DNA from: Qipengyuania profundimaris
GTDB taxonomy: Bacteria > Pseudomonadota > Alphaproteobacteria > Sphingomonadales > Sphingomonadaceae
Length of the DNA stretch: 64,000 nt
Assembly: GCF_030717945.1 (NCBI RefSeq)
Contig: NZ_JAVAIM010000001.1
Coordinates: 247,131-311,130, forward strand
Reading direction: 5' to 3'
Part shown: in pieces, positions 1 through 64,000 of the stretch
How positions within the stretch are numbered: position 1 is the first letter of the stretch
Layout of the letters: every line of letters starts with the position of its first letter
Position numbers and translations under genes: made by a program
The notes under the pieces: generated by a model
Told to the model about the DNA's origin: nothing
The model's database searches: none
Seen by the model: the letters and a program-made list of their open reading frames with translations, nothing else

Positions 1-96
1 AACAAGGAAGCAGCGCTTCTTGCCGCATTCTTCGCCGGCGATGATGTGAAGCCTGTGCTCGAAGATGCAAGAAACGCTTTAAAGGCTGAACTTTAA
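1..96 (+). CDS. C-terminal end of an unidentified protein (partial)
   Basis: The window opens inside a gene. Frame 1 is open from base 1 to a TAA at 94-96 and gives 31 residues ending in NALKAEL. The fragment is rich in Ala, Leu and charged residues and looks helical, but it is too short to name a family. The GTG of the next gene follows the stop directly, so the two genes are probably cotranscribed. Confidence 0.6.
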   Translation, partial: NKEAALLAAFFAGDDVKPVLEDARNALKAEL

Positions 97-1032
97 GTGA
101 CTCGCACCAAGATCCTCCAGCATCTCCGCCAAGCCAGCGAGCTGCTGTTCTTCGCAGCGCTCACTTTGCTCGCCGCGCCTGCCAGCGCCCAGAATGGCGA
201 CCCCGTCGAGGTGGAGGCGCGGATCGAAGTGATCGGGATCCAGTCGGACATCATGATCGAGGATGGCGACGAATTCGACAGCTCTGGCTACGGCATCCGC
301 GGCGATCTGTCGCTCGATTGGAGCCTGAGTCCGCGGACGACTGCCCGGATCGAAGTGGATGCGGGGGTGTTCGACTACGAGGGCCTCAATCGCGACACGC
401 TGACCAGCTACGGGGTCTCCGCAAGCATCGAACACGAAGTGTCGGAGACGGTAACGGTCCGGCTCCGCGCGCGCAGGATCGAGAATATCGCCGTGCTGGA
501 GGCGTTCAGCGCCGACCAGACCTCCGTCGCAGCCCGAGTGGAATGGTCGAAAGGCAACGACCGTGTCCGCGTCGAAGCCGATTATCGGCAACGCGAATAT
601 GACACGACGCGTGCCGGAACCGGCGAGGGCTATCGCGTCGCTGTTGAGTACAATCGCCGCTTCGGCTCCTATCACTGGCTCCGCTTCGACGCGCGCGTCG
701 AGGAAATGACCAGCGACGACGAGGAGCGCCGCAGCTACGATCGACGCGTTGTGCGTTTGAAGTATAGCCATCCGGTCACGCGGATGCTGAGGGTTCGCCC
801 ATCAATCGAATACCGGGAATGGGATTACGCCGGCCGTATCGCGCGAGGCGATCCCGATCGCTCCCTGCGCGAAGACAGCTATGTCGCCCCGGCAGTCGAC
901 CTGTCATACGGCCACTGGAATCGCGGCCCTTATGCCCGGGCGAGCGCCGAGTACCGCTTCAGGGACTCAAACGATTCCCGTAACGATATGGATGGCGCAA
1001 GGTTCGGCCTCGTGGTCGGCTACCGCTTCTAA
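97..1032 (+). CDS. Outer-membrane beta-barrel protein
   Basis: A 311-residue protein that starts with GTG immediately after the upstream stop. Residues 1-32 form a signal peptide (hydrophobic FFAALTLLAAP, then a probable ASA-Q cleavage site). The mature part alternates polar and aromatic residues in strand-like blocks separated by acidic turns, and it ends in YRF. A C-terminal Phe is the usual Gram-negative outer-membrane assembly signal. No enzymatic motif is visible. It converges on the polyglutamate-synthase-like operon, with 125 bases between the two stop codons. A role as the outer-membrane channel of that system is possible but rests on position alone. Confidence 0.75.
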   Translation: MTRTKILQHLRQASELLFFAALTLLAAPASAQNGDPVEVEARIEVIGIQSDIMIEDGDEFDSSGYGIRGDLSLDWSLSPRTTARIEVDAGVFDYEGLNRDTLTSYGVSASIEHEVSETVTVRLRARRIENIAVLEAFSADQTSVAARVEWSKGNDRVRVEADYRQREYDTTRAGTGEGYRVAVEYNRRFGSYHWLRFDARVEEMTSDDEERRSYDRRVVRLKYSHPVTRMLRVRPSIEYREWDYAGRIARGDPDRSLREDSYVAPAVDLSYGHWNRGPYARASAEYRFRDSNDSRNDMDGARFGLVVGYRF

Positions 1033-1157
1033 CGCCCTCATTCATGGTTATGGAGAGGGTTGCCAGCTTAGCCGACAGCAATCTCTAGATACGCAGCGAA
1101 CAAGACGTCTTAGCCAAATGAGACGTTTCGTCATCCCACTACCAACCTGGCTTCTGC

Positions 1158-4100
1158 CTATGCCGCGCGGCGCTCGCGCCGTGCCTTGATCGACTTCGCG
1201 AGCCAGCCACCCTTCTGTCGTGACGTCAATTCCTTCAGCTCTGCTGCGGCGCGCTGGTTGGAGATCTGCTCGGCAATCAGCGAGGCATAGATGCGGTCCG
1301 AGGCCTTGCGCCGGCGCACCGCATCGCCTGCATCGATGAATGCCTCCACTGTGGTGACGAGGCTGGAACCGATCTGGGCCAGCCGGCCGCCGGATGCCCC
1401 CTCCCCGCCGACAGTTTCGATCGACAGGCCGGACAGCTTCTCCATCTGCTCGTTCAGACGTGCCTCGAGCACATCGCATTGCGCGGCAGAGAGCGCAGCC
1501 TGCATGCCTTGCTCGCGCAATTCGGCCAGCACGGCGCGCAATTCCGCCTCGCTCAGGATCCCGAATTCGTGGAAGCTGGCGAGCATGCGATAGCCGCGTT
1601 CGACCGTAGCCGGGTCCTCCTCGCGCAGCTGCTGGCACGCTTTCGAGGCCGCTTCCCAGGCCTGCCAGCGATAGACCCAGTCGAGCCCAGTGCCCTTGAT
1701 GTTCTGCATGCCCATGATGCGATTGAGCAGGCCCGGCGGCGTGTTTGCGGCTACCAGCCGCACGATCGCTTCGCCCTTCATGTAATAGTCGCGCACCGGG
1801 ACAAGCTTCGCGTGAAAAGCCTTATGCAACAAGGCGCGCATCGCCTGATCCTGCGCTGCAGGGTTGCCGCCGCCCGCCACGGCCCGCTCGATAGCGAGGT
1901 ATTCACGGTGCAGCGCCGCCATTGCCTCATAGTGGGTATGGATTGCGTCGGCGTGATCGACCTTCGTCAGAACCTCCCGCAGTTTGCCAGCCTTCGCGGC
2001 TGCAATCGCGTCCTGCGGCGCGAGCTTGTGCGCTTGCGGGGCAAGCATCGCCACTAGCAGGCCGTCGAGCGCGCTCTGGCTGAGCGGAATACGCTGATGG
2101 CGGGCCAACGCGCGCAGGTGCTCGAGCGGCGCGACATCCTTTGCAACGAGGCTCAGCGATGTCGCATATTCCGCCCATTCCTCCTCGATAAAGCCTAGCA
2201 GGCCCTCGATATTGCTACCGATCAGGAAATGCCGGTCGGCAGCCACGTCGCGCACGAGCATACGCGCGAACACGCGGCTGCGCGGCACACGGTCGGCCCG
2301 GTTGTTGACCACGGTGGTAACGAAGATCTCGGGGTCTTTCTCGAGGTCGTGATCGGCAAAGCCCATGCGGGTCCAGTTGCCCATTGCGCCGAAGCGTTCG
2401 TTGGCCGACATGCCCATGACGAATTGCAGGCTGCGCCCATCTATATCCGCGCGCGGATAGGTCTTGAGGACGCCCAGGTCGGCGACGACGCGGTCGGACA
2501 TTTCCTTGACGCAGAAATCGGGCTCGAGGCCCAGCTCGTCGCCCATCGCGGTGACCAGCGCGATGTTGAAAGGGTGCTCTTCATAGGGGAACCGGTCGAG
2601 CAGGTTCTTGTGAATCAGCCCGGCCTCTTTCCAGCCGACCGAACGCATGCGCGTGCCCGCCTTGTCCGCCCCCTCGGCCAGGATCGGTAGCATTTCCTCC
2701 TCGGTTGTCAGCAGCGTCGAATCGTGCGGGATGAACTCGCACATGACCTCGGGAATGTTGCGCCCGGCGGGGCCCTGCACGTCCTCGTGATCGGGGTAAG
2801 TGTTCGTGATGGTCCCGATATCGTCGCGCATCCAGTCTTGCTGCAGCACGCGGACATAGGAGGGGTTGAGACCCATGCATTCCCACAGGAACACGCGCGC
2901 TTTCAGCCCACGCGAGGTCTTGAGCAGGTTGAACTGCTCCCAGATCGTCGCCTTGTCGTAAGGGCGGAAGAGAAACATCTCGGTCAGCTCGCCATAGGGA
3001 TTGCCGAGCAGGAACATCGCCTCGCAGCCGGTCGTCTTGGAGACGATTGAGGGGCCGAGCGCGTTGATCAGGCCCGCCTTCAGCCGCTCCGTCCCCGACT
3101 TCCCGCGTGTCCCCCAGCCGCCGAGCACCAGAGACAGCCCGTCGCGCAGTCGCCGCGCCTGCCAGCCGAGCCATATATGCCGTCCGAGAAACCAGGTGCT
3201 CGCCAGCACCACGAAGACACCGAGTTCGACGAGATTGTTGGCGAAGACGGTCGAAACGTAGGCCGAAGCGCGGTCCCAGAAAATCGGTAGAGCGGCAAAA
3301 ATGCCGCCGGCGCTGTAGAGCTTGATGATATGCGGGGTCGGCCTACCCGCCGTGTCGTGATACGCCCGGAAGGCAAGGTCGAGGCCGAGTTCGCGGAGCC
3401 TGGCGACGTAGGCCTCGGGGTCGCGATTGCGCAGGCTCGCCAACTCGGGAAAGCTACGCGTTACGGTCCAGAAAGCCTTCATCCGGGTAGGAAACCCGGC
3501 AGGCGCCGTTATTTCGGTTATCCCCGCGCTGGTGAATATCTTGGTCGTGCCGCCGCGGTCGAGCGCGGATAGCACCTGATCGACCAATGGGAGGTAATTG
3601 CGCCAGCCCCCCTCGCCGCTTTCGAACAGCGGTTCGCCCGGCACCTTGGTCGGGGCGAGTTCGGCCATCCGCGCGCTCGGCGCGATCAGGCTGCCGTGAT
3701 AATGGCGACCCTTGGTGTGATAGAACGCCTGGCGCTTGTCGGTCGCGCTATGGCGGCCCTCGAACAGCATCCGCCATGCGCGGCGGCGGAAATATTCTCC
3801 GCGCTGGATCGACGGCATCAGGCCCGATTTCAGCGCAAGGCCGAAATCGCGCTGCGCCAGCACCGCCATCACCCGGCCGACCTTGTCCTCATCCTCGGCC
3901 AGCCATTGACGCAGCGCCGGGATCCTTCGCACCGCCCCTTCGCGCATCGGATGAACCGTGTCGGCCAGATTGCGGCCGATCTCCCGTGCCTCAGGATTGG
4001 TCCAGAACCAGATGCGCTCACGTACCTCGTCGCTCCAGCGCCATAACCTCGGCGAGGGATTGCGATCCCGAAGCCCTTCGACCGCGCCCAGCAACTGTCC

Positions 4101-5315
4101 GACCAGTGCTGCGGGAGCAGTGCCCGTGTCGCTGGCGGCATGTTGTGCGATATCGGCACAGGCTTCCAGCGCGATCCGCAGGACGAATTCGTCTTCGTCC
4201 CGCTTCAGGGTCGATGCGATCGCCCGCAGGTAGAGGTTCGCGCTGAGCGCTTCTAAAGTGGGGACAGGCGCAGCGAAAAGCGCGGCCCGAACCTGGGCGT
4301 CCTCGTCGCGCAGCAGGTCCTTGGCAGCCTGCGCGGCGCGGCCTGGAGGCAGGATGGGGAGGCATTCTGCCACCACCTGCCGCACGGCCCCGTCGGGGTC
4401 GTTGCACAGAAGGTCGAAGGCGATCTGCAAACGGTTCAATGTGTGGAGGAGGCTCGCAATTCGCCGCACAAGGTGGCGGCGAACGAAAACCTCGCCATCG
4501 CGTTGCGCAGGCGCTTTAGTTTCGAGATCGACTGCCAGCCTCCGCTCAACGAGCGAATGTACGGTATGCGGCGAAAGGGCGAACATGACGTCGAACGCCT
4601 CGCACTGGGTCCAGACATCTTCGGAAAGATCGAGACACGCCCGTCGCGTCGCGCTGAGCACGGCGTCGAGCCACAGCCCGCCCGTTCTCGTCGGCAGGTT
4701 CTCGGCGATGCGCCGCATGCAGGCGTGCGCTGCCCGGCGAATACGGGCATCGCCGTGCCAACTCCGTGTCGCCGGAAGGAGGACCTCGAAAATCTCGGTC
4801 ATGGTCTCGCCTTCGGTCAGCGCAAGATCGTAACCGACCGCTTCACCGGCGACCCAGCCAAGCCGCTCGAGCGCGAAAGCCAGAACGCGCTCGCGCTCAC
4901 CAAGGCGCTTGGTGAAACGCTCCACCACGGCATCGGCATCGAAGAAGTCCCGCGTGGCCTGTTCGTCGCGCCTGATCTGGCGGCCGCGCGAGCCGAGCGC
5001 CCGGGCGAAATCGAGGATCGCGGCCCGCTGTTCCGCCGTGTCGAGGGCACTGGCAAAGCGCGACTGGAAGCGCTCTTCCGCCTTGGTCAGCCGGGCGATC
5101 TCATCGCGTTGCAACAGGCAGAAATCGGCAAGGACCGTCGCGTGGCGAGCAGGCGGCAGGGCGTCGCCCCGCTCTCCGGCATAAGCGAGGATTTCCTCGC
5201 GCAAGTCGGCATAGACCGGCAGCAGCTTGTCTGCGAAGCCACGATCGAGGCGCTTGCCCAGTGGAACCTTGACCGGTCGCGCCTGTGCCACATCGATATT
5301 GGCCGCCGCATTCAT
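1158..5315 (-). CDS. pgsB: PgsB/CapB-type polyglutamate ligase with large HEAT-like N-terminal extension
   Basis: A 1385-residue protein. Residues 1-680 are helical with HEAT-like pairs, for example around 300-350. A membrane segment lies near 693-717. It is followed by a Mur-ligase-type ATP-binding core with GTRGKSGT at 735-742, SKTTGCEAMF at 759-768, then NTYPDHEDVQGP and GNWTRMGFADHD. These match the PgsB/CapB family, which activates a carboxylate with ATP and joins glutamate by gamma-amide bonds at the inner membrane. A helical C-terminal extension of about 270 residues follows. Bacillus PgsB is only about 390 residues, so both ends are additions. I chose ATG 5315 because it overlaps the upstream stop (ATGA); the frame stays open further upstream without support. 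The polymer made is not known. Confidence 0.8.
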   Translation of the reverse strand: MNAAANIDVAQARPVKVPLGKRLDRGFADKLLPVYADLREEILAYAGERGDALPPARHATVLADFCLLQRDEIARLTKAEERFQSRFASALDTAEQRAAILDFARALGSRGRQIRRDEQATRDFFDADAVVERFTKRLGERERVLAFALERLGWVAGEAVGYDLALTEGETMTEIFEVLLPATRSWHGDARIRRAAHACMRRIAENLPTRTGGLWLDAVLSATRRACLDLSEDVWTQCEAFDVMFALSPHTVHSLVERRLAVDLETKAPAQRDGEVFVRRHLVRRIASLLHTLNRLQIAFDLLCNDPDGAVRQVVAECLPILPPGRAAQAAKDLLRDEDAQVRAALFAAPVPTLEALSANLYLRAIASTLKRDEDEFVLRIALEACADIAQHAASDTGTAPAALVGQLLGAVEGLRDRNPSPRLWRWSDEVRERIWFWTNPEAREIGRNLADTVHPMREGAVRRIPALRQWLAEDEDKVGRVMAVLAQRDFGLALKSGLMPSIQRGEYFRRRAWRMLFEGRHSATDKRQAFYHTKGRHYHGSLIAPSARMAELAPTKVPGEPLFESGEGGWRNYLPLVDQVLSALDRGGTTKIFTSAGITEITAPAGFPTRMKAFWTVTRSFPELASLRNRDPEAYVARLRELGLDLAFRAYHDTAGRPTPHIIKLYSAGGIFAALPIFWDRASAYVSTVFANNLVELGVFVVLASTWFLGRHIWLGWQARRLRDGLSLVLGGWGTRGKSGTERLKAGLINALGPSIVSKTTGCEAMFLLGNPYGELTEMFLFRPYDKATIWEQFNLLKTSRGLKARVFLWECMGLNPSYVRVLQQDWMRDDIGTITNTYPDHEDVQGPAGRNIPEVMCEFIPHDSTLLTTEEEMLPILAEGADKAGTRMRSVGWKEAGLIHKNLLDRFPYEEHPFNIALVTAMGDELGLEPDFCVKEMSDRVVADLGVLKTYPRADIDGRSLQFVMGMSANERFGAMGNWTRMGFADHDLEKDPEIFVTTVVNNRADRVPRSRVFARMLVRDVAADRHFLIGSNIEGLLGFIEEEWAEYATSLSLVAKDVAPLEHLRALARHQRIPLSQSALDGLLVAMLAPQAHKLAPQDAIAAAKAGKLREVLTKVDHADAIHTHYEAMAALHREYLAIERAVAGGGNPAAQDQAMRALLHKAFHAKLVPVRDYYMKGEAIVRLVAANTPPGLLNRIMGMQNIKGTGLDWVYRWQAWEAASKACQQLREEDPATVERGYRMLASFHEFGILSEAELRAVLAELREQGMQAALSAAQCDVLEARLNEQMEKLSGLSIETVGGEGASGGRLAQIGSSLVTTVEAFIDAGDAVRRRKASDRIYASLIAEQISNQRAAAELKELTSRQKGGWLAKSIKARRERRAA

Positions 5316-6082
5316 GCCGCCGTGTCCTCGAGGCACGCAACGAAGGTTTCGAGAAGCGTCTCGTCGCTCAGCATCGCCTCTCGCAGGTCGGCAGACAGTT
5401 CGATATGCGCAAAGCGTGCGCCGCCTGCCTCGCGCAAGGCTTTCCCCTGGGCATTGCCCTCTCCCCCCAGTTCGTTCGCTTCGGCGGGATAGAGCAGCAC
5501 CGCGCGTGGAGCGAGAGCGCGGCTCAGGCAATCCGCGAGATCGAGTGTATCGGGACCCGGCGAAGGCGATCCGTTGCTCACAATCGCCGCAGCTTCCTCC
5601 GCCCGCGATGTAGAGCGCTTCGCGCCATCGAACCCATGCAATTGAACGATGAGACCATCCGGGAACCGATCGGAGAATCCCAGCGCAAATTGCGTAAACA
5701 GATGCTCGCTTTCCCGCGCGACATCGAGCGCCTCGCACCCGTCGCTCCCATCACGTGCGACTGTGTTCTGCGCGGCAACCGCTGCGCGGCTGTGCGCGAA
5801 AACACGCAGCGCCAGCTCACCCGTGCCACGATCGTGAAAGGCGTGAGGGGCGGTGATCGCAAGCGGGACTACCGCGCCCTTGCGGAGCCGATACTCGCCG
5901 CCGCCACCGCAATGGCGCGTGTCACGCAACACGATGAACTTGTCCTCTTCAGTCCGGGTCAGCCTGAGTTTTGCCGCATCGCGCTCTTGCAGGGCTTCCT
6001 GCGCGAAATACGCACGCGCATTCTCGCTGCTGCATGCACTAGCTGCGAAGCCGGTTAGCAAGAGGATAGCCCAACGGATCAT
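5312..6082 (-). CDS. Lipoprotein, putative amidohydrolase/polyglutamate-hydrolase-like
   Basis: A 256-residue protein. Residues 1-16 are hydrophobic and lead to a lipobox-like ASAC with Cys17 as the lipidation site, so it is predicted to sit in the periplasm or on the outer membrane. Two histidine-bearing motifs stand out: APHAFHDRGTG (78-88) and VQLHGFD (146-152). Their spacing resembles zinc-dependent N-formylglutamate amidohydrolase or polyglutamate hydrolase folds, where paired His residues bind metal. That assignment comes from motif resemblance only. The gene overlaps its neighbours on both sides by ATGA, directly upstream of the ligase gene, which fits a role in trimming or releasing the polymer. 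Confidence 0.6.
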   Translation of the reverse strand: MIRWAILLLTGFAASACSSENARAYFAQEALQERDAAKLRLTRTEEDKFIVLRDTRHCGGGGEYRLRKGAVVPLAITAPHAFHDRGTGELALRVFAHSRAAVAAQNTVARDGSDGCEALDVARESEHLFTQFALGFSDRFPDGLIVQLHGFDGAKRSTSRAEEAAAIVSNGSPSPGPDTLDLADCLSRALAPRAVLLYPAEANELGGEGNAQGKALREAGGARFAHIELSADLREAMLSDETLLETFVACLEDTAA

Positions 6083-6843
6083 GACTCGGCCTCTTCGGCG
6101 GCTCTGTCGGCTTCGTAGATCACGAGGGCTTCGTAGTCGCGCCCTTCGATCCCGACGGGACCGACAGGGCGCCAGAGATTGCCGGCGAGATTGGCGATCT
6201 CGGACTCGGACAACATTTCGGGCGGGAATGGACTGAAGGCGGTCAGGGCCGCGCGCTCCCCCCTGCTGCGACGCAGGAACACGGCGCGTCCGTCACCGGC
6301 GGAAACGGGACGCTGCTCGTAAAGCCGCGCATCGACGCCCGCGACCAGGTTCTCGGCATCCTCAAGCGTGACGTCCACACGCGTGAAAGGTTCATCATCT
6401 TGAATGACGAGCTGATCTTGGCCCCAAATCTCCTGTTCGCCTGCGCGGTAGAACCGACGCGCGCGACCGTCGGCCAGATATCCATCGTCACGGCCGGAGA
6501 GGAGTGTCCGCTCATACTGCGCTATCTGTGCGCCCTGCGCATCGAACAGGGCAACCCGCAATGTGTAGAATGCGCCTTCGGAAGCTTTTGAGGGATCTGC
6601 CACAGCCGCATGTGCTAGAAGCTTCACCTCGTCGGCTGGCTGCGACAAGACGAAGGTCATCGGCCTGTCGCGCTCCAGTCGATAGGCCAGCGTTCTACCC
6701 GCAATGCGCAGGTCCATCTGCGTCGAGATTTGAGCTGCGACAAGATAACGCGCCAATGGCACCGCCCAAGCCCATCCCCCATAGGCGGCGAGAGCCGCGA
6801 GGATGGCGAACACTATACCGCGACCGAAGAAGGTCAGGCTCAT
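6079..6843 (-). CDS. Membrane-anchored periplasmic protein of the polyglutamate-synthase-like operon
   Basis: A 254-residue protein with one N-terminal membrane segment (about residues 9-33, rich in Ala, Ile and Trp). The remainder is soluble, probably beta-rich and periplasmic, with many acidic and aromatic residues. I recognise no family. It overlaps both neighbours by ATGA. It is not a PgsA/CapA protein, since it lacks the metallophosphoesterase-like motifs of that family. It occupies a similar place in the locus, so it may be a functional substitute as an accessory or export subunit; this is inference. Confidence 0.65.
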   Translation of the reverse strand: MSLTFFGRGIVFAILAALAAYGGWAWAVPLARYLVAAQISTQMDLRIAGRTLAYRLERDRPMTFVLSQPADEVKLLAHAAVADPSKASEGAFYTLRVALFDAQGAQIAQYERTLLSGRDDGYLADGRARRFYRAGEQEIWGQDQLVIQDDEPFTRVDVTLEDAENLVAGVDARLYEQRPVSAGDGRAVFLRRSRGERAALTAFSPFPPEMLSESEIANLAGNLWRPVGPVGIEGRDYEALVIYEADRAAEEAES

Positions 6844-9383
6844 TGCGCGCCGCCTCCGTAGTTGAGCACCCAGCCGATCGCGGAGCGGCGCCCGGTCGTG
6901 GCGACATAATAGCGCTCGGCCTGCGCCGGACGCGCTTCATATCCCGCAAAAGCTCGACTTCCGTCAGCTACTTCGGCGCGGATACCGGCCTCGCGCAATG
7001 ATGACGCGAGCTTCCCGAGTTCGGAATACTCTGGCCCCAAGGCATCCTGCACTAGCAGGACTTCGGGCCTTCCTTCGGGAAAGGCAGCACCCTTGGGCCG
7101 CTGGCGCAGGTGGAACGAAAAGGCTTCCTCCGGCCCGTCCTGCTGCCGAACGATTTCCTGCCAGAGCACCGTCATAGCCGAGCGCGGCGAGCGGGAAAAA
7201 CCGTCGGGCTGCGCTGCAACCAGCAAAACATCGCTTGCCCAGTTGCGATGCACAGCGACGCCGAGCCGGGCGGCTTTGCCATAGCCTTCCTCGCGCCAGG
7301 TAAGCACGCTCTTGGCGAGGGGCGCACCTTCGGCGATGAATATCTGGCCCTCGTCCCGCTGACCCGAAAAGAGCGTCCAGTGAGTGCGGCCTCCGAGCGT
7401 GCATCGCGCAACTCCGAAGCCTGCGGTCATGGCAGATGCGCGTGCATGCGTAGCAACTTGTCCTTCGCGCACAGAGGCAATGAAGGGCTCGGCGACTTCA
7501 TACCGCACGAAGGCGAGGCGCTCGACGTCCCGCCATTTCGGCGCCGCATCGTCGTTGGCCACGAGGCGACAGGCGGCACCGTCGCGTAGGCGCGGGACAC
7601 GCATGGCGGCGAGCCCTTCGAGCGCCGCGTCGCTCAGCGAAATAGCGGCACGATCCTCACCCCCATTGCGCGCACCGATATCGATGCCGGCACGGATATC
7701 CGGCACTGCGGCCTCCAGGCTTGGGAGATCGAGGACACCGGCCGATGCATTGGCATAGGCGATCTCGGAGGTTTCGCCCGCACCGGCCTGCAATTCGAGC
7801 AGGACGGTGTCGCTGGCATCGGCGAATACATCGGCGACACTGGGCCCAGCGATCGTCCCGGCGCCTCCGGGCGCCGAGATGACGAGCCACCGTGCATCGA
7901 GCTGTCGCCTTAGTACCAAGGCGGCCACGCCGAGACCGGGCCGGCTTGCCGGATCGCGGAGGACGATAGCTGCATCGCGGGATGCCGACGGGTCGAACAG
8001 CAGCATTTCGTGGCCGGCGTCATCGGCCCGGACAACCGCCAGACGACCATCGCCGACCGCCATCAACCGCCAGCCCTCTGCCTGCATGTCGAAATCGGGA
8101 GAGGATGCGGGCACCCCTTGCTGCAAGGCATAGACCAGCTCCGCCAGATCTGCACGCGCAGTATCCGACAATGGCGCCGCCTTGCCCGAGACACTGCGGA
8201 TATGCGCGTCGCCGATTGCGTCCACGACGAGGATCTCGATGCGCTCTTCGCTGCGTGACACCCGGTCCACCTCGGCCATCTGTGCGCCGCCTGGGACGCG
8301 CGAGACCGCCGCCGACAGCGCGAAGCCGACGATATTGCCGAAGACGGCGCCCATGAAACTGACTTGCAAGGTCGAGCGAGCGAGGCGCGGGAAGATGTTC
8401 TTATCGTGTGCCTTGATCGCAATGAGCGTAGAAAGCAGGTAGCCGAAGCCGTAGAAGTCGGTCGTCTTCACATCGTAGCCCTGCCAGACGATGAACCAGC
8501 CAAGCGCCATCTTCCAGGCGAAGCTGATGTTGAAGAACAGCAGCAGCTTGCGTCCACCCTCGATCGTCGCATTGGCCATGCTCGGCAACTTCAGGACCAG
8601 CCGCGCGATTACGTAGATCACGATCGCCTCGAGGAACGACGTGAGGATCTTGGTCGGCTGGTACCACTGCAGCGCAATCAGCGCTGGGATCAGGATGCCC
8701 GAGAAATCCCAGCCGTAGCGCACGTTCATATGGCTCGCGATCAGCGCCGTTAGCGTCAGGATGATATAGGCCTTCGGGCTGGCCAGGATCGAGCTGGCGA
8801 GCCCTTCGTACATATAGGTCACCGCGCTCATGCGGAAATTGGTGAACTCCATCAGGCCGTAGCGGACCACCAGATAGGTGATCCCCATCGTCACGACGGC
8901 AGCGCCCAGCCCACGCACGAGGCCGGGCTTCCAGAACTGGTTTGCCAGCAGCGAGATGATGACAAGCCCGAAGCTCTGGAGATTGTCGCGCCAGTCGAAG
9001 CGGCGATCGAAACTGGTCTCCAGCCACCCGGCGAATTCGGGCAGGATATAGCCGTCCATCACGAGGCGTACGGCAATGCTGGCGAGGATAAGGCCCATGA
9101 AGCGGTCGCGCCCGAACAGGCTGGGATAACGACCGCGGCTCAGCTTTTCGGAGAACAGCCATACGAGCGCGTAGGCGAGGACTGCCTCCAGAATGATCAC
9201 GAAGCCGGCCACCGGCTTCACGATCAGCAACGGCACGATATAGCCCGGCACGACCAGGCCGGAGAGGACCCAGCCGTAGCGCAGGTTGAAAAAGCACAGC
9301 ACGAACACCCCGACCCACACGGTCGTGATGATCGAGCTGACGAGGCCGCCCTCGGGAAAAATGGCGAGCGGGAAGAAGCTCAT
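6840..9383 (-). CDS. pgsC: Duplicated PgsC/CapC-type membrane protein with large C-terminal domain
   Basis: An 847-residue protein. Residues 1-360 are about ten hydrophobic segments and contain two copies of a PgsC-like unit: NLRYGWVLSG at 33-42 and NVRYGWDFSG at 220-229, each followed by a similar hydrophobic stretch. PgsC/CapC is the small membrane partner of PgsB, normally about 150 residues, so this is a tandem duplication. Residues 370-847 are a soluble domain. Around 473-520 (IVLRD, then ISAPGGAGT, then VFADAS) it resembles the downstream lipoprotein around 50-98 (IVLRD, ITAPHAFHDRGTG, VFAHSR), but without the His residues. It overlaps both neighbouring genes by ATGA. Confidence 0.75.
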   Translation of the reverse strand: MSFFPLAIFPEGGLVSSIITTVWVGVFVLCFFNLRYGWVLSGLVVPGYIVPLLIVKPVAGFVIILEAVLAYALVWLFSEKLSRGRYPSLFGRDRFMGLILASIAVRLVMDGYILPEFAGWLETSFDRRFDWRDNLQSFGLVIISLLANQFWKPGLVRGLGAAVVTMGITYLVVRYGLMEFTNFRMSAVTYMYEGLASSILASPKAYIILTLTALIASHMNVRYGWDFSGILIPALIALQWYQPTKILTSFLEAIVIYVIARLVLKLPSMANATIEGGRKLLLFFNISFAWKMALGWFIVWQGYDVKTTDFYGFGYLLSTLIAIKAHDKNIFPRLARSTLQVSFMGAVFGNIVGFALSAAVSRVPGGAQMAEVDRVSRSEERIEILVVDAIGDAHIRSVSGKAAPLSDTARADLAELVYALQQGVPASSPDFDMQAEGWRLMAVGDGRLAVVRADDAGHEMLLFDPSASRDAAIVLRDPASRPGLGVAALVLRRQLDARWLVISAPGGAGTIAGPSVADVFADASDTVLLELQAGAGETSEIAYANASAGVLDLPSLEAAVPDIRAGIDIGARNGGEDRAAISLSDAALEGLAAMRVPRLRDGAACRLVANDDAAPKWRDVERLAFVRYEVAEPFIASVREGQVATHARASAMTAGFGVARCTLGGRTHWTLFSGQRDEGQIFIAEGAPLAKSVLTWREEGYGKAARLGVAVHRNWASDVLLVAAQPDGFSRSPRSAMTVLWQEIVRQQDGPEEAFSFHLRQRPKGAAFPEGRPEVLLVQDALGPEYSELGKLASSLREAGIRAEVADGSRAFAGYEARPAQAERYYVATTGRRSAIGWVLNYGGGAQ

Positions 9384-9766
9384 TCGGCGTTCGCGGCTCC
9401 TCGTCCGAGCGCGCCCGCGATATTCTGCACGAGCCAGCTCGGCTCGACCGGCTTGCGCGCAATCGCTACGACGCCGAGCGCCCGGAACTCGTCTGACACG
9501 GTGTTGCCAGCAGTCGACGAAATGACGATTACCGGAGGGCGAGCCTCGCCCTGTTCGTTCAGAACGCGCAGGAAACGTACCCCGTCCATTTTCGGCATCA
9601 CGAGGTCGAGCACGACCAGGTCGATCCCACCCTCGGCCAGACGCGCCAGCGCAGCCTCGCCGTCAGGCGCGGTCGACACCTCGTAGCCTTCCACCTCCAG
9701 CGTAATCTGCAGGAGACTGGCGAGGATCTCGTCATCGTCGACGATAAGGATATGCGGAACAGTCAT
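9380..9766 (-). CDS. Receiver-only response regulator
   Basis: A 128-residue CheY-like receiver domain with no output domain. The acidic cluster is intact (ILIVDDDE), as are the phosphoacceptor motif LDLVMPKMDG, the switch region VISST and the conserved Lys in ARKP. ATG 9766 is chosen over a longer open frame because it overlaps the upstream sensor gene by ATGA and matches the domain start. It overlaps the PgsC-like gene in the same way. With no DNA-binding domain it probably acts by protein contact, perhaps on the synthase itself. Confidence 0.9.
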   Translation of the reverse strand: MTVPHILIVDDDEILASLLQITLEVEGYEVSTAPDGEAALARLAEGGIDLVVLDLVMPKMDGVRFLRVLNEQGEARPPVIVISSTAGNTVSDEFRALGVVAIARKPVEPSWLVQNIAGALGRGAANAE

Positions 9767-12360
9767 CCGATGCGCCTCAGTTTCACGTTGAATCCGAACC
9801 CATTGGCCTCGCGGCCCCAGTAGGAGACGCTGCCCCCCCATTTTGCGGTGCGGGCGATGCCGCGATTGATCTGGCGGTACTCGCCGACCGACTGGTCCTC
9901 ACCCTTCGTGAGCAGATAGACGAGCCGGCCGAAGCCGATCCCGAAACCGCCGGCGATGTGGACCAGCGTCTCGGTGTTCTTCTCCTCGAGCCGGACCGTG
10001 ACCGTCTCGCCTTGCGGCGTGTCGGCCACCACGACGCGGAGCATGGCTTCCAGCATGTCGCCCAAGGCGCGCGGCTCGGCGATGGTGAAGCCGCTCATCG
10101 CCGGCAGCTGGATATCGATCCCGACTTCCAGCTCTTCGGCCATCTCGACGGTTTTCTCGAGCGTCTGGAGGACCAGCGCGCGCGCATCGACAGGGTAACA
10201 GGCCTCGACCAGCTCCTCATTTGCACCGCGTACCAGCTCGGCGACCTCGTCCAGCCGCCCGGTCGCGCGGCGCGCAGCCTCGCCGATCCGCCCCACGATC
10301 GGGCCGATCTTCTCCGCGCCGACCCGCGGGTCCCTTGCCAGGTCGGCGGCGAGCAGGATGGCTTCGAGATCGTTGCGAAGCTGGAGGTCGATAAACAGGC
10401 CGACCGACTGGCGCAGGTCTGCAGCGGCGTGCAATTCGGTAATGTCGACCGCTTCGATCACGATCACCCGGTCCATGCCGCGGGCCATGCTGTCGGGAGC
10501 TCTCACCCGCAGGATGCGCTCGACCGGACCGGACTGCCGCATCGGCAGGCGCATCTCTCCGCCGCGGAACACCAGCTCCTGCAGCAAGGCCTCGACCCGG
10601 ACGACATCGAGCTGGGTCAAGGCGACGATCACGTCGACCAGCGGCGTTTCATTTATGGCGATCTCAGCTTCGCGATAGAGCTCTTCCATCGCGCGGTTCG
10701 CATGGAGCGGCGATCCGATAAGGTGGAAAATCATTACCGCAGTATCGATCGTATCGAAACCGCGGCGGACCTGATCGGATTCGCGAGCGACAAGCGAGAC
10801 CGCGCTGGCGACCTTCTCGTCGATCGGGAGATAGCGTTCCTCCTGCCGCTCGCGCGCGTTGAGGTCGGCGCGCCAGCGGAACAGCTCACGAAAGGAGGCG
10901 GCGGCCGCGCGGACCAGTTGCCCGCGCTTACCACTGCGTCCGCCGGGCGGAACGGCGTAAAGCCAGAACAGGTTGCGCTCGGCCCCGCCGATCCAGGTCA
11001 GCCGCGCCTCGCAGCCCCAGCCGGGGACAAGGGCCGCAGCGTCGAAGCCGACCTGCCGTCCGCGCATCTTCGCCAGCCCCCTCGACAACTCGGCGAAATC
11101 CATCGCGATATCGTCGAGCTTGGCGTCGATAGCGCTCACAAGCTGCAGTTCGCCGGTGCGGGTGAGCTCTATCAGCAGGCTTTTCTCGACCCCCGCGATG
11201 CGCGCCGTCGGATCGACGAATTGCGGCAGTCGCGCCCCCTCGCGGAGGGCGGATCGATGCACCGAATGCTGGACCGCGCGCGCGGCAACTCGTTCCAGCC
11301 GCTTGTCCTGGCGGCGCTCGCGAATGAGAATGCGCTGGATGGCAATGATCCAAGGCGCCAGCAGCAGGGCCGTCATCGGCAGCAGGCGCCCGGCGAATTC
11401 GAGCGCGAGCCACCCGCCCGCGGCGATCAGCACGCTGGCGATGATCGAAACGCGCAGGATAAGCTGCTTCGGATCGCTCCGGCGATAGGCGATCGCCAGC
11501 GCAAGTCCAACGGCCAGCAGCAGGATCCAGCTGTTCCACGCGGCGGCGCGGACGACTTGACGACCGGTTTGTAAATCATGGACTGCATGGGCGCGGAAGA
11601 TCGCTTCCGACATAGTGCGCATATCGGGATCGCGCGGCGTAGCAAGCGAGGGCTCGAGCGCACCAGGCGTTGCGATCAAAGCCACTGTTCCGGCAAGATC
11701 GGCGCCCGACAGATCTCCTGCGACCAATTGGCTCGCCGGAATGACGGGGATCGACTGCGCGCGCGGCATGCGAACCAGGAACTCGCCCTCGCTTGGCTCG
11801 ACACCGGCCAGCGCGGTTTCGAAGGATGGCATGACAGTTCCACCACCCGACAGGCCTCGATACTGGCTGCGCTGAATTCCATATTCGGAGGGCGCAAGAT
11901 TGGAAGCCGCTCGAACTGCGCCAAGCTCGGGGCCATCGGGTGTGGAATCGAACCGCCAGCGTCCGCTGAGGGGCACTTTGTCGGCGCTTCGGCCGATGAT
12001 CACCGGGATGCTCGCTCCGGGCATTTGAGTGTCGCGGAAGCCGAGATAGCCGATGCGCTCAATACCCGAACCGGCCAGGACACGATCGAGAGCGGAATAA
12101 CGGTCCGCTCCCATTGCAGCAAAGCGCGGATCGCGTTCCACCACGACCACCGTGGGGGCCGTGGCACTTCCGACGACGGCAAAGCGATCGAAAATCCGCC
12201 CGTCGATGTCGCGAAAGACCTGCGCCTGGTGAAGGATGCCAAGCACGATCACGGTCATCATCGGCAGAAGCACGCTAGCAAACCGCTCGCGCGTAAGCAC
12301 GCGCGCGCTGCGCGAGGCAGTCACCTTGTGAGGGAGTGCAAGAGAGCCGAGCGACGCCAC
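9763..12360 (-). CDS. CHASE2-domain sensor with degenerate histidine-kinase-like core
   Basis: An 865-residue protein starting at GTG 12360 (start uncertain). A membrane segment at about 30-46 leads into a CHASE2 extracytoplasmic sensor region (50-270), then a group of three membrane segments (about 275-345). A PAS-like region covers about 530-640 and a DHp-like helix about 640-710. Where a kinase would have the H-box (HDLRNPL) this protein reads LQLRNDL at 659-665, so the phosphoacceptor His is absent. The ATP-binding region (755-865) has AGGFGIGFG but no clear N-box Asn or DxGxG Asp. It is probably a pseudokinase or a very divergent kinase. It is the first gene of the operon and is coupled to the receiver gene by ATGA. 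Confidence 0.8.
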   Translation of the reverse strand: MASLGSLALPHKVTASRSARVLTRERFASVLLPMMTVIVLGILHQAQVFRDIDGRIFDRFAVVGSATAPTVVVVERDPRFAAMGADRYSALDRVLAGSGIERIGYLGFRDTQMPGASIPVIIGRSADKVPLSGRWRFDSTPDGPELGAVRAASNLAPSEYGIQRSQYRGLSGGGTVMPSFETALAGVEPSEGEFLVRMPRAQSIPVIPASQLVAGDLSGADLAGTVALIATPGALEPSLATPRDPDMRTMSEAIFRAHAVHDLQTGRQVVRAAAWNSWILLLAVGLALAIAYRRSDPKQLILRVSIIASVLIAAGGWLALEFAGRLLPMTALLLAPWIIAIQRILIRERRQDKRLERVAARAVQHSVHRSALREGARLPQFVDPTARIAGVEKSLLIELTRTGELQLVSAIDAKLDDIAMDFAELSRGLAKMRGRQVGFDAAALVPGWGCEARLTWIGGAERNLFWLYAVPPGGRSGKRGQLVRAAAASFRELFRWRADLNARERQEERYLPIDEKVASAVSLVARESDQVRRGFDTIDTAVMIFHLIGSPLHANRAMEELYREAEIAINETPLVDVIVALTQLDVVRVEALLQELVFRGGEMRLPMRQSGPVERILRVRAPDSMARGMDRVIVIEAVDITELHAAADLRQSVGLFIDLQLRNDLEAILLAADLARDPRVGAEKIGPIVGRIGEAARRATGRLDEVAELVRGANEELVEACYPVDARALVLQTLEKTVEMAEELEVGIDIQLPAMSGFTIAEPRALGDMLEAMLRVVVADTPQGETVTVRLEEKNTETLVHIAGGFGIGFGRLVYLLTKGEDQSVGEYRQINRGIARTAKWGGSVSYWGREANGFGFNVKLRRIG

Positions 12361-12521
12361 GTCAGATGCGATATGCGGTGCAACCGGAAGCTTTCGGGAG
12401 CACGCGCAAGCTGGCGCGAAAACCGACCATGGTGTCCCCCGTGAAAAGCCATCTGGGCAGACCGCCTGCCCGGCGATGCCGGGTCGTCACCCGCCACAAG
12501 GCTTTCCTAGGGGAAACACGG

Positions 12522-12536
12522 TTAATTTTGCGTTAG
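12522..12536 (-). promoter_or_regulatory. CtrA-like binding site upstream of the polyglutamate-synthase-like operon
   Basis: Read on the minus strand this is CTAA, 7 bases, TTAACC: one mismatch from the alphaproteobacterial CtrA consensus TTAA-N7-TTAAC. It lies about 160 bases upstream of the first gene of the operon and downstream of rho. I see no clear -35/-10 pair beside it. Confidence 0.35.
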
Positions 12537-12585
12537 AGCAGTTCGCCTGCCGCTACAGCGAAGCTGGCAGCGAAATCGGCATTCG

Positions 12586-12613
12586 GGAGGGCTTGCCTGA
12601 TAGCCCGCCCTCC
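12586..12613 (-). terminator. Hairpin downstream of rho
   Basis: GGAGGGC at 12586-12592 pairs exactly with GCCCTCC at 12607-12613, with an alternative inner pairing of GGGCT with AGCCC. It begins 12 bases after the rho stop. There is no T-run, so it may be a 3'-end-stabilising hairpin or a weak terminator rather than a classical intrinsic one. Confidence 0.4.
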
Positions 12614-12624
12614 TTGGTGCAAAC

Positions 12625-13890
12625 CTACTGGTTCATATTCGCGAAGAAGTCTTCGTTGGTCTTGGAGTCCTTCATCTTGTCGAGCAGGAATTCCATCGCA
12701 TCGACCGTGCCCATCTGCATGAGGATCCGGCGCAGGACCCACATCTTCGAAAGCTGACCCTGGTCAACCAGCAGCTCTTCCTTGCGGGTGCCCGACTTGC
12801 CAACGTCGAGCGCCGGGAAGATGCGCTTGTCGGCGACCTTGCGGTCGAGGACGATTTCGCTGTTACCCGTCCCCTTGAACTCTTCGAAGATGACCTCGTC
12901 CATGCGGCTGCCCGTATCGATCAGCGCGGTGGCGATGATCGAGAGCGAACCGCCCTCCTCAATGTTGCGAGCGGCACCGAAGAAGCGCTTCGGGCGCTGC
13001 AGAGCATTGGCGTCGACACCGCCGGTCAGCACCTTGCCAGAGCTGGGCACGACGGTGTTGTAGGCGCGGCCCAGACGCGTGATCGAGTCGAGCAGGATCA
13101 CCACATCCTTCTTGTGCTCGACCAGGCGCTTGGCTTTCTCGATCACCATTTCGGCGACCTGGACGTGGCGATTGGCAGGCTCGTCGAAAGTCGAGGAGAT
13201 GACCTCGCCGTTGACCGAACGCTGCATGTCGGTGACTTCCTCCGGTCGCTCGTCGACGAGCAGGACCAGCAGGAAGACCTCCGGATGGTTGTCGGTTATC
13301 GCCTTGGCGATATTTTGCAGCAGCACCGTCTTACCCGTGCGCGGCGGGGCGACGATCAGCGCGCGCTGGCCCTTGCCCTGCGGCGAGATGATGTCGATCA
13401 CCCGCGCTGACTTGTCTTTCACCGTCGGATCGAGCGTGTCGAGCGTAAGCTTCTCTTCGGGATAGAGCGGCGTGAGATTGTCGAAATTGGTGCGCGTGCG
13501 GACCTGATCGGGATCCTCGTAATTGACCGTCGTGAGCCCGGTCAGAGCGAAATATCGCTCGCCTTCCTGCGGCGCGCGGATCTGGCCCTCGACCGTATCA
13601 CCCGTGCGAAGGCCCCATTTGCGAATCTGATTGGGCGAGACATAGATATCGTCGGGACCTGCCAGGTAATTCGCTTCCGGGCTACGCAGGAAGCCGAAGC
13701 CGTCCTGCAGCACCTCGATGGTGCCGATGCCCATGATTTCCTCGTCGTATTCCTCGTCGTCGGCGAGTTCGCGCAGGATGCAGAACATCAGGTCCTGGCG
13801 GCGCATGGTACCGGCCGCCTCGACGCCCAGTTCCTCGGCCATCGCGACCAGGTCTGCCGGGGCTTTCGCTTTCAAATCCTTGAGATGCAT
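12625..13890 (-). CDS. rho: Transcription termination factor Rho
   Basis: A 421-residue protein, the usual length for Rho. Rho is a hexameric RNA-dependent ATPase helicase that ends transcription. The N-terminal helical and RNA-binding OB regions are present ([21 protein letters not shown] at about 65-85 in part), followed by the ATPase core with Walker [13 protein letters not shown] and Walker [17 protein letters not shown]. The conserved C-terminal FFANMNQ-type end is intact. It sits next to hemJ and hemE on the same strand, as is common in alphaproteobacteria. A promoter-like sequence and a leader of over 100 bases precede it. Confidence 0.97.
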
Positions 13891-14023
13891 GATGTTTACT
13901 CGGTATTGTAGCTAGGGATGGCCGGCAGGTCGGTATGTCCGTGCGGTTGGCATGGGACTGGGCTTGGAGAAAGCGGACCCGGCCCTGTCTGATGCAGGAC
14001 CTTCAGCCGGAATGATGGGCGTT

Positions 14024-14052
14024 CAAATACGAGGCCTGCTCGAAGCCGTCAA
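14024..14052 (-). promoter_or_regulatory. Candidate sigma-70 promoter for rho
   Basis: On the minus strand TTGACG (14052-14047) is followed after exactly 17 bases by TATTTG (14029-14024). Transcription would start near 14017, giving a leader of about 125 bases before the rho ATG. A long leader fits the known autoregulation of rho in other bacteria, but no leader structure is proven here. Confidence 0.45.
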
Positions 14053-14091
14053 TTCGGAATCAGGCCCTGTCAGGATCGGGCCATACGGCAC

Positions 14092-14535
14092 TCAGAACGG
14101 TTTGACGACCACCAGCACCACGATCAGCGCCAGCGCGATGCCGGGGAATTCACCCCAGAGGCGCAGCTGCTTTTCGGTCAGGGGACGCTCGCCCACGGTC
14201 ATCTTCTTCGCCTGCGCCACCATGTAGCCGTGGAAGCCGGTTAGCGCGATCACGATCAGCAGTTTCGCATGAAACCACCCCTGGTCCCAGGCACCGATGG
14301 TCATCGCCAGCAGCAGGCCGAGCACCCAGACGATGATCAGGCTGGGCGTGAGGATGACCTTGCGCAGCAACCCCATCCGCTTCGTCCAGATCGCGGTCTG
14401 TTCCGAATCTGAAGCGGCAGGGTGCAGATAGATCATCTGGCGCGGCAGCATGAACAGACCGGCCATCCAGAACACCATAAAGATGATATGGCCGGCCTTG
14501 AGCCAGAGATAGGTCATCGCGAGAACGTCCTGCAT
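14092..14535 (-). CDS. hemJ: Protoporphyrinogen IX oxidase HemJ
   Basis: A 147-residue integral membrane protein with four hydrophobic segments, matching the HemJ (UPF0093) family, which oxidises protoporphyrinogen IX to protoporphyrin IX. Family features are visible: LKAGHIIFMVFWMAGLFMLPR near the N terminus with its conserved His, and WFHAKLLIVIALTGFHG in the middle. It lies 33 bases downstream of hemE on the same strand, so two heme-pathway steps are encoded together. Confidence 0.93.
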   Translation of the reverse strand: MQDVLAMTYLWLKAGHIIFMVFWMAGLFMLPRQMIYLHPAASDSEQTAIWTKRMGLLRKVILTPSLIIVWVLGLLLAMTIGAWDQGWFHAKLLIVIALTGFHGYMVAQAKKMTVGERPLTEKQLRLWGEFPGIALALIVVLVVVKPF

Positions 14536-14568
14536 CGCCGGTGCATGTAAGCGCTGCTCACGCGCGCG

Positions 14569-15594
14569 TCACCCCTCGAAACCGCGGACCGCTGCAATCA
14601 GCCGCTCAACGTGTTTGATCGGCGTGCGCCGGTCGATCCCGTGCCCGAGGTTGAAGACATGCGGCCGGTCGGCAAAAGCATCGAGGATCGCGCGGATCCG
14701 CGTCTCGAGTTCAGCTGACCCGGCCAGCAGCAGCAGTGGATCGAGATTGCCTTGCACCGCCATGCCGGCGGGCAACTCGCGGGCGACCCATGCGGGATCG
14801 AGCGTTTCGTCCACACCGACGGCCTTCACGCCGGTTTCCCGCGCATAGGCCGGAAGCTTCTCGCCTGCACCCTTCGGAAAGCCGATTACCGGCGTGTCCG
14901 GATGGCTCTCGTCCAGCGCCGCCGCGATGGCCGCATTGGGCGCGATCACCCAGCGCTCGAACTCGTCCGGGGCGAGACTGCCCGACCAGCTGTCGAACAA
15001 TTGCACCGCTTCCGCGCCCGCGTCGATTTGTCCGCGCAGGTACTCGATCGTCTGATCGGAAATCGCATCCACGATCGCCTGGAGTGCTTGCGGATCGCGA
15101 TAGGCCATGACGCGTGCTTCGTGCTGGTCGCGGCTCCCTTCGCCAGCGACCATATAGGTCGCGACCGTCCATGGGCTGCCGGCAAAGCCCAGCATCGTCG
15201 TTTCCCGGCCGAGCCGCCGGCGGCACAGGCGCACCGTCTCGTAAATCGGTTCGTAGCGCGAGGGATCGGGGTCGAGGCTCTCAAGCGTTGCATCGACGAG
15301 TGGCGGCGAGAGCTTCGGCCCCTCGCCCGCCAGAAATTCGAGATGCTGCCCCAGTGCATGCGGCACGATGAGGATGTCCGAAAACAGGATCGCGCCGTCG
15401 AAGCCGAAACGGTCGATCGGCTGGAGGGTGATTTCGCACGCCGCTTCGCTATCGTAGGCCATCGCGAGGAAGCCGCCCTTCTCCGCCCGCAACGCGCGGT
15501 ATTCGGGTAGGTAGCGACCGGCTTGGCGCATGAGCCAGAGCGGCACGCGGCTCCCGCGTTTTCCGTTCAGCGTATCGAGGAGGAGACCGGGCAT
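14569..15594 (-). CDS. hemE: Uroporphyrinogen decarboxylase
   Basis: A 341-residue protein. HemE decarboxylates the four acetate side chains of uroporphyrinogen III to give coproporphyrinogen III. The family signature VPLWLMRQAGRYLPEYR lies near the N terminus, and the substrate-binding FSDILIVPHALG region follows. I chose ATG 15594, which has a GGA-type ribosome site upstream and gives the usual family length; a TTG four codons earlier at 15606 is possible. It points away from the candidate origin. Confidence 0.96.
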   Translation of the reverse strand: MPGLLLDTLNGKRGSRVPLWLMRQAGRYLPEYRALRAEKGGFLAMAYDSEAACEITLQPIDRFGFDGAILFSDILIVPHALGQHLEFLAGEGPKLSPPLVDATLESLDPDPSRYEPIYETVRLCRRRLGRETTMLGFAGSPWTVATYMVAGEGSRDQHEARVMAYRDPQALQAIVDAISDQTIEYLRGQIDAGAEAVQLFDSWSGSLAPDEFERWVIAPNAAIAAALDESHPDTPVIGFPKGAGEKLPAYARETGVKAVGVDETLDPAWVARELPAGMAVQGNLDPLLLLAGSAELETRIRAILDAFADRPHVFNLGHGIDRRTPIKHVERLIAAVRGFEG

Positions 15595-15598
15595 CGGA

Positions 15599-15898
15599 GA
15601 GTCCAATCCAATAATAATAGTATTATTTATAAGAGTTGATGGAGTCTGTTGGCCCTGTGGATTTCAGGGATAAGCCGCCCCTGCCCGATTTCTCCCGCCG
15701 TGCAAAGGGTGTGTCCCGGATTGCGACTCGGCTGCGGGGTTGAGTCGAGTCAAACTTATCCTCGCTGTTCCACCCCTTGCGCAAAACTTGCGTTTGGTGT
15801 GCGGGAATCGGCCCGCGAAGGACTCGGATCGGGCACACAATTTGCTCCCGAACTTGTCGGCAGCTTTCTCCCGTGGTTTATGCCGGTGCTTCTCCACA
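15599..15898. other. Candidate chromosomal replication origin (oriC)
   Basis: This gap separates divergent hemE and the PDRP gene, the arrangement that flanks the Caulobacter and Rickettsia origins. It holds an AT-rich block (15609-15634), DnaA-box-like sequences and seven GANTC sites at 15599, 15642, 15725, 15742, 15747, 15805 and 15821. DnaA-like sites are TTCTCCACA (15890-15898, one mismatch), TGTGGATTT (15656-15664) and TTATCCTCG (15756-15764), the last two with two mismatches each. No perfect TTATCCACA is present. Genes run minus to the left and plus to the right for several kilobases, as expected when most genes follow the fork. Confidence 0.6.
15613..15627. repeat. AT-only dyad beside hemE
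   Basis: AATAATA (15613-15619) and TATTATT (15621-15627) form a perfect 7-bp dyad around one G. It lies within a 26-base block that is nearly all A and T in otherwise GC-rich DNA. It could be the melting element of the origin, the hemE promoter region, or both. Confidence 0.6.
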
Positions 15899-16758
15899 GG
15901 CAGGCAGGCCCCCAAATTCCCGACCGCATCCATCTTCATCTGCTGTCCGATTCCACCGGCGAAACGCTCGAAATGCTGGCCAAGGCCGCGCTCGCGCAAT
16001 TCGAGGATACCGATGTCATGCGCCACTTCTGGCCGATGGTCAGGAGCAAGCAACATCTCGAGCGGATCGTGCCCGAACTCAAGGCCAATCCCGGGCTTGT
16101 CCTCTTCACGCTCGTCAATCCGGACACGCGCGCCCGGCTGGAAGAGGTCTGTGCGCAGCAGGGCCTGCCCGCCGTGCCGATCCTCGACCATGTGACGGCG
16201 GCGCTGGAGAAAGCGCTCGGCCAGGAAGCGCACGGCCGCCCCGGTCGCCAGCACACTATGGACAAGGCCTATTTCGAGCGGGTCGAGGCAATCCAATTCA
16301 CTATTGCGCATGACGACGGGGTTGGCTGGGAGAACTGGGAAGAGGCGGACATCGTCCTCGCCGGCGTGTCGCGCAGCTCGAAGACGCCGACCAGTATCTA
16401 CCTCGCTAATCGCGGCTATAAGGTGGCGAACATTCCGCTGGTCGTGGAGAGCCCGCCACCGCCGGCGCTTTATTCGCTCAAGAACCCGATGGTCATAGGC
16501 CTCACCACGGCGCCGGAGCGGCTGGTGCAGATCCGCCGCAACCGGCTGCTCAGCCTCAACGAGCAGGCGCAGACCGACTATGCCGATCAGGAGAAGGTGA
16601 AGAGCGAAGTGGCGTTCGCCCGGCGAATGTTCGCCGACAACGGCTGGGCCGTGATCGACGTGACGCGCCGGTCGATCGAGGAAACCGCTGCCGCGGTGAT
16701 CCGCCTGTATAACGAGCGCGAAATGCGCGGCACATCGCAAGGGGCGAAACCGATATGA
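15880..16758 (+). CDS. Pyruvate phosphate dikinase / PEP synthase regulatory protein (PDRP, DUF299)
   Basis: A 292-residue protein. This family is a bifunctional serine/threonine kinase and phosphorylase that switches pyruvate phosphate dikinase or PEP synthase off and on. [16 protein letters not shown] near the N terminus and the P-loop GVSRSSKTP (162-170) are diagnostic. ATG 15880 starts just before the conserved core; the frame is open further upstream to 15649 but that part lies in the candidate origin and lacks family resemblance. Its stop overlaps maf by ATGA. It corresponds to the gene next to the origin in Caulobacter. Confidence 0.93.
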
Positions 16759-17351
16759 GCGGAATTTCGGGAAGCGGAATCGTGCTTGCTTCGAACAGCG
16801 CCTCGCGCAAGGCGATGCTGGAGGCCGCCGGCGTGGCGTTCACGGCGCAGGCGGCCGATATCGACGAGCGTGCGCTCGAGTCCGAGATGGAGGGTGCAGA
16901 GCCTGCCGAGATCGCGCAGGCGCTGGCTGCGGCAAAGGCTGCTGCGGTGACGGCGAAAGGCCTTGTGCTGGGGTCGGACTCGCTGGTCGAAGTCGATGGC
17001 CGACGTTTCGACAAGCCCCAATCGCGCGAGCAGGCGGCCGAGCATCTGCGCTTTTTCTCGGGCAAGGTGATGACGCTGCACAGTGCAGCGGTGTTGGCGC
17101 GCGATGGCCAGATCGTCTGGGTCGGTTCCGACTTCGCGCGCCTGCGGGTCCGGGAGCTGAGCGAGGAATTCATCGAAGCCTATCTCGACGCAGAGTGGCC
17201 TGAAGTGTCCTATTGCGTCGGCGTGTTCCGCATAGAGGGACCGGGCGTGCAGCTGTTCGAGAGCATCATGGGCGACCAGTTTACCGTGCTCGGCATGCCG
17301 CTGCTGCAGGTGCTTGACGCGCTGCGCGAAGAAGGTGTGTTGCCCACGTGA
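16755..17351 (+). CDS. maf: Maf-family nucleotide pyrophosphatase
   Basis: A 198-residue protein of the Maf family, which hydrolyses non-canonical or modified nucleoside triphosphates. The N-terminal [12 protein letters not shown] matches the family's LASxSPRR substrate loop, and [10 protein letters not shown] carries the catalytic Asp region. It overlaps the PDRP gene upstream (ATGA) and aroE downstream (GTGA). Confidence 0.92.
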
Positions 17352-18223
17352 CCCCGGATCGTCGTCCAGGGCAGGCTTACGCCGAAGTCATCGGCGACCC
17401 CATCGCTCAGTCGAAGTCACCTGCGATCCACGGATTCTGGATCGAGAAGCTCGGGCTCGATGTGGGGTATCGTGCGCATCATGTGACTACGGATGGTCTG
17501 AAGAGCTACCTCGGAGAGCGTCGCGACGATGGGGATTGGCGCGGCTGCAATGTCACCATGCCGCACAAGCAGACGGTCATGCCGTTGCTCGACCGGATCG
17601 AGCCACTAGCCAAGCGGGTCGGCGCGATCAACACGGTGGTCAAAGCCGGAGACGGCGCTCTCATCGGGCGTAACACCGATGTGGCGGGGTTTCTCGAACC
17701 CTTGCTCGGCCAGCTTCGCGATACGCACTATTTTCGTATGGCCCGCATTCTCGGAACCGGGGGTGCGGCGCGCGCCATTGTCGCCGGACTAGCGGGTGAG
17801 GGCTTCACCCTCGTTCTCGCCGGACGAAATCCCGACAAGGCCCGCGCGTTGCTGGACGAGCTCGATCCTGGCGGCGAGCATCATGTCGCCCCGCTCGATC
17901 ATTTCGCCACGCCGACCGACTTCGCCTTCGACGACCGCGAGGGGTGCTGCGATCTCGTCATCAATGCATCGCCGCTCGGAATGCGTGGCCAACCGCTGCT
18001 CGCTTTCGACTGGAGCCACGCACCGCCCGGCTCGATCGCCTACGACATTGTCACCGATCCGGTGGAAACCGAATTCCTCGCCGATGCGCGCGCGGCCGGA
18101 TTCGCAACCGTCGACGGACTCGCCATGCTGATCGGGCAGGCAGCCGCCGCCTTCAATCACTTTTTCGGCGTCGAGCCGCCGCGACAATACGACGCGGAAT
18201 TACGCGAAAGGCTGCTCGCATGA
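17348..18223 (+). CDS. aroE: Shikimate dehydrogenase
   Basis: A 291-residue protein that reduces 3-dehydroshikimate with NADPH in aromatic amino acid synthesis. It begins with [14 protein letters not shown] (shikimate-binding Ser pair). The catalytic Lys74 lies in NVTMPHKQT, followed by GAINTVV and GRNTDVAGF. The NADP-binding loop is [10 protein letters not shown]. The GTG start at 17348 overlaps the maf stop. Its own stop overlaps coaE by ATGA. Confidence 0.96.
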
Positions 18224-18825
18224 TGCGGCCGCTGATCGTCGGTCTCACCGGGTCCATCGGCATGGGTAAATCGACCGTGGCCGCCATGTTCCAGGCAGCC
18301 GGCGTCCCTGTGTTCGATGCCGACGCCGAAGTGCGTGCCATGCAGGGTCCGAGCGGCGAATTGTTACCGGAGATCGAGGCAGCGTTTCCCGGCAGTACCG
18401 GAACGGACGGCGTATTACGCGATGCACTCGGCGCAAAAGTGTTCGGCGATAAGGAAGCGCTCGCCCGGCTTGAAAGCATCGTGCATCCCGCCGTCGCCCG
18501 CAAACGCGAGGCATTCCTGATCGAGCATTCGGGTGCGCCGGTCGTGGTGTTCGACATTCCGCTCCTGTTCGAGAAAGGCGGCGCCGAGGCGGTCGATCGC
18601 GTGGTCGTGGTCTCCGCCCCTGCCGAAGCCCAGCGCACCCGCGTCCTTGCCCGGCCCGGAATGACCGAGGAAAAATTCGCGCATATCCTCTCTCTCCAGG
18701 TGCCGGACGCCGAGAAGCGCGAGCAGGCCGATCACGTGATCGACACCGGCACCTCGCTCCAACGAACCGAAGAGGCTGTCATCGCCCTTGTCGCAAGATT
18801 GCGCGAAGCAGCCGCCGCGCGTTGA
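18220..18825 (+). CDS. coaE: Dephospho-CoA kinase
   Basis: A 201-residue protein that phosphorylates dephospho-CoA, the last step of coenzyme A synthesis. The P-loop GLTGSIGMGKST (8-19) is followed by VFDADAEVR and, further on, VVFDIPLLFEKG, all typical of CoaE. ATG 18220 overlaps the aroE stop; a second ATG follows at once. It belongs to the PDRP-maf-aroE-coaE unit. Confidence 0.96.
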   Translation: MMRPLIVGLTGSIGMGKSTVAAMFQAAGVPVFDADAEVRAMQGPSGELLPEIEAAFPGSTGTDGVLRDALGAKVFGDKEALARLESIVHPAVARKREAFLIEHSGAPVVVFDIPLLFEKGGAEAVDRVVVVSAPAEAQRTRVLARPGMTEEKFAHILSLQVPDAEKREQADHVIDTGTSLQRTEEAVIALVARLREAAAAR

Positions 18826-18872
18826 CTGATCGACCCTTGAAATCGCCGCATTTGGGGCCGATAGGATAAGCA

Positions 18873-19568
18873 ATGCGTGAGATCGTGTTCGATACCGAAA
18901 CCACCGGCCTAGACCCCAAGACAGGGGACCGGATGGTCGAGATCGGATGTGTCGAGATGGTCAATCTCGTGCCCACGGGCAAAACCTACCACGCCTATTT
19001 CAATCCCGAACGAGACATGCCTGCTGGCGCGGAAGCGGTGCACGGGCTCTCGGCGGCCTTCCTGTCGGACAAGCCTTTGTTCTCGGATGCGGCAGAGGAA
19101 CTCCTAGCGTTCATTGGCGACTCTCCACTGGTCGCGCACAATGCCGGCTTCGACTTCGGCTTTCTCAATGCCGAACTCGGGATTTGCGGGCGCGATGCAG
19201 TCTGCACCAGCCGCATGGTCGATACGGTCGCATTGGCCCGCAAGCGGCACCCGGGCGCCAAGCTCTCGCTCGATGCGCTGTGTTCACGCTACGGAATCGA
19301 TCGCAGCCACCGCGTGAAGCACGGCGCGCTGCTCGATGCCGAGCTACTCGCGCAGGTCTATGTCGAGCTCAAGGGCGGACGGCAGATCGGGCTGGAACTG
19401 GCAGCCGAAATTGATGCGCAGCAGGGTTCAAGGGTCGAGGAAATTGTCGCGGTTCGCCGCGCGCCGGATCGGCCGCGCCGGGAACCGCGGCCGCACGCAC
19501 CGTCTGCCGCGGAGCTTGCGCGCCATAGGGAATTCATGGCCGGGATCGAAAACCCGCTCTGGGGATAG
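18873..19568 (+). CDS. dnaQ: DNA polymerase III epsilon subunit (proofreading exonuclease)
   Basis: A 231-residue protein with the DEDDh exonuclease motifs: Asp7 and Glu9 in VFDTETTGLD, Asp94 in NAGFDFGFLN, and His150 with Asp155 in HGALLDAE. It removes misincorporated bases at the replication fork. About 50 C-terminal residues probably bind the polymerase alpha subunit. It lies 47 bases after coaE, in the order found beside other alphaproteobacterial origins. Confidence 0.96.
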   Translation: MREIVFDTETTGLDPKTGDRMVEIGCVEMVNLVPTGKTYHAYFNPERDMPAGAEAVHGLSAAFLSDKPLFSDAAEELLAFIGDSPLVAHNAGFDFGFLNAELGICGRDAVCTSRMVDTVALARKRHPGAKLSLDALCSRYGIDRSHRVKHGALLDAELLAQVYVELKGGRQIGLELAAEIDAQQGSRVEEIVAVRRAPDRPRREPRPHAPSAAELARHREFMAGIENPLWG

Positions 19569-19637
19569 ACTGCTGACCAGCGCCGGTGGACGGGGCTGGC
19601 GGGATCGTAACGGGGACGAACAAGGAGAACGAAGCCA

Positions 19638-20207
19638 ATGGATATCCGCGTTTCCGGCCACCAGATCGATACCGGCGCCGCTCTGCAGGAGCATGTCGAC
19701 GACCGCATGAATGCCATCGTCGACAAGCATTTCAATCGCGCGATTTCTTCCCACGTCACGTTCGGAAAGGGTCCTGGCGGCTCGTTCACCGCGGATATCG
19801 TCACGCATGTGATGCAGGGCCTGATCCTCAAGGGCCATGCCGAAGCGCATGACGTGCACCAATCCTTCGATCAGGCGGCGGCCAAAATCGAGAAGCAGCT
19901 GCGCCGCTACAAGCGCCGGATCCAGGACCGGCACGAGCAGGCTGCCCATGCCCTGCGCGAGGAAGAGGCTGCCTACACCATCCTTGCCGCACCCGATGCC
20001 GACGATGACGAGGAAGTCACAGTCGACAGTCCGCCGGTCATTGCCGAGACGCGCGCCATCATTCCGGAATGCAGCGTCGCCGATGCGGTGATGATGCTTG
20101 ATCTGCAGAACGCCAACGCGCTCCTGTTCAAGAACGCCGGGAGCGAGCAGCACAATATGGTCTATCGCCGTCACGACGGTTCGATCGGCTGGGTCGAGCC
20201 GCGCTAG
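19638..20207 (+). CDS. hpf: Ribosome hibernation promoting factor, long form
   Basis: A 189-residue protein. Residues 1-105 are the S30AE/HPF domain that binds the 30S decoding centre; after an acidic linker (DADDDEEV), residues 130-189 are the C-terminal dimerisation domain, including VADAVMMLDLQNANALLFKN and YRRHDGSIGWVEP. Long-form HPF dimerises 70S ribosomes in stationary phase. A GGAG-type ribosome site lies upstream (AAGGAGAAC). Confidence 0.95.
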   Translation: MDIRVSGHQIDTGAALQEHVDDRMNAIVDKHFNRAISSHVTFGKGPGGSFTADIVTHVMQGLILKGHAEAHDVHQSFDQAAAKIEKQLRRYKRRIQDRHEQAAHALREEEAAYTILAAPDADDDEEVTVDSPPVIAETRAIIPECSVADAVMMLDLQNANALLFKNAGSEQHNMVYRRHDGSIGWVEPR

Positions 20208-20220
20208 GCGGAGCGGGTTC

Positions 20221-20688
20221 ATGGCGGACGGGGCGGCAAATAGCGGGGCCGAGCGGCACTATCGCGCCCTCGAGGCGCTCTATACGTCGGCGCCGGTCAA
20301 TTCTCTGTTCGCCTCGCGCCTTTCGATCCCGGACGAGGGCCACGCCCGGATCGCATTCGACGTGACCGAGGAAGTCTATCACGCAGCCGGCGCCGCGCAT
20401 GGCACGATCTACTTCAAGATGCTGGATGATGCGGCGTTCTACGCCGCAAATACGCTCGCGACCGATCGCTTTCTGCTGACGACGTCTTTCAACCTCCATT
20501 TCACCAAGCCGGTCCGGACGGGGAAGGTGATAGCCGAGGGCAAATGGGTCAGCGGCCGCAAGCGGGTATTCGTCGCCGAGTCGCGGCTGGTCGATGAGGA
20601 GGGAGACGAGATCGGTCGTGGGACCGGCACCTTCATGCGCTCGCGAATCGCTCTGTCGAGTCTCCCCGGCTACGTAACCAAGGTTTGA
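20221..20688 (+). CDS. PaaI/hotdog-fold thioesterase family protein
   Basis: A 155-residue single hotdog domain with the pattern AAGAAHGTIYFKMLDDAAFYAAN, the helix that carries the active-site Asp in PaaI-type acyl-CoA thioesterases, followed by a strand-rich half (LHFTKPVRTGKVIAEGKWVSGRK in part). Its substrate is unknown. It starts 13 bases after hpf behind a GGAGCGGG ribosome site and overlaps the next reading frame at its stop. Confidence 0.8.
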   Translation: MADGAANSGAERHYRALEALYTSAPVNSLFASRLSIPDEGHARIAFDVTEEVYHAAGAAHGTIYFKMLDDAAFYAANTLATDRFLLTTSFNLHFTKPVRTGKVIAEGKWVSGRKRVFVAESRLVDEEGDEIGRGTGTFMRSRIALSSLPGYVTKV

Positions 20689-20693
20689 ACGAG

Positions 20694-21029
20694 ATGGATG
20701 CGCGGCTCCCTGCACATGTCGAGGTTTCGGGCCTGGTGCGCTCGGTATCGGCTGCAGGTGGCTTTGCAACCGTTTTGCAGCGCGGGGAGAAGGACGCCGG
20801 GACGCTCCTGATCGTCGCTCTCGATCGCGGCGAGAACGCAACTCTTTGGGAACGCATGCCCCAGCTAGACGGATCGCGCAGCTTCACTCGCTCTCGAAAG
20901 CAAGACCCTGAAAAGCCAAAAGAATTTAACGAATACATCGCTCGCAGAAAACAGTCGGATCCCGATTGCTGGGTGGTCGAGCTGGATATCGCCGATCCGG
21001 AACGGTTCATCGATTCCGCAGTGCAATAA
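20694..21029 (+). CDS. DUF1491 family protein
   Basis: A 111-residue protein of a small alphaproteobacterial family of unknown function. It has the family-like pattern of an early hydrophobic strand pair (GFATVLQRGEKDAGTLLIVAL), a central charged stretch, and a C-terminal acidic end (WVVELDIADPERFI). ATG 20694 is preferred; a TTG at 20685 overlapping the thioesterase stop is also possible. No catalytic motif is seen. Confidence 0.8.
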   Translation: MDARLPAHVEVSGLVRSVSAAGGFATVLQRGEKDAGTLLIVALDRGENATLWERMPQLDGSRSFTRSRKQDPEKPKEFNEYIARRKQSDPDCWVVELDIADPERFIDSAVQ

Positions 21030-21030
21030 C

Positions 21031-21058
21031 TTGACTTGGTTTCGGATGTGACTATTTG
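21031..21058 (+). promoter_or_regulatory. Candidate promoter with leader hairpin for the wall hydrolase gene
   Basis: TTGACT (21031-21036), 16 bases, then TATTTG (21053-21058). Directly after it GGCCGCC (21058-21064) and GGCGGCC (21079-21085) form a 7-bp stem. The leader to the next ATG would be about 160 bases. The 21030-21226 gap holds no gene that I can see. Confidence 0.4.
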
Positions 21059-21226
21059 GCCGCCAACTTCGATGCGTAGGCGGCCTGCTTCGGCAATGGG
21101 GTCGGTAGGCTAGCACGCAGACGGGGGATGGGCGGCAGGCCCGTAACGGATCCAGTTCAACGACGCGAACAACGCGCACGGATCCCAGTCTGCATCAGGC
21201 CATCAACCGCTTAGTTTAGCAGAAAA

Positions 21227-21883
21227 ATGGTCCGTAAATTTACCGGTTTCACCGCGGCTGTCGCGGCGATCGCCCTTACCACGCTTGCCGGAGCGGAAAG
21301 TTCCGGCGCCAACGCCCAGGTTGCGGCGCAAGCAACCGAAATCGCCACCGCCGAACCCGAAGTGACCGAAGAGGTCGTTCCGGTCTTCGTACAGAACGAG
21401 GTGGTGCAGGAGCTTCCCGAGGAAGCCAAACCCGAAATTCCCGTCGTCGAAGAAGCGCCGCGCGCCCAGAGCCTGCGCGAGCTGGTCGACGCGATGCCCG
21501 CCACAGGCGAGCTCTCGCCCGAACTCCAGTGTCTTGCCGGTGCGATCTATTTCGAATCCCGCGGCGAGCCGCTGGCGGGCCAGCTGGCCGTGGCGCAGGT
21601 CATCATCAACCGCGCGGAGGACCGCCGCTTCCCGTCGAGCTATTGCGGCGTCGTCTACCAGCGCGCGCAATTCTCATTCGTGAAGGGTGGCCGCATGCCG
21701 CGCATTCGCACCGGTACCGCAGCGTGGACCAAGGCCAAGGCCCTTGCCCGCATCGCCCACCGCGGCTTGTGGGAGAGCGAAGCCGGCGACGCCCTGTTCT
21801 TCCATGCGAAATACGTGCGGCCGAGCTGGAGCCGCAAGAAGATCGCCACTGCGACCATCGATACGCACATTTTCTACCGCTAA
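21227..21883 (+). CDS. Cell wall hydrolase, SleB/CwlJ family
   Basis: A 218-residue protein with an N-terminal signal peptide (residues 1-31, cleaving near GANA-Q). An acidic, low-complexity linker (40-85) follows. The Hydrolase_2 (SleB/CwlJ) domain occupies residues 100-218 and includes LAGAIYFESRGEPLAGQLAV, the conserved Glu-bearing active-site motif, and DALFFHAKYVRPSW. Outside spore formers such enzymes are periplasmic murein hydrolases (lytic transglycosylase-like). It is monocistronic, between a promoter-like site and a terminator. Confidence 0.9.
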   Translation: MVRKFTGFTAAVAAIALTTLAGAESSGANAQVAAQATEIATAEPEVTEEVVPVFVQNEVVQELPEEAKPEIPVVEEAPRAQSLRELVDAMPATGELSPELQCLAGAIYFESRGEPLAGQLAVAQVIINRAEDRRFPSSYCGVVYQRAQFSFVKGGRMPRIRTGTAAWTKAKALARIAHRGLWESEAGDALFFHAKYVRPSWSRKKIATATIDTHIFYR

Positions 21884-21901
21884 TTGGCGGATCGGAAACG
21901 T

Positions 21902-21931
21902 AAGGGGCCGTCGCGCGAGCGTCGTCCCCTT
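21902..21931. terminator. Bidirectional terminator between the wall hydrolase gene and xth
   Basis: AAGGGG (21902-21907) pairs with CCCCTT (21926-21931), and the GC-rich interior can pair partly. It sits between two convergent stops (21883 and 21943), so it may serve both strands. Confidence 0.6.
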
Positions 21932-21942
21932 CTGCTTGGCTC

Positions 21943-22728
21943 TCAGTCGCGCAGCTCCACCCAGACGGGTGTGTGATCGCTGGCCTTCTCGCGCCCGCGA
22001 TATTCCTTGTCGACGCCGGCAGCCGTCATCCGGTCGGCCGTTTCAGGCGACAGCAGCAGGTGATCGATCCGGAATCCGTGATCGCGCTGCCAGGCACCGG
22101 CCTGGTAATCCCAATAGGTCCACACTCCGCCGCGCGGATTGAGCGTGTCGATCGCATCGGTCCAGCCATCGTCGAGGAAGCGGCGATAGGCATCGCGCGA
22201 CTCGGGCTGCATCAGCGCATCGTTCGCCATCGCGCGGACGGACCAGACATCCTTGTCTTCGGGAATGACGTTGAAATCGCCAAGGACGACAGCCGGAACC
22301 TCCTCGCGCCAGATTTCGCGCATGCGGGCGCGCAGCTTCTCCATCCAGGCGAGCTTGTAATCGAACTTGGGCCCCGGATGGGGATTGCCGTTGGGCAGGT
22401 AGAGGTTGCAGATGCGCACCCCGTTCACCTCGGCTTCCAGGTAGCGAGCCTGTTCGCCCTCGCCGTCCGTCGGGCCATCGATGCCGAGGCCACGCTGCAC
22501 TTCGACCGGCTCGATGCCATCCGCCAGGATCGCGACGCCGTTAAAGCTCTTCTGGCCATGCCAGATCGCCTTGTACCCGATCGCCTCGAATTCGTCGGCG
22601 GGGAAGCCGTCGTCCATCGTCTTGATTTCCTGCAGGCAGGCGACGGTGGGGCGGGTTTCCTCGAGCCATTCCTTCAGGCGCGGCAGGCGCGCCTTGATGC
22701 CGTTGATGTTGTAGGTGGCGATACGCAT
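21943..22728 (-). CDS. xth: Exodeoxyribonuclease III (AP endonuclease)
   Basis: A 261-residue exonuclease III of the EEP superfamily, used in base excision repair to cut abasic sites. Key motifs are ATYNINGIKAR at the N terminus, CLQEIKTMD (metal-binding Glu), NLYLPNGNP, VVLGDFNVIPEDKDVW (catalytic Asp-Asn), RIDHLLLS, and the C-terminal SDHTPVWVEL with the catalytic Asp-His. It is separated by 37 bases from erpA on the same strand. Confidence 0.96.
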   Translation of the reverse strand: MRIATYNINGIKARLPRLKEWLEETRPTVACLQEIKTMDDGFPADEFEAIGYKAIWHGQKSFNGVAILADGIEPVEVQRGLGIDGPTDGEGEQARYLEAEVNGVRICNLYLPNGNPHPGPKFDYKLAWMEKLRARMREIWREEVPAVVLGDFNVIPEDKDVWSVRAMANDALMQPESRDAYRRFLDDGWTDAIDTLNPRGGVWTYWDYQAGAWQRDHGFRIDHLLLSPETADRMTAAGVDKEYRGREKASDHTPVWVELRD

Positions 22729-22765
22729 TCAGGCGTGATGCCCGAAAGGTGCGCGCGGGTCTAAC

Positions 22766-23095
22766 TCAAATCCCGAAGCTCGATCCGCAACCGCAGCCGG
22801 CGGCCGCCTGGGGGTTCTCGACCTTGAATGCCGCGCCGCCCAGATCCTCGACGAAATCGACCTTGCTGCCGGCCAGCAGGTCCAGGCTGACGGGATCGAC
22901 GACCAGTTTCACGCCATCGGTTTCGCTGACCGCATCGTCGCTGTCCGGCGCCTGCGCGAGATCGAACTTGTATTGGAAGCCAGAACAGCCACCCCCCTCG
23001 ACGGACAAGCGCAATATCGCGGGCTTGGCCTGCTTTTGCGCGATTGCTGCGACGCGCGTTGCAGCTGCTTCCGTCAGTGTGGGTGTGCCTGTCAT
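22766..23095 (-). CDS. erpA: A-type iron-sulfur carrier protein ErpA
   Basis: A 109-residue A-type carrier that passes Fe-S clusters to target proteins. The three ligand cysteines are present: one in VEGGGCSGFQYKF and two in GCGCGSSF at the C terminus. A second A-type protein (SufA) is encoded with the suf operon about 30 kb away; this copy is outside it and resembles ErpA. Confidence 0.9.
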   Translation of the reverse strand: MTGTPTLTEAAATRVAAIAQKQAKPAILRLSVEGGGCSGFQYKFDLAQAPDSDDAVSETDGVKLVVDPVSLDLLAGSKVDFVEDLGGAAFKVENPQAAAGCGCGSSFGI

Positions 23096-23126
23096 AGTTT
23101 GAATGTAGGGAGCACCGCGCTCTCGC

Positions 23127-23558
23127 TCAAGCGTGGGCGATATAATCGCGCATGGCTTCGGCTTCGTGCTGCACTTCGTCGAAGCGCGATTTCACGAGAT
23201 CGCCGATAGAAATGAAGCCGCACATGGTTTCGCCATCGACCACGGGCAGGTGGCGGATACGCCGCTTGGTCATCAGCGCGAGCGCCTGGTCGATCTTGGT
23301 CGCGCGATCGACCGTGATCGGCGGCGAGGTCATCACGTCGCCGACCGGGCGAGCGAGGCAGGCGTCGCCCTCCTCGGCCAAGCGGTAGATTACATCGCGT
23401 TCGGAGAAGATGCCGACGACCTTGCCGCCTTCCATCACCGGCAGCGCACCGATGCGCTTGGAAGCCAGCAACCGCACCGCCTCCCTGACCTGGCCATCGA
23501 CCGAACAGGAAATCACGTCCGAGCTTCTGCGATCTGCAATGAGCGATCCGATATCCAT
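23127..23558 (-). CDS. CBS-domain pair protein
   Basis: A 143-residue protein made of two CBS motifs (about 10-65 and 75-130), each with the V..a...l...r...lpV pattern and ending in GIFSERDVIYRL or GFISIGDLVKSR. CBS pairs usually bind adenine nucleotides and sense energy state. There is no attached catalytic domain, so the partner is unknown. Confidence 0.9.
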   Translation of the reverse strand: MDIGSLIADRRSSDVISCSVDGQVREAVRLLASKRIGALPVMEGGKVVGIFSERDVIYRLAEEGDACLARPVGDVMTSPPITVDRATKIDQALALMTKRRIRHLPVVDGETMCGFISIGDLVKSRFDEVQHEAEAMRDYIAHA

Positions 23559-23684
23559 GGCGCTGTCGTCTCCCTTTTTATGGTCGGGAGAATGCCATCA
23601 AACGGCATAAAATGCGAATCCGTGACGCGGGGCGGCTCGGCAAGGTCATTGCAAGGCGCGAGGCAAGCGGCCAGAGGAGGCGCG

Positions 23685-23993
23685 ATGGTCAAGAAGTCTC
23701 CCCTCGACGATCCGCAAAACGCCGCCTTCGCCTGGGCGCGGTTCCGGCGGATCATGCGCTTCATGTTCCTGCTGACCGTGGGCGTGGTCGCGATTTCGCT
23801 GGCGCTGCTGTGGAAGTTCGGCAGCGAAGCCGTCTCGATCCATTATTACATCGCCGCGGCGCTGGGGATCGGCTTCACCATGTTATTGGCGAGCGCGCTG
23901 ATGGGGCTGGTGTTCCTGTCATCGGGTACCGGGCATGACGAATCGATCGACGATCCGCTGGCCGACGACCGCGACGATCAGTCCGCCGGGTAA
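23685..23993 (+). CDS. Small membrane protein with two membrane segments
   Basis: A 102-residue protein. After a basic N terminus (RFRRIMRF) there are two hydrophobic segments (about 26-45 and 57-80) and an acidic tail ending [12 protein letters not shown] 23685 is chosen because it follows a strong AGAGGAGG ribosome site; the open frame extends upstream as a shadow of the CBS gene. No function is recognised. Its 3' end overlaps the convergent ferredoxin gene by 16 bases. Confidence 0.8.
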
Positions 23994-24352
23994 AGCCGGT
24001 ATTCCTCCACCGGCACGCCGCCGATGAGGTGGCGCTGGATGATCGCTTCCAGCACCTCTTCATTACAGGAATGGTACCAGACATTCTCCGGCCAGACGAC
24101 CGCGATGGGTCCGGCTTCGCAGACCTGAAGGCAATCGGCCTTGGTCCGCTGGACCGTCGCACCCGGCCCAACGAGCTTCAGCTCCTTCAGCCGCTTCTTG
24201 AGGTAATTCCAGGCGGCCTTGCCCTCGTCGCGCTTGCAGCACTTCTGCTTCTCGGACACGGCGCACAGGAAGATCTGCCGCTCTGCCGAGGCACCGCCGA
24301 TCTTGGTCAGGGCCCTGCGCGCCTTGTGTAGTTTCTTGTCGCTCACGCTCAT
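23978..24352 (-). CDS. Thioredoxin-like [2Fe-2S] ferredoxin
   Basis: A 124-residue protein of the thioredoxin-fold 2Fe-2S ferredoxin family. Likely cluster ligands are Cys in [13 protein letters not shown] and two in [21 protein letters not shown], where the last part is a family hallmark. ATG 24352 overlaps the stop of the S9 peptidase gene by ATGA. The end overlaps a convergent gene by 16 bases. Its redox partner is unknown. Confidence 0.85.
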
Positions 24353-26436
24353 TCTGCGGGCTTCAGCCAGCGGTCGAGCCACGCGAACACGGTATTGTGC
24401 CACTGCAGCGAATTCTTCGGCTTCAGCACCCAGTGGTTCTCGTCGGGGAAGACGAGCAACTGGCTGGGTATCTGCTTTTCCTGCAAGGCGGTGAAGCTGG
24501 CAATGCCTTGCGTGTACGGCACGCGGAAATCCTTCATGCCGGTGATGACCAGCATGGGTGTTTGCCACTCATCGACGTGGTTGACCGGATTCCATTTCTC
24601 GTAAGCTTCGGGGTTTTCCAGATAGCCACCGCCGAAATCCCAGCGCGGGAACCACAGTTCCTCGGTCGTGAAATAGAAGCTGCGCAGGTCGAACAGGCCG
24701 TCGTGCTGGACGAGGCAGTCGAACCGGTCGGGCCACTGGCCGGCGATCCAGTTCATCATGTAGCCGCCGTAGCTTGCACCCATGGCGCAGGCGCGGCTGC
24801 CGTCGATCTGCGTGTCGAATTGAAGCGCGGCGGCAAGGCCCTTCTGCAAATCCTCCAGCGGCTTGCCGCCCCAGTCGCGATTGATCGCATCGGTGAAGGC
24901 CTGGCCGTATCCGGTGGATCCGTGGAAATCGACCGAGATCACCGCGTAGCCCTGGCTGGCGACGACGCGCGGGTTCCAGCGGCTCGACCAGCCATCGTTG
25001 AACGACCCCTGCGGGCCGCCATGGACGTAGAGGATTGCCGGAAGCTGGCCGGCAACGCCGTCGGGCTTGGTGATCTGACCCCAGACAGTGTCGCCCCCCG
25101 CTCCTGTAAAGCTGAACCGCTCGACCGAGACAGGTGTCAGATTGCCCATCCGGCTCATCGCGACATCCGTCAGCGGCGTGGCCTGATCCCAGCCCCGGGC
25201 GAGGTACATCTCCGCAGGCGCGCCGATCGAGTCGCGGGTGAAGACCAATCCGCCGCCATCGAGCGGCACCACATTGCCGATATGCGCCTCGTTCCCCGCC
25301 ATCAGATCGAGCCGGACGACCTCCCCGGTGCGCGGATCGATGCGGAAAGCCGGCGTGTCGAGCACGTCCTGCGCCGTGGCGACGATCCAGCGCGAATCGG
25401 GCGTCCAGGCGAGCGAGCCGAAGCTGCGGTCGAAGTCCTTCGTCAGCGGCGTGACGACACCGGTGCGCAGATCGCGGAGCATGACTACCTGCCGGTCTGC
25501 CTCGTAGGTGGGCTGCTCCATGGCGACATAGGCGAGATATTGGCCGTCGGGCGACGGGGTCGGTAGCGCGTCGAGAGCCTCGTTGGCGTCGGTCAGATTG
25601 GTCGGTGCGTTGCCGGAGAAATCTGAGAACCAGATGTCGAGATTGGTCGAGTATGGCTCGGTCTGCCCGCCCTCGCGCGCGGTGAAGTAAAGGCCCTGTC
25701 CATTGGGCGCGAAGGTGACATCCTCACTCCCGCCGAATGGCGCGGTGGGCGTATCGCCGCTGGGTCCGCCAGCACCGATGGCACCATCGACCGGCCTTGC
25801 TGTGCCGGCCTGCCTGCCACCCTCAAGCGGCACCACAAATACGCGGCTATAGGTGCCGGGCGTTTCCCAGCTGTCCCAATGCCGGATGAAGCCGCCGTCG
25901 CCTTCGAATAGCAGGCCGGTGCCCGGGCCGGGCTCGTAAGCCTTCGCGCTGTCGTCGCAGGACAATTCGGTGCAGCTGCGCGCAACATCGGTCCAGATCG
26001 CCAGTCTCGATCCGTCGCGCGCTACCTGGAAGCCGTTCACGGCGCGGGGCAGGTCGGTGACCTGCGAGGTCTCGGAAACACTACCGTCGGGGCCGATCCG
26101 GGTGCGCCAGACCTGATCGTCATGCAGGTAATAGAGCCAGCCGTCACCGCCGAACTTTGCGTCGCCACCCGACAGACCCAGCGCAACCGGCGCGGCATCC
26201 ATGTCGGCGAGCGAGCGCATGTAGAGCGTGCTGCTCCGCTCATAGGTCTCGGGATCGGTCTTCGTCACCGAATAGACCGCCATGCGTCCCGACGGATCGA
26301 CGCTTGGCGCGCCGAGGCGTGGCATGGTGACGAGGTCCTGAGCGCTCATCGGCGCGCGATCCTGCGCGGCGAGTGGTGAAGCGAGAAGCGCAATGGCGCT
26401 GGCGAGCGGGAAAGCGACCCGGTTGCGTGCAGTCAT
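24349..26436 (-). CDS. Secreted S9-family prolyl-oligopeptidase-like peptidase
   Basis: A 695-residue protein with a signal peptide (residues 1-24, ending PLAAQ), a beta-propeller region (about 35-420), and a C-terminal alpha/beta hydrolase domain of the dipeptidyl or acylaminoacyl peptidase type. The nucleophile lies in GASYGGYM, the acid in [14 protein letters not shown], and the His in DENHWVLKP. It probably degrades small peptides in the periplasm. The ferredoxin gene is coupled to its 3' end. Confidence 0.93.
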
Positions 26437-26495
26437 GGACGCAGGGCTTATCCGCGCCGCGTGGCAAAGTTAAGCGTTTAGATTGCGCTCCGCGA

Positions 26496-26957
26496 TCAGG
26501 AGCGTTTGCCGGCGATCCGGGCGATCTCCGCCTTGACCATATCCTCGACCATGCCGGGCAGGTTGGCATCGAGCCATTCGCGCAGCATCGGGCGGAGCAT
26601 TTCGCGCACCAGGCCCTCCAGCGAAGTCTCGCCCGAGCGGACGATCTGCGGCTGCTTGCTCGGTTGCGACAGCATGGCGAGCGCGGCGAAGTTTTCCTGC
26701 ATCGCCTTGCGCGTGTCGCCGCGGGTCAGCGCATCCTCTTCCTCGTCTTCGGGTTGGTCGCCCGCATCTTCGACGGCATAATCGGCATCGAGTTCGAGGA
26801 CTTCTTCGGCCTCTTCCTCATCGGCCGGTTCGGGAGTGGCCACGGGCGCAGACTTGCGGCGGCGATCCGCGATGATCGCATCGCGATTGTCTCGCGCGAT
26901 AACTTTCTTGATCGAGTCGAGAATCTCTTCGACCGAAGGTTCGCCAGCCTGATTCAT
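26496..26957 (-). CDS. popZ: PopZ/DUF2497 family polar organising protein
   Basis: A 153-residue protein with the three-part PopZ layout: an N-terminal helix (EPSVEEILDSIKKVIARDN), a highly acidic central linker (about 45-85), and a C-terminal helical oligomerisation region (LVREMLRPMLREWLDANLPG and MVKAEIARIAG). PopZ forms a polymer at the cell pole and tethers the origin-bound ParB complex in Caulobacter. I chose ATG 26957; a GTG at 26969 would add four residues. It lies 57 bases downstream of tolC. Confidence 0.88.
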   Translation of the reverse strand: MNQAGEPSVEEILDSIKKVIARDNRDAIIADRRRKSAPVATPEPADEEEAEEVLELDADYAVEDAGDQPEDEEEDALTRGDTRKAMQENFAALAMLSQPSKQPQIVRSGETSLEGLVREMLRPMLREWLDANLPGMVEDMVKAEIARIAGKRS

Positions 26958-27014
26958 AATCGATTGCACCCCTGCTTCACGAATCGACGCTGTCGCAGCG
27001 TTCAGACGGTATGC

Positions 27015-28493
27015 TTAATCGATTCTATCCGCGAAATCATCCTCTTCGGCGATATCGGCGTTTGCCGCCGGCAGATCGACGGTGCGAGTAGCCTCGGCAA
27101 CAGGCTCGGGATCGCGGTCCCAATCCCAGATCTTGCCGCGCACCCGTTGGTAGTTGAGCTCGGGATCGTAGAGCACGCCCGCCTCGCCAAGGTTGAGATC
27201 GCGCGCTTCCGCACGGCCCATCGCGGCCAATAGGGTAAAGCCTGCGACATAGGCGTTCCGGCGTGCAGTCACGAGCTGGACCTGCGAATTCAGCAGCTCC
27301 TGCTCCGCATTCAGCACGTCGAGAATGGTGCGATTGCCGATCGAGTTTTCCGCCCGCACACCTTCGAGGCTGAGCGCCGCCGCATCGACGGCGACCTGGC
27401 TGCTCTCGATCACGGCGAGCGAGGCTTGCCAGCTCGACCATGCGGCGCGAACCTGTGCGATCACGTCGCGCTCCGCAGCAATGACCTGCTCCAGCGCGGC
27501 CGTCTCGCGTGCCTGGGCCTGACGCTGCCGCGCGGCCGGGAGGCCGCCCTGGAAAATCGGAAGCCGCAACTGGACGCCGACATTGGCCGTCGTTTCCGCT
27601 TGCGAAATGCCGGCCTGTCCGCCGGCCAGCGTACCGAAGTAATTGTTGTACCCGCCATTGGCGAAAACGCCGACATTAGGGAGGCGGCCCGATCCGGCGA
27701 CTTCGGTGTCGAAGCCGGCAGCCTGCGCCCGTTCCTTGGCGGCAATCAGGTCTGGGTTGTCTTCGAGCGCGACAGCGACGGCGGTTTCGACATTTTCCGG
27801 CAGGCCGGGCAAGGCCGGTGGCGGCTGGAGATTATCGGGCGTTTCGCCGACGAGCTGGATATAGGTCTCGCGTGCCGAAATGAGGTTCGCCTGCGCGTTG
27901 CGGAAATCACCGCGAGCCAGCGCCAGCCGTGCCTCCGATTGCGCCACGTCGGTCCGTGTGAGGTCGCCAATTTCGAAGCGGTCGCTGGTGGCCTGCGCAT
28001 TGACCTGCAAAACGTCGATCTGGTTGGCGCGCAGCGATGTCACTGCTTGGCCGAGGAGGACGTCCATATAAGCGGCGACGACCTGGCTGAAGAGTGCGCT
28101 TTCGGTGCCGCGGAGATCCGCCTGTCCCGCCTCGACGCGCTGCTCTGCGGCAGCGATGGAATTCTTGATCGCTCCGCCGGAATAGATCGGGACGTTAAGT
28201 TGCGGACCGATTTGCAGCACGCGGTCGGGCGAGGTGAAGCTGTTGGTCGAGGTCTTGACGAACTCGGTATAGGTCGCGGTCGCATCGGCACTCGGCAGGC
28301 CCTGCGCGCGGTTGATCGGGACATTCTCGTCGGTCGCCCGCTGATTGGCCTGTGCGGCGAGCAGGACAGGATTGTAGAGGTAGGCTTGAGTCAGCGCTTC
28401 CTGCAGAGTGTCGGCCGCAGCGGGTTGGGCAAGCGCGACGCTTGCCAGGGCGCTACCCGCCAGCAGGCGCTTGATGGGGGGCATCGACGCCAT
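27015..28493 (-). CDS. tolC: TolC family outer-membrane efflux protein
   Basis: A 492-residue protein with a signal peptide (1-27, ending AAAD). It has two homologous helical-hairpin halves of the outer-membrane efflux protein family, with DTLQEALTQAYLYNPVLLAA opening the first and NPDLIAAKERAQAAGFDTEV the second. TolC forms the trimeric exit duct for tripartite pumps and type I secretion. The acidic tail beyond about 450 is an extension. ATG 28493 sits behind TGGAG and overlaps the upstream gene's stop by one base. No pump genes adjoin it. Confidence 0.95.
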   Translation of the reverse strand: MASMPPIKRLLAGSALASVALAQPAAADTLQEALTQAYLYNPVLLAAQANQRATDENVPINRAQGLPSADATATYTEFVKTSTNSFTSPDRVLQIGPQLNVPIYSGGAIKNSIAAAEQRVEAGQADLRGTESALFSQVVAAYMDVLLGQAVTSLRANQIDVLQVNAQATSDRFEIGDLTRTDVAQSEARLALARGDFRNAQANLISARETYIQLVGETPDNLQPPPALPGLPENVETAVAVALEDNPDLIAAKERAQAAGFDTEVAGSGRLPNVGVFANGGYNNYFGTLAGGQAGISQAETTANVGVQLRLPIFQGGLPAARQRQAQARETAALEQVIAAERDVIAQVRAAWSSWQASLAVIESSQVAVDAAALSLEGVRAENSIGNRTILDVLNAEQELLNSQVQLVTARRNAYVAGFTLLAAMGRAEARDLNLGEAGVLYDPELNYQRVRGKIWDWDRDPEPVAEATRTVDLPAANADIAEEDDFADRID

Positions 28494-29092
28494 CAGAAAC
28501 TCCAGCTGGTCGGCCGATCGAACTGCGCGAGCCGCGGAACGCCGAGCTCTGCCAGCGGCAATAGGGCGAGCGCACCGGCGGTTTTGCGACCTGTCGCGAG
28601 CCGCGTGACATTGCGCTCTACCAGGCCGGTCACGATCCGGCCGCCGTCGGCAACCAGCTTGGCGAGACTCGCCGGGACATGCTCGATCGCGCCGTCGATA
28701 AGGACCAGCGAATAGGCGCCCTTCTTGCGACCCCCGGCAGCGTCCTCAGGGGCCATCACCCGCACCGATTTGACCATCGGCTCGACGAGCGCGGGCAAAT
28801 ATCCGCTACCGCCGTCGACGACGAGCACTTCGTCGCTTGCGAGGGGCTGCGCTTCGGACAGCATCATGCCGTGGAACAGCGGCTGCGGCAGGACCTTGCC
28901 ATCGCCCAGGCGCACGGCGCGATCGCTATAGGCGACGCTGCGCATCGATTCGGGCACGAATTCCTCGCGCGCAACCGTGCCCATGCGTTCGAGCACGAAC
29001 GGTTCGTTCACGCCGCTGGTGCGCAGCTGGCTGTCGAGCATCGCTTTGCGGGCGGCGGCGAAGTCGGTCTTGGGGGCGAGGGTCGTGGTCAT
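28493..29092 (-). CDS. Protein-L-isoaspartate methyltransferase-like protein, shortened
   Basis: A 199-residue PCMT-like protein. The N-terminal half is typical (MLDSQLRTSGVNEPFVLERMGTV, VPESMRSVAYSDRAV, LPQPLFHGMML). The AdoMet-binding motif reads VVDGGSGYLPAL, and the following region is shorter than normal, jumping from SVRVMAPEDA to SLVLIDGAIEHVP. Part of the usual AdoMet-binding fold therefore appears to be missing, so activity is doubtful. ATG 29092 starts at the family homology. It is coupled to tolC by a TGATG overlap. Confidence 0.8.
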   Translation of the reverse strand: MTTTLAPKTDFAAARKAMLDSQLRTSGVNEPFVLERMGTVAREEFVPESMRSVAYSDRAVRLGDGKVLPQPLFHGMMLSEAQPLASDEVLVVDGGSGYLPALVEPMVKSVRVMAPEDAAGGRKKGAYSLVLIDGAIEHVPASLAKLVADGGRIVTGLVERNVTRLATGRKTAGALALLPLAELGVPRLAQFDRPTSWSF

Positions 29093-29237
29093 GGTGGGTC
29101 GCTGTATTGCTCTAATAATACGCTGGGTCAAGCCGGCTTGCTGTAGGCGCAAGAGCTTTTGTGTCCAAGCGCTTTGACCGATGGCGGCAAACACGCCTAT
29201 CGGGGAGCGCAATTCTGCAACATGGGATTTTCCGGCG

Positions 29238-30764
29238 ATGAGCGACATGACCGTCATCAGCGAAGACGACCTGATCGAAAGCGTGGCCGACGCGCTCCAG
29301 TATATTTCATACTACCACCCGATGGATTACATCCGCGCGCTGGGCGATGCCTACGAGGCCGAGAAAGGCCCGGCGGCCAAGGATGCGATCGCGCAAATCC
29401 TGACCAACAGCCGGATGTGCGCCGAAGGGCACCGGCCGATCTGCCAGGACACCGGCATCGTCAATGTCTTCGTACGCTGGGGCATGAACTGCCGCCTCGA
29501 CAGCGAACGATCGCTGCAGGAAGTCGTCGATGAGGGTGTTCGCCGCGCCTACAACCATCCCGACAACAAGCTCCGTGCCTCGATCCTCGCCGATCCCGCC
29601 TTCACCCGTCGCAACACGCGCGACAATACACCATCCGTACTATCGGTGGAGATGGTGCCGGGTAGCACGGTGGGCGTGGACGTCGCGGCCAAGGGCGGCG
29701 GCAGCGAGAACAAGTCCAAGTTCAAGATGATGAACCCGTCCGACAATATCGTCGAATGGGTGATCGAACAGATCCCGTCGATGGGGGCCGGATGGTGCCC
29801 GCCGGGCATGCTCGGCATCGGCATAGGCGGCACGGCGGAACATTGCATGCGGCTCGCCAAGCTCAGCCTGATGGACCCGATCGACATGGGCCAGCTGAAA
29901 CAGCGCGGGGCGCAGAACGATATCGAGCAGTTGCGGATCGACATCTTCGATGCGGTGAATGCGATGGGAGTCGGCGCGCAGGGGTTGGGCGGCCTGTCGA
30001 CCGTGTTGGATGTGAAGATCCTCGACGCGCCCTGCCACGCGGCAGGCAAGCCGGTGGGGATGATTCCCAATTGCGCGGCCACACGCCACGCGCATTTCAC
30101 GCTCGACGGCAGCGGTCCGGCCTATCTCGAACCGCCCAAGCTGGACGACTATCCGCAGGTCACCTGGAAACCGGACAGTGCGGCCAAGCGGGTCGATCTC
30201 GATGCGCTGACGCCCGAAGAAGTCGCGAGCTGGAAGCATGGCGACCGCTTGTTGCTGTCGGGAAAGATGCTGACCGGGCGCGACGCGGCGCACAAGCGCA
30301 TTCACGACATGCTGGAGGCTGGCGAGGAACTGCCGGTCGATTTCAAGGGCCGCGCGATCTATTACGTCGGCCCGGTCGACCCGGTGATGGGCGAAGTCGT
30401 CGGGCCCGCTGGTCCGACCACCGCCACTCGCATGGACAAGTTCACCGAGATGATGCTCGATCTCGGCCTGCTGGCGATGATCGGCAAGGCCGAGCGTGGG
30501 CATAATGCCGTCGAGATCATCAGCAACTTCAAGGTCGCCTACCTGATGGCGACCGGCGGCGCTGCCTATCTCGTCAGCCGCGCGATCAAGGGTGCGCAGG
30601 TCGTGGCCTTCGAGGATCTCGGCATGGAAGCGATTTACGAGTTCGAGGTCGAGGACATGCCGGTGACGGTCGCGGTGGATGCCGAAGGGAACAACGTTCA
30701 CACGCTCGCGCCTGCCGAATGGCGTCGCCGGATCGCCGAAGGTGATCTGGAACCCGCTGAATAG
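29238..30764 (+). CDS. fumA: Class I (iron-sulfur) fumarate hydratase
   Basis: A 508-residue class I fumarase that converts fumarate and malate in the TCA cycle using a 4Fe-4S cluster. Family motifs include CQDTGIVNVFVRWG with a cluster Cys, KGGGSENKSK, GIGGTAEHCM and the C-terminal-domain GPTTATRMD. ATG 29238 gives the normal length; an in-frame ATG at 29181 would add 19 residues with no better ribosome site. The class needs iron-sulfur clusters, which links it functionally to the suf operon. Confidence 0.95.
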   Translation: MSDMTVISEDDLIESVADALQYISYYHPMDYIRALGDAYEAEKGPAAKDAIAQILTNSRMCAEGHRPICQDTGIVNVFVRWGMNCRLDSERSLQEVVDEGVRRAYNHPDNKLRASILADPAFTRRNTRDNTPSVLSVEMVPGSTVGVDVAAKGGGSENKSKFKMMNPSDNIVEWVIEQIPSMGAGWCPPGMLGIGIGGTAEHCMRLAKLSLMDPIDMGQLKQRGAQNDIEQLRIDIFDAVNAMGVGAQGLGGLSTVLDVKILDAPCHAAGKPVGMIPNCAATRHAHFTLDGSGPAYLEPPKLDDYPQVTWKPDSAAKRVDLDALTPEEVASWKHGDRLLLSGKMLTGRDAAHKRIHDMLEAGEELPVDFKGRAIYYVGPVDPVMGEVVGPAGPTTATRMDKFTEMMLDLGLLAMIGKAERGHNAVEIISNFKVAYLMATGGAAYLVSRAIKGAQVVAFEDLGMEAIYEFEVEDMPVTVAVDAEGNNVHTLAPAEWRRRIAEGDLEPAE

Positions 30765-30863
30765 CATTCCGCTCGACCAACGTGTGAACGCTCTCGACCG
30801 CCGGACTGGCTTTTGGCAGTTCGAACGGCCACATCGAGGCATGGTCTGGATGCTGAACGCCTG

Positions 30864-32072
30864 ATGAATTCTACGACGCCGCACTTGCCGGCCCGGACGG
30901 TGCTGGGATCGATCCTGGCCGTCTGGGGAATCTACTTTCTTCTCGTCACCGTTCGCGGCGAGCTTTCCGGATTCGGCTTCGAATGGGAGATGCTGTGGCG
31001 GCGGGCCCTGGTCTGCGCGATCGGCATGGCCGTAACCGCCGTGATGTGGCTGATCCTGCGCCTGTTCGATCGGCGAGCACTGGCCGCAAAGGTGACCGTA
31101 GCCGCGATCATCGCCTTTCCTGCGGCCATCGCGATTGCCCAGACCAATCAGTGGGTTTTTGCGAACATTCAGGAAAAAATCGAGAAGCGCATCGGCGAAG
31201 AGCGCGGGATAGCGATCCGTCGCGACGAGTCCGGCAATCTCCTGGTGGACCTGCCGCGGCCGCAGATCGCCGGCGATGTTGAGGAGGCTGCAGAGGACCT
31301 CGCGCTCCCGGAAAGCGTCGTTATCGCCCCGGCACCAACGGCGATGGACAAATGGCGGATGACCTTCGACATCGCGCTGGGCCGTTATTTCCTGCTGCTG
31401 GCTTGGGCAGCACTCTACATTGCCACGCAGGCGCGGGCGCAGGCGCTGGCGGCAGAGCGCGAAGGAGAGAGGTTCCGGAGTGCAGCCAAGGCAGCGGAAC
31501 TGCGCTCTCTGCGCTATCAGGTAAATCCGCACTTCCTCTTCAATACGCTGAATTCGCTGTCCGCGCTGGTGATGACCGGCAAGTCGGAGCGGGCCGAGGA
31601 AATGATCCAGACGATTTCGCGCTTCTACCGCCACAGTCTGGCCGACGAATCGACCGGTGACGTGACGCTGGCCGACGAAGTGGACCTGCAAGAGCACTAT
31701 CTCGAGATCGAGGCGGTGCGCTTCCCGAAGCGTTTGCGCGTCCAAGTCGACCTCCCGCGCGAGCTGGAGCATTACCGGGTGCCGGGCATGATCCTGCAGC
31801 CGCTGGTCGAGAATTCGGTCAAATACGGCGTGTCGGCCAGCGCGCGGCCGGTCACCGTATCGATCGTCGCGCGCGAGGAGTATGGTCGCTTGGTCATCAC
31901 CGTCGCCGATGACGGGCCGGGCGTTCCCGCAGGACACAGCGGCGGTTTCGGCATCGGCCTTGCCAATGTGCGTGACCGGCTGGAGGCGCGGTTCGGCGCA
32001 GAGGCGACCGTCACTTCCGGCCCGGGATTGCAGGGCTACGAAACCGAACTCAGGCTACCCATGGTGAAATGA
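30864..32072 (+). CDS. LytS-type membrane histidine kinase
   Basis: A 402-residue protein with four hydrophobic segments (about 12-30, 45-66, 75-92 and 170-190, the last after a periplasmic loop), then a coiled linker and a His_kinase domain (PF06580 type). The phosphoacceptor motif is YQVNPHFLFNTLNSLSALV, and the ATPase boxes are LVENSVKYG and DDGPGV with GIGLANVRDRL. It pairs with the LytTR regulator that overlaps its stop by ATGA. The signal sensed is unknown. Confidence 0.93.
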   Translation: MNSTTPHLPARTVLGSILAVWGIYFLLVTVRGELSGFGFEWEMLWRRALVCAIGMAVTAVMWLILRLFDRRALAAKVTVAAIIAFPAAIAIAQTNQWVFANIQEKIEKRIGEERGIAIRRDESGNLLVDLPRPQIAGDVEEAAEDLALPESVVIAPAPTAMDKWRMTFDIALGRYFLLLAWAALYIATQARAQALAAEREGERFRSAAKAAELRSLRYQVNPHFLFNTLNSLSALVMTGKSERAEEMIQTISRFYRHSLADESTGDVTLADEVDLQEHYLEIEAVRFPKRLRVQVDLPRELEHYRVPGMILQPLVENSVKYGVSASARPVTVSIVAREEYGRLVITVADDGPGVPAGHSGGFGIGLANVRDRLEARFGAEATVTSGPGLQGYETELRLPMVK

Positions 32073-32824
32073 GCATGGCTGAAAACACGTCGGAAAAACT
32101 GCGCACGTTGATCGTCGATGACGAGCCCTTGGCTGTCGAGCGGATGCAGGTCATCTGCGCCAAGATGGACGACCTCGCCGTCGTCGGTACTGCGAGCGAC
32201 GGTGGGCAAGCGTTGCGGCTTATCGAAGCATTGAAGCCCGACCTCGTGCTGCTCGACATGACTATGCCGGAGGTCGACGGCCTTTCCGTTGCCAAAGCGC
32301 TCGCAAAAGAGGAGCAGCGGCCGGCCGTGGTCTTCGTCACCGCGCATGACAATTACGCGGTCGAAGCGTTCGATCTCGATGCGGTGGACTATGTGCTCAA
32401 GCCGGTGAAGCCCGACCGCCTCGAACGTGCCATCAAGCGGTCGATGGCCCGGCGCGGGGATGGCGAGCGCGAAGAAAGCCAATGGCTCGAAGAGCTGTGG
32501 ATCCCGCACCGTTCCGAGCTTATCCGCATCGCCACGAGCGAAGTCGGCCGCATCGATGCCGAGCGCGACTATGTGCGGCTTTATGTCGGCAAAGGCGAAG
32601 AGGCGCGCACTTACCTGCTGTTGCAGACCATCGCCGGTCTGGAAAAGCGCCTTGATCCGGCAAAGTTCATTCGCATCCATCGCTCCACCATCCTGCGCAA
32701 GGATCGCATCCAGGGCCTCCGCCATGATGGCCTGGGAGTCTGGTCGGTGGAACTCGAAGACGACGAGGCGCTCCGGATCGGCCGGACCTATCTGCCGAAG
32801 GTCAAGGCAATGGCGGGTCGCTGA
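32069..32824 (+). CDS. LytTR-family response regulator
   Basis: A 251-residue protein. Residues 11-125 are a receiver (LIVDDEPLA, LLDMTMPEVDG phosphoacceptor, FVTAHD, VLKPVKP). Residues 145-250 are a LytTR DNA-binding domain (IDAERDYVRLYVG, FIRIHRSTILRKDRI). It is the cognate regulator of the preceding LytS-like kinase. ATG 32069 overlaps the kinase stop; a second ATG lies two codons on. Hairpins follow the stop. Confidence 0.95.
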   Translation: MSMAENTSEKLRTLIVDDEPLAVERMQVICAKMDDLAVVGTASDGGQALRLIEALKPDLVLLDMTMPEVDGLSVAKALAKEEQRPAVVFVTAHDNYAVEAFDLDAVDYVLKPVKPDRLERAIKRSMARRGDGEREESQWLEELWIPHRSELIRIATSEVGRIDAERDYVRLYVGKGEEARTYLLLQTIAGLEKRLDPAKFIRIHRSTILRKDRIQGLRHDGLGVWSVELEDDEALRIGRTYLPKVKAMAGR

Positions 32825-32826
32825 CT

Positions 32827-32843
32827 GCAAGCCTCAGGCTTGC
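32827..32843 (+). terminator. Hairpin just after the LytTR gene
   Basis: GCAAGCC and GGCTTGC form a perfect 7-bp stem around a TCA loop, starting three bases after the stop. There is no T-run, so termination strength is uncertain. Confidence 0.45.
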
Positions 32844-32878
32844 CTCTGTCACTCGTGTTCTTGGTCAGGAACAAAGGC

Positions 32879-32912
32879 GGCCCCGACCGGGGGACTGCGT
32901 CCGGTCGAGGCC
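32879..32912. repeat. Strong intergenic inverted repeat
   Basis: GGCC-C-CGACCGG (32879-32890) pairs with CCGGTCG-A-GGCC (32901-32912) with one internal mismatch and a 10-base loop. TAGTTT follows on the plus strand. It lies between two convergent genes and may be a second terminator or a structured RNA end. Confidence 0.5.
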
Positions 32913-32995
32913 TAGTTTGGGTTCGGCCAGGGGTTTCTCAGCCACCCTTCTCGTGCTGCTCTGAGGCAGCTACAACCGCGAACTCCCTCCAAATA

Positions 32996-33211
32996 TCATC
33001 CGCCCTTCCCGCCTGAGGCGATTGCCGCTGCTACATATTCGCGCGCACTGTTGCGGGCGTAGGCAAGGCATTCGGTAGCCTTCTGGCCCTTGGCGGTATC
33101 CAGATCGTGATTGTCGTAGGTCACGGTAATGTCGCAGCCTTTCTGCGCCACTGCCGGCACTGCCATGGCAACGAGGCTGAGCGTGGCGACTGCTGCGAAA
33201 GCTCTGTTCAT
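32996..33211 (-). CDS. Small secreted protein with two cysteines
   Basis: A 71-residue protein. Residues 1-22 form a clear signal peptide (cleavage near AVA-Q), leaving about 49 residues with two Cys (in KGCDITV and TECLAYA) that could form one disulfide. The ATG follows AGGAG at a seven-base spacing, which supports expression. No family is recognised. A 10-bp hairpin precedes the ribosome site. Confidence 0.75.
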   Translation of the reverse strand: MNRAFAAVATLSLVAMAVPAVAQKGCDITVTYDNHDLDTAKGQKATECLAYARNSAREYVAAAIASGGKGG

Positions 33212-33229
33212 GAGATCGCTCCTGCGATT

Positions 33230-33276
33230 GCGGAGGGCCCAAAGGGTTTTTGGGGGACTGTTGGAAGGCCCTCCGC
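33230..33276 (-). promoter_or_regulatory. 10-bp inverted repeat in the leader of the small secreted gene
   Basis: GCGGAGGGCC (33230-33239) is matched perfectly by GGCCCTCCGC (33267-33276) around a 27-base loop. On the minus strand it ends 18 bases before the ATG, and a TAATAC (-10-like, 33289-33284) lies just upstream, so the hairpin could sit at the very 5' end of the mRNA. Confidence 0.55.
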
Positions 33277-33412
33277 AGGACCTGTATTACTCAGCTACAT
33301 CTGTAATCGCACGACGCAATCGACGGACGACTCGCGTCTTGGACGGAAGGCGCGAACTGGCCGACGAAGCGCGATTGGCAATCGGCGGGCGTCGAGACTA
33401 TGCCGTCAATCG

Positions 33413-33679
33413 ATGATGCTTGCGGTTCTCTTTGTATGCGGCGTGGCCAATTTCGCGCTTAGCAAGGCACTGATCGAGAGCGATCACCCGATTCTCGAGA
33501 CTTTGCCGGCTGCTTTTCGTCGAAACGGCGGACGCGTGTCATTGGCATTCGAGTTTGCCATGCTGGTGGTCGCGATGCTGCTCGCCGCCAACGATTGGCC
33601 TTCGGCGGCGTGGCTGTATGCTGGCTACACCGTCGCCAACGGCGCGTTCGGCTGGCTGGTCGCAACCGGAAGGATTTGA
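33413..33679 (+). CDS. Small membrane protein
   Basis: An 88-residue protein with three hydrophobic segments (about 3-18, 43-58 and 64-83), separated by a polar stretch that contains LETLPAAFRRNGG. I recognise no family. Two ATGs lie in a row at 33413 and 33416 without a good ribosome site. It lies 37 bases upstream of the lipid-kinase-like gene and probably belongs to the same transcript. Confidence 0.65.
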   Translation: MMLAVLFVCGVANFALSKALIESDHPILETLPAAFRRNGGRVSLAFEFAMLVVAMLLAANDWPSAAWLYAGYTVANGAFGWLVATGRI

Positions 33680-33716
33680 TGGGGAACCAAAAGGCGGCAC
33701 CGCGCGCTTGCCGGGT

Positions 33717-34574
33717 ATGGCCGCCTGTCCTCCGAGCTGGTTGATCGTCAACACCCGCAGTGGGAGCCACAGCGCCGCGCGCGAGGCCGAGCTTAAACGT
33801 GTCCTGGCCGAGCAGGGGTTGGACTGCGATCTTACCGTGTCCTTTCCCGATGCCGACCTGCCGAGCAGGTCGCTGCTCGAGGAGAGCGGCATCGAACGAC
33901 TCATCATCTTCACAGGCGACGGCACCGCCAATGGCGCAATCGCCAAACTTGCGGGATGGGGCGGAGAGATACTCTTTCTCCCGGGCGGGACCATGAACCT
34001 GCTCAGCGGTCGGCTCCACGGCGAAGAGGTCGAGGCCGAGGAAATACTCGCGCGCGTGGCCCGGGGAGCATACCGGCGGATTCGCCTGCCGGTGGTTCGC
34101 TGCGAGAAGGGGAATGCCTTGGCGGGGTTCCTCGCTGGCCCGGGGACCGCATGGGCCAATGTGCGCGAAGCGATGCGCGATATCGATGTCGCCGGACTTG
34201 CCGAGCATACGAGCGATGCGGTGGCAGAAACGACGTATGGCGCCCGCGTACGGATGGCCGATCCGGCGCAAGGTCGACCGGACGGGTATCCGCTTCTCGA
34301 AATTACGCCCAGCGCTCGGGGTATGCAGGTCGATGCCTACTGCGCCGACGATGCGGCCGGTTATCTGCAGCAAGGCTGGGCACTGCTTCGACGCCGCTTT
34401 CGCGAGGGCCCGCACGAACGGCTGGGCCTGTTCGACCGGCTCGAGATCGCGAATTGCGAGGGCGAACCATTGAATGTCCTGCTAGATGGCGAGCCCGAAA
34501 CGCTCGGCCCCGAAGCGGTATTGCAACTGGCCGAAACCGAAGTCGATCTGCTAGCGACCGACCATGGCTACTGA
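33717..34574 (+). CDS. Diacylglycerol/lipid kinase family protein
   Basis: A 285-residue protein with a DAGK catalytic region: LIVNTRSGS at the start, FTGDGTANGAIAKLAG (the GGDGT nucleotide-binding motif, here TGDGT) and LPGGTMNLL. Such enzymes phosphorylate diacylglycerol or related lipids. The C-terminal half is divergent. ATG 33717 is chosen at the start of the homology, with a weak ribosome site. Its 3' end overlaps the metallophosphoesterase gene by 11 bases. Confidence 0.85.
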   Translation: MAACPPSWLIVNTRSGSHSAAREAELKRVLAEQGLDCDLTVSFPDADLPSRSLLEESGIERLIIFTGDGTANGAIAKLAGWGGEILFLPGGTMNLLSGRLHGEEVEAEEILARVARGAYRRIRLPVVRCEKGNALAGFLAGPGTAWANVREAMRDIDVAGLAEHTSDAVAETTYGARVRMADPAQGRPDGYPLLEITPSARGMQVDAYCADDAAGYLQQGWALLRRRFREGPHERLGLFDRLEIANCEGEPLNVLLDGEPETLGPEAVLQLAETEVDLLATDHGY

Positions 34575-35424
34575 TTTCCGGCGCATTTTCCATCTCAGCG
34601 ACATTCACTTCGGACTGGAAGACAACCGCGCGCTCGATTGGGTAAAGCAGGAAATTGCCGAACGGCGTCCCGATGCGGTAGCCATTACCGGTGATCTTAC
34701 CATGCGCGCGCGGCACCGCGAATTTGCGGCGGCGACGCACTGGATCAATTCGCTCGATGCACCGGTGACTGTCGAAGTGGGCAATCACGACATGCCCTAT
34801 TTCAATCCGTTCGAGCGCTTTTTCACGCCCTACAAGCGCTTCCGCGGAATGGCGGAAAAGGTCGAGAAGGAACTCGATCTCGGCAGCCTCGCGATCGTGC
34901 CGCTCAAGACCGCCGTCCGTGCGCAGCCGCGCCTCAACTGGTCGAAGGGATGGGTGACCGAGGCGGCGCTGGAGAAATGCCTGGCGGCGATTGATGCCCT
35001 GCCTGAGGGAAAAGAGGCGCTGGTCGCCGTACATCATCCGCTGCGCGAGGTCGGCACCGAGGGCACGGCGCTGACCAAGCATGGCGAGAAGGCACTTCGG
35101 GCGTTGGCGAAGCGTCCCGTACGAGCCGTGCTGTCCGGTCATGTCCACGATGCTTTCGACATCATGGAACAGACGCCCGACGGCCCTGTCCGGATGATCG
35201 GTGCCGGGACGCTGTCGCAACGCACCCGCTCGACACCGCCGAGCTTCAACGAGATTGAATTCGACGGGCAGGACCTCAAGGTGACAGTCCGCAATCTCGA
35301 AGACGTCGAGACGCGCGACATGCAGATCGACGATGTCCCGGAAGATGCGATGCCCCCGCGCAGGAGCGGCGATCCGGTCGCGCCGGTCAGGCAAGTGCCC
35401 CGGGTCGATCCGCCTGTGCACTGA
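34564..35424 (+). CDS. Calcineurin-like metallophosphoesterase
   Basis: A 286-residue protein with all metal-site motifs of the family: SDIHFG (D-x-H), TGDLT, GNHD, VAVHHP and SGHVH. It is a phosphodiesterase or phosphatase; the substrate is unknown. The overlap with a lipid-kinase-like gene suggests a shared lipid-phosphate role, which is inference. A Pro-rich basic tail ends the protein. A terminator follows. Confidence 0.9.
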   Translation: MATDFRRIFHLSDIHFGLEDNRALDWVKQEIAERRPDAVAITGDLTMRARHREFAAATHWINSLDAPVTVEVGNHDMPYFNPFERFFTPYKRFRGMAEKVEKELDLGSLAIVPLKTAVRAQPRLNWSKGWVTEAALEKCLAAIDALPEGKEALVAVHHPLREVGTEGTALTKHGEKALRALAKRPVRAVLSGHVHDAFDIMEQTPDGPVRMIGAGTLSQRTRSTPPSFNEIEFDGQDLKVTVRNLEDVETRDMQIDDVPEDAMPPRRSGDPVAPVRQVPRVDPPVH

Positions 35425-35435
35425 TCGCATGCGAA

Positions 35436-35463
35436 AAGGGCGGCCCCTCGCGGGACCGCCCTT
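35436..35463. terminator. Bidirectional terminator between metallophosphoesterase gene and rpsI
   Basis: AAGGGCGG (35436-35443) and CCGCCCTT (35456-35463) form a perfect 8-bp stem between two convergent stops (35424 and 35494), with an A-run on the plus-strand 5' side that becomes a T-run for the minus strand. Confidence 0.75.
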
Positions 35464-35493
35464 CCTCGGTGACCGAAAAACTCGGTAAGCCGG

Positions 35494-36018
35494 TTAGCGC
35501 TTCGAGAACTGGAAGCTGCGGCGTGCCTTGGCGCGGCCGTACTTCTTACGCTCGACCACGCGGCTGTCGCGGGTGAGGAAGCCGGCAGCCTTGACCGTGC
35601 TGCGCAGGGCCGGCTCGTACTTCGTGAGTGCCTGACTGATGCCGTGCTTGACCGCACCGGCCTGGCCCGAAAGCCCACCGCCCTTGACGGTGGCGACGAC
35701 GTCGTACTGCCCCTGGCGCTCGGTAATGGCGAAGGGCTGGTCGATGATCAGGCGCAGCGTCGGGCGTGCGAAATAGACTTCCTGGTCCTTGCCGTTGACG
35801 GTGACCTTGCCGCTGCCGGGCTTCAGCCAAACGCGAGCTGTCGCGTCCTTGCGGCGACCGGTAGCATAGGCGCGGCCTTCCTTGTCGAGCTCCTGCTCGC
35901 GCAGCGGAACCTCGGCGGTGGCAGCGATGTCGGCCGCGTCGCCCTGCGGGGCGTCGGAGGCGATGTCCTTCAGATCGGCGAGATCGGAGACAGTGTCGTT
36001 CTTGGTTTCGTCAGCCAT
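35494..36018 (-). CDS. rpsI: Ribosomal protein uS9
   Basis: A 174-residue S9. The core begins at [20 protein letters not shown] and ends with the basic tail [17 protein letters not shown] whose last residues reach the ribosomal P site. About 48 N-terminal residues form an acidic Ala/Asp extension, as in other alphaproteobacterial S9 proteins. It starts one base inside the rplM stop (TAATG). Confidence 0.97.
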
Positions 36019-36497
36019 TATGCAACAGCCTTGTTCTTGCGGTTCATCGAGGCAACGTCGAGCTTCTCGGGCTTCTGCCCGTCATAGGGATGCTCGGTGC
36101 CGGCAAAGACGTGCAGCGCACGCATCTGGTCGCGGCCCAGGGGACCACGCGGGATCATGCGTTCCACGGCCTTTTCAAGCACGCGCTCGGGGAAGCGGCC
36201 GCCCAGCACCTTGGCGGGCGTCGTTTCCTTGATGCCACCGACCCAGCCGGTGTGCTTGTAATAGACCTTGTCGGTCATCTTCTTGCCGGTGAACTTCACC
36301 TTGTCGGCATTGATGACGATGACATGGTCGCCGCAATCGACATGCGGCGTGTAGATCGGCTTGTGCTTGCCGCGCAGGATGTTGGCGATGATCGCCGCGA
36401 CACGACCGACGACGAGACCTTCGGCGTCGATGATGTGCCACTTCTTTTCGACCTCGGACGGCTTGACCGACCGGGTCACCTTGCTGAGAGCCTTCAT
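36018..36497 (-). CDS. rplM: Ribosomal protein uL13
   Basis: A 159-residue L13, an early 23S-binding large-subunit protein. Motifs include [44 protein letters not shown] and [15 protein letters not shown] 36497 ([10 protein letters not shown]) matches alphaproteobacterial homologues; an ATG at 36524 would add nine residues. It is the first gene of rplM-rpsI, behind a promoter-like site and a leader dyad. Confidence 0.97.
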
Positions 36498-36522
36498 GGC
36501 TGGTTTTCCGTATCTAGTGTTC

Positions 36523-36543
36523 ATGCCGCCTGATCGGCGGCAT
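36523..36543 (-). promoter_or_regulatory. Leader dyad upstream of rplM
   Basis: ATGCCGCC and GGCGGCAT form a perfect 8-bp inverted repeat around TGATC, 26 to 46 bases upstream of the rplM ATG. It would be in the mRNA leader and could take part in ribosomal-protein feedback, as L13 does in E. coli; this is not shown. Confidence 0.4.
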
Positions 36544-36584
36544 TTCCTGCGAATCCGGCGTGACCGCATTCGCGAAGCGGAGGC

Positions 36585-36614
36585 CAAATGGCGGCGAAGG
36601 GCCTCCAAGTCAAG
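36585..36614 (-). promoter_or_regulatory. Candidate rplM-rpsI promoter
   Basis: On the minus strand CTTGAC (36614-36609) is followed after 18 bases by CATTTG (36590-36585). The -35 matches the alphaproteobacterial CTTGAC form. The 36498-36691 gap holds this site and the leader dyad but no gene. Confidence 0.4.
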
Positions 36615-36691
36615 CAATTCCGCGGATCCTCGGGGTGGTAAAATAGTACCCCAGAAGGATTATGCGTAGATTGCCACCCTCTGGCCGCTGG

Positions 36692-37012
36692 CTATTCGTG
36701 TAATGCCCCGATCCCATCGAGCCACGGCTGCGTTCCCGCTCCTGCGGCATCGCAATTCCAGCCCAGTATTGCCGGGGTATCGTAAGGGTGCAAGCTTTCA
36801 AGGCGTGCGACTACCCTATCGAGCAACCGGGCATTGGTCTTGAGCAGCGCCGGAACTTCCGTTCCCTCCCCACGCTCGCCGTCCCATGCAAAGAGCGAGC
36901 GGATCGGCGCGCCGATATTGATGCAGCCGATCAGCTCTTCGTCGAGCAAGGTCGCCCCGATCTTTTCTGCCGTTTCCTGGTCTGGAAAAGGGCAATAGAT
37001 CAGCGCCGTCAT
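36692..37012 (-). CDS. cutA: Divalent-ion tolerance protein CutA
   Basis: A 106-residue CutA1 family protein, a very stable trimer linked to copper tolerance. The family pattern is clear: TALIYCPFPDQETAEKIGA, LIGCINIGAPIRSLFAWDG, ALLKTNARLLD and HPYDTPAI. ATG 37012 overlaps the ctaA stop by ATGA, so the two are translated together. Confidence 0.93.
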   Translation of the reverse strand: MTALIYCPFPDQETAEKIGATLLDEELIGCINIGAPIRSLFAWDGERGEGTEVPALLKTNARLLDRVVARLESLHPYDTPAILGWNCDAAGAGTQPWLDGIGALHE

Positions 37013-38034
37013 CGCTCCCTGCCCAGCGCGTGTGCGCCCCACGCGAATGCGGCGACGAGCAGCGCCCCCACGACCTGGTGCGCCACAGCGATCCATAAGG
37101 CGACCCCTGTCATTACGGTCGCGATGCCTAGCAGGATCTGCGTTCCGAAGGCTGTGTGGATCGCAATCGAGGCCCCCCGCTGCACCGGTTTCGCCTTGCG
37201 CGCCATGATCACGAGCGCGATCACGGCGACCCATGCCCACCAGCGATGCAGGAAGTGGAGCAGGTAGGGGTCATGGGTCAGCGCCCAGAAGGGCCCACGG
37301 CTAGTGTCGTATTCCGGCAGGAAGCGACCCTGCATCAGTGGCCAGGTGTCGCTTGCCAGCCCGGCATTGAGGCCCGCCACCCACGCGCCGAGCAAAAGCT
37401 GGATGAAGAGGATGAGGCCGACCCAGCTCGCGGTCTTGGTCCAGCGGGCGGGCGCAGCGCCGCTCGCTTTGAGCCGCAGGAGGTCCAGCGCCGTCCAGAT
37501 CAGGCCGCCGAGGGTGAACAGTGCGGTGAGCAGGTGGATCGACAGCCAGAAATGGCTGACATCTGTCATCGTCCCGGCCAGGCCGCTCCGCACCATGAAC
37601 CAGCCGAAAACACCTTGTAGGCCGCCCAGCGCGAGGAGTGCAACCAGCCGCCATTTGTAGCCCTGTGGGATGGCGCCGCGCACCCAGAACCAGACGAGCG
37701 GAAGCGCGTAGGCCAGCCCGATCACGCGACCGAGCAGACGGTGGAACCATTCCCAGAAATAGATGAACTTGAACGCGGCGAGGTCCATGCCTGCCGGGCC
37801 GGTCACGTTCTTGTATTCCCCGGTCGCCTTGTAGAGGTCGAATTCGGCCTGCCATGCCGCCTCGTTCAGCGGCGGTATCGCCCCGCTGATCGGCTTCCAC
37901 TGGGTGATCGACAGCCCGCTCTCGGTCAGTCGGGTTATCCCGCCGACCGATACCATCAGCACGACCAGCGCCGCCACGACGAAGAGCCATATCGCAATAG
38001 CCCGCGGGCGCGAGGATTCGGTATCTACCGTCAT
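37009..38034 (-). CDS. ctaA: Heme A synthase
   Basis: A 341-residue integral membrane protein with eight hydrophobic segments in two four-helix halves. CtaA oxidises heme O to heme A for cytochrome aa3 oxidase. GGITRLTESGLSITQWKP and EFDLYKATGEYK are type-2 CtaA hallmarks, and conserved heme-binding His lie in FWEWFHRLLGR, HLLTALF, LHFLHRWWAW and AHQVVGALL. ATG 38034 is the family start. It is coupled to cutA. Confidence 0.96.
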   Translation of the reverse strand: MTVDTESSRPRAIAIWLFVVAALVVLMVSVGGITRLTESGLSITQWKPISGAIPPLNEAAWQAEFDLYKATGEYKNVTGPAGMDLAAFKFIYFWEWFHRLLGRVIGLAYALPLVWFWVRGAIPQGYKWRLVALLALGGLQGVFGWFMVRSGLAGTMTDVSHFWLSIHLLTALFTLGGLIWTALDLLRLKASGAAPARWTKTASWVGLILFIQLLLGAWVAGLNAGLASDTWPLMQGRFLPEYDTSRGPFWALTHDPYLLHFLHRWWAWVAVIALVIMARKAKPVQRGASIAIHTAFGTQILLGIATVMTGVALWIAVAHQVVGALLVAAFAWGAHALGRER

Positions 38035-38143
38035 GCGCGCCCATGTGCTGCGACCCCCGGGCTTTCGCAAGTGCAAAGCAGGCAACCGCTGTCGCTCGCC
38101 GTGAAAGCACCGGCTATCGCTTTGGCGCGCGGTTCCGCTTGAA

Positions 38144-38164
38144 TTATGTTACATCGTCACATAA
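38144..38164 (+). promoter_or_regulatory. TTATGT...ACATAA dyad upstream of the MerC-domain gene
   Basis: TTATGT (38144-38149) and ACATAA (38159-38164) form a 6-bp dyad with a 9-base spacer, 13 bases before the ATG. The arms resemble alphaproteobacterial Zur-type operators, but the spacing is not an exact match, so the regulator is uncertain. Confidence 0.35.
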
Positions 38165-38177
38165 GTGGCAAATCGCA

Positions 38178-38582
38178 ATGTTCGAGCGCGCCACCCTTCC
38201 GATTCGACGACGGCTCGACCGGCTCGGGATCTTCCTGTCCGGGGCCTGCGCGCTGCATTGCCTGCTCTCGATCGTCATCGTGTCCGGGCTGGGTATCGGC
38301 GGGGAATTCTTCCTGTCGCCCGATATCCACCGCTACGGCCTGTTGCTCGCAACGTTGATCGCGGGCGTCGCTATCGGCTGGGGAGCACTGCGTCACCGAA
38401 TGGCCGCACCTTTCGTGATCGCCATGACCGGCCTCACCTTCATGGGTGCCGCGTTGGCCGTTCCGCATGGTTACAAGGAAGCGATCTTGACGATCATCGG
38501 CGTCGCGCTCGTGTCGCTGGGGCACATCCTCAACCTGCGCCATGTGCATTCCAGCGCTTGCAAGGAGCGTTGCGGCGACTAA
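38178..38582 (+). CDS. MerC-domain membrane protein
   Basis: A 134-residue protein with four hydrophobic segments and the MerC-type [15 protein letters not shown] with its Cys pair in the first segment. A His/Cys-bearing tail ([15 protein letters not shown]) ends the protein. MerC proteins move mercury or other heavy metals; chromosomal copies without mer genes may handle zinc or another metal. It is followed by thiSG after 10 bases. Confidence 0.85.
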
Positions 38583-38592
38583 GTCGGGCGGC

Positions 38593-39567
38593 ATGATTGC
38601 CCTCACCGTCAACGGCGAAAGCCGCCGCACCTCCGCCACCACCATCGCCGAGCTGGTCCGCGAACTCGACCTTGCGCCCGAGAAGGTCGCGGTCGAGCAC
38701 AATGGCACGATCGCGCCGCGCAGCGAGCTGGACAAGCATGCTCTGAGCGAAGGCGATACGCTGGAGATCGTCCATTTCGTCGGCGGTGGGCAAAATGACG
38801 ACGACACGTGGAGCGTGGCCGGGCGCACTTTCAAAAGTCGGCTGATCGTCGGCACGGGCAAGTACAAGGATTTCGAACAGAACGCTGCTGCACTCGAAGC
38901 CAGCGGAGCTGAAATCGTCACCGTGGCCGTGCGGCGGGTGAATGTCAGCGATCCCAAGGCCCCGATGCTGACCGACTATATCGACCCGAAGAAAATCACC
39001 TACCTGCCGAACACCGCGGGCTGCTTCACGGCTGACGATGCAATCCGCACGCTCCGGCTGGCACGCGAGGCGGGCGGCTGGGACCTCGTCAAGCTGGAGG
39101 TTCTGGGCGAGGCGCGCACGCTCTATCCCGACATGCGCGAGACGCTGACGGCGACCGAGACTCTGGCGAAGGAAGGTTTTCTGCCGATGGTGTATTGCGT
39201 CGACGATCCCATCGCCGCGAAACAGCTGGAGGAAGCGGGAGCCGTCGCGGTGATGCCGCTGGGCGCGCCGATCGGCTCGGGCCTCGGCATCCAGAACCGC
39301 GTGACCATCCGCCTGATCAAGGAAGGCGCGAATGTGCCCGTGCTGGTCGATGCCGGCGTCGGCACGGCCTCGGACGCCGCAGTCGCCATGGAACTCGGCT
39401 GCGACGGCGTGCTGATGAACACCGCCATCGCCGAGGCAAAGGACCCGATCCGCATGGCCCGCGCGATGAAGCTGGCGGTCGAGGCAGGCCGCGATGCTTA
39501 TCTGTCCGGCCGCATGGCGACGCGCAAATATGCCGACCCGAGCAGCCCGCTCGCAGGGCTAATTTAA
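38593..39567 (+). CDS. thiG: Fused sulfur carrier ThiS - thiazole synthase ThiG
   Basis: A 324-residue fusion. Residues 1-66 are ThiS (TVNGE start, ending EIVHFVGGG), and about 73-324 are ThiG ([38 protein letters not shown] with the probable imine-forming Lys, [35 protein letters not shown]). ThiG builds the thiazole of thiamin with sulfur carried on the ThiS C-terminal glycine. In the fusion that glycine is internal. The start at ATG 38593 gives a complete ThiS. Confidence 0.95.
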
Positions 39568-39631
39568 TCCCGCTTACCGCTTGTTAACCATCTTCGGTGA
39601 CATTCGCCCTGACACAACGGGGGCACCGATC

Positions 39632-40159
39632 ATGGCCGTTACCAATACCGCTTCGCTGACCATTGCCGAAATGCGCGAGTTCGCCGGCTTCACCGCCGCC
39701 GAGCAGCGCTATATTCGTCGCAGCCTCGATATCGGGCTGGGGCGCTGCGATGCGTTTCGCATCTGGGGCCGCGACGCGGTGGAGAACGCCGCCATCCGCA
39801 GCCAGTATGTCGCCTATCAGGAGCTGAAGGCGCTGCGCCAGTCGATCCCGGCGGCATCGGGCTTCGATGCGATCGAACCCTTCGTCGGCAAGCTGACCCG
39901 CGTGGCCGCCTTCGACCTGGCGCAGGAGCGGATCGACAGCTTCTCCGCCTTTCGTTTCCTCTACGAGCGCCTGATCTCCGCCGAAGCGCGGCCCTGGTTG
40001 CCGAGCGCCTTCTGCGCCGCCGCCGCCCTGCCGCATATCCGCCCGGAACGCCGCAAGATGCTGCTGCAAAGCCTCAGCGAAGCTGCCGCAACCGCCCCCG
40101 GCTGGAGCGACCGCGCGCCGAGTTTCTATCCGGAATTCATCGAGGAATCGGTGGGTTAG
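39632..40159 (+). CDS. Conserved-looking hypothetical protein
   Basis: A 175-residue, mostly helical, cytoplasmic-type protein with no signal peptide or membrane segment and no motif that I recognise. Codon use matches the neighbours. The start at ATG 39632 follows GGGGG at about 10 bases. A TTAACCAT sequence, the CtrA half-site, lies at 39584-39591. Confidence 0.7.
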   Translation: MAVTNTASLTIAEMREFAGFTAAEQRYIRRSLDIGLGRCDAFRIWGRDAVENAAIRSQYVAYQELKALRQSIPAASGFDAIEPFVGKLTRVAAFDLAQERIDSFSAFRFLYERLISAEARPWLPSAFCAAAALPHIRPERRKMLLQSLSEAAATAPGWSDRAPSFYPEFIEESVG

Positions 40160-40178
40160 ATATGCCGATGTTTTTCAG

Positions 40179-40688
40179 ATGACCGCGATTCGGCTCGCTG
40201 AAGAGCCAACCGACTTTGAGACTTTCAATCCGCTACCATCTTTTTGGCGAGCGGAATGTCTGAATTTTTTCGCCATGGGCGAGCTTGCAGTCGCAAATTG
40301 TCTCGAGGTTATGCGTGACGCGAAAGTCTCACTTGACCCGGAAGGTGCGCATCCCGGACATGCCGCTCGTATGAGAGCGCTATCTTCGGCATTCACGACA
40401 CACGAGTTCGCAGGGCATTCAAAAGTCGCTGCGGCTAGACTTGACGATTGGCGGCACCTCCACGACGAACATAGACTTTGGCTTGCTCACGGAGTGATGA
40501 CAATCGCTGGGCCGGCAGCAGACTTTCGGCTTTTCACCTATCTCAGCGGTGAGCGGAAAGACATGGGAGTCAAACGTTACGAGCGAGCGCAAATGCGCGA
40601 GCTTCTAAATAGGCTATGTACAATACATCACTTCATGGTCGTCCAGTTCGGGCAAATCCATGCTGCTTGCAAACGGGGTGAAATCTAA
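40179..40688 (+). CDS. Hypothetical protein with atypical composition
   Basis: A 169-residue protein, no family recognised. It is rich in His, Arg and aromatic residues (HHFMVVQFGQIHAACK near the end). The DNA uses A/T-ending codons far more than its neighbours, for example in the first 100 bases, which suggests recent acquisition. It starts 19 bases after the preceding gene and its stop overlaps the stop of the convergent acyl-CoA synthetase gene by four bases. Confidence 0.65.
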   Translation: MTAIRLAEEPTDFETFNPLPSFWRAECLNFFAMGELAVANCLEVMRDAKVSLDPEGAHPGHAARMRALSSAFTTHEFAGHSKVAAARLDDWRHLHDEHRLWLAHGVMTIAGPAADFRLFTYLSGERKDMGVKRYERAQMRELLNRLCTIHHFMVVQFGQIHAACKRGEI

Positions 40689-42487
40689 CCCCGATACAGC
40701 CCGTCCAGCCGGTCGCCGTAGCGTTCCTTGATCTTGTGGCGGCGGATTTTCATCGAGGGGGTCATTTCCTCGTTCTCGATGGTGAAGGGCTCGTCGGCGA
40801 TGGCGAACTGGCGGACCTTCTCGGTCACCGACAGATCTTTGTTCACCCGGTCGACCGCGGCGCGAACGGCGGCCTTGAACTCGGGCAGGTCCTGCAGCTG
40901 TTTGCAGTCGAACTTCTTGCCCTGCGCCTGGCACCACTCGAGCTGCCATTCGGGATCGGGTACGATCAGGCCGACGATATAGGGCCGCTTGTCGCCCGCG
41001 ACCATGGCCTGGCCGATCTCGGGCTGCAGGGTGAGCATGCCTTCGACCTTTTGCGGGGCGATATTGTCGCCCTTGTCGTTGACGATCATGTCCTTCTTGC
41101 GATCGGTGATGACGATCCGGCCCTTGTCGTCGAGATGGCCGATATCGCCGGTGTGCAGCCAGCCGTCCCTGATCGTGCGCTCGGTCTCGCCCTGGTTCTG
41201 CCAGTAGCCATGCATCACCAGTTCGCCGCGGCACAGGATCTCGCCATCCTCGGCGATCTTGATGTCGACGCCGCGCATCGGCGGACCGACCGTGTCCATC
41301 TTGATGCCGGCGGCGGGGCGATTGCAGCTGATCACCGGCCCGGCCTCGGTCTGGCCGTAGCCCTGCAGCATGGTGAGGCCCATCGATTCGAAGAACACGC
41401 CGACTTCGGGATTGAGCGGAGCGCCGCCCGACACCATCGCCTTCATCCGTCCGCCGAACCGCTGGCGGATCTTCGGCCTGAGCAGCTTGCCGACCACGAA
41501 GTCCTTCGCGCCGTCGCCGAACTGCTTGCGGCCTTCGGCACGCCGCTCGCCGACCTCGAGCGCGGTGTTCATCAGTTTCTCGGCCAACCCGCCCTGCTTC
41601 TGGACTTGCTTCATGATCCGCGTGCGCAACACTTCGAACAGGCGCGGGACGACGACCATGATGGTTGGCCTGGTTTCCTCGATATTGCTGGCGAGCTTTT
41701 CCAGCCCTTCCGCATAATAGATCTGCGCGCCGACACCGATCGGCAGGTATTGGCCACCGGTGTGCTCATAGGCGTGGCTGAGCGGCAGGAAGGAGAGGAA
41801 ACGCTCGTCGTCGTCGATGCCGAAATCCTCACTCAGGATTTCCGCCGCCCCGGCCGCATTGCACAGGATCGCGCCGTGATGCTGCTTGACCCCGCGCGGC
41901 GCGCCGCCGGTGCCGCTGGTGTAGATGATGCAAGCGGTGTCGCCGCGACCGATGGACGCGATCCGCTGGTCGACAGCCTTGCGCGCCGCAGCGGCATCTC
42001 CGGCAGTCATCTTCGCCCAGGTATGGAATTCGAAACTGCCCGATTGCTGGCGGTGGAGGTCCTCGATGCCAATGACGTGCTCTGCCACACCGGATGCCTG
42101 CAGCGCGCCATGCAAGGGACGAAGCAGCTTTTCGGTCGATACGATGACCGCCTTGGCGCCCGAATTGTCGAGGATGTGGACGTGATCGCGCTCGGTATTG
42201 GTGACGTAGGTCGGCACGGTGATGCAGCCCGCCGCCATGATCGCGAGGTCGGCGATGCACCATTCGGGACGGTTTTCCGAAACGAGGCACACCCGGTCCC
42301 CATCGCGCAATCCGAGCGCGCGCAGGTTCTCGGCCAGCAGGCAGACCCGGTTGGCGGCTTCGGCCCAGCTGATCGTCTGCCAGCTTCCGTCGATCTTGGC
42401 GCCGAGGAAAGCGCTGTCGCCCTTTTCGTCGGCGCGCTTCAGGAAAAGCTCGACGAGATTGTTCGCTGTATCGATGTCGGCCAGCAC
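40685..42487 (-). CDS. Long-chain acyl-CoA synthetase-like AMP-binding enzyme
   Basis: A 600-residue ANL-superfamily enzyme that would activate a fatty acid with ATP and CoA. The ATP-binding loop reads YTSGTGGAPRGVKQHH, differing from the usual YTSGTTGxPKGV in two positions. GYGQTEAGP (A5), LHTGDIG (A7) and DRKKDMIVNDKGDNIAPQKVE (A8, in part) are present, and the catalytic Lys lies in TPSMKIRR near the C terminus. GTG 42487 follows a GAGGAG ribosome site. Confidence 0.9.
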   Translation of the reverse strand: MLADIDTANNLVELFLKRADEKGDSAFLGAKIDGSWQTISWAEAANRVCLLAENLRALGLRDGDRVCLVSENRPEWCIADLAIMAAGCITVPTYVTNTERDHVHILDNSGAKAVIVSTEKLLRPLHGALQASGVAEHVIGIEDLHRQQSGSFEFHTWAKMTAGDAAAARKAVDQRIASIGRGDTACIIYTSGTGGAPRGVKQHHGAILCNAAGAAEILSEDFGIDDDERFLSFLPLSHAYEHTGGQYLPIGVGAQIYYAEGLEKLASNIEETRPTIMVVVPRLFEVLRTRIMKQVQKQGGLAEKLMNTALEVGERRAEGRKQFGDGAKDFVVGKLLRPKIRQRFGGRMKAMVSGGAPLNPEVGVFFESMGLTMLQGYGQTEAGPVISCNRPAAGIKMDTVGPPMRGVDIKIAEDGEILCRGELVMHGYWQNQGETERTIRDGWLHTGDIGHLDDKGRIVITDRKKDMIVNDKGDNIAPQKVEGMLTLQPEIGQAMVAGDKRPYIVGLIVPDPEWQLEWCQAQGKKFDCKQLQDLPEFKAAVRAAVDRVNKDLSVTEKVRQFAIADEPFTIENEEMTPSMKIRRHKIKERYGDRLDGLYRG

Positions 42488-42576
42488 GGCTCCGCTCCTC
42501 GAAGTAGGGTAGGGTCTGCGCCCCGTTGAGCGCGGGGCTTAAGCGTCCGGCATCGTCACGGCAAGCGGCGGCGCGA

Positions 42577-44295
42577 TCACGGCGTTTCCAGCTGGCCTTC
42601 GAGCCGCGGATCGCGGGCGGCATTCCAACCGCTAGCTCCGCGCAGGATCGCGCCTGCCTTGACCGGCGCCTCGCGGAGCATGATGTCGCCATGGCCCAGC
42701 GCGCGAAAGGCATCGGCCTGCTCTTCGAGCCAGGTGCCCTCTTCCAGCAGCACACGGTCCCCGAAGGCCATCAGGAACGGCAGGCCGAGCGCCTCTTCCG
42801 CGTCCAGGCCGAAATCGATCGCCCCGATGATGCTGCGCGCGGTTTGCACCGGGATCGTGCCCCCGCCCGCTGCGCCGACCACCATGAAGGGCTGGCCGGA
42901 GGGATCGTAGACGAGGCTGGGGGACATTGAGCTGCGCGGTCGCTTGCCCGGTTCGACGCGATTGGCGACCAGCCGCCCGTCCACCTCCGGTGCGCGGCTG
43001 AAATCGGTGAGCTCGTTATTGAGGAAGAAGCCGCCGACCATCAGGCCCGAACCGAACGGCCCCTCGACGGTCGAGGTATAGCTGACCATGGTTCCGGCAT
43101 CGTCGACTACAGCGAAATGGGTGGTGCCCTGCTCTTCGGGCTCGTCGCCGTCGGCAAGCGCTTGCGGTGCACCCGGCGGCGTACCGGCTGTAACTTCGCC
43201 CATGGTGCTGTCGGCGGAAATCAGCGCCGAGCGCGCGGCGAGGTAGTCCGGATCGACGAGGCCGCGCACCGGAACGGATACGAAATCGCTGTCGGCCGCG
43301 TAAAGCTCGCGATCGGCGTAGGCGAGACGCTGCGATTCGAGGAACAGGTGCCAGGTCACCGGGTTGTCGACGCCGAGCGCAGTCAGGTCGAACCGCTCTA
43401 GTTGGCCGAGGATTTGCAGCACGGCGATGCCGCCCGATGTCGGTGGGCCCATCGAGCACACCCGATAGCCGCGATAATCGCCGCACAGCGCGTCGCGCTC
43501 TTTCGCTTCATATGCGGCGACGTCCGCGGCGGTCATCGCGCCAGCTCGCGGCGTGTCCGCGGCGACGGTCGCGGCGATCTCTGCGGCGAGGTCGCCGGAG
43601 TAGAATGCCGACCTGCCCCCTGCGGCGATCGCCTCGAAGGTCTGGGCAAGCGGCTCGTTCACCACCCGCGTGCCGACGGCCAGCGGCTCGCCAGCTGCAT
43701 CGTAGAACAGCGCCCGGCCGCTCTCGCTGAATGCCGCGCGGTTCTTGGCGCTGGTCAGAGAGTTATACATGCGCGGATTGATCTCGAAGCCGTCGCGGGC
43801 CAGCGCGATCGCCGGTTCGAACAGTTCCGCCCAGGGCAAGCGCCCATGTTCGGCATGCGCTTTTGCCGCCAGCGCGATATTGCCCGGCACGCCGACGCTG
43901 AGGCCGCTGCGGACCGACTCGATGAACGGCGGCAATTCGCCATCCTCGCCGAGAAACCATTCGGGCGTCGCTCCGGACGGCGCGGTCTCGCGCCCGTCGT
44001 AACTGGTCACGCTACCATCGGCAGTGCCACGGACCATGAAGCCGCCTCCCCCGATGCCGGAGCTTTGCGGTTCAACTACAGTGAGTGCGAGCATGGTGGC
44101 GATGGCTGCGTCGGTCGCGCTGCCGCCCTTGCGCAGGATGCTCTCCCCGGCCTCCTGAGCGCGGGGATCGGCGGCGCTGACCGCCCAGACAGGCGAAGCA
44201 GCGGTTGCAACATCGTCAAGCGCGGTGTCGTTGGGATAGGTGGCGCAACCGGCGAGCGGGAGCGCGAGGAGCGAAGCGAGTACGAGGCGGTTCAT
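42577..44295 (-). CDS. ggt: Lipoprotein gamma-glutamyltransferase
   Basis: A 572-residue Ntn-hydrolase that transfers or hydrolyses gamma-glutamyl groups (glutathione and perhaps gamma-glutamyl peptides). The autocleavage site and catalytic Thr lie in EEQGTTHFAVVDDAG, which divides the large and small subunits. GIGGGGFMV, VRSGLSVGVPG and GKRPRSSMSPSLV are family motifs. The N terminus has a lipobox (LPLAGC, Cys17) rather than a plain signal peptide. It lies 11 bases after pyrD on the same strand. Confidence 0.94.
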   Translation of the reverse strand: MNRLVLASLLALPLAGCATYPNDTALDDVATAASPVWAVSAADPRAQEAGESILRKGGSATDAAIATMLALTVVEPQSSGIGGGGFMVRGTADGSVTSYDGRETAPSGATPEWFLGEDGELPPFIESVRSGLSVGVPGNIALAAKAHAEHGRLPWAELFEPAIALARDGFEINPRMYNSLTSAKNRAAFSESGRALFYDAAGEPLAVGTRVVNEPLAQTFEAIAAGGRSAFYSGDLAAEIAATVAADTPRAGAMTAADVAAYEAKERDALCGDYRGYRVCSMGPPTSGGIAVLQILGQLERFDLTALGVDNPVTWHLFLESQRLAYADRELYAADSDFVSVPVRGLVDPDYLAARSALISADSTMGEVTAGTPPGAPQALADGDEPEEQGTTHFAVVDDAGTMVSYTSTVEGPFGSGLMVGGFFLNNELTDFSRAPEVDGRLVANRVEPGKRPRSSMSPSLVYDPSGQPFMVVGAAGGGTIPVQTARSIIGAIDFGLDAEEALGLPFLMAFGDRVLLEEGTWLEEQADAFRALGHGDIMLREAPVKAGAILRGASGWNAARDPRLEGQLETP

Positions 44296-44306
44296 GCCGC
44301 CGTTTG

Positions 44307-45344
44307 CTATTCGCTTCCGACCGCTTCGGCAATCGAAGCGAAGCCGTCACGCTGCATCAGCCGTTCCAGCCCGCGAAGGATGCGCTGCGGCAGGCCCGGC
44401 CCTTCATAGACCATCGCACTGTAGAGCTGCACTAGGCTGGCCCCGGCGCGGATACGCGCCCAGGCATCCTCGGCGCTCGCGATGCCGCCGACCCCGACCA
44501 GCGGAAGCACGCCGCCCGTGGCTTTGCGGAAGTCACGCAATCGCTGTTGTGCGAGGTCGCGCAGCGGCTGCCCGGACAAGCCGCCCGTTTCGCCCGCATC
44601 GGACGACCGCAGCGCCGGCCGCCGGATGGTCGTATTGGAGACGATTAGTGCGCCGAGCCCCTTGTCCATCGCGATGCGCGCGATCGCGTCGATGTCCGCA
44701 GGCTCGAGGTCCGGCGCGACTTTCAGGAACACTGGCGGGCCGTTGCTGCCCCGGGCCTCCAGCACAGCATCGAGCAGGCCGGTCAGCGCGCCTTCATCCT
44801 GCAACGCGCGCAGGCCGGGCGTGTTGGGGCTGGAGATATTGACCGCGAGATAGGATGCCAGCGGCGCCATAATGCGGGTCATTTCGGCATAGTCGGCGGT
44901 TCGATCCGAACTATCCTTGTTTGCGCCGACATTGATGCCGACGATTCCCGGTCGCCCATGGCGGGCTTCGAGTCGCCCACGGGCGATCTCCGACCCGGCA
45001 TTGTTGAAGCCCATCCGGTTGATCACCGCGCGGTCCTCGACCAGGCGGAACAGGCGCGGTTTGGGATTGCCGGCTTGCGGGCGCGGAGTGATCGATCCGA
45101 CCTCGGTAAACCCGAAACCCAGCCCCAGCAGCTGGTCGGGCACTTCGGCATCCTTGTCGAAGCCGGCTGCCATGCCGAGAGGGTTGGGAAAATCGATCCC
45201 GGCGACGCGTATGCCCAGCGGGCTATCCCGCTCTTGCCCGCCAGCCGCGCGGATCGGCATTGCTGCCAGTGTCCGGATCGTCAGCCGATGGGCACGCTCC
45301 GGATCGAGCAGGAAGAGGGCGGGTCGCGCGAGATCGAACAGCAT
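44307..45344 (-). CDS. pyrD: Dihydroorotate dehydrogenase (quinone), class 2
   Basis: A 345-residue class 2 PyrD that oxidises dihydroorotate to orotate, passing electrons to quinone. The N-terminal membrane-associating helices (FDLARPALFLLDPERAHRL) mark class 2. FMN and substrate motifs include GMAAGFDKDAEV, VGSITPRPQAGNPKPRLFRL, INRMGFNN, VNISSPNTPGLR and SNTTI. ATG 45344 is the family start. It is followed by ggt. Confidence 0.96.
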   Translation of the reverse strand: MLFDLARPALFLLDPERAHRLTIRTLAAMPIRAAGGQERDSPLGIRVAGIDFPNPLGMAAGFDKDAEVPDQLLGLGFGFTEVGSITPRPQAGNPKPRLFRLVEDRAVINRMGFNNAGSEIARGRLEARHGRPGIVGINVGANKDSSDRTADYAEMTRIMAPLASYLAVNISSPNTPGLRALQDEGALTGLLDAVLEARGSNGPPVFLKVAPDLEPADIDAIARIAMDKGLGALIVSNTTIRRPALRSSDAGETGGLSGQPLRDLAQQRLRDFRKATGGVLPLVGVGGIASAEDAWARIRAGASLVQLYSAMVYEGPGLPQRILRGLERLMQRDGFASIAEAVGSE

Positions 45345-45468
45345 CGCGCGCCTATGGCGAAGCCCAGCAACCTTGTCGAGATTCCGCGCAATGGCCCGCC
45401 TCGTCGGCACATATTGCGCGCCATCAGTAACGAATTTTGCGATAGTGTCGCTTGCATACAATCAAATG

Positions 45469-45575
45469 TAACAGACTCGGCCTATCACACTCCTGCGACC
45501 CGAAGGGCTCGGAGCAGCATTGCAACGAGTTCTCGACTTCAAGGGGCGGCTCTGTATTGGGGCCGCCCTTTTTTT
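45469..45575 (+). ncRNA. Candidate small RNA upstream of the AraC-type gene
   Basis: A plus-strand intrinsic terminator (45544-45575) has no plus-strand gene upstream. A promoter-like TTTTGC (45435-45440), 16 bases, TACAAT (45457-45462) would start a transcript of about 107 bases. It contains a hairpin near 45493-45517 (CTGC...GCAG with an inner CCC-GAA-GGG) and no worthwhile reading frame. It does not match SRP, tmRNA, 6S or RNase P RNA. The rest of the 45345-45683 gap holds the flanking promoters. Confidence 0.4.
45544..45575 (+). terminator. Intrinsic terminator on the plus strand
   Basis: GGGCGGC (45544-45550) pairs with GCCGCCC (45562-45568), followed directly by seven Ts (45569-45575). 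It is the most canonical intrinsic terminator in the window. The nearest upstream protein genes are all on the other strand. Confidence 0.8.
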
Positions 45576-45683
45576 GTCGACTGTCATACGCGTGTGGCTG
45601 GATTGTTTGTTGACAGCGGGTTGCGCTTCCAGCAATGACGTATTTATACAATTTATCATCGGGGCAAAGCGGCGGGGGCGCAG

Positions 45684-46598
45684 TTGGCTGACGATTCACC
45701 AGACGAAGAGCAGCATCTTTTCCATTTCGTCGCCGCGCCCGACGATCTTTCGCGGTACCTGAACTCCCTGTACGTGTGGCGTTGTGAGGATGCCGACTTG
45801 GTCGATGTCCTGCCGGCCTATTCCGGCCAGATGACGGCCTTCGTCGAAGGCGTCGGCCGGATGCAGTTCGATGATGGACAGGTCGGCGAGACAAGCGACG
45901 CCTTCTTCCTTGCCCCACTTTGCCAGGCGCGCGAATTCCACATCAAGGGCCCCGCCAAGATGTTCGGGGTTTCGCTCAATTTCCGCGGCTGGGCCGCGAT
46001 GACCGGCTTGCCGGTGAACGACCACCACGACTGCTTCCTGGAACCGGACCGGGTGCTGAGCGAGGATCGCGCGCAGGTGTTCGAAGGTCTGGCGCAGCGC
46101 TGGCGCAAGGGCGAACTCGACGATGAGGGGATTCTCGACGCCATGGCCGATGTCGTGCGTCACAGCCTCTCGCGCCTGCCGGAGGCGCATCTCAACGTCA
46201 TCGACCGGACGCTGGAATGGCTGTCTGCCTCCTTCCGCCCGGATCTGGAAGAGCTCTACGAGAGCCTGCCTTATTCGCGGCGTCAGGTGCAGCGACTCGT
46301 GGCGCAATTCTTCGGACAGTCCCCCGTGCGGCTCGTCCGGCGCTATCGCGCAGTCCGTGCGGCGACGCTCCTTTCGCTCCCCGAGCTTTCGGAGGAGATG
46401 GAGGCCGACATCCGCGAGGCCTTTTACGACCAGGCGCACCTCATCAAGGAAATCCGCTTCTTCACCGGGCGGACGCCGAAGCGCCTGTTGCCGGAAGGTA
46501 AATCGCCGGTCCACGACATGCTCGGGCCGGAAGGTTATGGCTCGGTCGACCTGTTCGGATCGGGCGAGGCAAAGCAGCTGGGTAAGGAAATCCGCTAG
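45684..46598 (+). CDS. AraC-type transcriptional regulator
   Basis: A 304-residue protein. The N-terminal half (1-150) is a small-ligand-sensing-type domain (DAFFLAPLCQAREFHIKG). The C-terminal half is an AraC-like DNA-binding domain with LEELYESLPYSRRQVQRLVAQFF as first helix-turn-helix (in part) and the FYDQAHLIKEIRFFTGRTPKRLL signature. The only sensible start is TTG 45684 behind GGGGGCG. Promoter-like TTGCGC, 17 bases, TTATAC lies upstream. Its target is unknown. Confidence 0.85.
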   Translation: MADDSPDEEQHLFHFVAAPDDLSRYLNSLYVWRCEDADLVDVLPAYSGQMTAFVEGVGRMQFDDGQVGETSDAFFLAPLCQAREFHIKGPAKMFGVSLNFRGWAAMTGLPVNDHHDCFLEPDRVLSEDRAQVFEGLAQRWRKGELDDEGILDAMADVVRHSLSRLPEAHLNVIDRTLEWLSASFRPDLEELYESLPYSRRQVQRLVAQFFGQSPVRLVRRYRAVRAATLLSLPELSEEMEADIREAFYDQAHLIKEIRFFTGRTPKRLLPEGKSPVHDMLGPEGYGSVDLFGSGEAKQLGKEIR

Positions 46599-46661
46599 CT
46601 GCTAACGACTCGCAACTGGCGGAAATGCGTTGAAAATCCGCACTTCGGTCATTAGCTCGGC

Positions 46662-46690
46662 AATCGGAACGATTTGGTCCGATTTAATAC
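46662..46690 (+). promoter_or_regulatory. Operator and -10 region of the suf operon
   Basis: AATCGGA (46662-46668) and TCCGATT (46678-46684) form a perfect 7-bp inverted repeat with a 9-base spacer, running into a -10-like TTTAAT/TAATAC at 46683-46690, ten bases before the regulator's ATG. The position over the promoter fits autorepression by the Rrf2-type regulator encoded next. Confidence 0.5.
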
Positions 46691-46699
46691 GATTGAGCT

Positions 46700-47110
46700 A
46701 TGCGCCTATCCAATCTTGCAGATTATGCTGTCGTCACGATGTGCGCCGCGTCGCGTCATTGCGGGGGTGAGCGTGTGAATGCTGCGGAACTGGCGGGTGA
46801 AACAGGATTGCCTCTGCCGACGGTGCAGAAGCTGGTGAGCAAGCTCTCGGCAGCCGGGCTGATCCGCTCGACGCGCGGAGCGGGCGGCGGCTTGCAACTG
46901 GCGCGCCCGGCGGCGGCGATCAGCGTAGCGGATATTGTCGAGGCCGTCGAAGGGCCGATCGCATTGACCGCCTGCGTCGAGGGTACGGAATGCTCGGTCG
47001 AGCATGAGTGCTCGGTCAAGCCGCACTGGCCGGTCGTGAACGATGCATTGCGCGGCGCGCTGGCGGCCATCCCGCTGACGCAGCTCGCAGGAATGGAAGA
47101 AATGGCATGA
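46700..47110 (+). CDS. Rrf2-family regulator of the suf operon
   Basis: A 136-residue Rrf2/IscR-like regulator. A winged helix-turn-helix occupies 1-65 ([33 protein letters not shown]). Three cysteines, Cys92, Cys98 and Cys104 ([15 protein letters not shown]), are placed to hold an Fe-S cluster, so DNA binding probably responds to cluster supply. It is first in the suf operon and overlaps sufB by ATGA. It matches the SUF-type Rrf2 regulators rather than the longer IscR. Confidence 0.92.
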
Positions 47111-48588
47111 GCGAAGATATCGATATTCAGGACCGTGAAGCCCGTGAGGCCGCCGAGAAGGCTGCCGAGTACGAGCATGGCTGGTCGTCCGACATCGAGA
47201 CCGAATTCGCCGAAAAGGGCCTGAACGAGGACACCGTTCGCTTCATTTCGGCCAAGAAAGGCGAGCCCCAGTGGATGCTTGACTGGCGGCTCAAGGCTTT
47301 CCGCCTGTGGCAGGAGATGGAGGAGCCGAACTGGGCGAAGCTCGGCTATCCCGAGATCGATTACCAGGATGCCTATTACTACGCTGCGCCGAAGAAGAAG
47401 GTGGAACTCGATTCGCTCGACGACCTCGATCCCGAGATCAAGCGGGTCTACGACAAGCTCGGCATCCCACTCGGCGAGCAGGAGGTGCTGGCCGGAGTGA
47501 AGGGCGCCAAGAAGGTCGCTGTCGATGCCGTGTTCGACAGCGTCAGCGTCGCCACCAGTTTCCGCGAGGAGCTAAAGCGCGCGGGCGTCATCTTTCTTTC
47601 CATCAGCGAGGCGATCCGCGAATATCCGGACCTCGTGAAGAAGTGGCTCGGCAAGGTGGTGCCGCAGCACGACAATTATTTCGCCACGCTCAACAGCGCG
47701 GTCTTTTCCGACGGGACCTTCGTCTACGTGCCCGAAGGCGTGCGCTGCCCGATGGAGCTCAGCACCTATTTCCGCATCAATGCGGAGAATACCGGTCAGT
47801 TCGAACGCACGCTGATCGTGGCCGAAAAGGGCAGCTACGTCAGCTACCTCGAAGGCTGCACGGCCCCCATGCGCGACGAGAACCAGCTGCACGCCGCCGT
47901 GGTCGAGCTGGTCGCGATGGAAGATGCCGAGATCAAATACTCGACCGTCCAGAACTGGTATCCGGGCAATTCGGAAGGCGTCGGCGGGATCTACAATTTC
48001 GTCACCAAGCGGGCGCTGTGCCAGGGTGCGCGCAGCAAGGTCAGCTGGACGCAGGTCGAAACCGGCAGCGCCGTGACCTGGAAATATCCCAGCTGCGTCC
48101 TCAACGGCGAGGATAGCGTAGGCGAGTTCTACTCGGTTGCAGTGACCAACAATTACCAGCAGGCCGATACCGGCACGAAGATGATCCACAACGGCAAGGG
48201 CAGCCGCTCGACGATCATCTCCAAGGGCATTTCTGCGGGCAAGAGCGACAACACCTATCGCGGCATGGTGCGCGTGGCGGCCAATGCCGACGGCGTGCGC
48301 AACCGCACCGAATGCGACAGCCTGCTGATCGGCGACCAGTGCGGCGCGCACACCGTGCCTTATATCGAGGTGAAGAACCCCACCGCCCAGATCGAGCACG
48401 AGGCGACCACCAGCAAGATCAGCGACGACCAGTTGTTCTACGCCATGCAGCGCGGCCTCGACGACGAGGAAGCGATGGCGCTGATCGTCAACGGCTTCGC
48501 GAAAGAGGTGCTGAAGGAGCTGCCGATGGAGTTCGCCGTCGAAGCGCAGAAGCTGCTGGCGATCTCGCTCGAGGGGAGCGTGGGGTGA
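47107..48588 (+). CDS. sufB: Fe-S cluster scaffold subunit SufB
   Basis: A 493-residue SufB, the main scaffold of the SufBC2D complex on which [4Fe-4S] clusters are built. Conserved blocks include [80 protein letters not shown] and the C-terminal [17 protein letters not shown] 47107 overlaps the regulator's stop. Confidence 0.97.
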
Positions 48589-49124
48589 ACGACCGCAAGA
48601 CCCTTCAGCTCCGCGATCCGTCCGAGACCGCCGACGACACGCCCGCGCTCAAGAAGAAGGGTCGCGGTTGGGAGATTTCGGAGAAGCGGCTCGATGCGCT
48701 GCATGACCGTGCGCGCGACTTGCGGCGGCATTCGACCCCGGCGCACAAGGGGCTGGCGAAGAAGTTCGCCGAGGCCGACATGGGCCGCTACAAATTCACT
48801 CGCCATGCCGTCGTCGGCAGCGCGATCGTCGATTTCAACTGCCACAATCTAGGTCTCGCCGTGATGATCGACGAGGACGATGCGGACCAAACGCTCGCCA
48901 AGCGCCGCGACAAGAGCCTCGAAGCAGTCGACATCCGCGTGATGCGCATTCCCGCCGCCGAGATCCTCGAGAACATGGACGATGTGCTCCAGCGCCTCAC
49001 CATCGTGATGCGCGAGCGGATCGCCGACAAGAAAGCCCGGGCCCGCGCCCATCGCGAGGCCAATCCCGACCAGCACTATTCGCGCCCGAACCGCACCGGC
49101 GGTCCGCGCAGGAACGACAGGTAA
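48585..49124 (+). CDS. DUF559-type endonuclease-like protein in the suf operon
   Basis: A 179-residue protein. The middle matches DUF559, a restriction-endonuclease-like fold related to Vsr: [20 protein letters not shown], then [19 protein letters not shown]. The usual second metal motif (IELDGGQH type) reads [10 protein letters not shown], so the active site is altered. Both ends are charged. GTG 48585 overlaps the sufB stop and follows GAGGGGAG. Its role in cluster assembly is unknown. Confidence 0.8.
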
Positions 49125-49871
49125 ATGCTCGAAATCGAAAACCTCACTGCCGAGATCGACGGCAAGACCATCCTCAACGGCCTCACGCTGACCGTGCCCG
49201 CGGGCGAGGTCCATGCGATCATGGGCCCCAACGGCGCGGGCAAGTCCACGCTGTCCTATGTGCTCGGCGGCCGTCCCGGATATGAAGTGACCGGCGGCAG
49301 CGTGCGCTTCAACGGCGAGGATTTGCTCGACATGGAGCCGCACGAACGCGCGGCAGCGGGGCTGTTCCTCGGCTTCCAGTACCCGGTCGAGATCCCCGGC
49401 GTCTCCAATGTGCAGTTCCTGCGCGAGGCGCTGAATTCGCAGCGCAAGGCGCGCGGCGAAGAGCCGCTGACCGGCGGCGAATTCCTCAAGCTCGCGAAGG
49501 AAAAATCCGCGCTGCTCAAGCTCGATCCTGAAATGCTCAAGCGCCACGTCAACGTCGGCTTCTCCGGCGGCGAGAAGAAGCGCGCCGAGATGGTCCAGAT
49601 GGGCATTCTCGACCCGAAATTCGCCGTGCTGGACGAAACCGACAGCGGCCTCGACATCGATGCTCTGCGCGTCGTGGGCGAGGGCATCAATTCGATCATG
49701 CGCGCTCCGGACAAGGCCGTGCTGCTCATCACTCACTACCAGCGCCTGCTCGAAGTGGTGAAGCCGGACAAGGTTTCGATCCTGTCGCGGGGCCGCATCG
49801 TCCAGACCGGCGGGCCGGAGCTGGCCGTGCGCCTCGAGGAAGAGGGCTACGACGCGGTGATGGCGGCATGA
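49125..49871 (+). CDS. sufC: Fe-S assembly ATPase SufC
   Basis: A 248-residue ABC-type ATPase of the SufBC2D complex. Walker A is GPNGAGKST (34-42), the SufC-specific signature FSGGEKKRAEM replaces LSGGQ, and Walker B is FAVLDETDSGLD. It starts directly after the preceding stop. Confidence 0.97.
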   Translation: MLEIENLTAEIDGKTILNGLTLTVPAGEVHAIMGPNGAGKSTLSYVLGGRPGYEVTGGSVRFNGEDLLDMEPHERAAAGLFLGFQYPVEIPGVSNVQFLREALNSQRKARGEEPLTGGEFLKLAKEKSALLKLDPEMLKRHVNVGFSGGEKKRAEMVQMGILDPKFAVLDETDSGLDIDALRVVGEGINSIMRAPDKAVLLITHYQRLLEVVKPDKVSILSRGRIVQTGGPELAVRLEEEGYDAVMAA

Positions 49872-50269
49872 GGACGTTCGCGATTGCCCTGATGCTGGCG
49901 CAGTCCGGCGCAGCTGCGGCGCAGGATGCTGCGCCTGAGCCCCAGACCGAAGTCGAAGAACAGATCGTCGTCATCGGCGAGCGGATGCACGAGTGGAGCG
50001 GCGGCCTTGCCAAGGTCGACGGCAAGCTCACCTGCCGCACGAAGAAAAGCAGCGGCGACGAGATGGTCGATGCCATCCGTTGCGGCGCGATGCTGACCTG
50101 CATGGGCGAGCTCGCCCCGCAGATCGACGAGGTGATGGCGTCCGACATCGCCCGCAAGGAGAAGCAGACGCAGGTGCAGGCCATTGCCGAAGGCGCGGTC
50201 CCCTGCATGGATGCCTATCACAAGACGGCCGTCATGCGCCTCGCGCAGAGCCGGGCAGGCAAGCTATGA
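49868..50269 (+). CDS. Secreted four-cysteine protein inside the suf operon
   Basis: A 133-residue protein with a short signal peptide (1-19, ending AAAAQ). The mature part has EEQIVVIGER near its start and four cysteines (56, 72, 78, 113). No family is recognised. It overlaps sufC and sufD by ATGA at both ends, so it is made together with a cytosolic machine although it looks exported. Confidence 0.75.
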   Translation: MRTFAIALMLAQSGAAAAQDAAPEPQTEVEEQIVVIGERMHEWSGGLAKVDGKLTCRTKKSSGDEMVDAIRCGAMLTCMGELAPQIDEVMASDIARKEKQTQVQAIAEGAVPCMDAYHKTAVMRLAQSRAGKL

Positions 50270-51024
50270 GTGAAACCGCCGATCTCCCCACCCGCAAGGA
50301 CGAAGCTTGGCGCTATTCGCGCGTCGAGCGTCTGCAGGGCGTGCCGCTCGACGACTGGCGCACGATCGACGTGGCCGCCGGCGAGAGCTTTCGCGATACG
50401 CTGGTCGTGGCCGATGGGGAGGCGACCAAGCCGACCGAATTGCACCGCTGGCGCGTGACCGTGGGCGAAGGCGCGACCTGCGAGCTCTTCGCCGTGCTCG
50501 CCTCCGCCGAATTCGCGCGGCTGGAGATCGAGGTCGTGCTGAAGAAAGGCGCACATTTCGAGCTGGGTGGCATTACGGTCGGCGGGCGCGAAACGGTGCG
50601 CGAATTCGTGACGCATGTGACCCATGCCGAACCCGAAGCGACTAGCAACCAGGTCGTCCGCGCAGTCCATTGGGGTCACGGGACAGGCAATTTTCTCGGC
50701 CGGATCGACGTGGTGCGCGATGCGCAGAAGACAGACGCGGCTCAGGACTTCAAGGGCCTGCTGCTGGAAAAGGGCGCGAGTGTGAACGCCGTGCCGCAGC
50801 TCGAGATCTTCGCCGACGACGTGAAATGCGCACACGGCGCCAGCGTCGGTCAGCTGGACGAGAACGCGCGCTTCTACATGGCCGCGCGCGGTGTCTCGCC
50901 GGAGCTCACAAAGCGCCTGCTCGCGCAGGCCTTCCTCGGCGATGCGCTGGTCAATCTCGACGACGAGACTCTGCGGGACGAACTCATGGACGTAGCGCTG
51001 GCCAAGGTGGACCGGAACCTGTGA
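50266..51024 (+). CDS. sufD: Fe-S assembly subunit SufD (short form)
   Basis: A 252-residue SufD, the SufB-related partner in SufBC2D. It begins with TRKDEAWRYSRVERL, the helical entry motif, and contains KTDAAQDFKGLLLEKGA, EIFADDVKCAHGASVGQLDE and the C-terminal FLGDALVNLDDETLRDEL. It is shorter than the about 420 residues of E. coli SufD because the N-terminal domain is reduced. It overlaps both neighbours. Confidence 0.95.
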   Translation: MSETADLPTRKDEAWRYSRVERLQGVPLDDWRTIDVAAGESFRDTLVVADGEATKPTELHRWRVTVGEGATCELFAVLASAEFARLEIEVVLKKGAHFELGGITVGGRETVREFVTHVTHAEPEATSNQVVRAVHWGHGTGNFLGRIDVVRDAQKTDAAQDFKGLLLEKGASVNAVPQLEIFADDVKCAHGASVGQLDENARFYMAARGVSPELTKRLLAQAFLGDALVNLDDETLRDELMDVALAKVDRNL

Positions 51025-52238
51025 GCGAGGTGGCAACTCTCACGCGCAAAGCAGATTTCCCTGGCCTCGTGACGGGTGACGGCGCGCCGTGGCACTATCT
51101 TGACACGGCCGCGACGGCGCAGAAGCCGCAGGCGGTGATCGAGGCCATGGGCCATGCACTCGGGCGCGATTACGCGACCGTGCACCGCGGGGTCTATGGT
51201 CGTTCGGCGCAGATGACGCTGGGGTACGAAGCCGCCCGCCGCCGGGTCGCAGACTTCATGGGCGCACGGAGCGAGAACGAAGTCGTGTTCGTGCGCGGCG
51301 CGACCGAGGCAATCAACCTCGTCGCCGCCAGCTGGGGCATGACGCAGATCGGCGAGGGCGACCGGATCGTCCTCTCCATGCTGGAGCATCACTCCAACAT
51401 CGTCCCCTGGCAGATGGTCGCCGAGCGGACCGGTGCGCAGATCGACGTCTGCCCGCTGACCGAGGACCACCGGATCGACCTTGGCGCGCTCGAGGCGCTG
51501 TTAACGCCGCGAACCAAACTGGTTTCTCTCGCGCACGTTTCGAATGTTCTGGGTTCCATCCTTGATGCGCGCAAGGCGGCGGACTTTGCGCATTCGGTCG
51601 GCGCAAAGATCATGCTCGACGGCTGCCAGGCTGCACCGCGCATGGCGCTCGACATGGCGGCGCTGGATTGCGATTTCTACGCCTGGTCGGGCCATAAACT
51701 CTATGGCCCCACCGGCATCGGCGTGCTGTGGGCGCGCGAGGAGATCCTCGATGCCATGCCCCCATGGCAGGGCGGCGGCGCGATGATCGACAAGGTCACA
51801 TTCGACAAAACCACCTATGCCCCGCCGCCGCAGCGTTTCGAGGCAGGCACGCCGATGATAACCGAGGCGATCGCATTGCATGCGGCGATCGACTATGTCG
51901 CCGGGATGGGTCCCGACAGGCTGTTTGCTCATGAGAGCGCCCTCGCGCGGCAATTGCGCGACGAACTCCGCAATCTCAATTCGGTGACGCTGTTCGGGCC
52001 CGACGAAAGCGCCGGGATCGTCAGTTTCGCGATGGAAGGGGTTCATCCCCACGATCTCGGCACCATATTGGATGAAGAGAATGTCGCGATCCGTGCCGGA
52101 CACCACTGCGCACAGCCGCTGATGGAGCATCTCAGCGTCCCCGCGACCGCGCGGGCAAGCTTCGGGCTCTACTCGGACGAAAGCGATATCGCCGCCCTGT
52201 TGCGCGGCATAGACCGTACCCAAAGGATCTTCGGATGA
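51021..52238 (+). CDS. sufS: Cysteine desulfurase SufS
   Basis: A 405-residue PLP enzyme that takes sulfur from cysteine for cluster assembly. The PLP lysine is Lys226 in YAWSGHKLYGPTG, and the persulfide-forming Cys363 lies in RAGHHCAQPLM, as in group II desulfurases. LDTAATAQKP and HRGVYGRS mark the N terminus. The GTG start at 51021 overlaps the sufD stop. No sufE follows. Confidence 0.97.
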   Translation: MSEVATLTRKADFPGLVTGDGAPWHYLDTAATAQKPQAVIEAMGHALGRDYATVHRGVYGRSAQMTLGYEAARRRVADFMGARSENEVVFVRGATEAINLVAASWGMTQIGEGDRIVLSMLEHHSNIVPWQMVAERTGAQIDVCPLTEDHRIDLGALEALLTPRTKLVSLAHVSNVLGSILDARKAADFAHSVGAKIMLDGCQAAPRMALDMAALDCDFYAWSGHKLYGPTGIGVLWAREEILDAMPPWQGGGAMIDKVTFDKTTYAPPPQRFEAGTPMITEAIALHAAIDYVAGMGPDRLFAHESALARQLRDELRNLNSVTLFGPDESAGIVSFAMEGVHPHDLGTILDEENVAIRAGHHCAQPLMEHLSVPATARASFGLYSDESDIAALLRGIDRTQRIFG

Positions 52239-52753
52239 GCGAAGAAACGAACAACGACCAGGATTTCATTGCGGCTCCCTCGCCGGCTGATGCCGTAGTG
52301 GGCAAGCCGCCCGAAAAGCCGAAACGCGCACGCGTCGAGGATGCCGTCGATACGGAGGAGTCTCCCCGCGAAAGCATGGAGCGCAAGCGCGACTATCTCG
52401 AAGGTTTCCTGCAGAAGAAACCGGAGAACGTGCCCGCAGGCGCGCCGGGCGGCGATCTTTACGAGGCCGTCGTTGCCGCGCTGAAAGAGATCTACGACCC
52501 CGAGATCCCGGTGAACATCTACGATCTCGGACTGATCTATGGCGTGGACGTGGACGACGAGAGCGACGTAACCGTCACCATGACGCTCACCACGCCGCAT
52601 TGCCCGGTCGCGGAGACCATGCCGGGCGAGGTCGAATTGCGCGCCGCCAGCGTGCCCGGCGTTCGCGATGCCGAGGTCAATCTCGTCTGGGATCCGCCCT
52701 GGGGACCCGAGAAAATGACGGACGAGGCCCGCCTCGAACTGGGGATGCTCTGA
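52235..52753 (+). CDS. sufT: SufT / MIP18-family Fe-S maturation protein
   Basis: A 172-residue protein. After a charged 70-residue N-terminal extension, residues 75-172 are a DUF59 domain (EAVVAALKEIYDPEIPVNIYDLGLIYGV, in part; TTPHCPVAETMPGEVE with the conserved Cys; VWDPPWGPEKMTDEARLELG). SufT helps deliver Fe-S clusters. It overlaps sufS by ATGA and sufA by one base. Confidence 0.94.
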   Translation: MSEETNNDQDFIAAPSPADAVVGKPPEKPKRARVEDAVDTEESPRESMERKRDYLEGFLQKKPENVPAGAPGGDLYEAVVAALKEIYDPEIPVNIYDLGLIYGVDVDDESDVTVTMTLTTPHCPVAETMPGEVELRAASVPGVRDAEVNLVWDPPWGPEKMTDEARLELGML

Positions 52754-53112
52754 TGACCGAGACCACTACACGTCCGGCTCCCAAGGCCGCCGTCATTCTC
52801 ACCGAGCGCGCCGAGCAGCGTGTGGCGGACCTGATGGCCAAGGCGCCGGAGGATGCGATCGGGGTGAAGCTATCGACCCCGCGCCGTGGCTGTTCGGGCC
52901 TTGCCTATTCGGTCGATTACGTCACCGAAGAGGCGAAGTTCGACGAGAAGATCGAAACCCCGGGCGGCATTTTCTACATCGACAGCGCCAGCGTGCTTTA
53001 CCTCATCGGCAGTACGATGGATTGGGTGGAGGACGACTTCACCGCCGGCTTCGTGTTCGACAATCCCAACGCCAAAGGTGCTTGTGGCTGCGGCGAAAGC
53101 TTCATGGTCTAG
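52753..53112 (+). CDS. sufA: A-type Fe-S carrier SufA
   Basis: A 119-residue A-type carrier with three ligand cysteines, one in RRGCSGLAYSVDYV and two in GACGCGESFMV. It closes the suf operon. The second A-type protein in the window (22766-23095) is ErpA-like and lies apart, so the cell has at least two carriers. Confidence 0.95.
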   Translation: MTETTTRPAPKAAVILTERAEQRVADLMAKAPEDAIGVKLSTPRRGCSGLAYSVDYVTEEAKFDEKIETPGGIFYIDSASVLYLIGSTMDWVEDDFTAGFVFDNPNAKGACGCGESFMV

Positions 53113-53158
53113 ATCGACCGGGTATCGGCTACGATTGCACCCGCTCGGTAAGGCGTAG

Positions 53159-54088
53159 TCAGTCCTCGGCGAGAAAGTCGAGCAACGCTTGCTCGTATTC
53201 ATCGACCTTGCCGTCGGCTTCGATCTTCGCCGCCAGCCAAGCCGATTCGTCGCTGGTGACTTCCTCGGCCTCTGCGACAAGCTCTTCGCGCGTCGGATCG
53301 TAATCCCTGCGTCCGAAGACGACGCCGAAGGAGTTCGGTGCGGATTGCGCCATGCGGCCTAGAAAACCACCGACGCTGGAGGAGGTGTCGGCCATGAAGG
53401 CCTGCAACTCGCCCGCCCGCTCGCGGCTGATCTGCGCATTCTCGGCGCTGTAGCCCTGCAGGTAATTCGCGACACCCTGCACGAACAGCCGCTTCCATTC
53501 CGGATCGTTGTCCGCGCCAAGCGTCGCATCTTTCAGGCGGAACAGCATGCTCGCCTCGTTCGGGCCAACGGCAGCGGGTCGCTCGCTAGCCGGCGCAAAG
53601 ATCGCGCGGCGCAGCAGCTTCGCTTCGGGCGCATTGACATTGCCCGCTTCCAGCGCGCCGCCATCGCGGGTCGGGCCGGTGCCTTCGATGACCGCCTTTT
53701 CCATCTGTTTCAGCGCATAGTCCTTCAGGGACTGCGGCACATTCTGCGCCCGCTCGAACACGCGGACCAGCAGTTCCAGCTCGGCCATCGAGCCCAGCTG
53801 TCCGTCGGCATCGATCTGGCCCATCAGCCATTGCGCGTTCTCGGCATCGACATAGCCTGCCGGCGCGCGCTGGTTGACGACGTATTCGCCCAGCGCCTCG
53901 ACGAAAAAGTCGACCCATTCGGCAGGCTTGGTTGCAAGCTCGTGGTTGAGAGCGAAGATCGCCTCGGCCTCGCCTTGCGAGATGCGCCCGTCGGGCCACG
54001 CCTCGCGCCGCAATGCGAGTACCTCTTCGCCGGTAATCGCGCCGTCCGCGCCGACCTTCTTCGCCAATTCGCCGAAATGCACGCTCAT
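53159..54088 (-). CDS. EF-hand-like / tellurite-TerB-like repeat protein of unknown function
   Basis: A 309-residue, helix-rich soluble protein. Short acidic loops occur before helices at several places: GADGAITGEE, PDGRISQGEAE, DADGQLGSMAEL and EADGKVDEYEQ. These resemble degenerate EF-hand calcium loops at regular intervals. No catalytic motif is recognised. ATG 54088 is preferred; a GTG nine codons earlier at 54115 is possible. It converges on sufA with a 46-base gap. Confidence 0.65.
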   Translation of the reverse strand: MSVHFGELAKKVGADGAITGEEVLALRREAWPDGRISQGEAEAIFALNHELATKPAEWVDFFVEALGEYVVNQRAPAGYVDAENAQWLMGQIDADGQLGSMAELELLVRVFERAQNVPQSLKDYALKQMEKAVIEGTGPTRDGGALEAGNVNAPEAKLLRRAIFAPASERPAAVGPNEASMLFRLKDATLGADNDPEWKRLFVQGVANYLQGYSAENAQISRERAGELQAFMADTSSSVGGFLGRMAQSAPNSFGVVFGRRDYDPTREELVAEAEEVTSDESAWLAAKIEADGKVDEYEQALLDFLAED

Positions 54089-54152
54089 TGCCTGCCCACT
54101 TCCCGTAATTTTCACGTCGCGAGGAAGCTAGCGCGGTTTGCTTAAGACCGGG

Positions 54153-54566
54153 TTAGCGGCGCAGCGCCTTCACGCAGGCGGCGCGGTCCACGTCCAGCCC
54201 GTCGCTGGCCCGGCGCGCATCGACATAGGTCGCGCTCGGCTCCCCGCGCGGCTCGAGCGGGTAGAGATAGATGTCGAGCACGCAGGCCGGGCCGACGAAT
54301 TGCAGCTTGCGCGCGTCGCCTTCCTTCACCGTCAGCCGTGGCGGGCCGAACAGATTGGCCAGCGCGTTTTCGTTCTTGCCGATCACGCCTTCCAGCCCCG
54401 GCAGGTTCATGACGCGCGGGGCGATGAAACCGCCGGTCGAGGGCGCGGTGACAACGTCCTGCGGCGGCGGTGCTACTCGCGGCTGTTGCGCCGGTGCCGC
54501 GGGTCCGCTCGGCGTGGTCGCGCAGGCTGCGAGAAATGGGAGGACGAGAAGGACGCTACTGCGCAT
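54153..54566 (-). CDS. Small outer-membrane-type lipoprotein
   Basis: A 137-residue protein. Residues 1-15 form a lipoprotein signal with lipobox LAAC (Cys15), then a Pro/Ala/Gln-rich linker. The C-terminal domain (about 60-137) contains GLEGVIGKNENALANLFGPP, a SmpA/BamE-like helix pattern, and two Cys (PACVLD and RAACVK). It may be a BamE-like fold but I cannot assign a role. It overlaps the upstream gene by 11 bases. Confidence 0.75.
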   Translation of the reverse strand: MRSSVLLVLPFLAACATTPSGPAAPAQQPRVAPPPQDVVTAPSTGGFIAPRVMNLPGLEGVIGKNENALANLFGPPRLTVKEGDARKLQFVGPACVLDIYLYPLEPRGEPSATYVDARRASDGLDVDRAACVKALRR

Positions 54567-55257
54567 GATTAACCGATTTCCGTGTGCTGCGGTGGACCAG
54601 GTGTGTCGCACTCGCCGCGCCGATAATGGGCGCAAGAAGGTTGATGAAGGGTATCGCCAGCAGCCCGGCGACAACACCGCCCAGCGCGAAACGGGTGAGG
54701 CCGCCGATCGGCTGGACTTCCACTGCGTCACGCTTGTGCCGTAGCCAGATCATGTCCTGCAATTCGCGCCCGAGCAGTAACGCGTTGACGAACCAGAACA
54801 CGATCGCCGGGCCGATGGCGGTGAACAGCAGGACCACGGCGATGGGCGCGGCAAGCAGGTTGAACAGGATGACGCGGCCGGTGGCGCGCAGGCTGTTCGC
54901 CAGCTCTTCGCCGAAGGGCACCTTTCGCGCCCCGGCGGCGTGCGCGGGGTAGTGCTTCGCCTCGACCGCATGAACGACCTCGTCGGCGAAGAACTGGAGC
55001 ACGGCCAGCGCGACGATGCGGAACAGCAGCCAGGCACCGATAACGAAGATGAGGATCGACAGGACAGCATAGACCTCGCCGCTCAGGTCGATCCAGCGCG
55101 ACAGCAGCCACGGAAGGGCCGCATTCAGCGCGAATGCCGCTGCCACGAAGATTGTCAGCGTCACTGCCAGGCTCTTGCCGAGCACGCGCAGGATGGCCGG
55201 ATCGCCAAGTTGGCCGAGGGCGAGTGACAGGGCGCGGGGCAGCGAAACCATTGCCAT
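54556..55257 (-). CDS. EI24/CysZ-like membrane protein
   Basis: A 233-residue protein with four to five hydrophobic segments and the EI24-domain layout: an N-terminal amphipathic stretch, two membrane segments, a loop with FFADEVVHAVEAKHYP, then RVILFNLLAAPIAVVLL and a hydrophobic C-terminal half. In E. coli the family member CysZ imports sulfate; here no cys genes adjoin, so the substrate is open. Alternative start at 55251. Confidence 0.8.
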   Translation of the reverse strand: MAMVSLPRALSLALGQLGDPAILRVLGKSLAVTLTIFVAAAFALNAALPWLLSRWIDLSGEVYAVLSILIFVIGAWLLFRIVALAVLQFFADEVVHAVEAKHYPAHAAGARKVPFGEELANSLRATGRVILFNLLAAPIAVVLLFTAIGPAIVFWFVNALLLGRELQDMIWLRHKRDAVEVQPIGGLTRFALGGVVAGLLAIPFINLLAPIIGAASATHLVHRSTRKSVNHAQ

Positions 55258-55363
55258 GCCGATTGGGCGGCGGCGGGCATCAAGTCAACGCCGCGCTTGG
55301 CCTTCCCCCGATGAACCGCTAACCGCGCCCGACATATCGAAAATCCAGACCACCGGAGTACCC

Positions 55364-56359
55364 ATGACCCAGCCCCGTTACGACGTTATCGCCATAGGCA
55401 ATGCGATCGTCGACGTGATGTCGCCCTGCGAAGACGAACTGATCGAGGACCTCGGCCTCGCCAAGGGCGGGATGACGCTGGTCGATACCGAGCGGGCCGA
55501 AGAACTGTATTCGGCCATGGGTCCGGCCAAGGAGATTTCCGGCGGTTCGGCTGCCAATACGCTCGCCGGGATGAGCGCGCTGGGCGCGCAATGCGCTTTC
55601 GTCGGCCAGGTCGCAAAGGACCAGCTGGGCGATGTGTTCAGCCACGACATCCGCGCCGTGGGCATCGATTTCGACACGCCGGCCCGCGACGAAGAGCCGC
55701 CGACCGCGCGCTGCCTCATCTTCGTGACTCCCGATGGCGAGCGGACGATGAACACCTTCCTCGGCGCGAGCCAGTTCCTGCCGCCCGAAGCGCTCGACGA
55801 CGAGCTGATCGCCAGCGCCGGCATCCTCTACCTAGAAGGCTACCTCTGGGATCCCGAAGAACCGCGCAGCGCCATGCGTCACGCCATCGACGTCGCACGC
55901 AAGGCAGGCCGCAAGGTCGCCTTTACCGCCAGCGAAAGTTTCGTAATCGACCGCCACGGCGACGATTTCCGCGCGCTGATCGAGGAAGGGCAGATCGACA
56001 TTCTCTTCGTCAACGAAAACGAACTCGCCTCGCTGACCGGTGAGAGCGATTTCGATGCCGGCCTTGCTGCCTTGGAAGGCAAGGTCCCGGTGATCGTCGC
56101 CACCCGCAGCGCTAAGGGGGCCGTAGCTATCGCCGACGGCACCCGCGCCGAAGTGGCCGCCGAGCCGGTCGAGAAGGTGGTCGACACCACCGGCGCAGGC
56201 GATCTCTTCGCTGCGGGCTTCCTCACCGGCCACGCGCGCGGCGAGGACCTCGAAACCTGCCTTTGCATGGGCGCAATCTGCGCGGCGGAGATCATCTCGC
56301 ATTACGGTGCGCGGAGCGAAGCGGATCTGAAGGCGCTGGTGAGCGAGAAGCTGGGCTGA
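55364..56359 (+). CDS. Adenosine kinase (PfkB family)
   Basis: A 331-residue PfkB-family sugar kinase. GGSAANTLAGMSALG is the ribokinase-family N-terminal signature and VDTTGAGDLFAAGFLTG the C-terminal one with the catalytic Asp. The close match to the bacterial adenosine-kinase branch (MSPCEDELIEDLGLAKGGMTLVD region) suggests adenosine as substrate, in purine salvage. ATG 55364 follows GGAG. Confidence 0.88.
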   Translation: MTQPRYDVIAIGNAIVDVMSPCEDELIEDLGLAKGGMTLVDTERAEELYSAMGPAKEISGGSAANTLAGMSALGAQCAFVGQVAKDQLGDVFSHDIRAVGIDFDTPARDEEPPTARCLIFVTPDGERTMNTFLGASQFLPPEALDDELIASAGILYLEGYLWDPEEPRSAMRHAIDVARKAGRKVAFTASESFVIDRHGDDFRALIEEGQIDILFVNENELASLTGESDFDAGLAALEGKVPVIVATRSAKGAVAIADGTRAEVAAEPVEKVVDTTGAGDLFAAGFLTGHARGEDLETCLCMGAICAAEIISHYGARSEADLKALVSEKLG

Positions 56360-56371
56360 AGGGTTTACAGA

Positions 56372-56962
56372 TCAGAAGCCTGTGGGGTCTCCACCGTCGA
56401 CTGGGAGGCGATCTTCAAGCCATTCGGCAATGGTCTCCCACCTACCCGCTTCGGCCGGTGCGCTCGACTTAAGCTTTCCGCGCCCGGTAATTTCACCAGC
56501 GCCGGAAACGAAATAGCCGACTTGACCTGTTTCGCTGACATTTTCAGATGCGAACAGAGAGCAGTCGCTGCTGCACGGAGCGTAGTTGGCCTTCCAAACC
56601 TCGGCCATCGCAGAATCGAGCGGATTGCGCATGGTCCTGCTGAATTTGCCGACGCGGCCAAAGATGCTCAACCGCCCAAAGAATCCGCCATTCAAAGCTT
56701 TATAAAGGCCCGATAGTGGCGGCGGTTCGGCTACGCGAGACATCGCAGGCGCTGGCGGAAAAACTATCGCGTCAAAGGCCGCAGCGCCTTTATCCGGGCG
56801 ATGACCGGCCATGAGCGCGCCGGACCGCTTGTCGGCCCAAACGCCGCTTTCAGCTTTGGATCGGAAATAGGTTTCGATTGGAGCAAGAGCTTGGGGAAGG
56901 CCTGCGAGAAACCCTCCTACTTCGTCGCTACCCATCGCGATTGTTGCCAAATTCGGTTCCAA
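56372..56962 (-). CDS. Uncharacterised protein, possibly SMI1/KNR4 (SUKH)-like
   Basis: A 196-residue protein without signal or membrane segment. It has weak SUKH-like features: GLYKALNGGFFGRLSIFGR in the middle (the NGG turn) and RWETIAEWLEDRLP near the end. SUKH proteins are often immunity proteins to contact-dependent toxins. Base composition looks lower in GC than the neighbours. The TTG 56962 start has GGAG four bases upstream; ATG 56935 is an alternative. It follows purD after 8 bases. Confidence 0.6.
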   Translation of the reverse strand: MEPNLATIAMGSDEVGGFLAGLPQALAPIETYFRSKAESGVWADKRSGALMAGHRPDKGAAAFDAIVFPPAPAMSRVAEPPPLSGLYKALNGGFFGRLSIFGRVGKFSRTMRNPLDSAMAEVWKANYAPCSSDCSLFASENVSETGQVGYFVSGAGEITGRGKLKSSAPAEAGRWETIAEWLEDRLPVDGGDPTGF

Positions 56963-56970
56963 TTGCTCCG

Positions 56971-58245
56971 CTACCCCAGCTCCCGCCGCACTTCGCGCTG
57001 TCCGATATCCCGACGGCAGAAGCCGTCCGCGAATTCGATGGCGTCAACCGCCGCATAGGCGCATTTTTGTGCCTGAGTCGCGCTTGCACCACGCGCCGTC
57101 ACATTGAGCACGCGGCCGCCGCTGCTGGTCAGCGTCTCGCCCTCCAGCCTGGTACCCGCGTGGAAAACCTTTGCGCCCTCCGCCTCGGACTCGCCAAGGT
57201 CGATCGTCCCGCCTGTCTTCGGCGTGCCCGGGTAACCTTGCGCCGCCATCACCACCGTCAGCGCAAAATCGTCCGACAACGCGGGCGTGGCCACCTCGCC
57301 CAGCGTGCCGCGCGCACAGGCTTGCATCAGTTCGACGAGGTCGCTCTCCAGCCGCATCATCAGCACCTGGCACTCGGGGTCGCCGAAGCGCGCATTGTAT
57401 TCGATCAGCTGTGGCCCGTCCCTGGTCAGCATCAATCCGGCATATAGCACTCCCGAATAGGGCATGCCCTCGGCGGCCATGGTGCTCACGGTCGGCTCGA
57501 CGATCTCGCGCATGACCTGCGCCTGCAATTCTGCGGTCAGCACCGGGGCGGGAGAATAGGCGCCCATGCCCCCGGTGTTGGGTCCGCGATCGCCTTCGCC
57601 CACGCGCTTGTGGTCCTGCGCGGTGCCGATGGGGACGATGGTCTCGCCGTCGGTCAGGGCGAAGAAACTCGCCTCCTCGCCAGTCAGGAACTGCTCGATC
57701 ACGACCTCGCTGCCCGCACTGCCGAACTTGCCGTCGAACATCTCGTTCAGCGCTTCCTGCGCTTCTTCATAGGTCTCGGCGATCACCACGCCCTTGCCCG
57801 CGGCCAGCCCGTCGGCCTTGAGCACGAAGGGAGGCTTGAAGCGCTTGAGGGCGCCCCACGCCGCCTCCAGCGAGGTGCAGCGTTCGTAGCGCGCGGTGGG
57901 GATGTTCGCGCGCTGGCACAGCTCCTTGGTAAAACCCTTGCTGCCCTCGAGCTGCGCCGCCTGCTGCGAAGGGCCGAAAGTATCGATGCCTGCGGCGCGC
58001 AGCGAATCGGCGAGGCCATCCACCAAGGGCGCTTCCGGGCCGATCACGACCAGGCCGATGTCGTTCTCTCGCGCGAAAACGATGACTGCCTCGTGGTCGG
58101 TGGCATCCAGCGTGACGCAGCTCGCCTCCTGTGCGATGCCGGGATTGCCCGGCGCCGCCCACAGCTTGTCGCACAGCGGCGATTGCGCCAGTTTCCATGC
58201 CAGCGCATGTTCGCGCCCGCCCGACCCGAGCAACAGGATATTCAT
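56971..58245 (-). CDS. purD: Phosphoribosylamine-glycine ligase (GARS)
   Basis: A 424-residue ATP-grasp enzyme of purine synthesis that joins phosphoribosylamine and glycine. It begins [18 protein letters not shown], the canonical PurD start, and has [36 protein letters not shown] and [12 protein letters not shown]. Its ATG shares the palindrome CATG (58243-58246) with the xseA ATG on the other strand. Confidence 0.97.
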
Positions 58246-59698
58246 GGCTTCCGATTTCCCACCAGATACTGACGATGCGAACTTGGTAGCGAAGGGCCGC
58301 GCAGGCGACAACGCCGAGCCGCTGACGGTGAGCGAAATATCGAACGCGCTGAAGCGCACGGTGGAGGACCGGTTCGGTTTCGTGCGCCTGCGCGGCGAAC
58401 TGTCGGGCGTGAAGCGCGCGGCGAGCGGGCATATGTATTGCACGCTGAAAGATGAGAAAGCCGTACTCGACGGGGTGATGTGGCGCGGCAATGCAGGCCG
58501 CTTGCCGTTCAATCCGGAAGACGGGCTGGAAGTCGTCGCGAGCGGCAAGCTGACGACCTATCCCGGGCGCTCCAAATACCAGATCGTGATCGAGCGGATG
58601 GAACTGGCGGGCGAGGGCGCGCTGCTGGCGCTGCTCGAGAAGACGCGGGCGCGGCTGCAGGCGGAGGGATTGTTCGACAGCGAGCGCAAGCAGGCGCTGC
58701 CGTTCTTGCCGCGCACGATCGGCGTCGTGACCTCGCCCACCGGCGCGGTGATCCGCGACATCCTCCACCGGCTGGCGGACCGCTTTCCCAGCCGCGTGAT
58801 CGTCTGGCCGGTGCTGGTGCAGGGGCAGGGCGCGGCGGAGCAGGTGGCGGGCGCGGTGCGCGGCTTTTCGGCCATGCCGGAAGGTCATCCCAACCGTCCG
58901 GACCTCGTGATCGTCGCGCGCGGCGGCGGCTCGATCGAGGATCTGTGGAGCTTCAACGAAGAAGCGGTGGTCCGCGCCATCGCCGACTGCCCGATCCCCA
59001 CGATCAGCGCGGTGGGTCACGAGACCGACACCACGCTGGCCGACTATGCCGCCGACCGCCGCGCGCCGACGCCGACTGCAGCTGCGGAAATGGCGGTGCC
59101 GGTGCGCGCCGAGCTTGCCGCGGTGCTGGCGGATTTCGAGGCGCGCAAGAAACGCGCGATCCTGCGGCCGGTCCAGCTTGGGCGCGAGCGGCTTGAAGCG
59201 CGCGTGCAGCGCTTGCCGAAACGCGAGGCATTGCTGCAACCGCAGGCACAAAAGCTCGACGATCTGGCTGCGCGATTGCAGCAGGGGCTGCGCGATCGCG
59301 CTGCTAAGGGGCGGGAGCAGCTGGGCGAATTGCGCCTGTCGCCCGCCTTGGTGGCAGGGCGGCTGCGCGAGGCGCGCGGGCGGCTCGACAGCGTCCGCCT
59401 CGCACCCGCGATGATCCAAAGGCCTCTGGCGGAGCGGCGCGAGCGCCTTGCGTCGCTGGCGCGGATGATGCGATCGCTGAATCCGGATGCGGTTTTGCAG
59501 CGCGGCTTCGTACGCGTGATCGGATCGCAGGGCACTGTGACCGACCGGGCGGAGGCGGCGAAGGAGGCGGCGCTCACGCTCAAATTCCGCGATGGCGAGC
59601 TGCAGGTAACGACCGGCAAGACACCGGTCGCGCCGAAACCTAAGCGAAAGCACCCTGCCAGCGGAACGCCGCCCAAACAGGATGATTTGTTCGGTTAA
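58244..59698 (+). CDS. xseA: Exodeoxyribonuclease VII large subunit
   Basis: A 484-residue protein. Exonuclease VII degrades single-stranded DNA. An N-terminal OB-fold domain ([27 protein letters not shown] in part, [10 protein letters not shown]) precedes the catalytic domain ([47 protein letters not shown]), a long coiled coil (about 275-400) and a basic C terminus. ATG 58244 matches family starts; the open frame continues upstream only as a shadow of purD. Confidence 0.96.
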
Positions 59699-59722
59699 GG
59701 TGGACCTGCTAGGATTTGCACC

Positions 59723-59932
59723 ATGCTGATGAACAAGAATTCCTCGCCCTCGAACGGCGAAGCCAAGCTGCAATACGGGCCGAGCGGGTTTCGCGTGCTG
59801 CGCCCCGGCCAGCACGTGATCTGCGCGATGAGCGGCGTGCCGATCCCGCTGGACGAGTTGCGCTACTGGTCGGTCGAGCACCAAGAGCCCTATGCAACTC
59901 CGCAACTTGCCACCGAGCGGCTGAAGCCGTGA
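59723..59932 (+). CDS. DUF2093 family protein
   Basis: A 69-residue protein of an alphaproteobacterial family of unknown function. The core AKLQYGPSGFRVLRPGQHV and CAMSGVPIPLDELRYWSVEHQE (in part) is the family signature. It lies 24 bases after xseA and overlaps the next gene by GTGA. Confidence 0.88.
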   Translation: MLMNKNSSPSNGEAKLQYGPSGFRVLRPGQHVICAMSGVPIPLDELRYWSVEHQEPYATPQLATERLKP

Positions 59933-60846
59933 AGTTTGCACGGGTCGCGCCGCTACTCCTGATTACCACCGCTTGTGTATCGCAGCCGGACCCGTCGGAA
60001 ACCGTTCAGACCGCGGGGTCGACGGAGGTCGTCCAGCCTGTTCGCACGCCGTCTCCTACACCCAGTCCAACTCCATCCGACCCAGCCCGTCCGGCCACGT
60101 TCAGCTTCGATGGAGAGCTGACGCAAGGTGGCTGGATCCGCGGCACTGCACCGGGCGGCGCGGCGAAATTGCTGCTCGGCGAGGAAGAGGTGACATTCGA
60201 TGAGGAAGGGCGTTTCTTCGCCGCTTTCGACCGCGACGCAGGTCGGTCTGCAGAACTCGTCGCGACACTGGCGGACGGCCGCACGATTCGCAGTCCCCTC
60301 GCCATCGCTCCGCGCGACTGGAATATTGAGCGCGTCAATGTCGCACGGCGAGCTGGCGGCGCTTCGGAAAGCTTCATGCAGCGCCGCCGCCCCGAACTCG
60401 CCGCGATCTGGGATGCGCGCCAGGAGCGCACTGGCGCCGAAGGCTGGCGGCAGGATTTTATCTGGCCGGTGACAGGGCGCATCTCGGGCCGCTTCGGCTC
60501 GCAACGCATCTATCGCGGCGAGCCGGGCAGCTACCACTCGGGCCTCGATATCGCGGGCGGCGCAGGCACCACCTATGTCGCCCCGGCCGACGGGATCGTG
60601 ACGCTGGCCGAGCGCGATTTCAGCCTCGAGGGACAGCTGCTGATCATCGATCACGGGCAGGGCCTCAACAGCGCCTTCCTGCACTCTTCGGAGTTGTTCG
60701 TGCGCGACGGTCAGGCGGTGAAGCAGGGCCAGCCGCTCGGCCGCATCGGAGCCTCGGGCCGCGCCACCGGGCCGCATCTGCACTGGAGCATCAAGTGGAA
60801 GAATGCGCGGCTCGACCCGCTGCTCTTCCTCGGGCCGATGCCCTGA
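59929..60846 (+). CDS. M23-family metallopeptidase lipoprotein
   Basis: A 305-residue protein with a lipoprotein signal (ITTAC lipobox, Cys16) and a Ser/Thr/Pro-rich linker (about 35-58). A beta-rich region follows, then a LytM/M23 peptidase domain (about 180-300). The zinc ligands are in HSGLDIAG (H and D) and HLHW (H), so it is probably an active D,D- or L,D-endopeptidase acting on peptidoglycan. The GTG start overlaps the DUF2093 stop. Confidence 0.9.
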   Translation: MKFARVAPLLLITTACVSQPDPSETVQTAGSTEVVQPVRTPSPTPSPTPSDPARPATFSFDGELTQGGWIRGTAPGGAAKLLLGEEEVTFDEEGRFFAAFDRDAGRSAELVATLADGRTIRSPLAIAPRDWNIERVNVARRAGGASESFMQRRRPELAAIWDARQERTGAEGWRQDFIWPVTGRISGRFGSQRIYRGEPGSYHSGLDIAGGAGTTYVAPADGIVTLAERDFSLEGQLLIIDHGQGLNSAFLHSSELFVRDGQAVKQGQPLGRIGASGRATGPHLHWSIKWKNARLDPLLFLGPMP

Positions 60847-60850
60847 GCGA

Positions 60851-61852
60851 GTGACCGTCGGCATGCGGCCTGCGCGCCTCGTCCTTGCTTTGATAGTGGC
60901 GGTCGGCCTGCTGCCGCCGGTGTGGCTGCGCGACCCGCCTGCGACTGGGAAACCAAGCCGGATCGGAGAGATCATCGCGCTTGAGCATCGCGGTGCGCGC
61001 GCCGGTCCGTTCGTGCTGACCGGTGCCTGGCGGATCGACGGCGACCCGAAGATGTTCGGCGGTTTTTCGGCTCTGACGGCGCTGCCCGGCGATCGCCTGA
61101 TCGCAGCTTCGGACGGCGGCAAGAAAATTGTCTTCACGAGACCCGATATGGAAGGGCCGCCGCCGGTCCTCAGCCCCTTCGGCCCGGAAACCGATGTCAA
61201 CAAGATAGGCGCCGATCTCGAGTCGCTGACCCGCGATCCCGAGAGCGGGATGCTGTGGGCGGCCTACGAGTTTTCGCAAAGCATTCGCCGATTCACACCG
61301 GAACTGGTCGAGGACGGGGCGATCCGCCCTGCGGCGATGCGGGACTGGGGCGACAACAGCGGAGCGGAGGCCTTTGCGCGCCTGCCGGATGGCCGCTTCG
61401 TCGCCATCGAGGAAGGAGCGACGGAATTCGGCGGTTATTCTCACCGAGCGCTCGTATTTCCGAGCGATCCGGTAGCGGGCGAGCGCCCCGTCGCATTCCG
61501 GGTCGGTGTGCCCGGCGGCTATCGCCCGGTTGACCTGATCGCGGTCGACGAAGATCGCGCCCTTGTCCTCCTTCGGGAGCTTGAGTTCGGCTTTCCGCCC
61601 CGTTTCGCAACGGCGATCGGGGAGTTGGACACCCGGTCGATCGCGGAGGGCGTGCGGGTGGATGTCACCATCGTGGCGCGTCTCGGGGACGGATTTCCGG
61701 CCGACAATTACGAAGGAATGGCGCTGACCGACGATGGTGACGGGCGGCACCTGTGGCTGATTTCGGACGACAATCTGATGTCCTACCAGAGCACCTATCT
61801 GCTCAAGCTGCGCTGGAATGGCGAGCGCGCACGACAAAAGGCGCGCGAGTGA
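60851..61852 (+). CDS. Esterase-like-activity / phytase-like domain protein
   Basis: A 333-residue protein. An N-terminal hydrophobic segment (ARLVLALIVAVGLLPP) serves as signal or anchor. The rest is a predicted beta-propeller of the phytase-like/esterase-like family, with repeated strand motifs such as GGFSALTALPGDRLIAASDGG and NKIGADLESLTRDPESG, and GDGFPADNYEGMALTDD. Its substrate is unknown. Start GTG 60851, alternative ATG 60863. Its stop lies inside a terminator stem-loop region. Confidence 0.75.
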   Translation: MTVGMRPARLVLALIVAVGLLPPVWLRDPPATGKPSRIGEIIALEHRGARAGPFVLTGAWRIDGDPKMFGGFSALTALPGDRLIAASDGGKKIVFTRPDMEGPPPVLSPFGPETDVNKIGADLESLTRDPESGMLWAAYEFSQSIRRFTPELVEDGAIRPAAMRDWGDNSGAEAFARLPDGRFVAIEEGATEFGGYSHRALVFPSDPVAGERPVAFRVGVPGGYRPVDLIAVDEDRALVLLRELEFGFPPRFATAIGELDTRSIAEGVRVDVTIVARLGDGFPADNYEGMALTDDGDGRHLWLISDDNLMSYQSTYLLKLRWNGERARQKARE

Positions 61853-61867
61853 CCCCGCGCGCCTTTT
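61836..61867. terminator. Strong bidirectional terminator overlapping a coding end
   Basis: AAAAGGCGCGCG (61836-61847) pairs perfectly with CGCGCGCCTTTT (61856-61867), a 12-bp stem with an 8-base loop and A/T runs at both ends. The 5' arm lies in the last codons of the upstream gene, whose TGA is in the loop, and it also serves rpmB from the other strand. Confidence 0.9.
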
Positions 61868-61904
61868 CGTATGCCTGTCAGGAGCAGCGCCAAAGCGCCC
61901 GCCC

Positions 61905-62195
61905 TTAAGCGGCTTCGGCGTTCGCCTTCTTCAGCTCGCGCTTCACCTTGAGCGCGTTGGCCGAAAGCTTTTCATCCTTGGTCTTCAGCAGCCAGTTGTC
62001 GAGGCCGCCATTGTGTTCGACCGAGCGCAGGCCCTGGGTCGAAACGCGGAACTTGAAGCTGCGATCGAGCTTCTCGCTCATCAGCGTGACGTTCTGCAGG
62101 TTCGGCAGGAAGACCTTCTTGGTCTTGTTGTTGGCGTGGCTCACATTGTGGCCGACCTGGCGACCCTTGCCGGTGAGTTCGCAAATGCGCGACAT
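61905..62195 (-). CDS. rpmB: Ribosomal protein bL28
   Basis: A 96-residue L28 of the alphaproteobacterial type. [26 protein letters not shown] is the family N terminus (quoted in part), followed by [20 protein letters not shown]. It has no CxxC zinc pairs. It is monocistronic, ending at a strong bidirectional terminator. Confidence 0.97.
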
Positions 62196-62356
62196 GATAC
62201 GTCTCTCGTTCGATTCGAATGGTTGGGCGCGTTCCCTTGCCCGCGCGAGGCGGATGCGGGGTTCGTTTATCCCGGAAAGCGGCGCGCATAGCGGCGGGGG
62301 TGCGAATCGTCAAGCGCGTTGCGCCGCCCCTGCGCGGGGGCTAGCGAGGCGCTGGT

Positions 62357-62812
62357 ATGCCCGCCTGGACCCTCCCGCAACCCATGCAACGCGCGCTCGA
62401 ACTGGCCAAAGCCAGCGCGGCGGCAGGCGAGGTGCCGGTGGGGGCGGTTGTGACGCGCCATGGTGAGGTAATCGCAGAGGCGCACAATGCCCCCCGCGAG
62501 ACGCACGACCCTACCGCCCACGCGGAAATCCTCGCCATCCGCCGCGCCGCAGAGGCACTGGGCGACGAACGCCTGACCGACTGCGAACTATGGGTCACGC
62601 TGGAACCCTGTGCCATGTGCGCCGGCGCCATCGTCCACGCGCGCATTGCCAAGCTGTATTATGCCGCAAGCGACCCCAAGGGCGGCGCAGTCGAGCACGG
62701 AGCGCGGGTTTTCGAACAGAAGCAATGTTTGCACCGGCCCGAGGTTTATTCCGGTATGGGAGAGGCGCGGGCGGCTGAAATGCTGCGGGAGTTTTTCAGG
62801 GAGCGTCGCTAG
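62357..62812 (+). CDS. tadA: tRNA adenosine(34) deaminase TadA
   Basis: A 151-residue deaminase that converts A34 of tRNA-Arg to inosine. Zinc and catalytic residues are visible: His55-Ala-Glu57 (HAE) and Cys85 and Cys88 in EPCAMC. VPVGAVV and the C-terminal GVFRE-type helix region are also family-like (here EMLREFFRER). It is divergent from rpmB across 161 bases. Confidence 0.96.
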   Translation: MPAWTLPQPMQRALELAKASAAAGEVPVGAVVTRHGEVIAEAHNAPRETHDPTAHAEILAIRRAAEALGDERLTDCELWVTLEPCAMCAGAIVHARIAKLYYAASDPKGGAVEHGARVFEQKQCLHRPEVYSGMGEARAAEMLREFFRERR

Positions 62813-62841
62813 TTTGCAGCCGAGTCCCTCCGCAGAATCGC

Positions 62842-63081
62842 TCAGCCGTAGTTGGAGCCAAAAAACCTGATCAACTTTATTACGACCGGGCGGACAATAC
62901 CGACGGCGGCGAGGGTGAAGGCGAGCGCGGTGATGACTATCTCACCAAGTGGTTCTTGGCCGATCGACGTCACGCAAACTATCAGAACGACTATTGAAAA
63001 AATCGCAGAAAAGACATTCACGGCTTTGACTATGTGTCGGAAATGCTCAGGCAGTTCGCTGTCCAGCTTCGTTCGACGCAT
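62842..63081 (-). CDS. Small membrane protein with two membrane segments
   Basis: A 79-residue protein with a polar N terminus (MRRTKLDSELPEHFRHI) and two hydrophobic segments (about 24-40 and 47-70) ending KLIRFFGSNYG. No family is recognised. It overlaps the RNase T2 stop by one base (TGATG), so it is probably translated with it. Confidence 0.7.
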   Translation of the reverse strand: MRRTKLDSELPEHFRHIVKAVNVFSAIFSIVVLIVCVTSIGQEPLGEIVITALAFTLAAVGIVRPVVIKLIRFFGSNYG

Positions 63082-63809
63082 CACAACCCCCGCCAGATCT
63101 TCGCCTGCGCCCCATCCCTCGCGCCGAACCTCGCCCGATCGCAGGCCTTCGGCATGAAGCGCGTGTCGTAGCAGAGGCGCAGTTCCTGCAGCCAGCCGCG
63201 GTCGTTCAGCTTTACGCCCACCGCCTCCCGCGTCCAGCCGGGGTTCGCGTCGACGAAGCGCGTGCGGATCGTCCCGGCGGTCAGATCGTCCTCGCGGCTG
63301 ATGCGATCGTAGTCGGGCCAGCGCAGGCCGCTCCACAAGATACGCGTCACTTTGAAATAGGTCGCCGGGCGGCGCGTCATGCAGCTGCCGTGCTTGGCCC
63401 ATTGCCGCGCGAGCAGGCTGGCGGAAGGCGAGAGGCACATGTTCGGGCGCAAATCGCGCGCGGTCAGCAGCCGCTGCGATCCGCACCATTGCGGCCATGT
63501 CCGTCCGCTCTCCGGCCACAATCCGTGCACCACCATGCCGAAGCGGCCCGCGCGGTGCGAGCATTGGCGGGCATGGCGCGCCTGCCCGTCGCGGCCCTTG
63601 CAGAACTCCGGGCTCCAGCTGGCCGCCAGCGTGTAGCCGGTCACCGGCAGTCTGCGCGGGGGCGCATCCGGCGTTATTTCGGGCACGCTAAGCTGGGCGG
63701 GGAGGCGGCACTGGTAGGATTGGGCAAGTGCCGGGCTGGCGATACTGCCCAGCCCCAGCGCAGCAATTGCAGCGCGGGCAAGGCTAGACCTGATCGGAAA
63801 CCTGCCCAT
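63081..63809 (-). CDS. Secreted RNase T2 family ribonuclease
   Basis: A 242-residue protein with a signal peptide (1-29, ending PALAQ) and several Cys likely in disulfides. The first active-site segment is FGMVVHGLWPE (His95). The second reads ARQWAKHGSC (Lys139, His140), with Gln where most family members have a catalytic Glu. It would cut RNA in the periplasm. Start at ATG 63809 or the adjacent ATG 63812, overlapping the upstream gene by 26 to 29 bases. Confidence 0.88.
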   Translation of the reverse strand: MGRFPIRSSLARAAIAALGLGSIASPALAQSYQCRLPAQLSVPEITPDAPPRRLPVTGYTLAASWSPEFCKGRDGQARHARQCSHRAGRFGMVVHGLWPESGRTWPQWCGSQRLLTARDLRPNMCLSPSASLLARQWAKHGSCMTRRPATYFKVTRILWSGLRWPDYDRISREDDLTAGTIRTRFVDANPGWTREAVGVKLNDRGWLQELRLCYDTRFMPKACDRARFGARDGAQAKIWRGL

Positions 63810-64000
63810 CATCCTTGCCGAACCATGCCCTAGCATCCGCCCTGAACAGGAAGGACACGGCGATGGCCGCGCTCGCCACGGCGGCGATGTCGGCGACGAG
63901 GCCGAGCCCCATTGCGGTGTTGGCGATCCGCTTGCCAACCGAATAGGCGGCATAGGCGATCAGGACGGCAAGCACCCAGCGGGCGGCGCCGAGGCGCGAG
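63784..64000 (-). CDS. C-terminal part of a small membrane protein (partial)
   Basis: The gene runs in from the right edge; 71 residues are visible, with two hydrophobic segments (around WVLAVLIAYAAYSVG and GLVADIAAVASAAIAVSFLF) and an acidic end GKDDGQVSDQV. No family is recognised. Its stop overlaps the start of the RNase T2 gene. Confidence 0.7.
   Translation of the reverse strand, partial: SRLGAARWVLAVLIAYAAYSVGKRIANTAMGLGLVADIAAVASAAIAVSFLFRADARAWFGKDDGQVSDQV

What the first reader, a model, noticed from the sequence alone, without database searches (positions are those of the whole stretch)
1158..12360. Six-gene polyglutamate-synthase-like operon in an alphaproteobacterium
Seen: six minus-strand genes linked by ATGA overlaps at every junction (9763, 9380, 6840, 6079, 5312). 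They encode a CHASE2 sensor, a receiver, a PgsC-like protein, an anchored protein, a lipoprotein and a PgsB-like ligase. Known: PgsB/CapB with PgsC/CapC makes poly-gamma-glutamate, mostly in Firmicutes, with PgsA/CapA. Inference: this is a Gram-negative, signal-controlled version with its own accessory proteins and perhaps a different polymer.
Basis: partly seen in the sequence, partly recalled or inferred. Interest (0 to 1): 0.75.

Follow-up and report, generated by a model that had tools for sequence, protein, structure and literature searches.

The report
Gram-negative polyglutamate synthesis and export operon
A block of neighbouring genes in a Gram-negative bacterium, also found together in its relatives, encodes enlarged relatives of the proteins that make glutamate-chain polymers, plus a predicted polymer-cutting enzyme and a predicted outer-membrane pore, and would likely build such a polymer and carry it out of a two-membrane cell.

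The parts
1..96 (+). R (last 96 bases; the gene begins outside the window at G000:C1:246459): receiver + Hpt protein, directly before O
   Evidence: PF00072 E 4.2e-18 and PF01627 Hpt E 6.5e-7, both over cut-off (L136:4960-5727); beside O in 21 of 24 full loci that have O
97..1032 (+). O: outer-membrane beta-barrel protein (311 aa), convergent with the operon
   Evidence: PF13505 33.3 bits (cut-off 28.7) and PF10082 28.2 (cut-off 23.7); found beside the operon in 24 of 25 full A-F loci, on either side of it
1158..5315 (-). F: giant PgsB-like ligase, 1385 aa
   Evidence: TIGR04012 E 5.2e-50; relatives
3276..5315 (-). F residues 1-680: HEAT-type helical front half; a separate gene in 6 of 25 full loci
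   Evidence: HEAT weak in the window (20.6 bits, below cut-off 23.5); PF13646/PF02985 precomputed on several listed homologues; split gene in L033-L036, L042, L061
2166..3158 (-). F residues 720-1050: PgsB/Mur-type ligase core
   Evidence: alignment with four annotated PgsB proteins
3096..3113 (-). F P-loop G735-x-R-G-K-S740
5312..6082 (-). E: exported zinc-hydrolase-like protein (lipoprotein here), PGA-hydrolase / N-formylglutamate amidohydrolase fold
6079..6843 (-). D: N-terminally anchored beta-sandwich protein, likely periplasmic
   Evidence: AlphaFold2 pLDDT 79.5: helix 5-42, strands 47-177; matches the first ~250 positions of an ~800-aa protein in other classes
6840..9383 (-). C: PgsC-like integral membrane protein, 847 aa
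   Evidence: PF14102 E 2.9e-40
8910..9314 (-). first CapC domain of C
   Evidence: converted from G000 coordinates
8391..8747 (-). second CapC domain of C
   Evidence: converted from G000 coordinates
6840..8306 (-). C residues 360-847: soluble tail; in the non-alphaproteobacterial set the tail is a degenerate relative of E
   Evidence: hhalign probability 96%, E 1.6e-9 with the 10-row set; only 2% with the 28-row, mostly alphaproteobacterial set
9380..9766 (-). B: stand-alone receiver
   Evidence: PF00072 E 9.4e-24; acidic pair, LDLVMP aspartate and lysine kept
9763..12360 (-). A: CHASE2-type membrane sensor with a pseudo-histidine-kinase end
   Evidence: CHASE2 in homologues; histidine missing from the H-box in 28 of 28 rows

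Best explanation
The genes at 97-12360 encode a PgsB-type ligase with its catalytic residues intact, a PgsC-type membrane protein and further envelope proteins, which together would likely make a poly-gamma-glutamate-like polymer, trim it in the periplasm and pass it through a predicted outer-membrane pore. Steps, with status: (1) F uses ATP through its P-loop and Mur-type core to join gamma-carboxylates to amines (residues shown; activity inferred from PgsB). (2) C, with two CapC domains, is the membrane partner and likely the inner-membrane passage (domains shown; passage inferred from PgsC). (3) The HEAT half of F is a docking scaffold (inferred). (4) D and the tail of C hold the chain in the periplasm, the tail as a dead hydrolase that still binds it (inferred from its distant homology to E with E's histidines mostly replaced). 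(5) E cuts the chain, setting its length or clearing the periplasm (fold and residues shown by model and alignment; reaction inferred). (6) O, or in other classes the large exported protein X, carries the chain across the outer membrane (inferred). (7) A senses an envelope signal; as A lacks the usual histidine, receiver B would likely get its phosphate from the Hpt protein R or a kinase elsewhere (residues shown; relay inferred).
Against: No chemistry: neither glutamate specificity nor any polymer was tested. F and C score below the NCBIfam equivalog cut-offs for PgsB (170.3 of 222.7) and PgsC (61.6 of 96.45), so the substrate may have drifted; in the tree a very long branch (5 changes per column on either side of the root) parts long-form F from the four PgsB rows. 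For E, Foldseek's own superpositions are loose (TM 0.37-0.47 by query length and rmsd 6-11 A in its top ten). E has Asp at near-invariant position 84, four residues after H80, where PghL has Glu46 five residues after His41, so the zinc site is not proven. CapA is not in the operon (one unlinked PF09587 gene at G000:C1:2002611). The barrel nature of X rests on reading its strands; it has no barrel family and no detectable similarity to O (hhalign 1.2%). O and X split by lineage, so their exclusion may be one historical event. E is not found in L040 and L073, which have C, D, X and F.
Confidence: 0.6

Rival explanations
1. A different polyamide or mixed gamma-glutamyl conjugate is made: the ligase uses the Mur/PgsB reaction on another amino-dicarboxylate or adds short gamma-glutamyl tails to a carrier at the cell surface rather than a free capsule polymer.
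Against: Three of the top five folds for E are PGA hydrolases, and the catalytic positions listed are shared with annotated PgsB.
Confidence: 0.25
2. The F-C-D-E part works as proposed but O, R, A and B are only neighbours: the polymer stays in the periplasm (for example as an osmotic or cation-binding polyanion) and E turns it over.
For: O has no detectable similarity to X; A lacks the acceptor histidine; E looks exported and anchored, fitting turnover.
Against: O stays beside the operon in 24 of 25 full loci even though it lies on either side and in either orientation; A and B keep company with F in two Thiotrichaceae loci too.
Confidence: 0.15
3. The operon is a decaying genomic island of little present function.
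For: Patchy distribution (15 of 60 genus genomes; 11 of 199 family genomes); one genome (G033, L011) has an F frame without residues 748-1118; the block occupies a site that is empty in a relative.
Against: In the window all frames are open with tight overlaps, and catalytic columns are invariant over deep divergence.
Confidence: 0.05

Closest known systems
PgsBCA/CapBCA poly-gamma-glutamate synthase (Bacillus and others)
   Same: PgsB-type core with the listed catalytic positions; CapC membrane domains; ligase and CapC protein in one operon
   Different: Ligase fused behind ~680 HEAT-type residues and followed by ~330 residues of its own; CapC protein with a ~490-residue tail; no CapA in the operon; D, E, O, R, A and B added; below both equivalog cut-offs
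PgsB-PgsC-PgsW of a Cetobacterium plasmid (L119) and cyanobacterial / corynebacterial PgsB with a ~333-aa PgsC (L120, L121)
   Same: PgsB and PgsC; the longer PgsC of L120 and L121 has about the length of two CapC domains (length only, not tested). In L119 the gene before pgsB is annotated succinylglutamate desuccinylase; a solved enzyme of that name (1yw6) is in E's Foldseek list at E 4.8e-3, so a related hydrolase may travel with pgs genes there too
   Different: Short PgsB (376-416 aa), no HEAT half, no long PgsC tail; L120 and L121 list no such hydrolase beside pgsBC (L121 lists a gamma-glutamyltransferase)
PghL/PghP poly-gamma-glutamate hydrolases and N-formylglutamate amidohydrolase
   Different: No detectable sequence similarity; exported; encoded inside a synthesis operon
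Synthase-dependent exopolysaccharide export (Bcs, Pga, Alg), recalled from general knowledge
   Same: Works like: inner-membrane synthase, periplasmic scaffold and trimming hydrolase, outer-membrane barrel, control protein
   Different: Makes amide bonds with a Mur-type ligase instead of sugars with a glycosyltransferase; no shared proteins shown here

Membership tests
PgsB (TIGR04012 equivalog) | score over the curated cut-off of 222.7 bits | tested here: not met
   170.3 bits; 173.7 in the genome search
PgsB (TIGR04012 equivalog) | P-loop and Mur/PgsB catalytic positions | tested here: met
   66 of 66 core rows and at least three of four annotated PgsB per position
PgsC/CapC (PF14102) | CapC domain over the gathering score (27 bits) | tested here: met
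   137.8 bits, two stretches
PgsC (TIGR04011 equivalog) | score over the curated cut-off of 96.45 bits | tested here: not met
   61.6 bits
PgsBCA operon | PgsA/CapA encoded with PgsB and PgsC | tested here: not met
   no PF09587 match in the operon; one unlinked gene in the genome. The survey PMC5542703 treats CapA as accessory (passage)
PgsBCA operon | makes poly-gamma-glutamate | not testable with these tools
   needs chemistry
Poly-gamma-glutamate hydrolase / N-formylglutamate amidohydrolase (gene E) | fold | tested here: met
Poly-gamma-glutamate hydrolase / N-formylglutamate amidohydrolase (gene E) | sequence family match | tested here: not met
   none of 43 members matched these Pfam families; no PDB sequence match
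Poly-gamma-glutamate hydrolase / N-formylglutamate amidohydrolase (gene E) | zinc ligands (His41, Glu46, His102 in PghL) | tested here: inconclusive
   H80 and H149 invariant, D84 in 43 of 44 rows, E228 invariant; geometry was not measured
Two-component histidine kinase (gene A) | phospho-acceptor histidine in the H-box | tested here: not met
   absent in 28 of 28 rows
CHASE2 sensor (gene A) | PF05226 over the gathering score | tested here: inconclusive
   not in the window protein; met in homologues L060 and L077
Receiver (gene B) | acidic pocket, phosphorylated Asp, conserved Lys | tested here: met
Receiver-Hpt phosphorelay protein (gene R) | receiver and Hpt domains over cut-off | tested here: met
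   66.0 and 29.9 bits (cut-offs 30.2 and 24.6); an LHQLAG stretch holds the likely Hpt histidine (by eye)
Outer-membrane beta-barrel (gene O) | Pfam barrel family over gathering score | tested here: met
   PF13505 and PF10082

The most novel reading that the evidence does not exclude
A so far undescribed class of envelope-spanning polyamide secretion machine of Gram-negative bacteria: a HEAT-armed PgsB ligase and a PgsC with a dead-hydrolase tail make a gamma-glutamyl polymer, a dedicated periplasmic hydrolase trims it, and a dedicated outer-membrane exit carries it out, either a single barrel (O) in Sphingomonadales or a giant solenoid-plus-barrel protein (X) in gammaproteobacteria, sulfate reducers, Magnetococcales and Bacteriovorax, making it the amide-bond counterpart of the cellulose and alginate export systems.
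Probability: 0.45. Interest if true: 0.8.

Novelty: new variant of a known kind. Interest (0 to 1): 0.62.

Why it matters
How a Gram-negative cell would move a poly-gamma-glutamate chain across the periplasm and the outer membrane is not described in any title or abstract start that my ten paper searches listed. This operon names candidate parts for each step and makes the question testable by single-gene deletions. D, E, X and the front and back parts of F have no or only marginal Pfam description. It also predicts control by a sensor without the kinase histidine, with a receiver-Hpt protein encoded next door. And it suggests that the PgsB of proteobacteria is mainly this long form: the 7 strong PgsB matches among 299 sampled proteobacterial genomes all lie in long frames.

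Full report
Observation. Family searches give a receiver (B), CapC twice (C) and PgsB (F), the last two below their NCBIfam equivalog cut-offs. D and E match no family. A matches kinases only weakly; CHASE2 is recovered in its homologues L060 and L077. I add gene O (97-1032, + strand), a beta-barrel over two Pfam cut-offs, and gene R, which ends at window base 96, directly before O, and has receiver and Hpt domains over their cut-offs.

Conservation. The search for related loci with F returned 66 loci from named genomes. Profiles built from the window and its hits were run over all of them. In 25 of 66 the order A-B-C-D-E-F is complete; the others are other arrangements or contigs that end too early, and I did not drop any from the 66. 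O is within the fetched flank in 24 of the 25; in the exception, L018, the fetched stretch ends shortly after F. O lies downstream on the opposite strand in some, and upstream of A in either orientation in others, so linkage is not a frozen layout. R stands directly beside O in 21 of the 24; it was not found in L031, L032 and L077. In 23 of 66 loci a different, large exported protein X precedes F; C-D-E-X-F is complete in seven (L046, L051, L052, L058, L059, L070, L074) and rearranged in L062 (Bacteriovorax: E-X-F-C-D); L040 and L073 have C-D-X-F without a found E. No locus has both O and X, within flanks of at most 10 kb and many shorter contigs. In L048 and L060 (Thiomargarita, Parabeggiatoa) A and B follow F. 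F is split into a HEAT gene and a ligase gene in 6 of the 25 (L033-L036, L042, L061).

Distribution. Long-form F was found in 15 of 60 genomes of the window's genus, 11 of 199 of its family (this includes the window's genome, two genomes where F is in two pieces, and one genome, G033, whose frame lacks residues 748-1118) and 7 of 398 of its phylum. With the PgsB model itself, 31 of 299 proteobacterial genomes gave any match; 7 were strong (E under 1e-50), all in long frames of 1109-1530 codons, and none passed the cut-off; the other 24 were weak matches. The protein search scored 1693 relatives at E up to 1e-3 among 7996 candidates; of the 120 listed, some are already named 'gamma-polyglutamate synthase' or PgsB/CapB by an automatic annotation. 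The F tree (56 rows, quick method) separates the long form from four annotated PgsB and gives alphaproteobacteria one side of a branch (support 94). The four outgroup branches are very long, so the root is unsure.

Insertion site. In the window's genome the operon, O and R stand between rho and a 134-aa conserved gene. In G595, which lacks F, rho ends at 1269 and that gene begins at 1328 of the fetched stretch. mnmE- and gidA-like genes follow in all five relatives without F that I read. In G146, G198 and G078 other small genes lie after rho, so the site varies. None of A-D, F, O or R had a match in those five stretches (E was not among the frames compared there). The mnmE/gidA names are mine, from sequence starts, not from a search.

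Ligase. The core was aligned with PgsB from Streptomyces, Cetobacterium, Chroococcidiopsis and Corynebacterium. Of 103 F frames, 84 were kept (over 600 aa and holding a GK[ST]-type motif) and 66 rows remained after removing identical ones and those with 300 or fewer core residues. Invariant in all 66 and shared by at least three of the four outgroup rows: G735, R737-S740, T761, G763, E793, E812-M814, N838, D842, H843, N1004, R1006, D1008, R1009 and others. Because rows were chosen by GK[ST], that motif is not independent evidence. A hydrophobic segment at 687-705 precedes the core, as in the outgroup rows. The roles of these residues are taken from general knowledge of Mur ligases and PgsB.

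C tail. With ten tails from non-alphaproteobacterial loci, profile comparison to E gives 96% probability, E 1.6e-9 over 212 columns; the place of H80 is arginine in most tails shown and histidine in L062, and the place of H149 is not histidine. With the 28-row set dominated by alphaproteobacteria it is 2%. So for the window's own tail the relation is indirect, through its orthologues.

Sensor, receiver and Hpt. The H-box region reads FIDLQLRNDLEAI in the window and LIFQFRNDMQSI in Thiomargarita; no row of 28 has the histidine (27 of 33 listed frames, those at E under 1e-200, plus the window). The last ~100 residues keep a glycine-rich GFGIG-type turn but little else. B keeps the acidic pair, the aspartate and the lysine. 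R has a receiver and an Hpt domain, so phosphate could reach B through R. In two Thiotrichaceae loci kinases with an intact H-box stand before F (L041 SHELRSPL and SHELRTPL; L060 SHDLGNLF), which would fit a version where a true kinase takes part.

X. X has about 1300-2030 residues, an apparent signal peptide and a strand-rich end (read by eye and from the consensus); one of eight has a SPOR domain, which is expected of periplasmic proteins. It is absent from the window's genome at the sensitivity of one query. That it is a solenoid-plus-barrel exporter is my inference.

Literature. Ten searches with combinations of PGA, PgsB, PgsC, CapB, CapC, inactive transglutaminase, Sphingomonas, Qipengyuania, Erythrobacter, Thiomargarita, Beggiatoa, HEAT repeat, outer membrane and Gram-negative listed no paper that describes this system (open-licence papers only; listings seen, and only the first ten of 30 and 35). 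Seen as passages: PMC5751247, PMC4497714 (its reference list holds the report of Fusobacterium nucleatum as the first Gram-negative shown to make polyglutamate), PMC13082233 (CapBCA in Cloacimonadota), PMC6506827, PMC5542703.

Verdict. A real, conserved and unusual gene set. As a member of PgsBC it is a variant: catalytic and CapC features met, equivalog cut-offs and CapA linkage not met. As a mechanism, poly-gamma-glutamate-like synthesis with trimming and outer-membrane export is the best supported reading at about 0.6.

Noticed in passing
L011 631-3174 (G033): An F homologue whose single open frame lacks the stretch equivalent to residues 748-1118, i.e. most of the ligase core, while HEAT and tail parts remain: a decayed or repurposed copy.
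   Followed up: partly
window 1158-2165 (F residues 1051-1385): The tail of F has no Pfam match; its MGMQNIKGTGLD(W/F)VYRW stretch is still kept in the decayed copy L011.
   Followed up: no
L119 2860-3993 (Cetobacterium plasmid): The gene before a canonical pgsB is annotated succinylglutamate desuccinylase, a fold that also appears in E's Foldseek list: a hydrolase of this kind may be a wider companion of pgs genes.
   Followed up: no
L041 5496-9354, L060 3529-4278: Kinases with an intact H-box lie just before F in two Parabeggiatoa loci.
   Followed up: partly
G000:C1:2002611-2003372 (outside the window): An unlinked CapA/PgsA-like gene (PF09587 187.8 bits) that could supply the missing PgsA role.
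   Followed up: no
window 12586-12613: Inverted repeat GGAGGGC...GCCCTCC just after rho and before gene A, with no T run; possibly the rho gene's terminator or a regulatory site (sequence).
   Followed up: no
between rho and mnmE in five genus relatives (L131-L135): The interval differs among genomes without the operon, so it may be a site where genes come and go.
   Followed up: partly
L074: A long-form locus in a record titled Klebsiella pneumoniae MAG groups with an unnamed proteobacterium (L070) in the tree; the title is probably wrong.
   Followed up: no
P0169 (homologue of E): A source names this E homologue an mRNA-degrading MazEF toxin, which disagrees with its family; likely a wrong automatic name.
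   Followed up: no
P0186, P0188-P0193: E-like proteins of 373-424 aa in Sorangium genomes suggest a myxobacterial version of the system.
   Followed up: no
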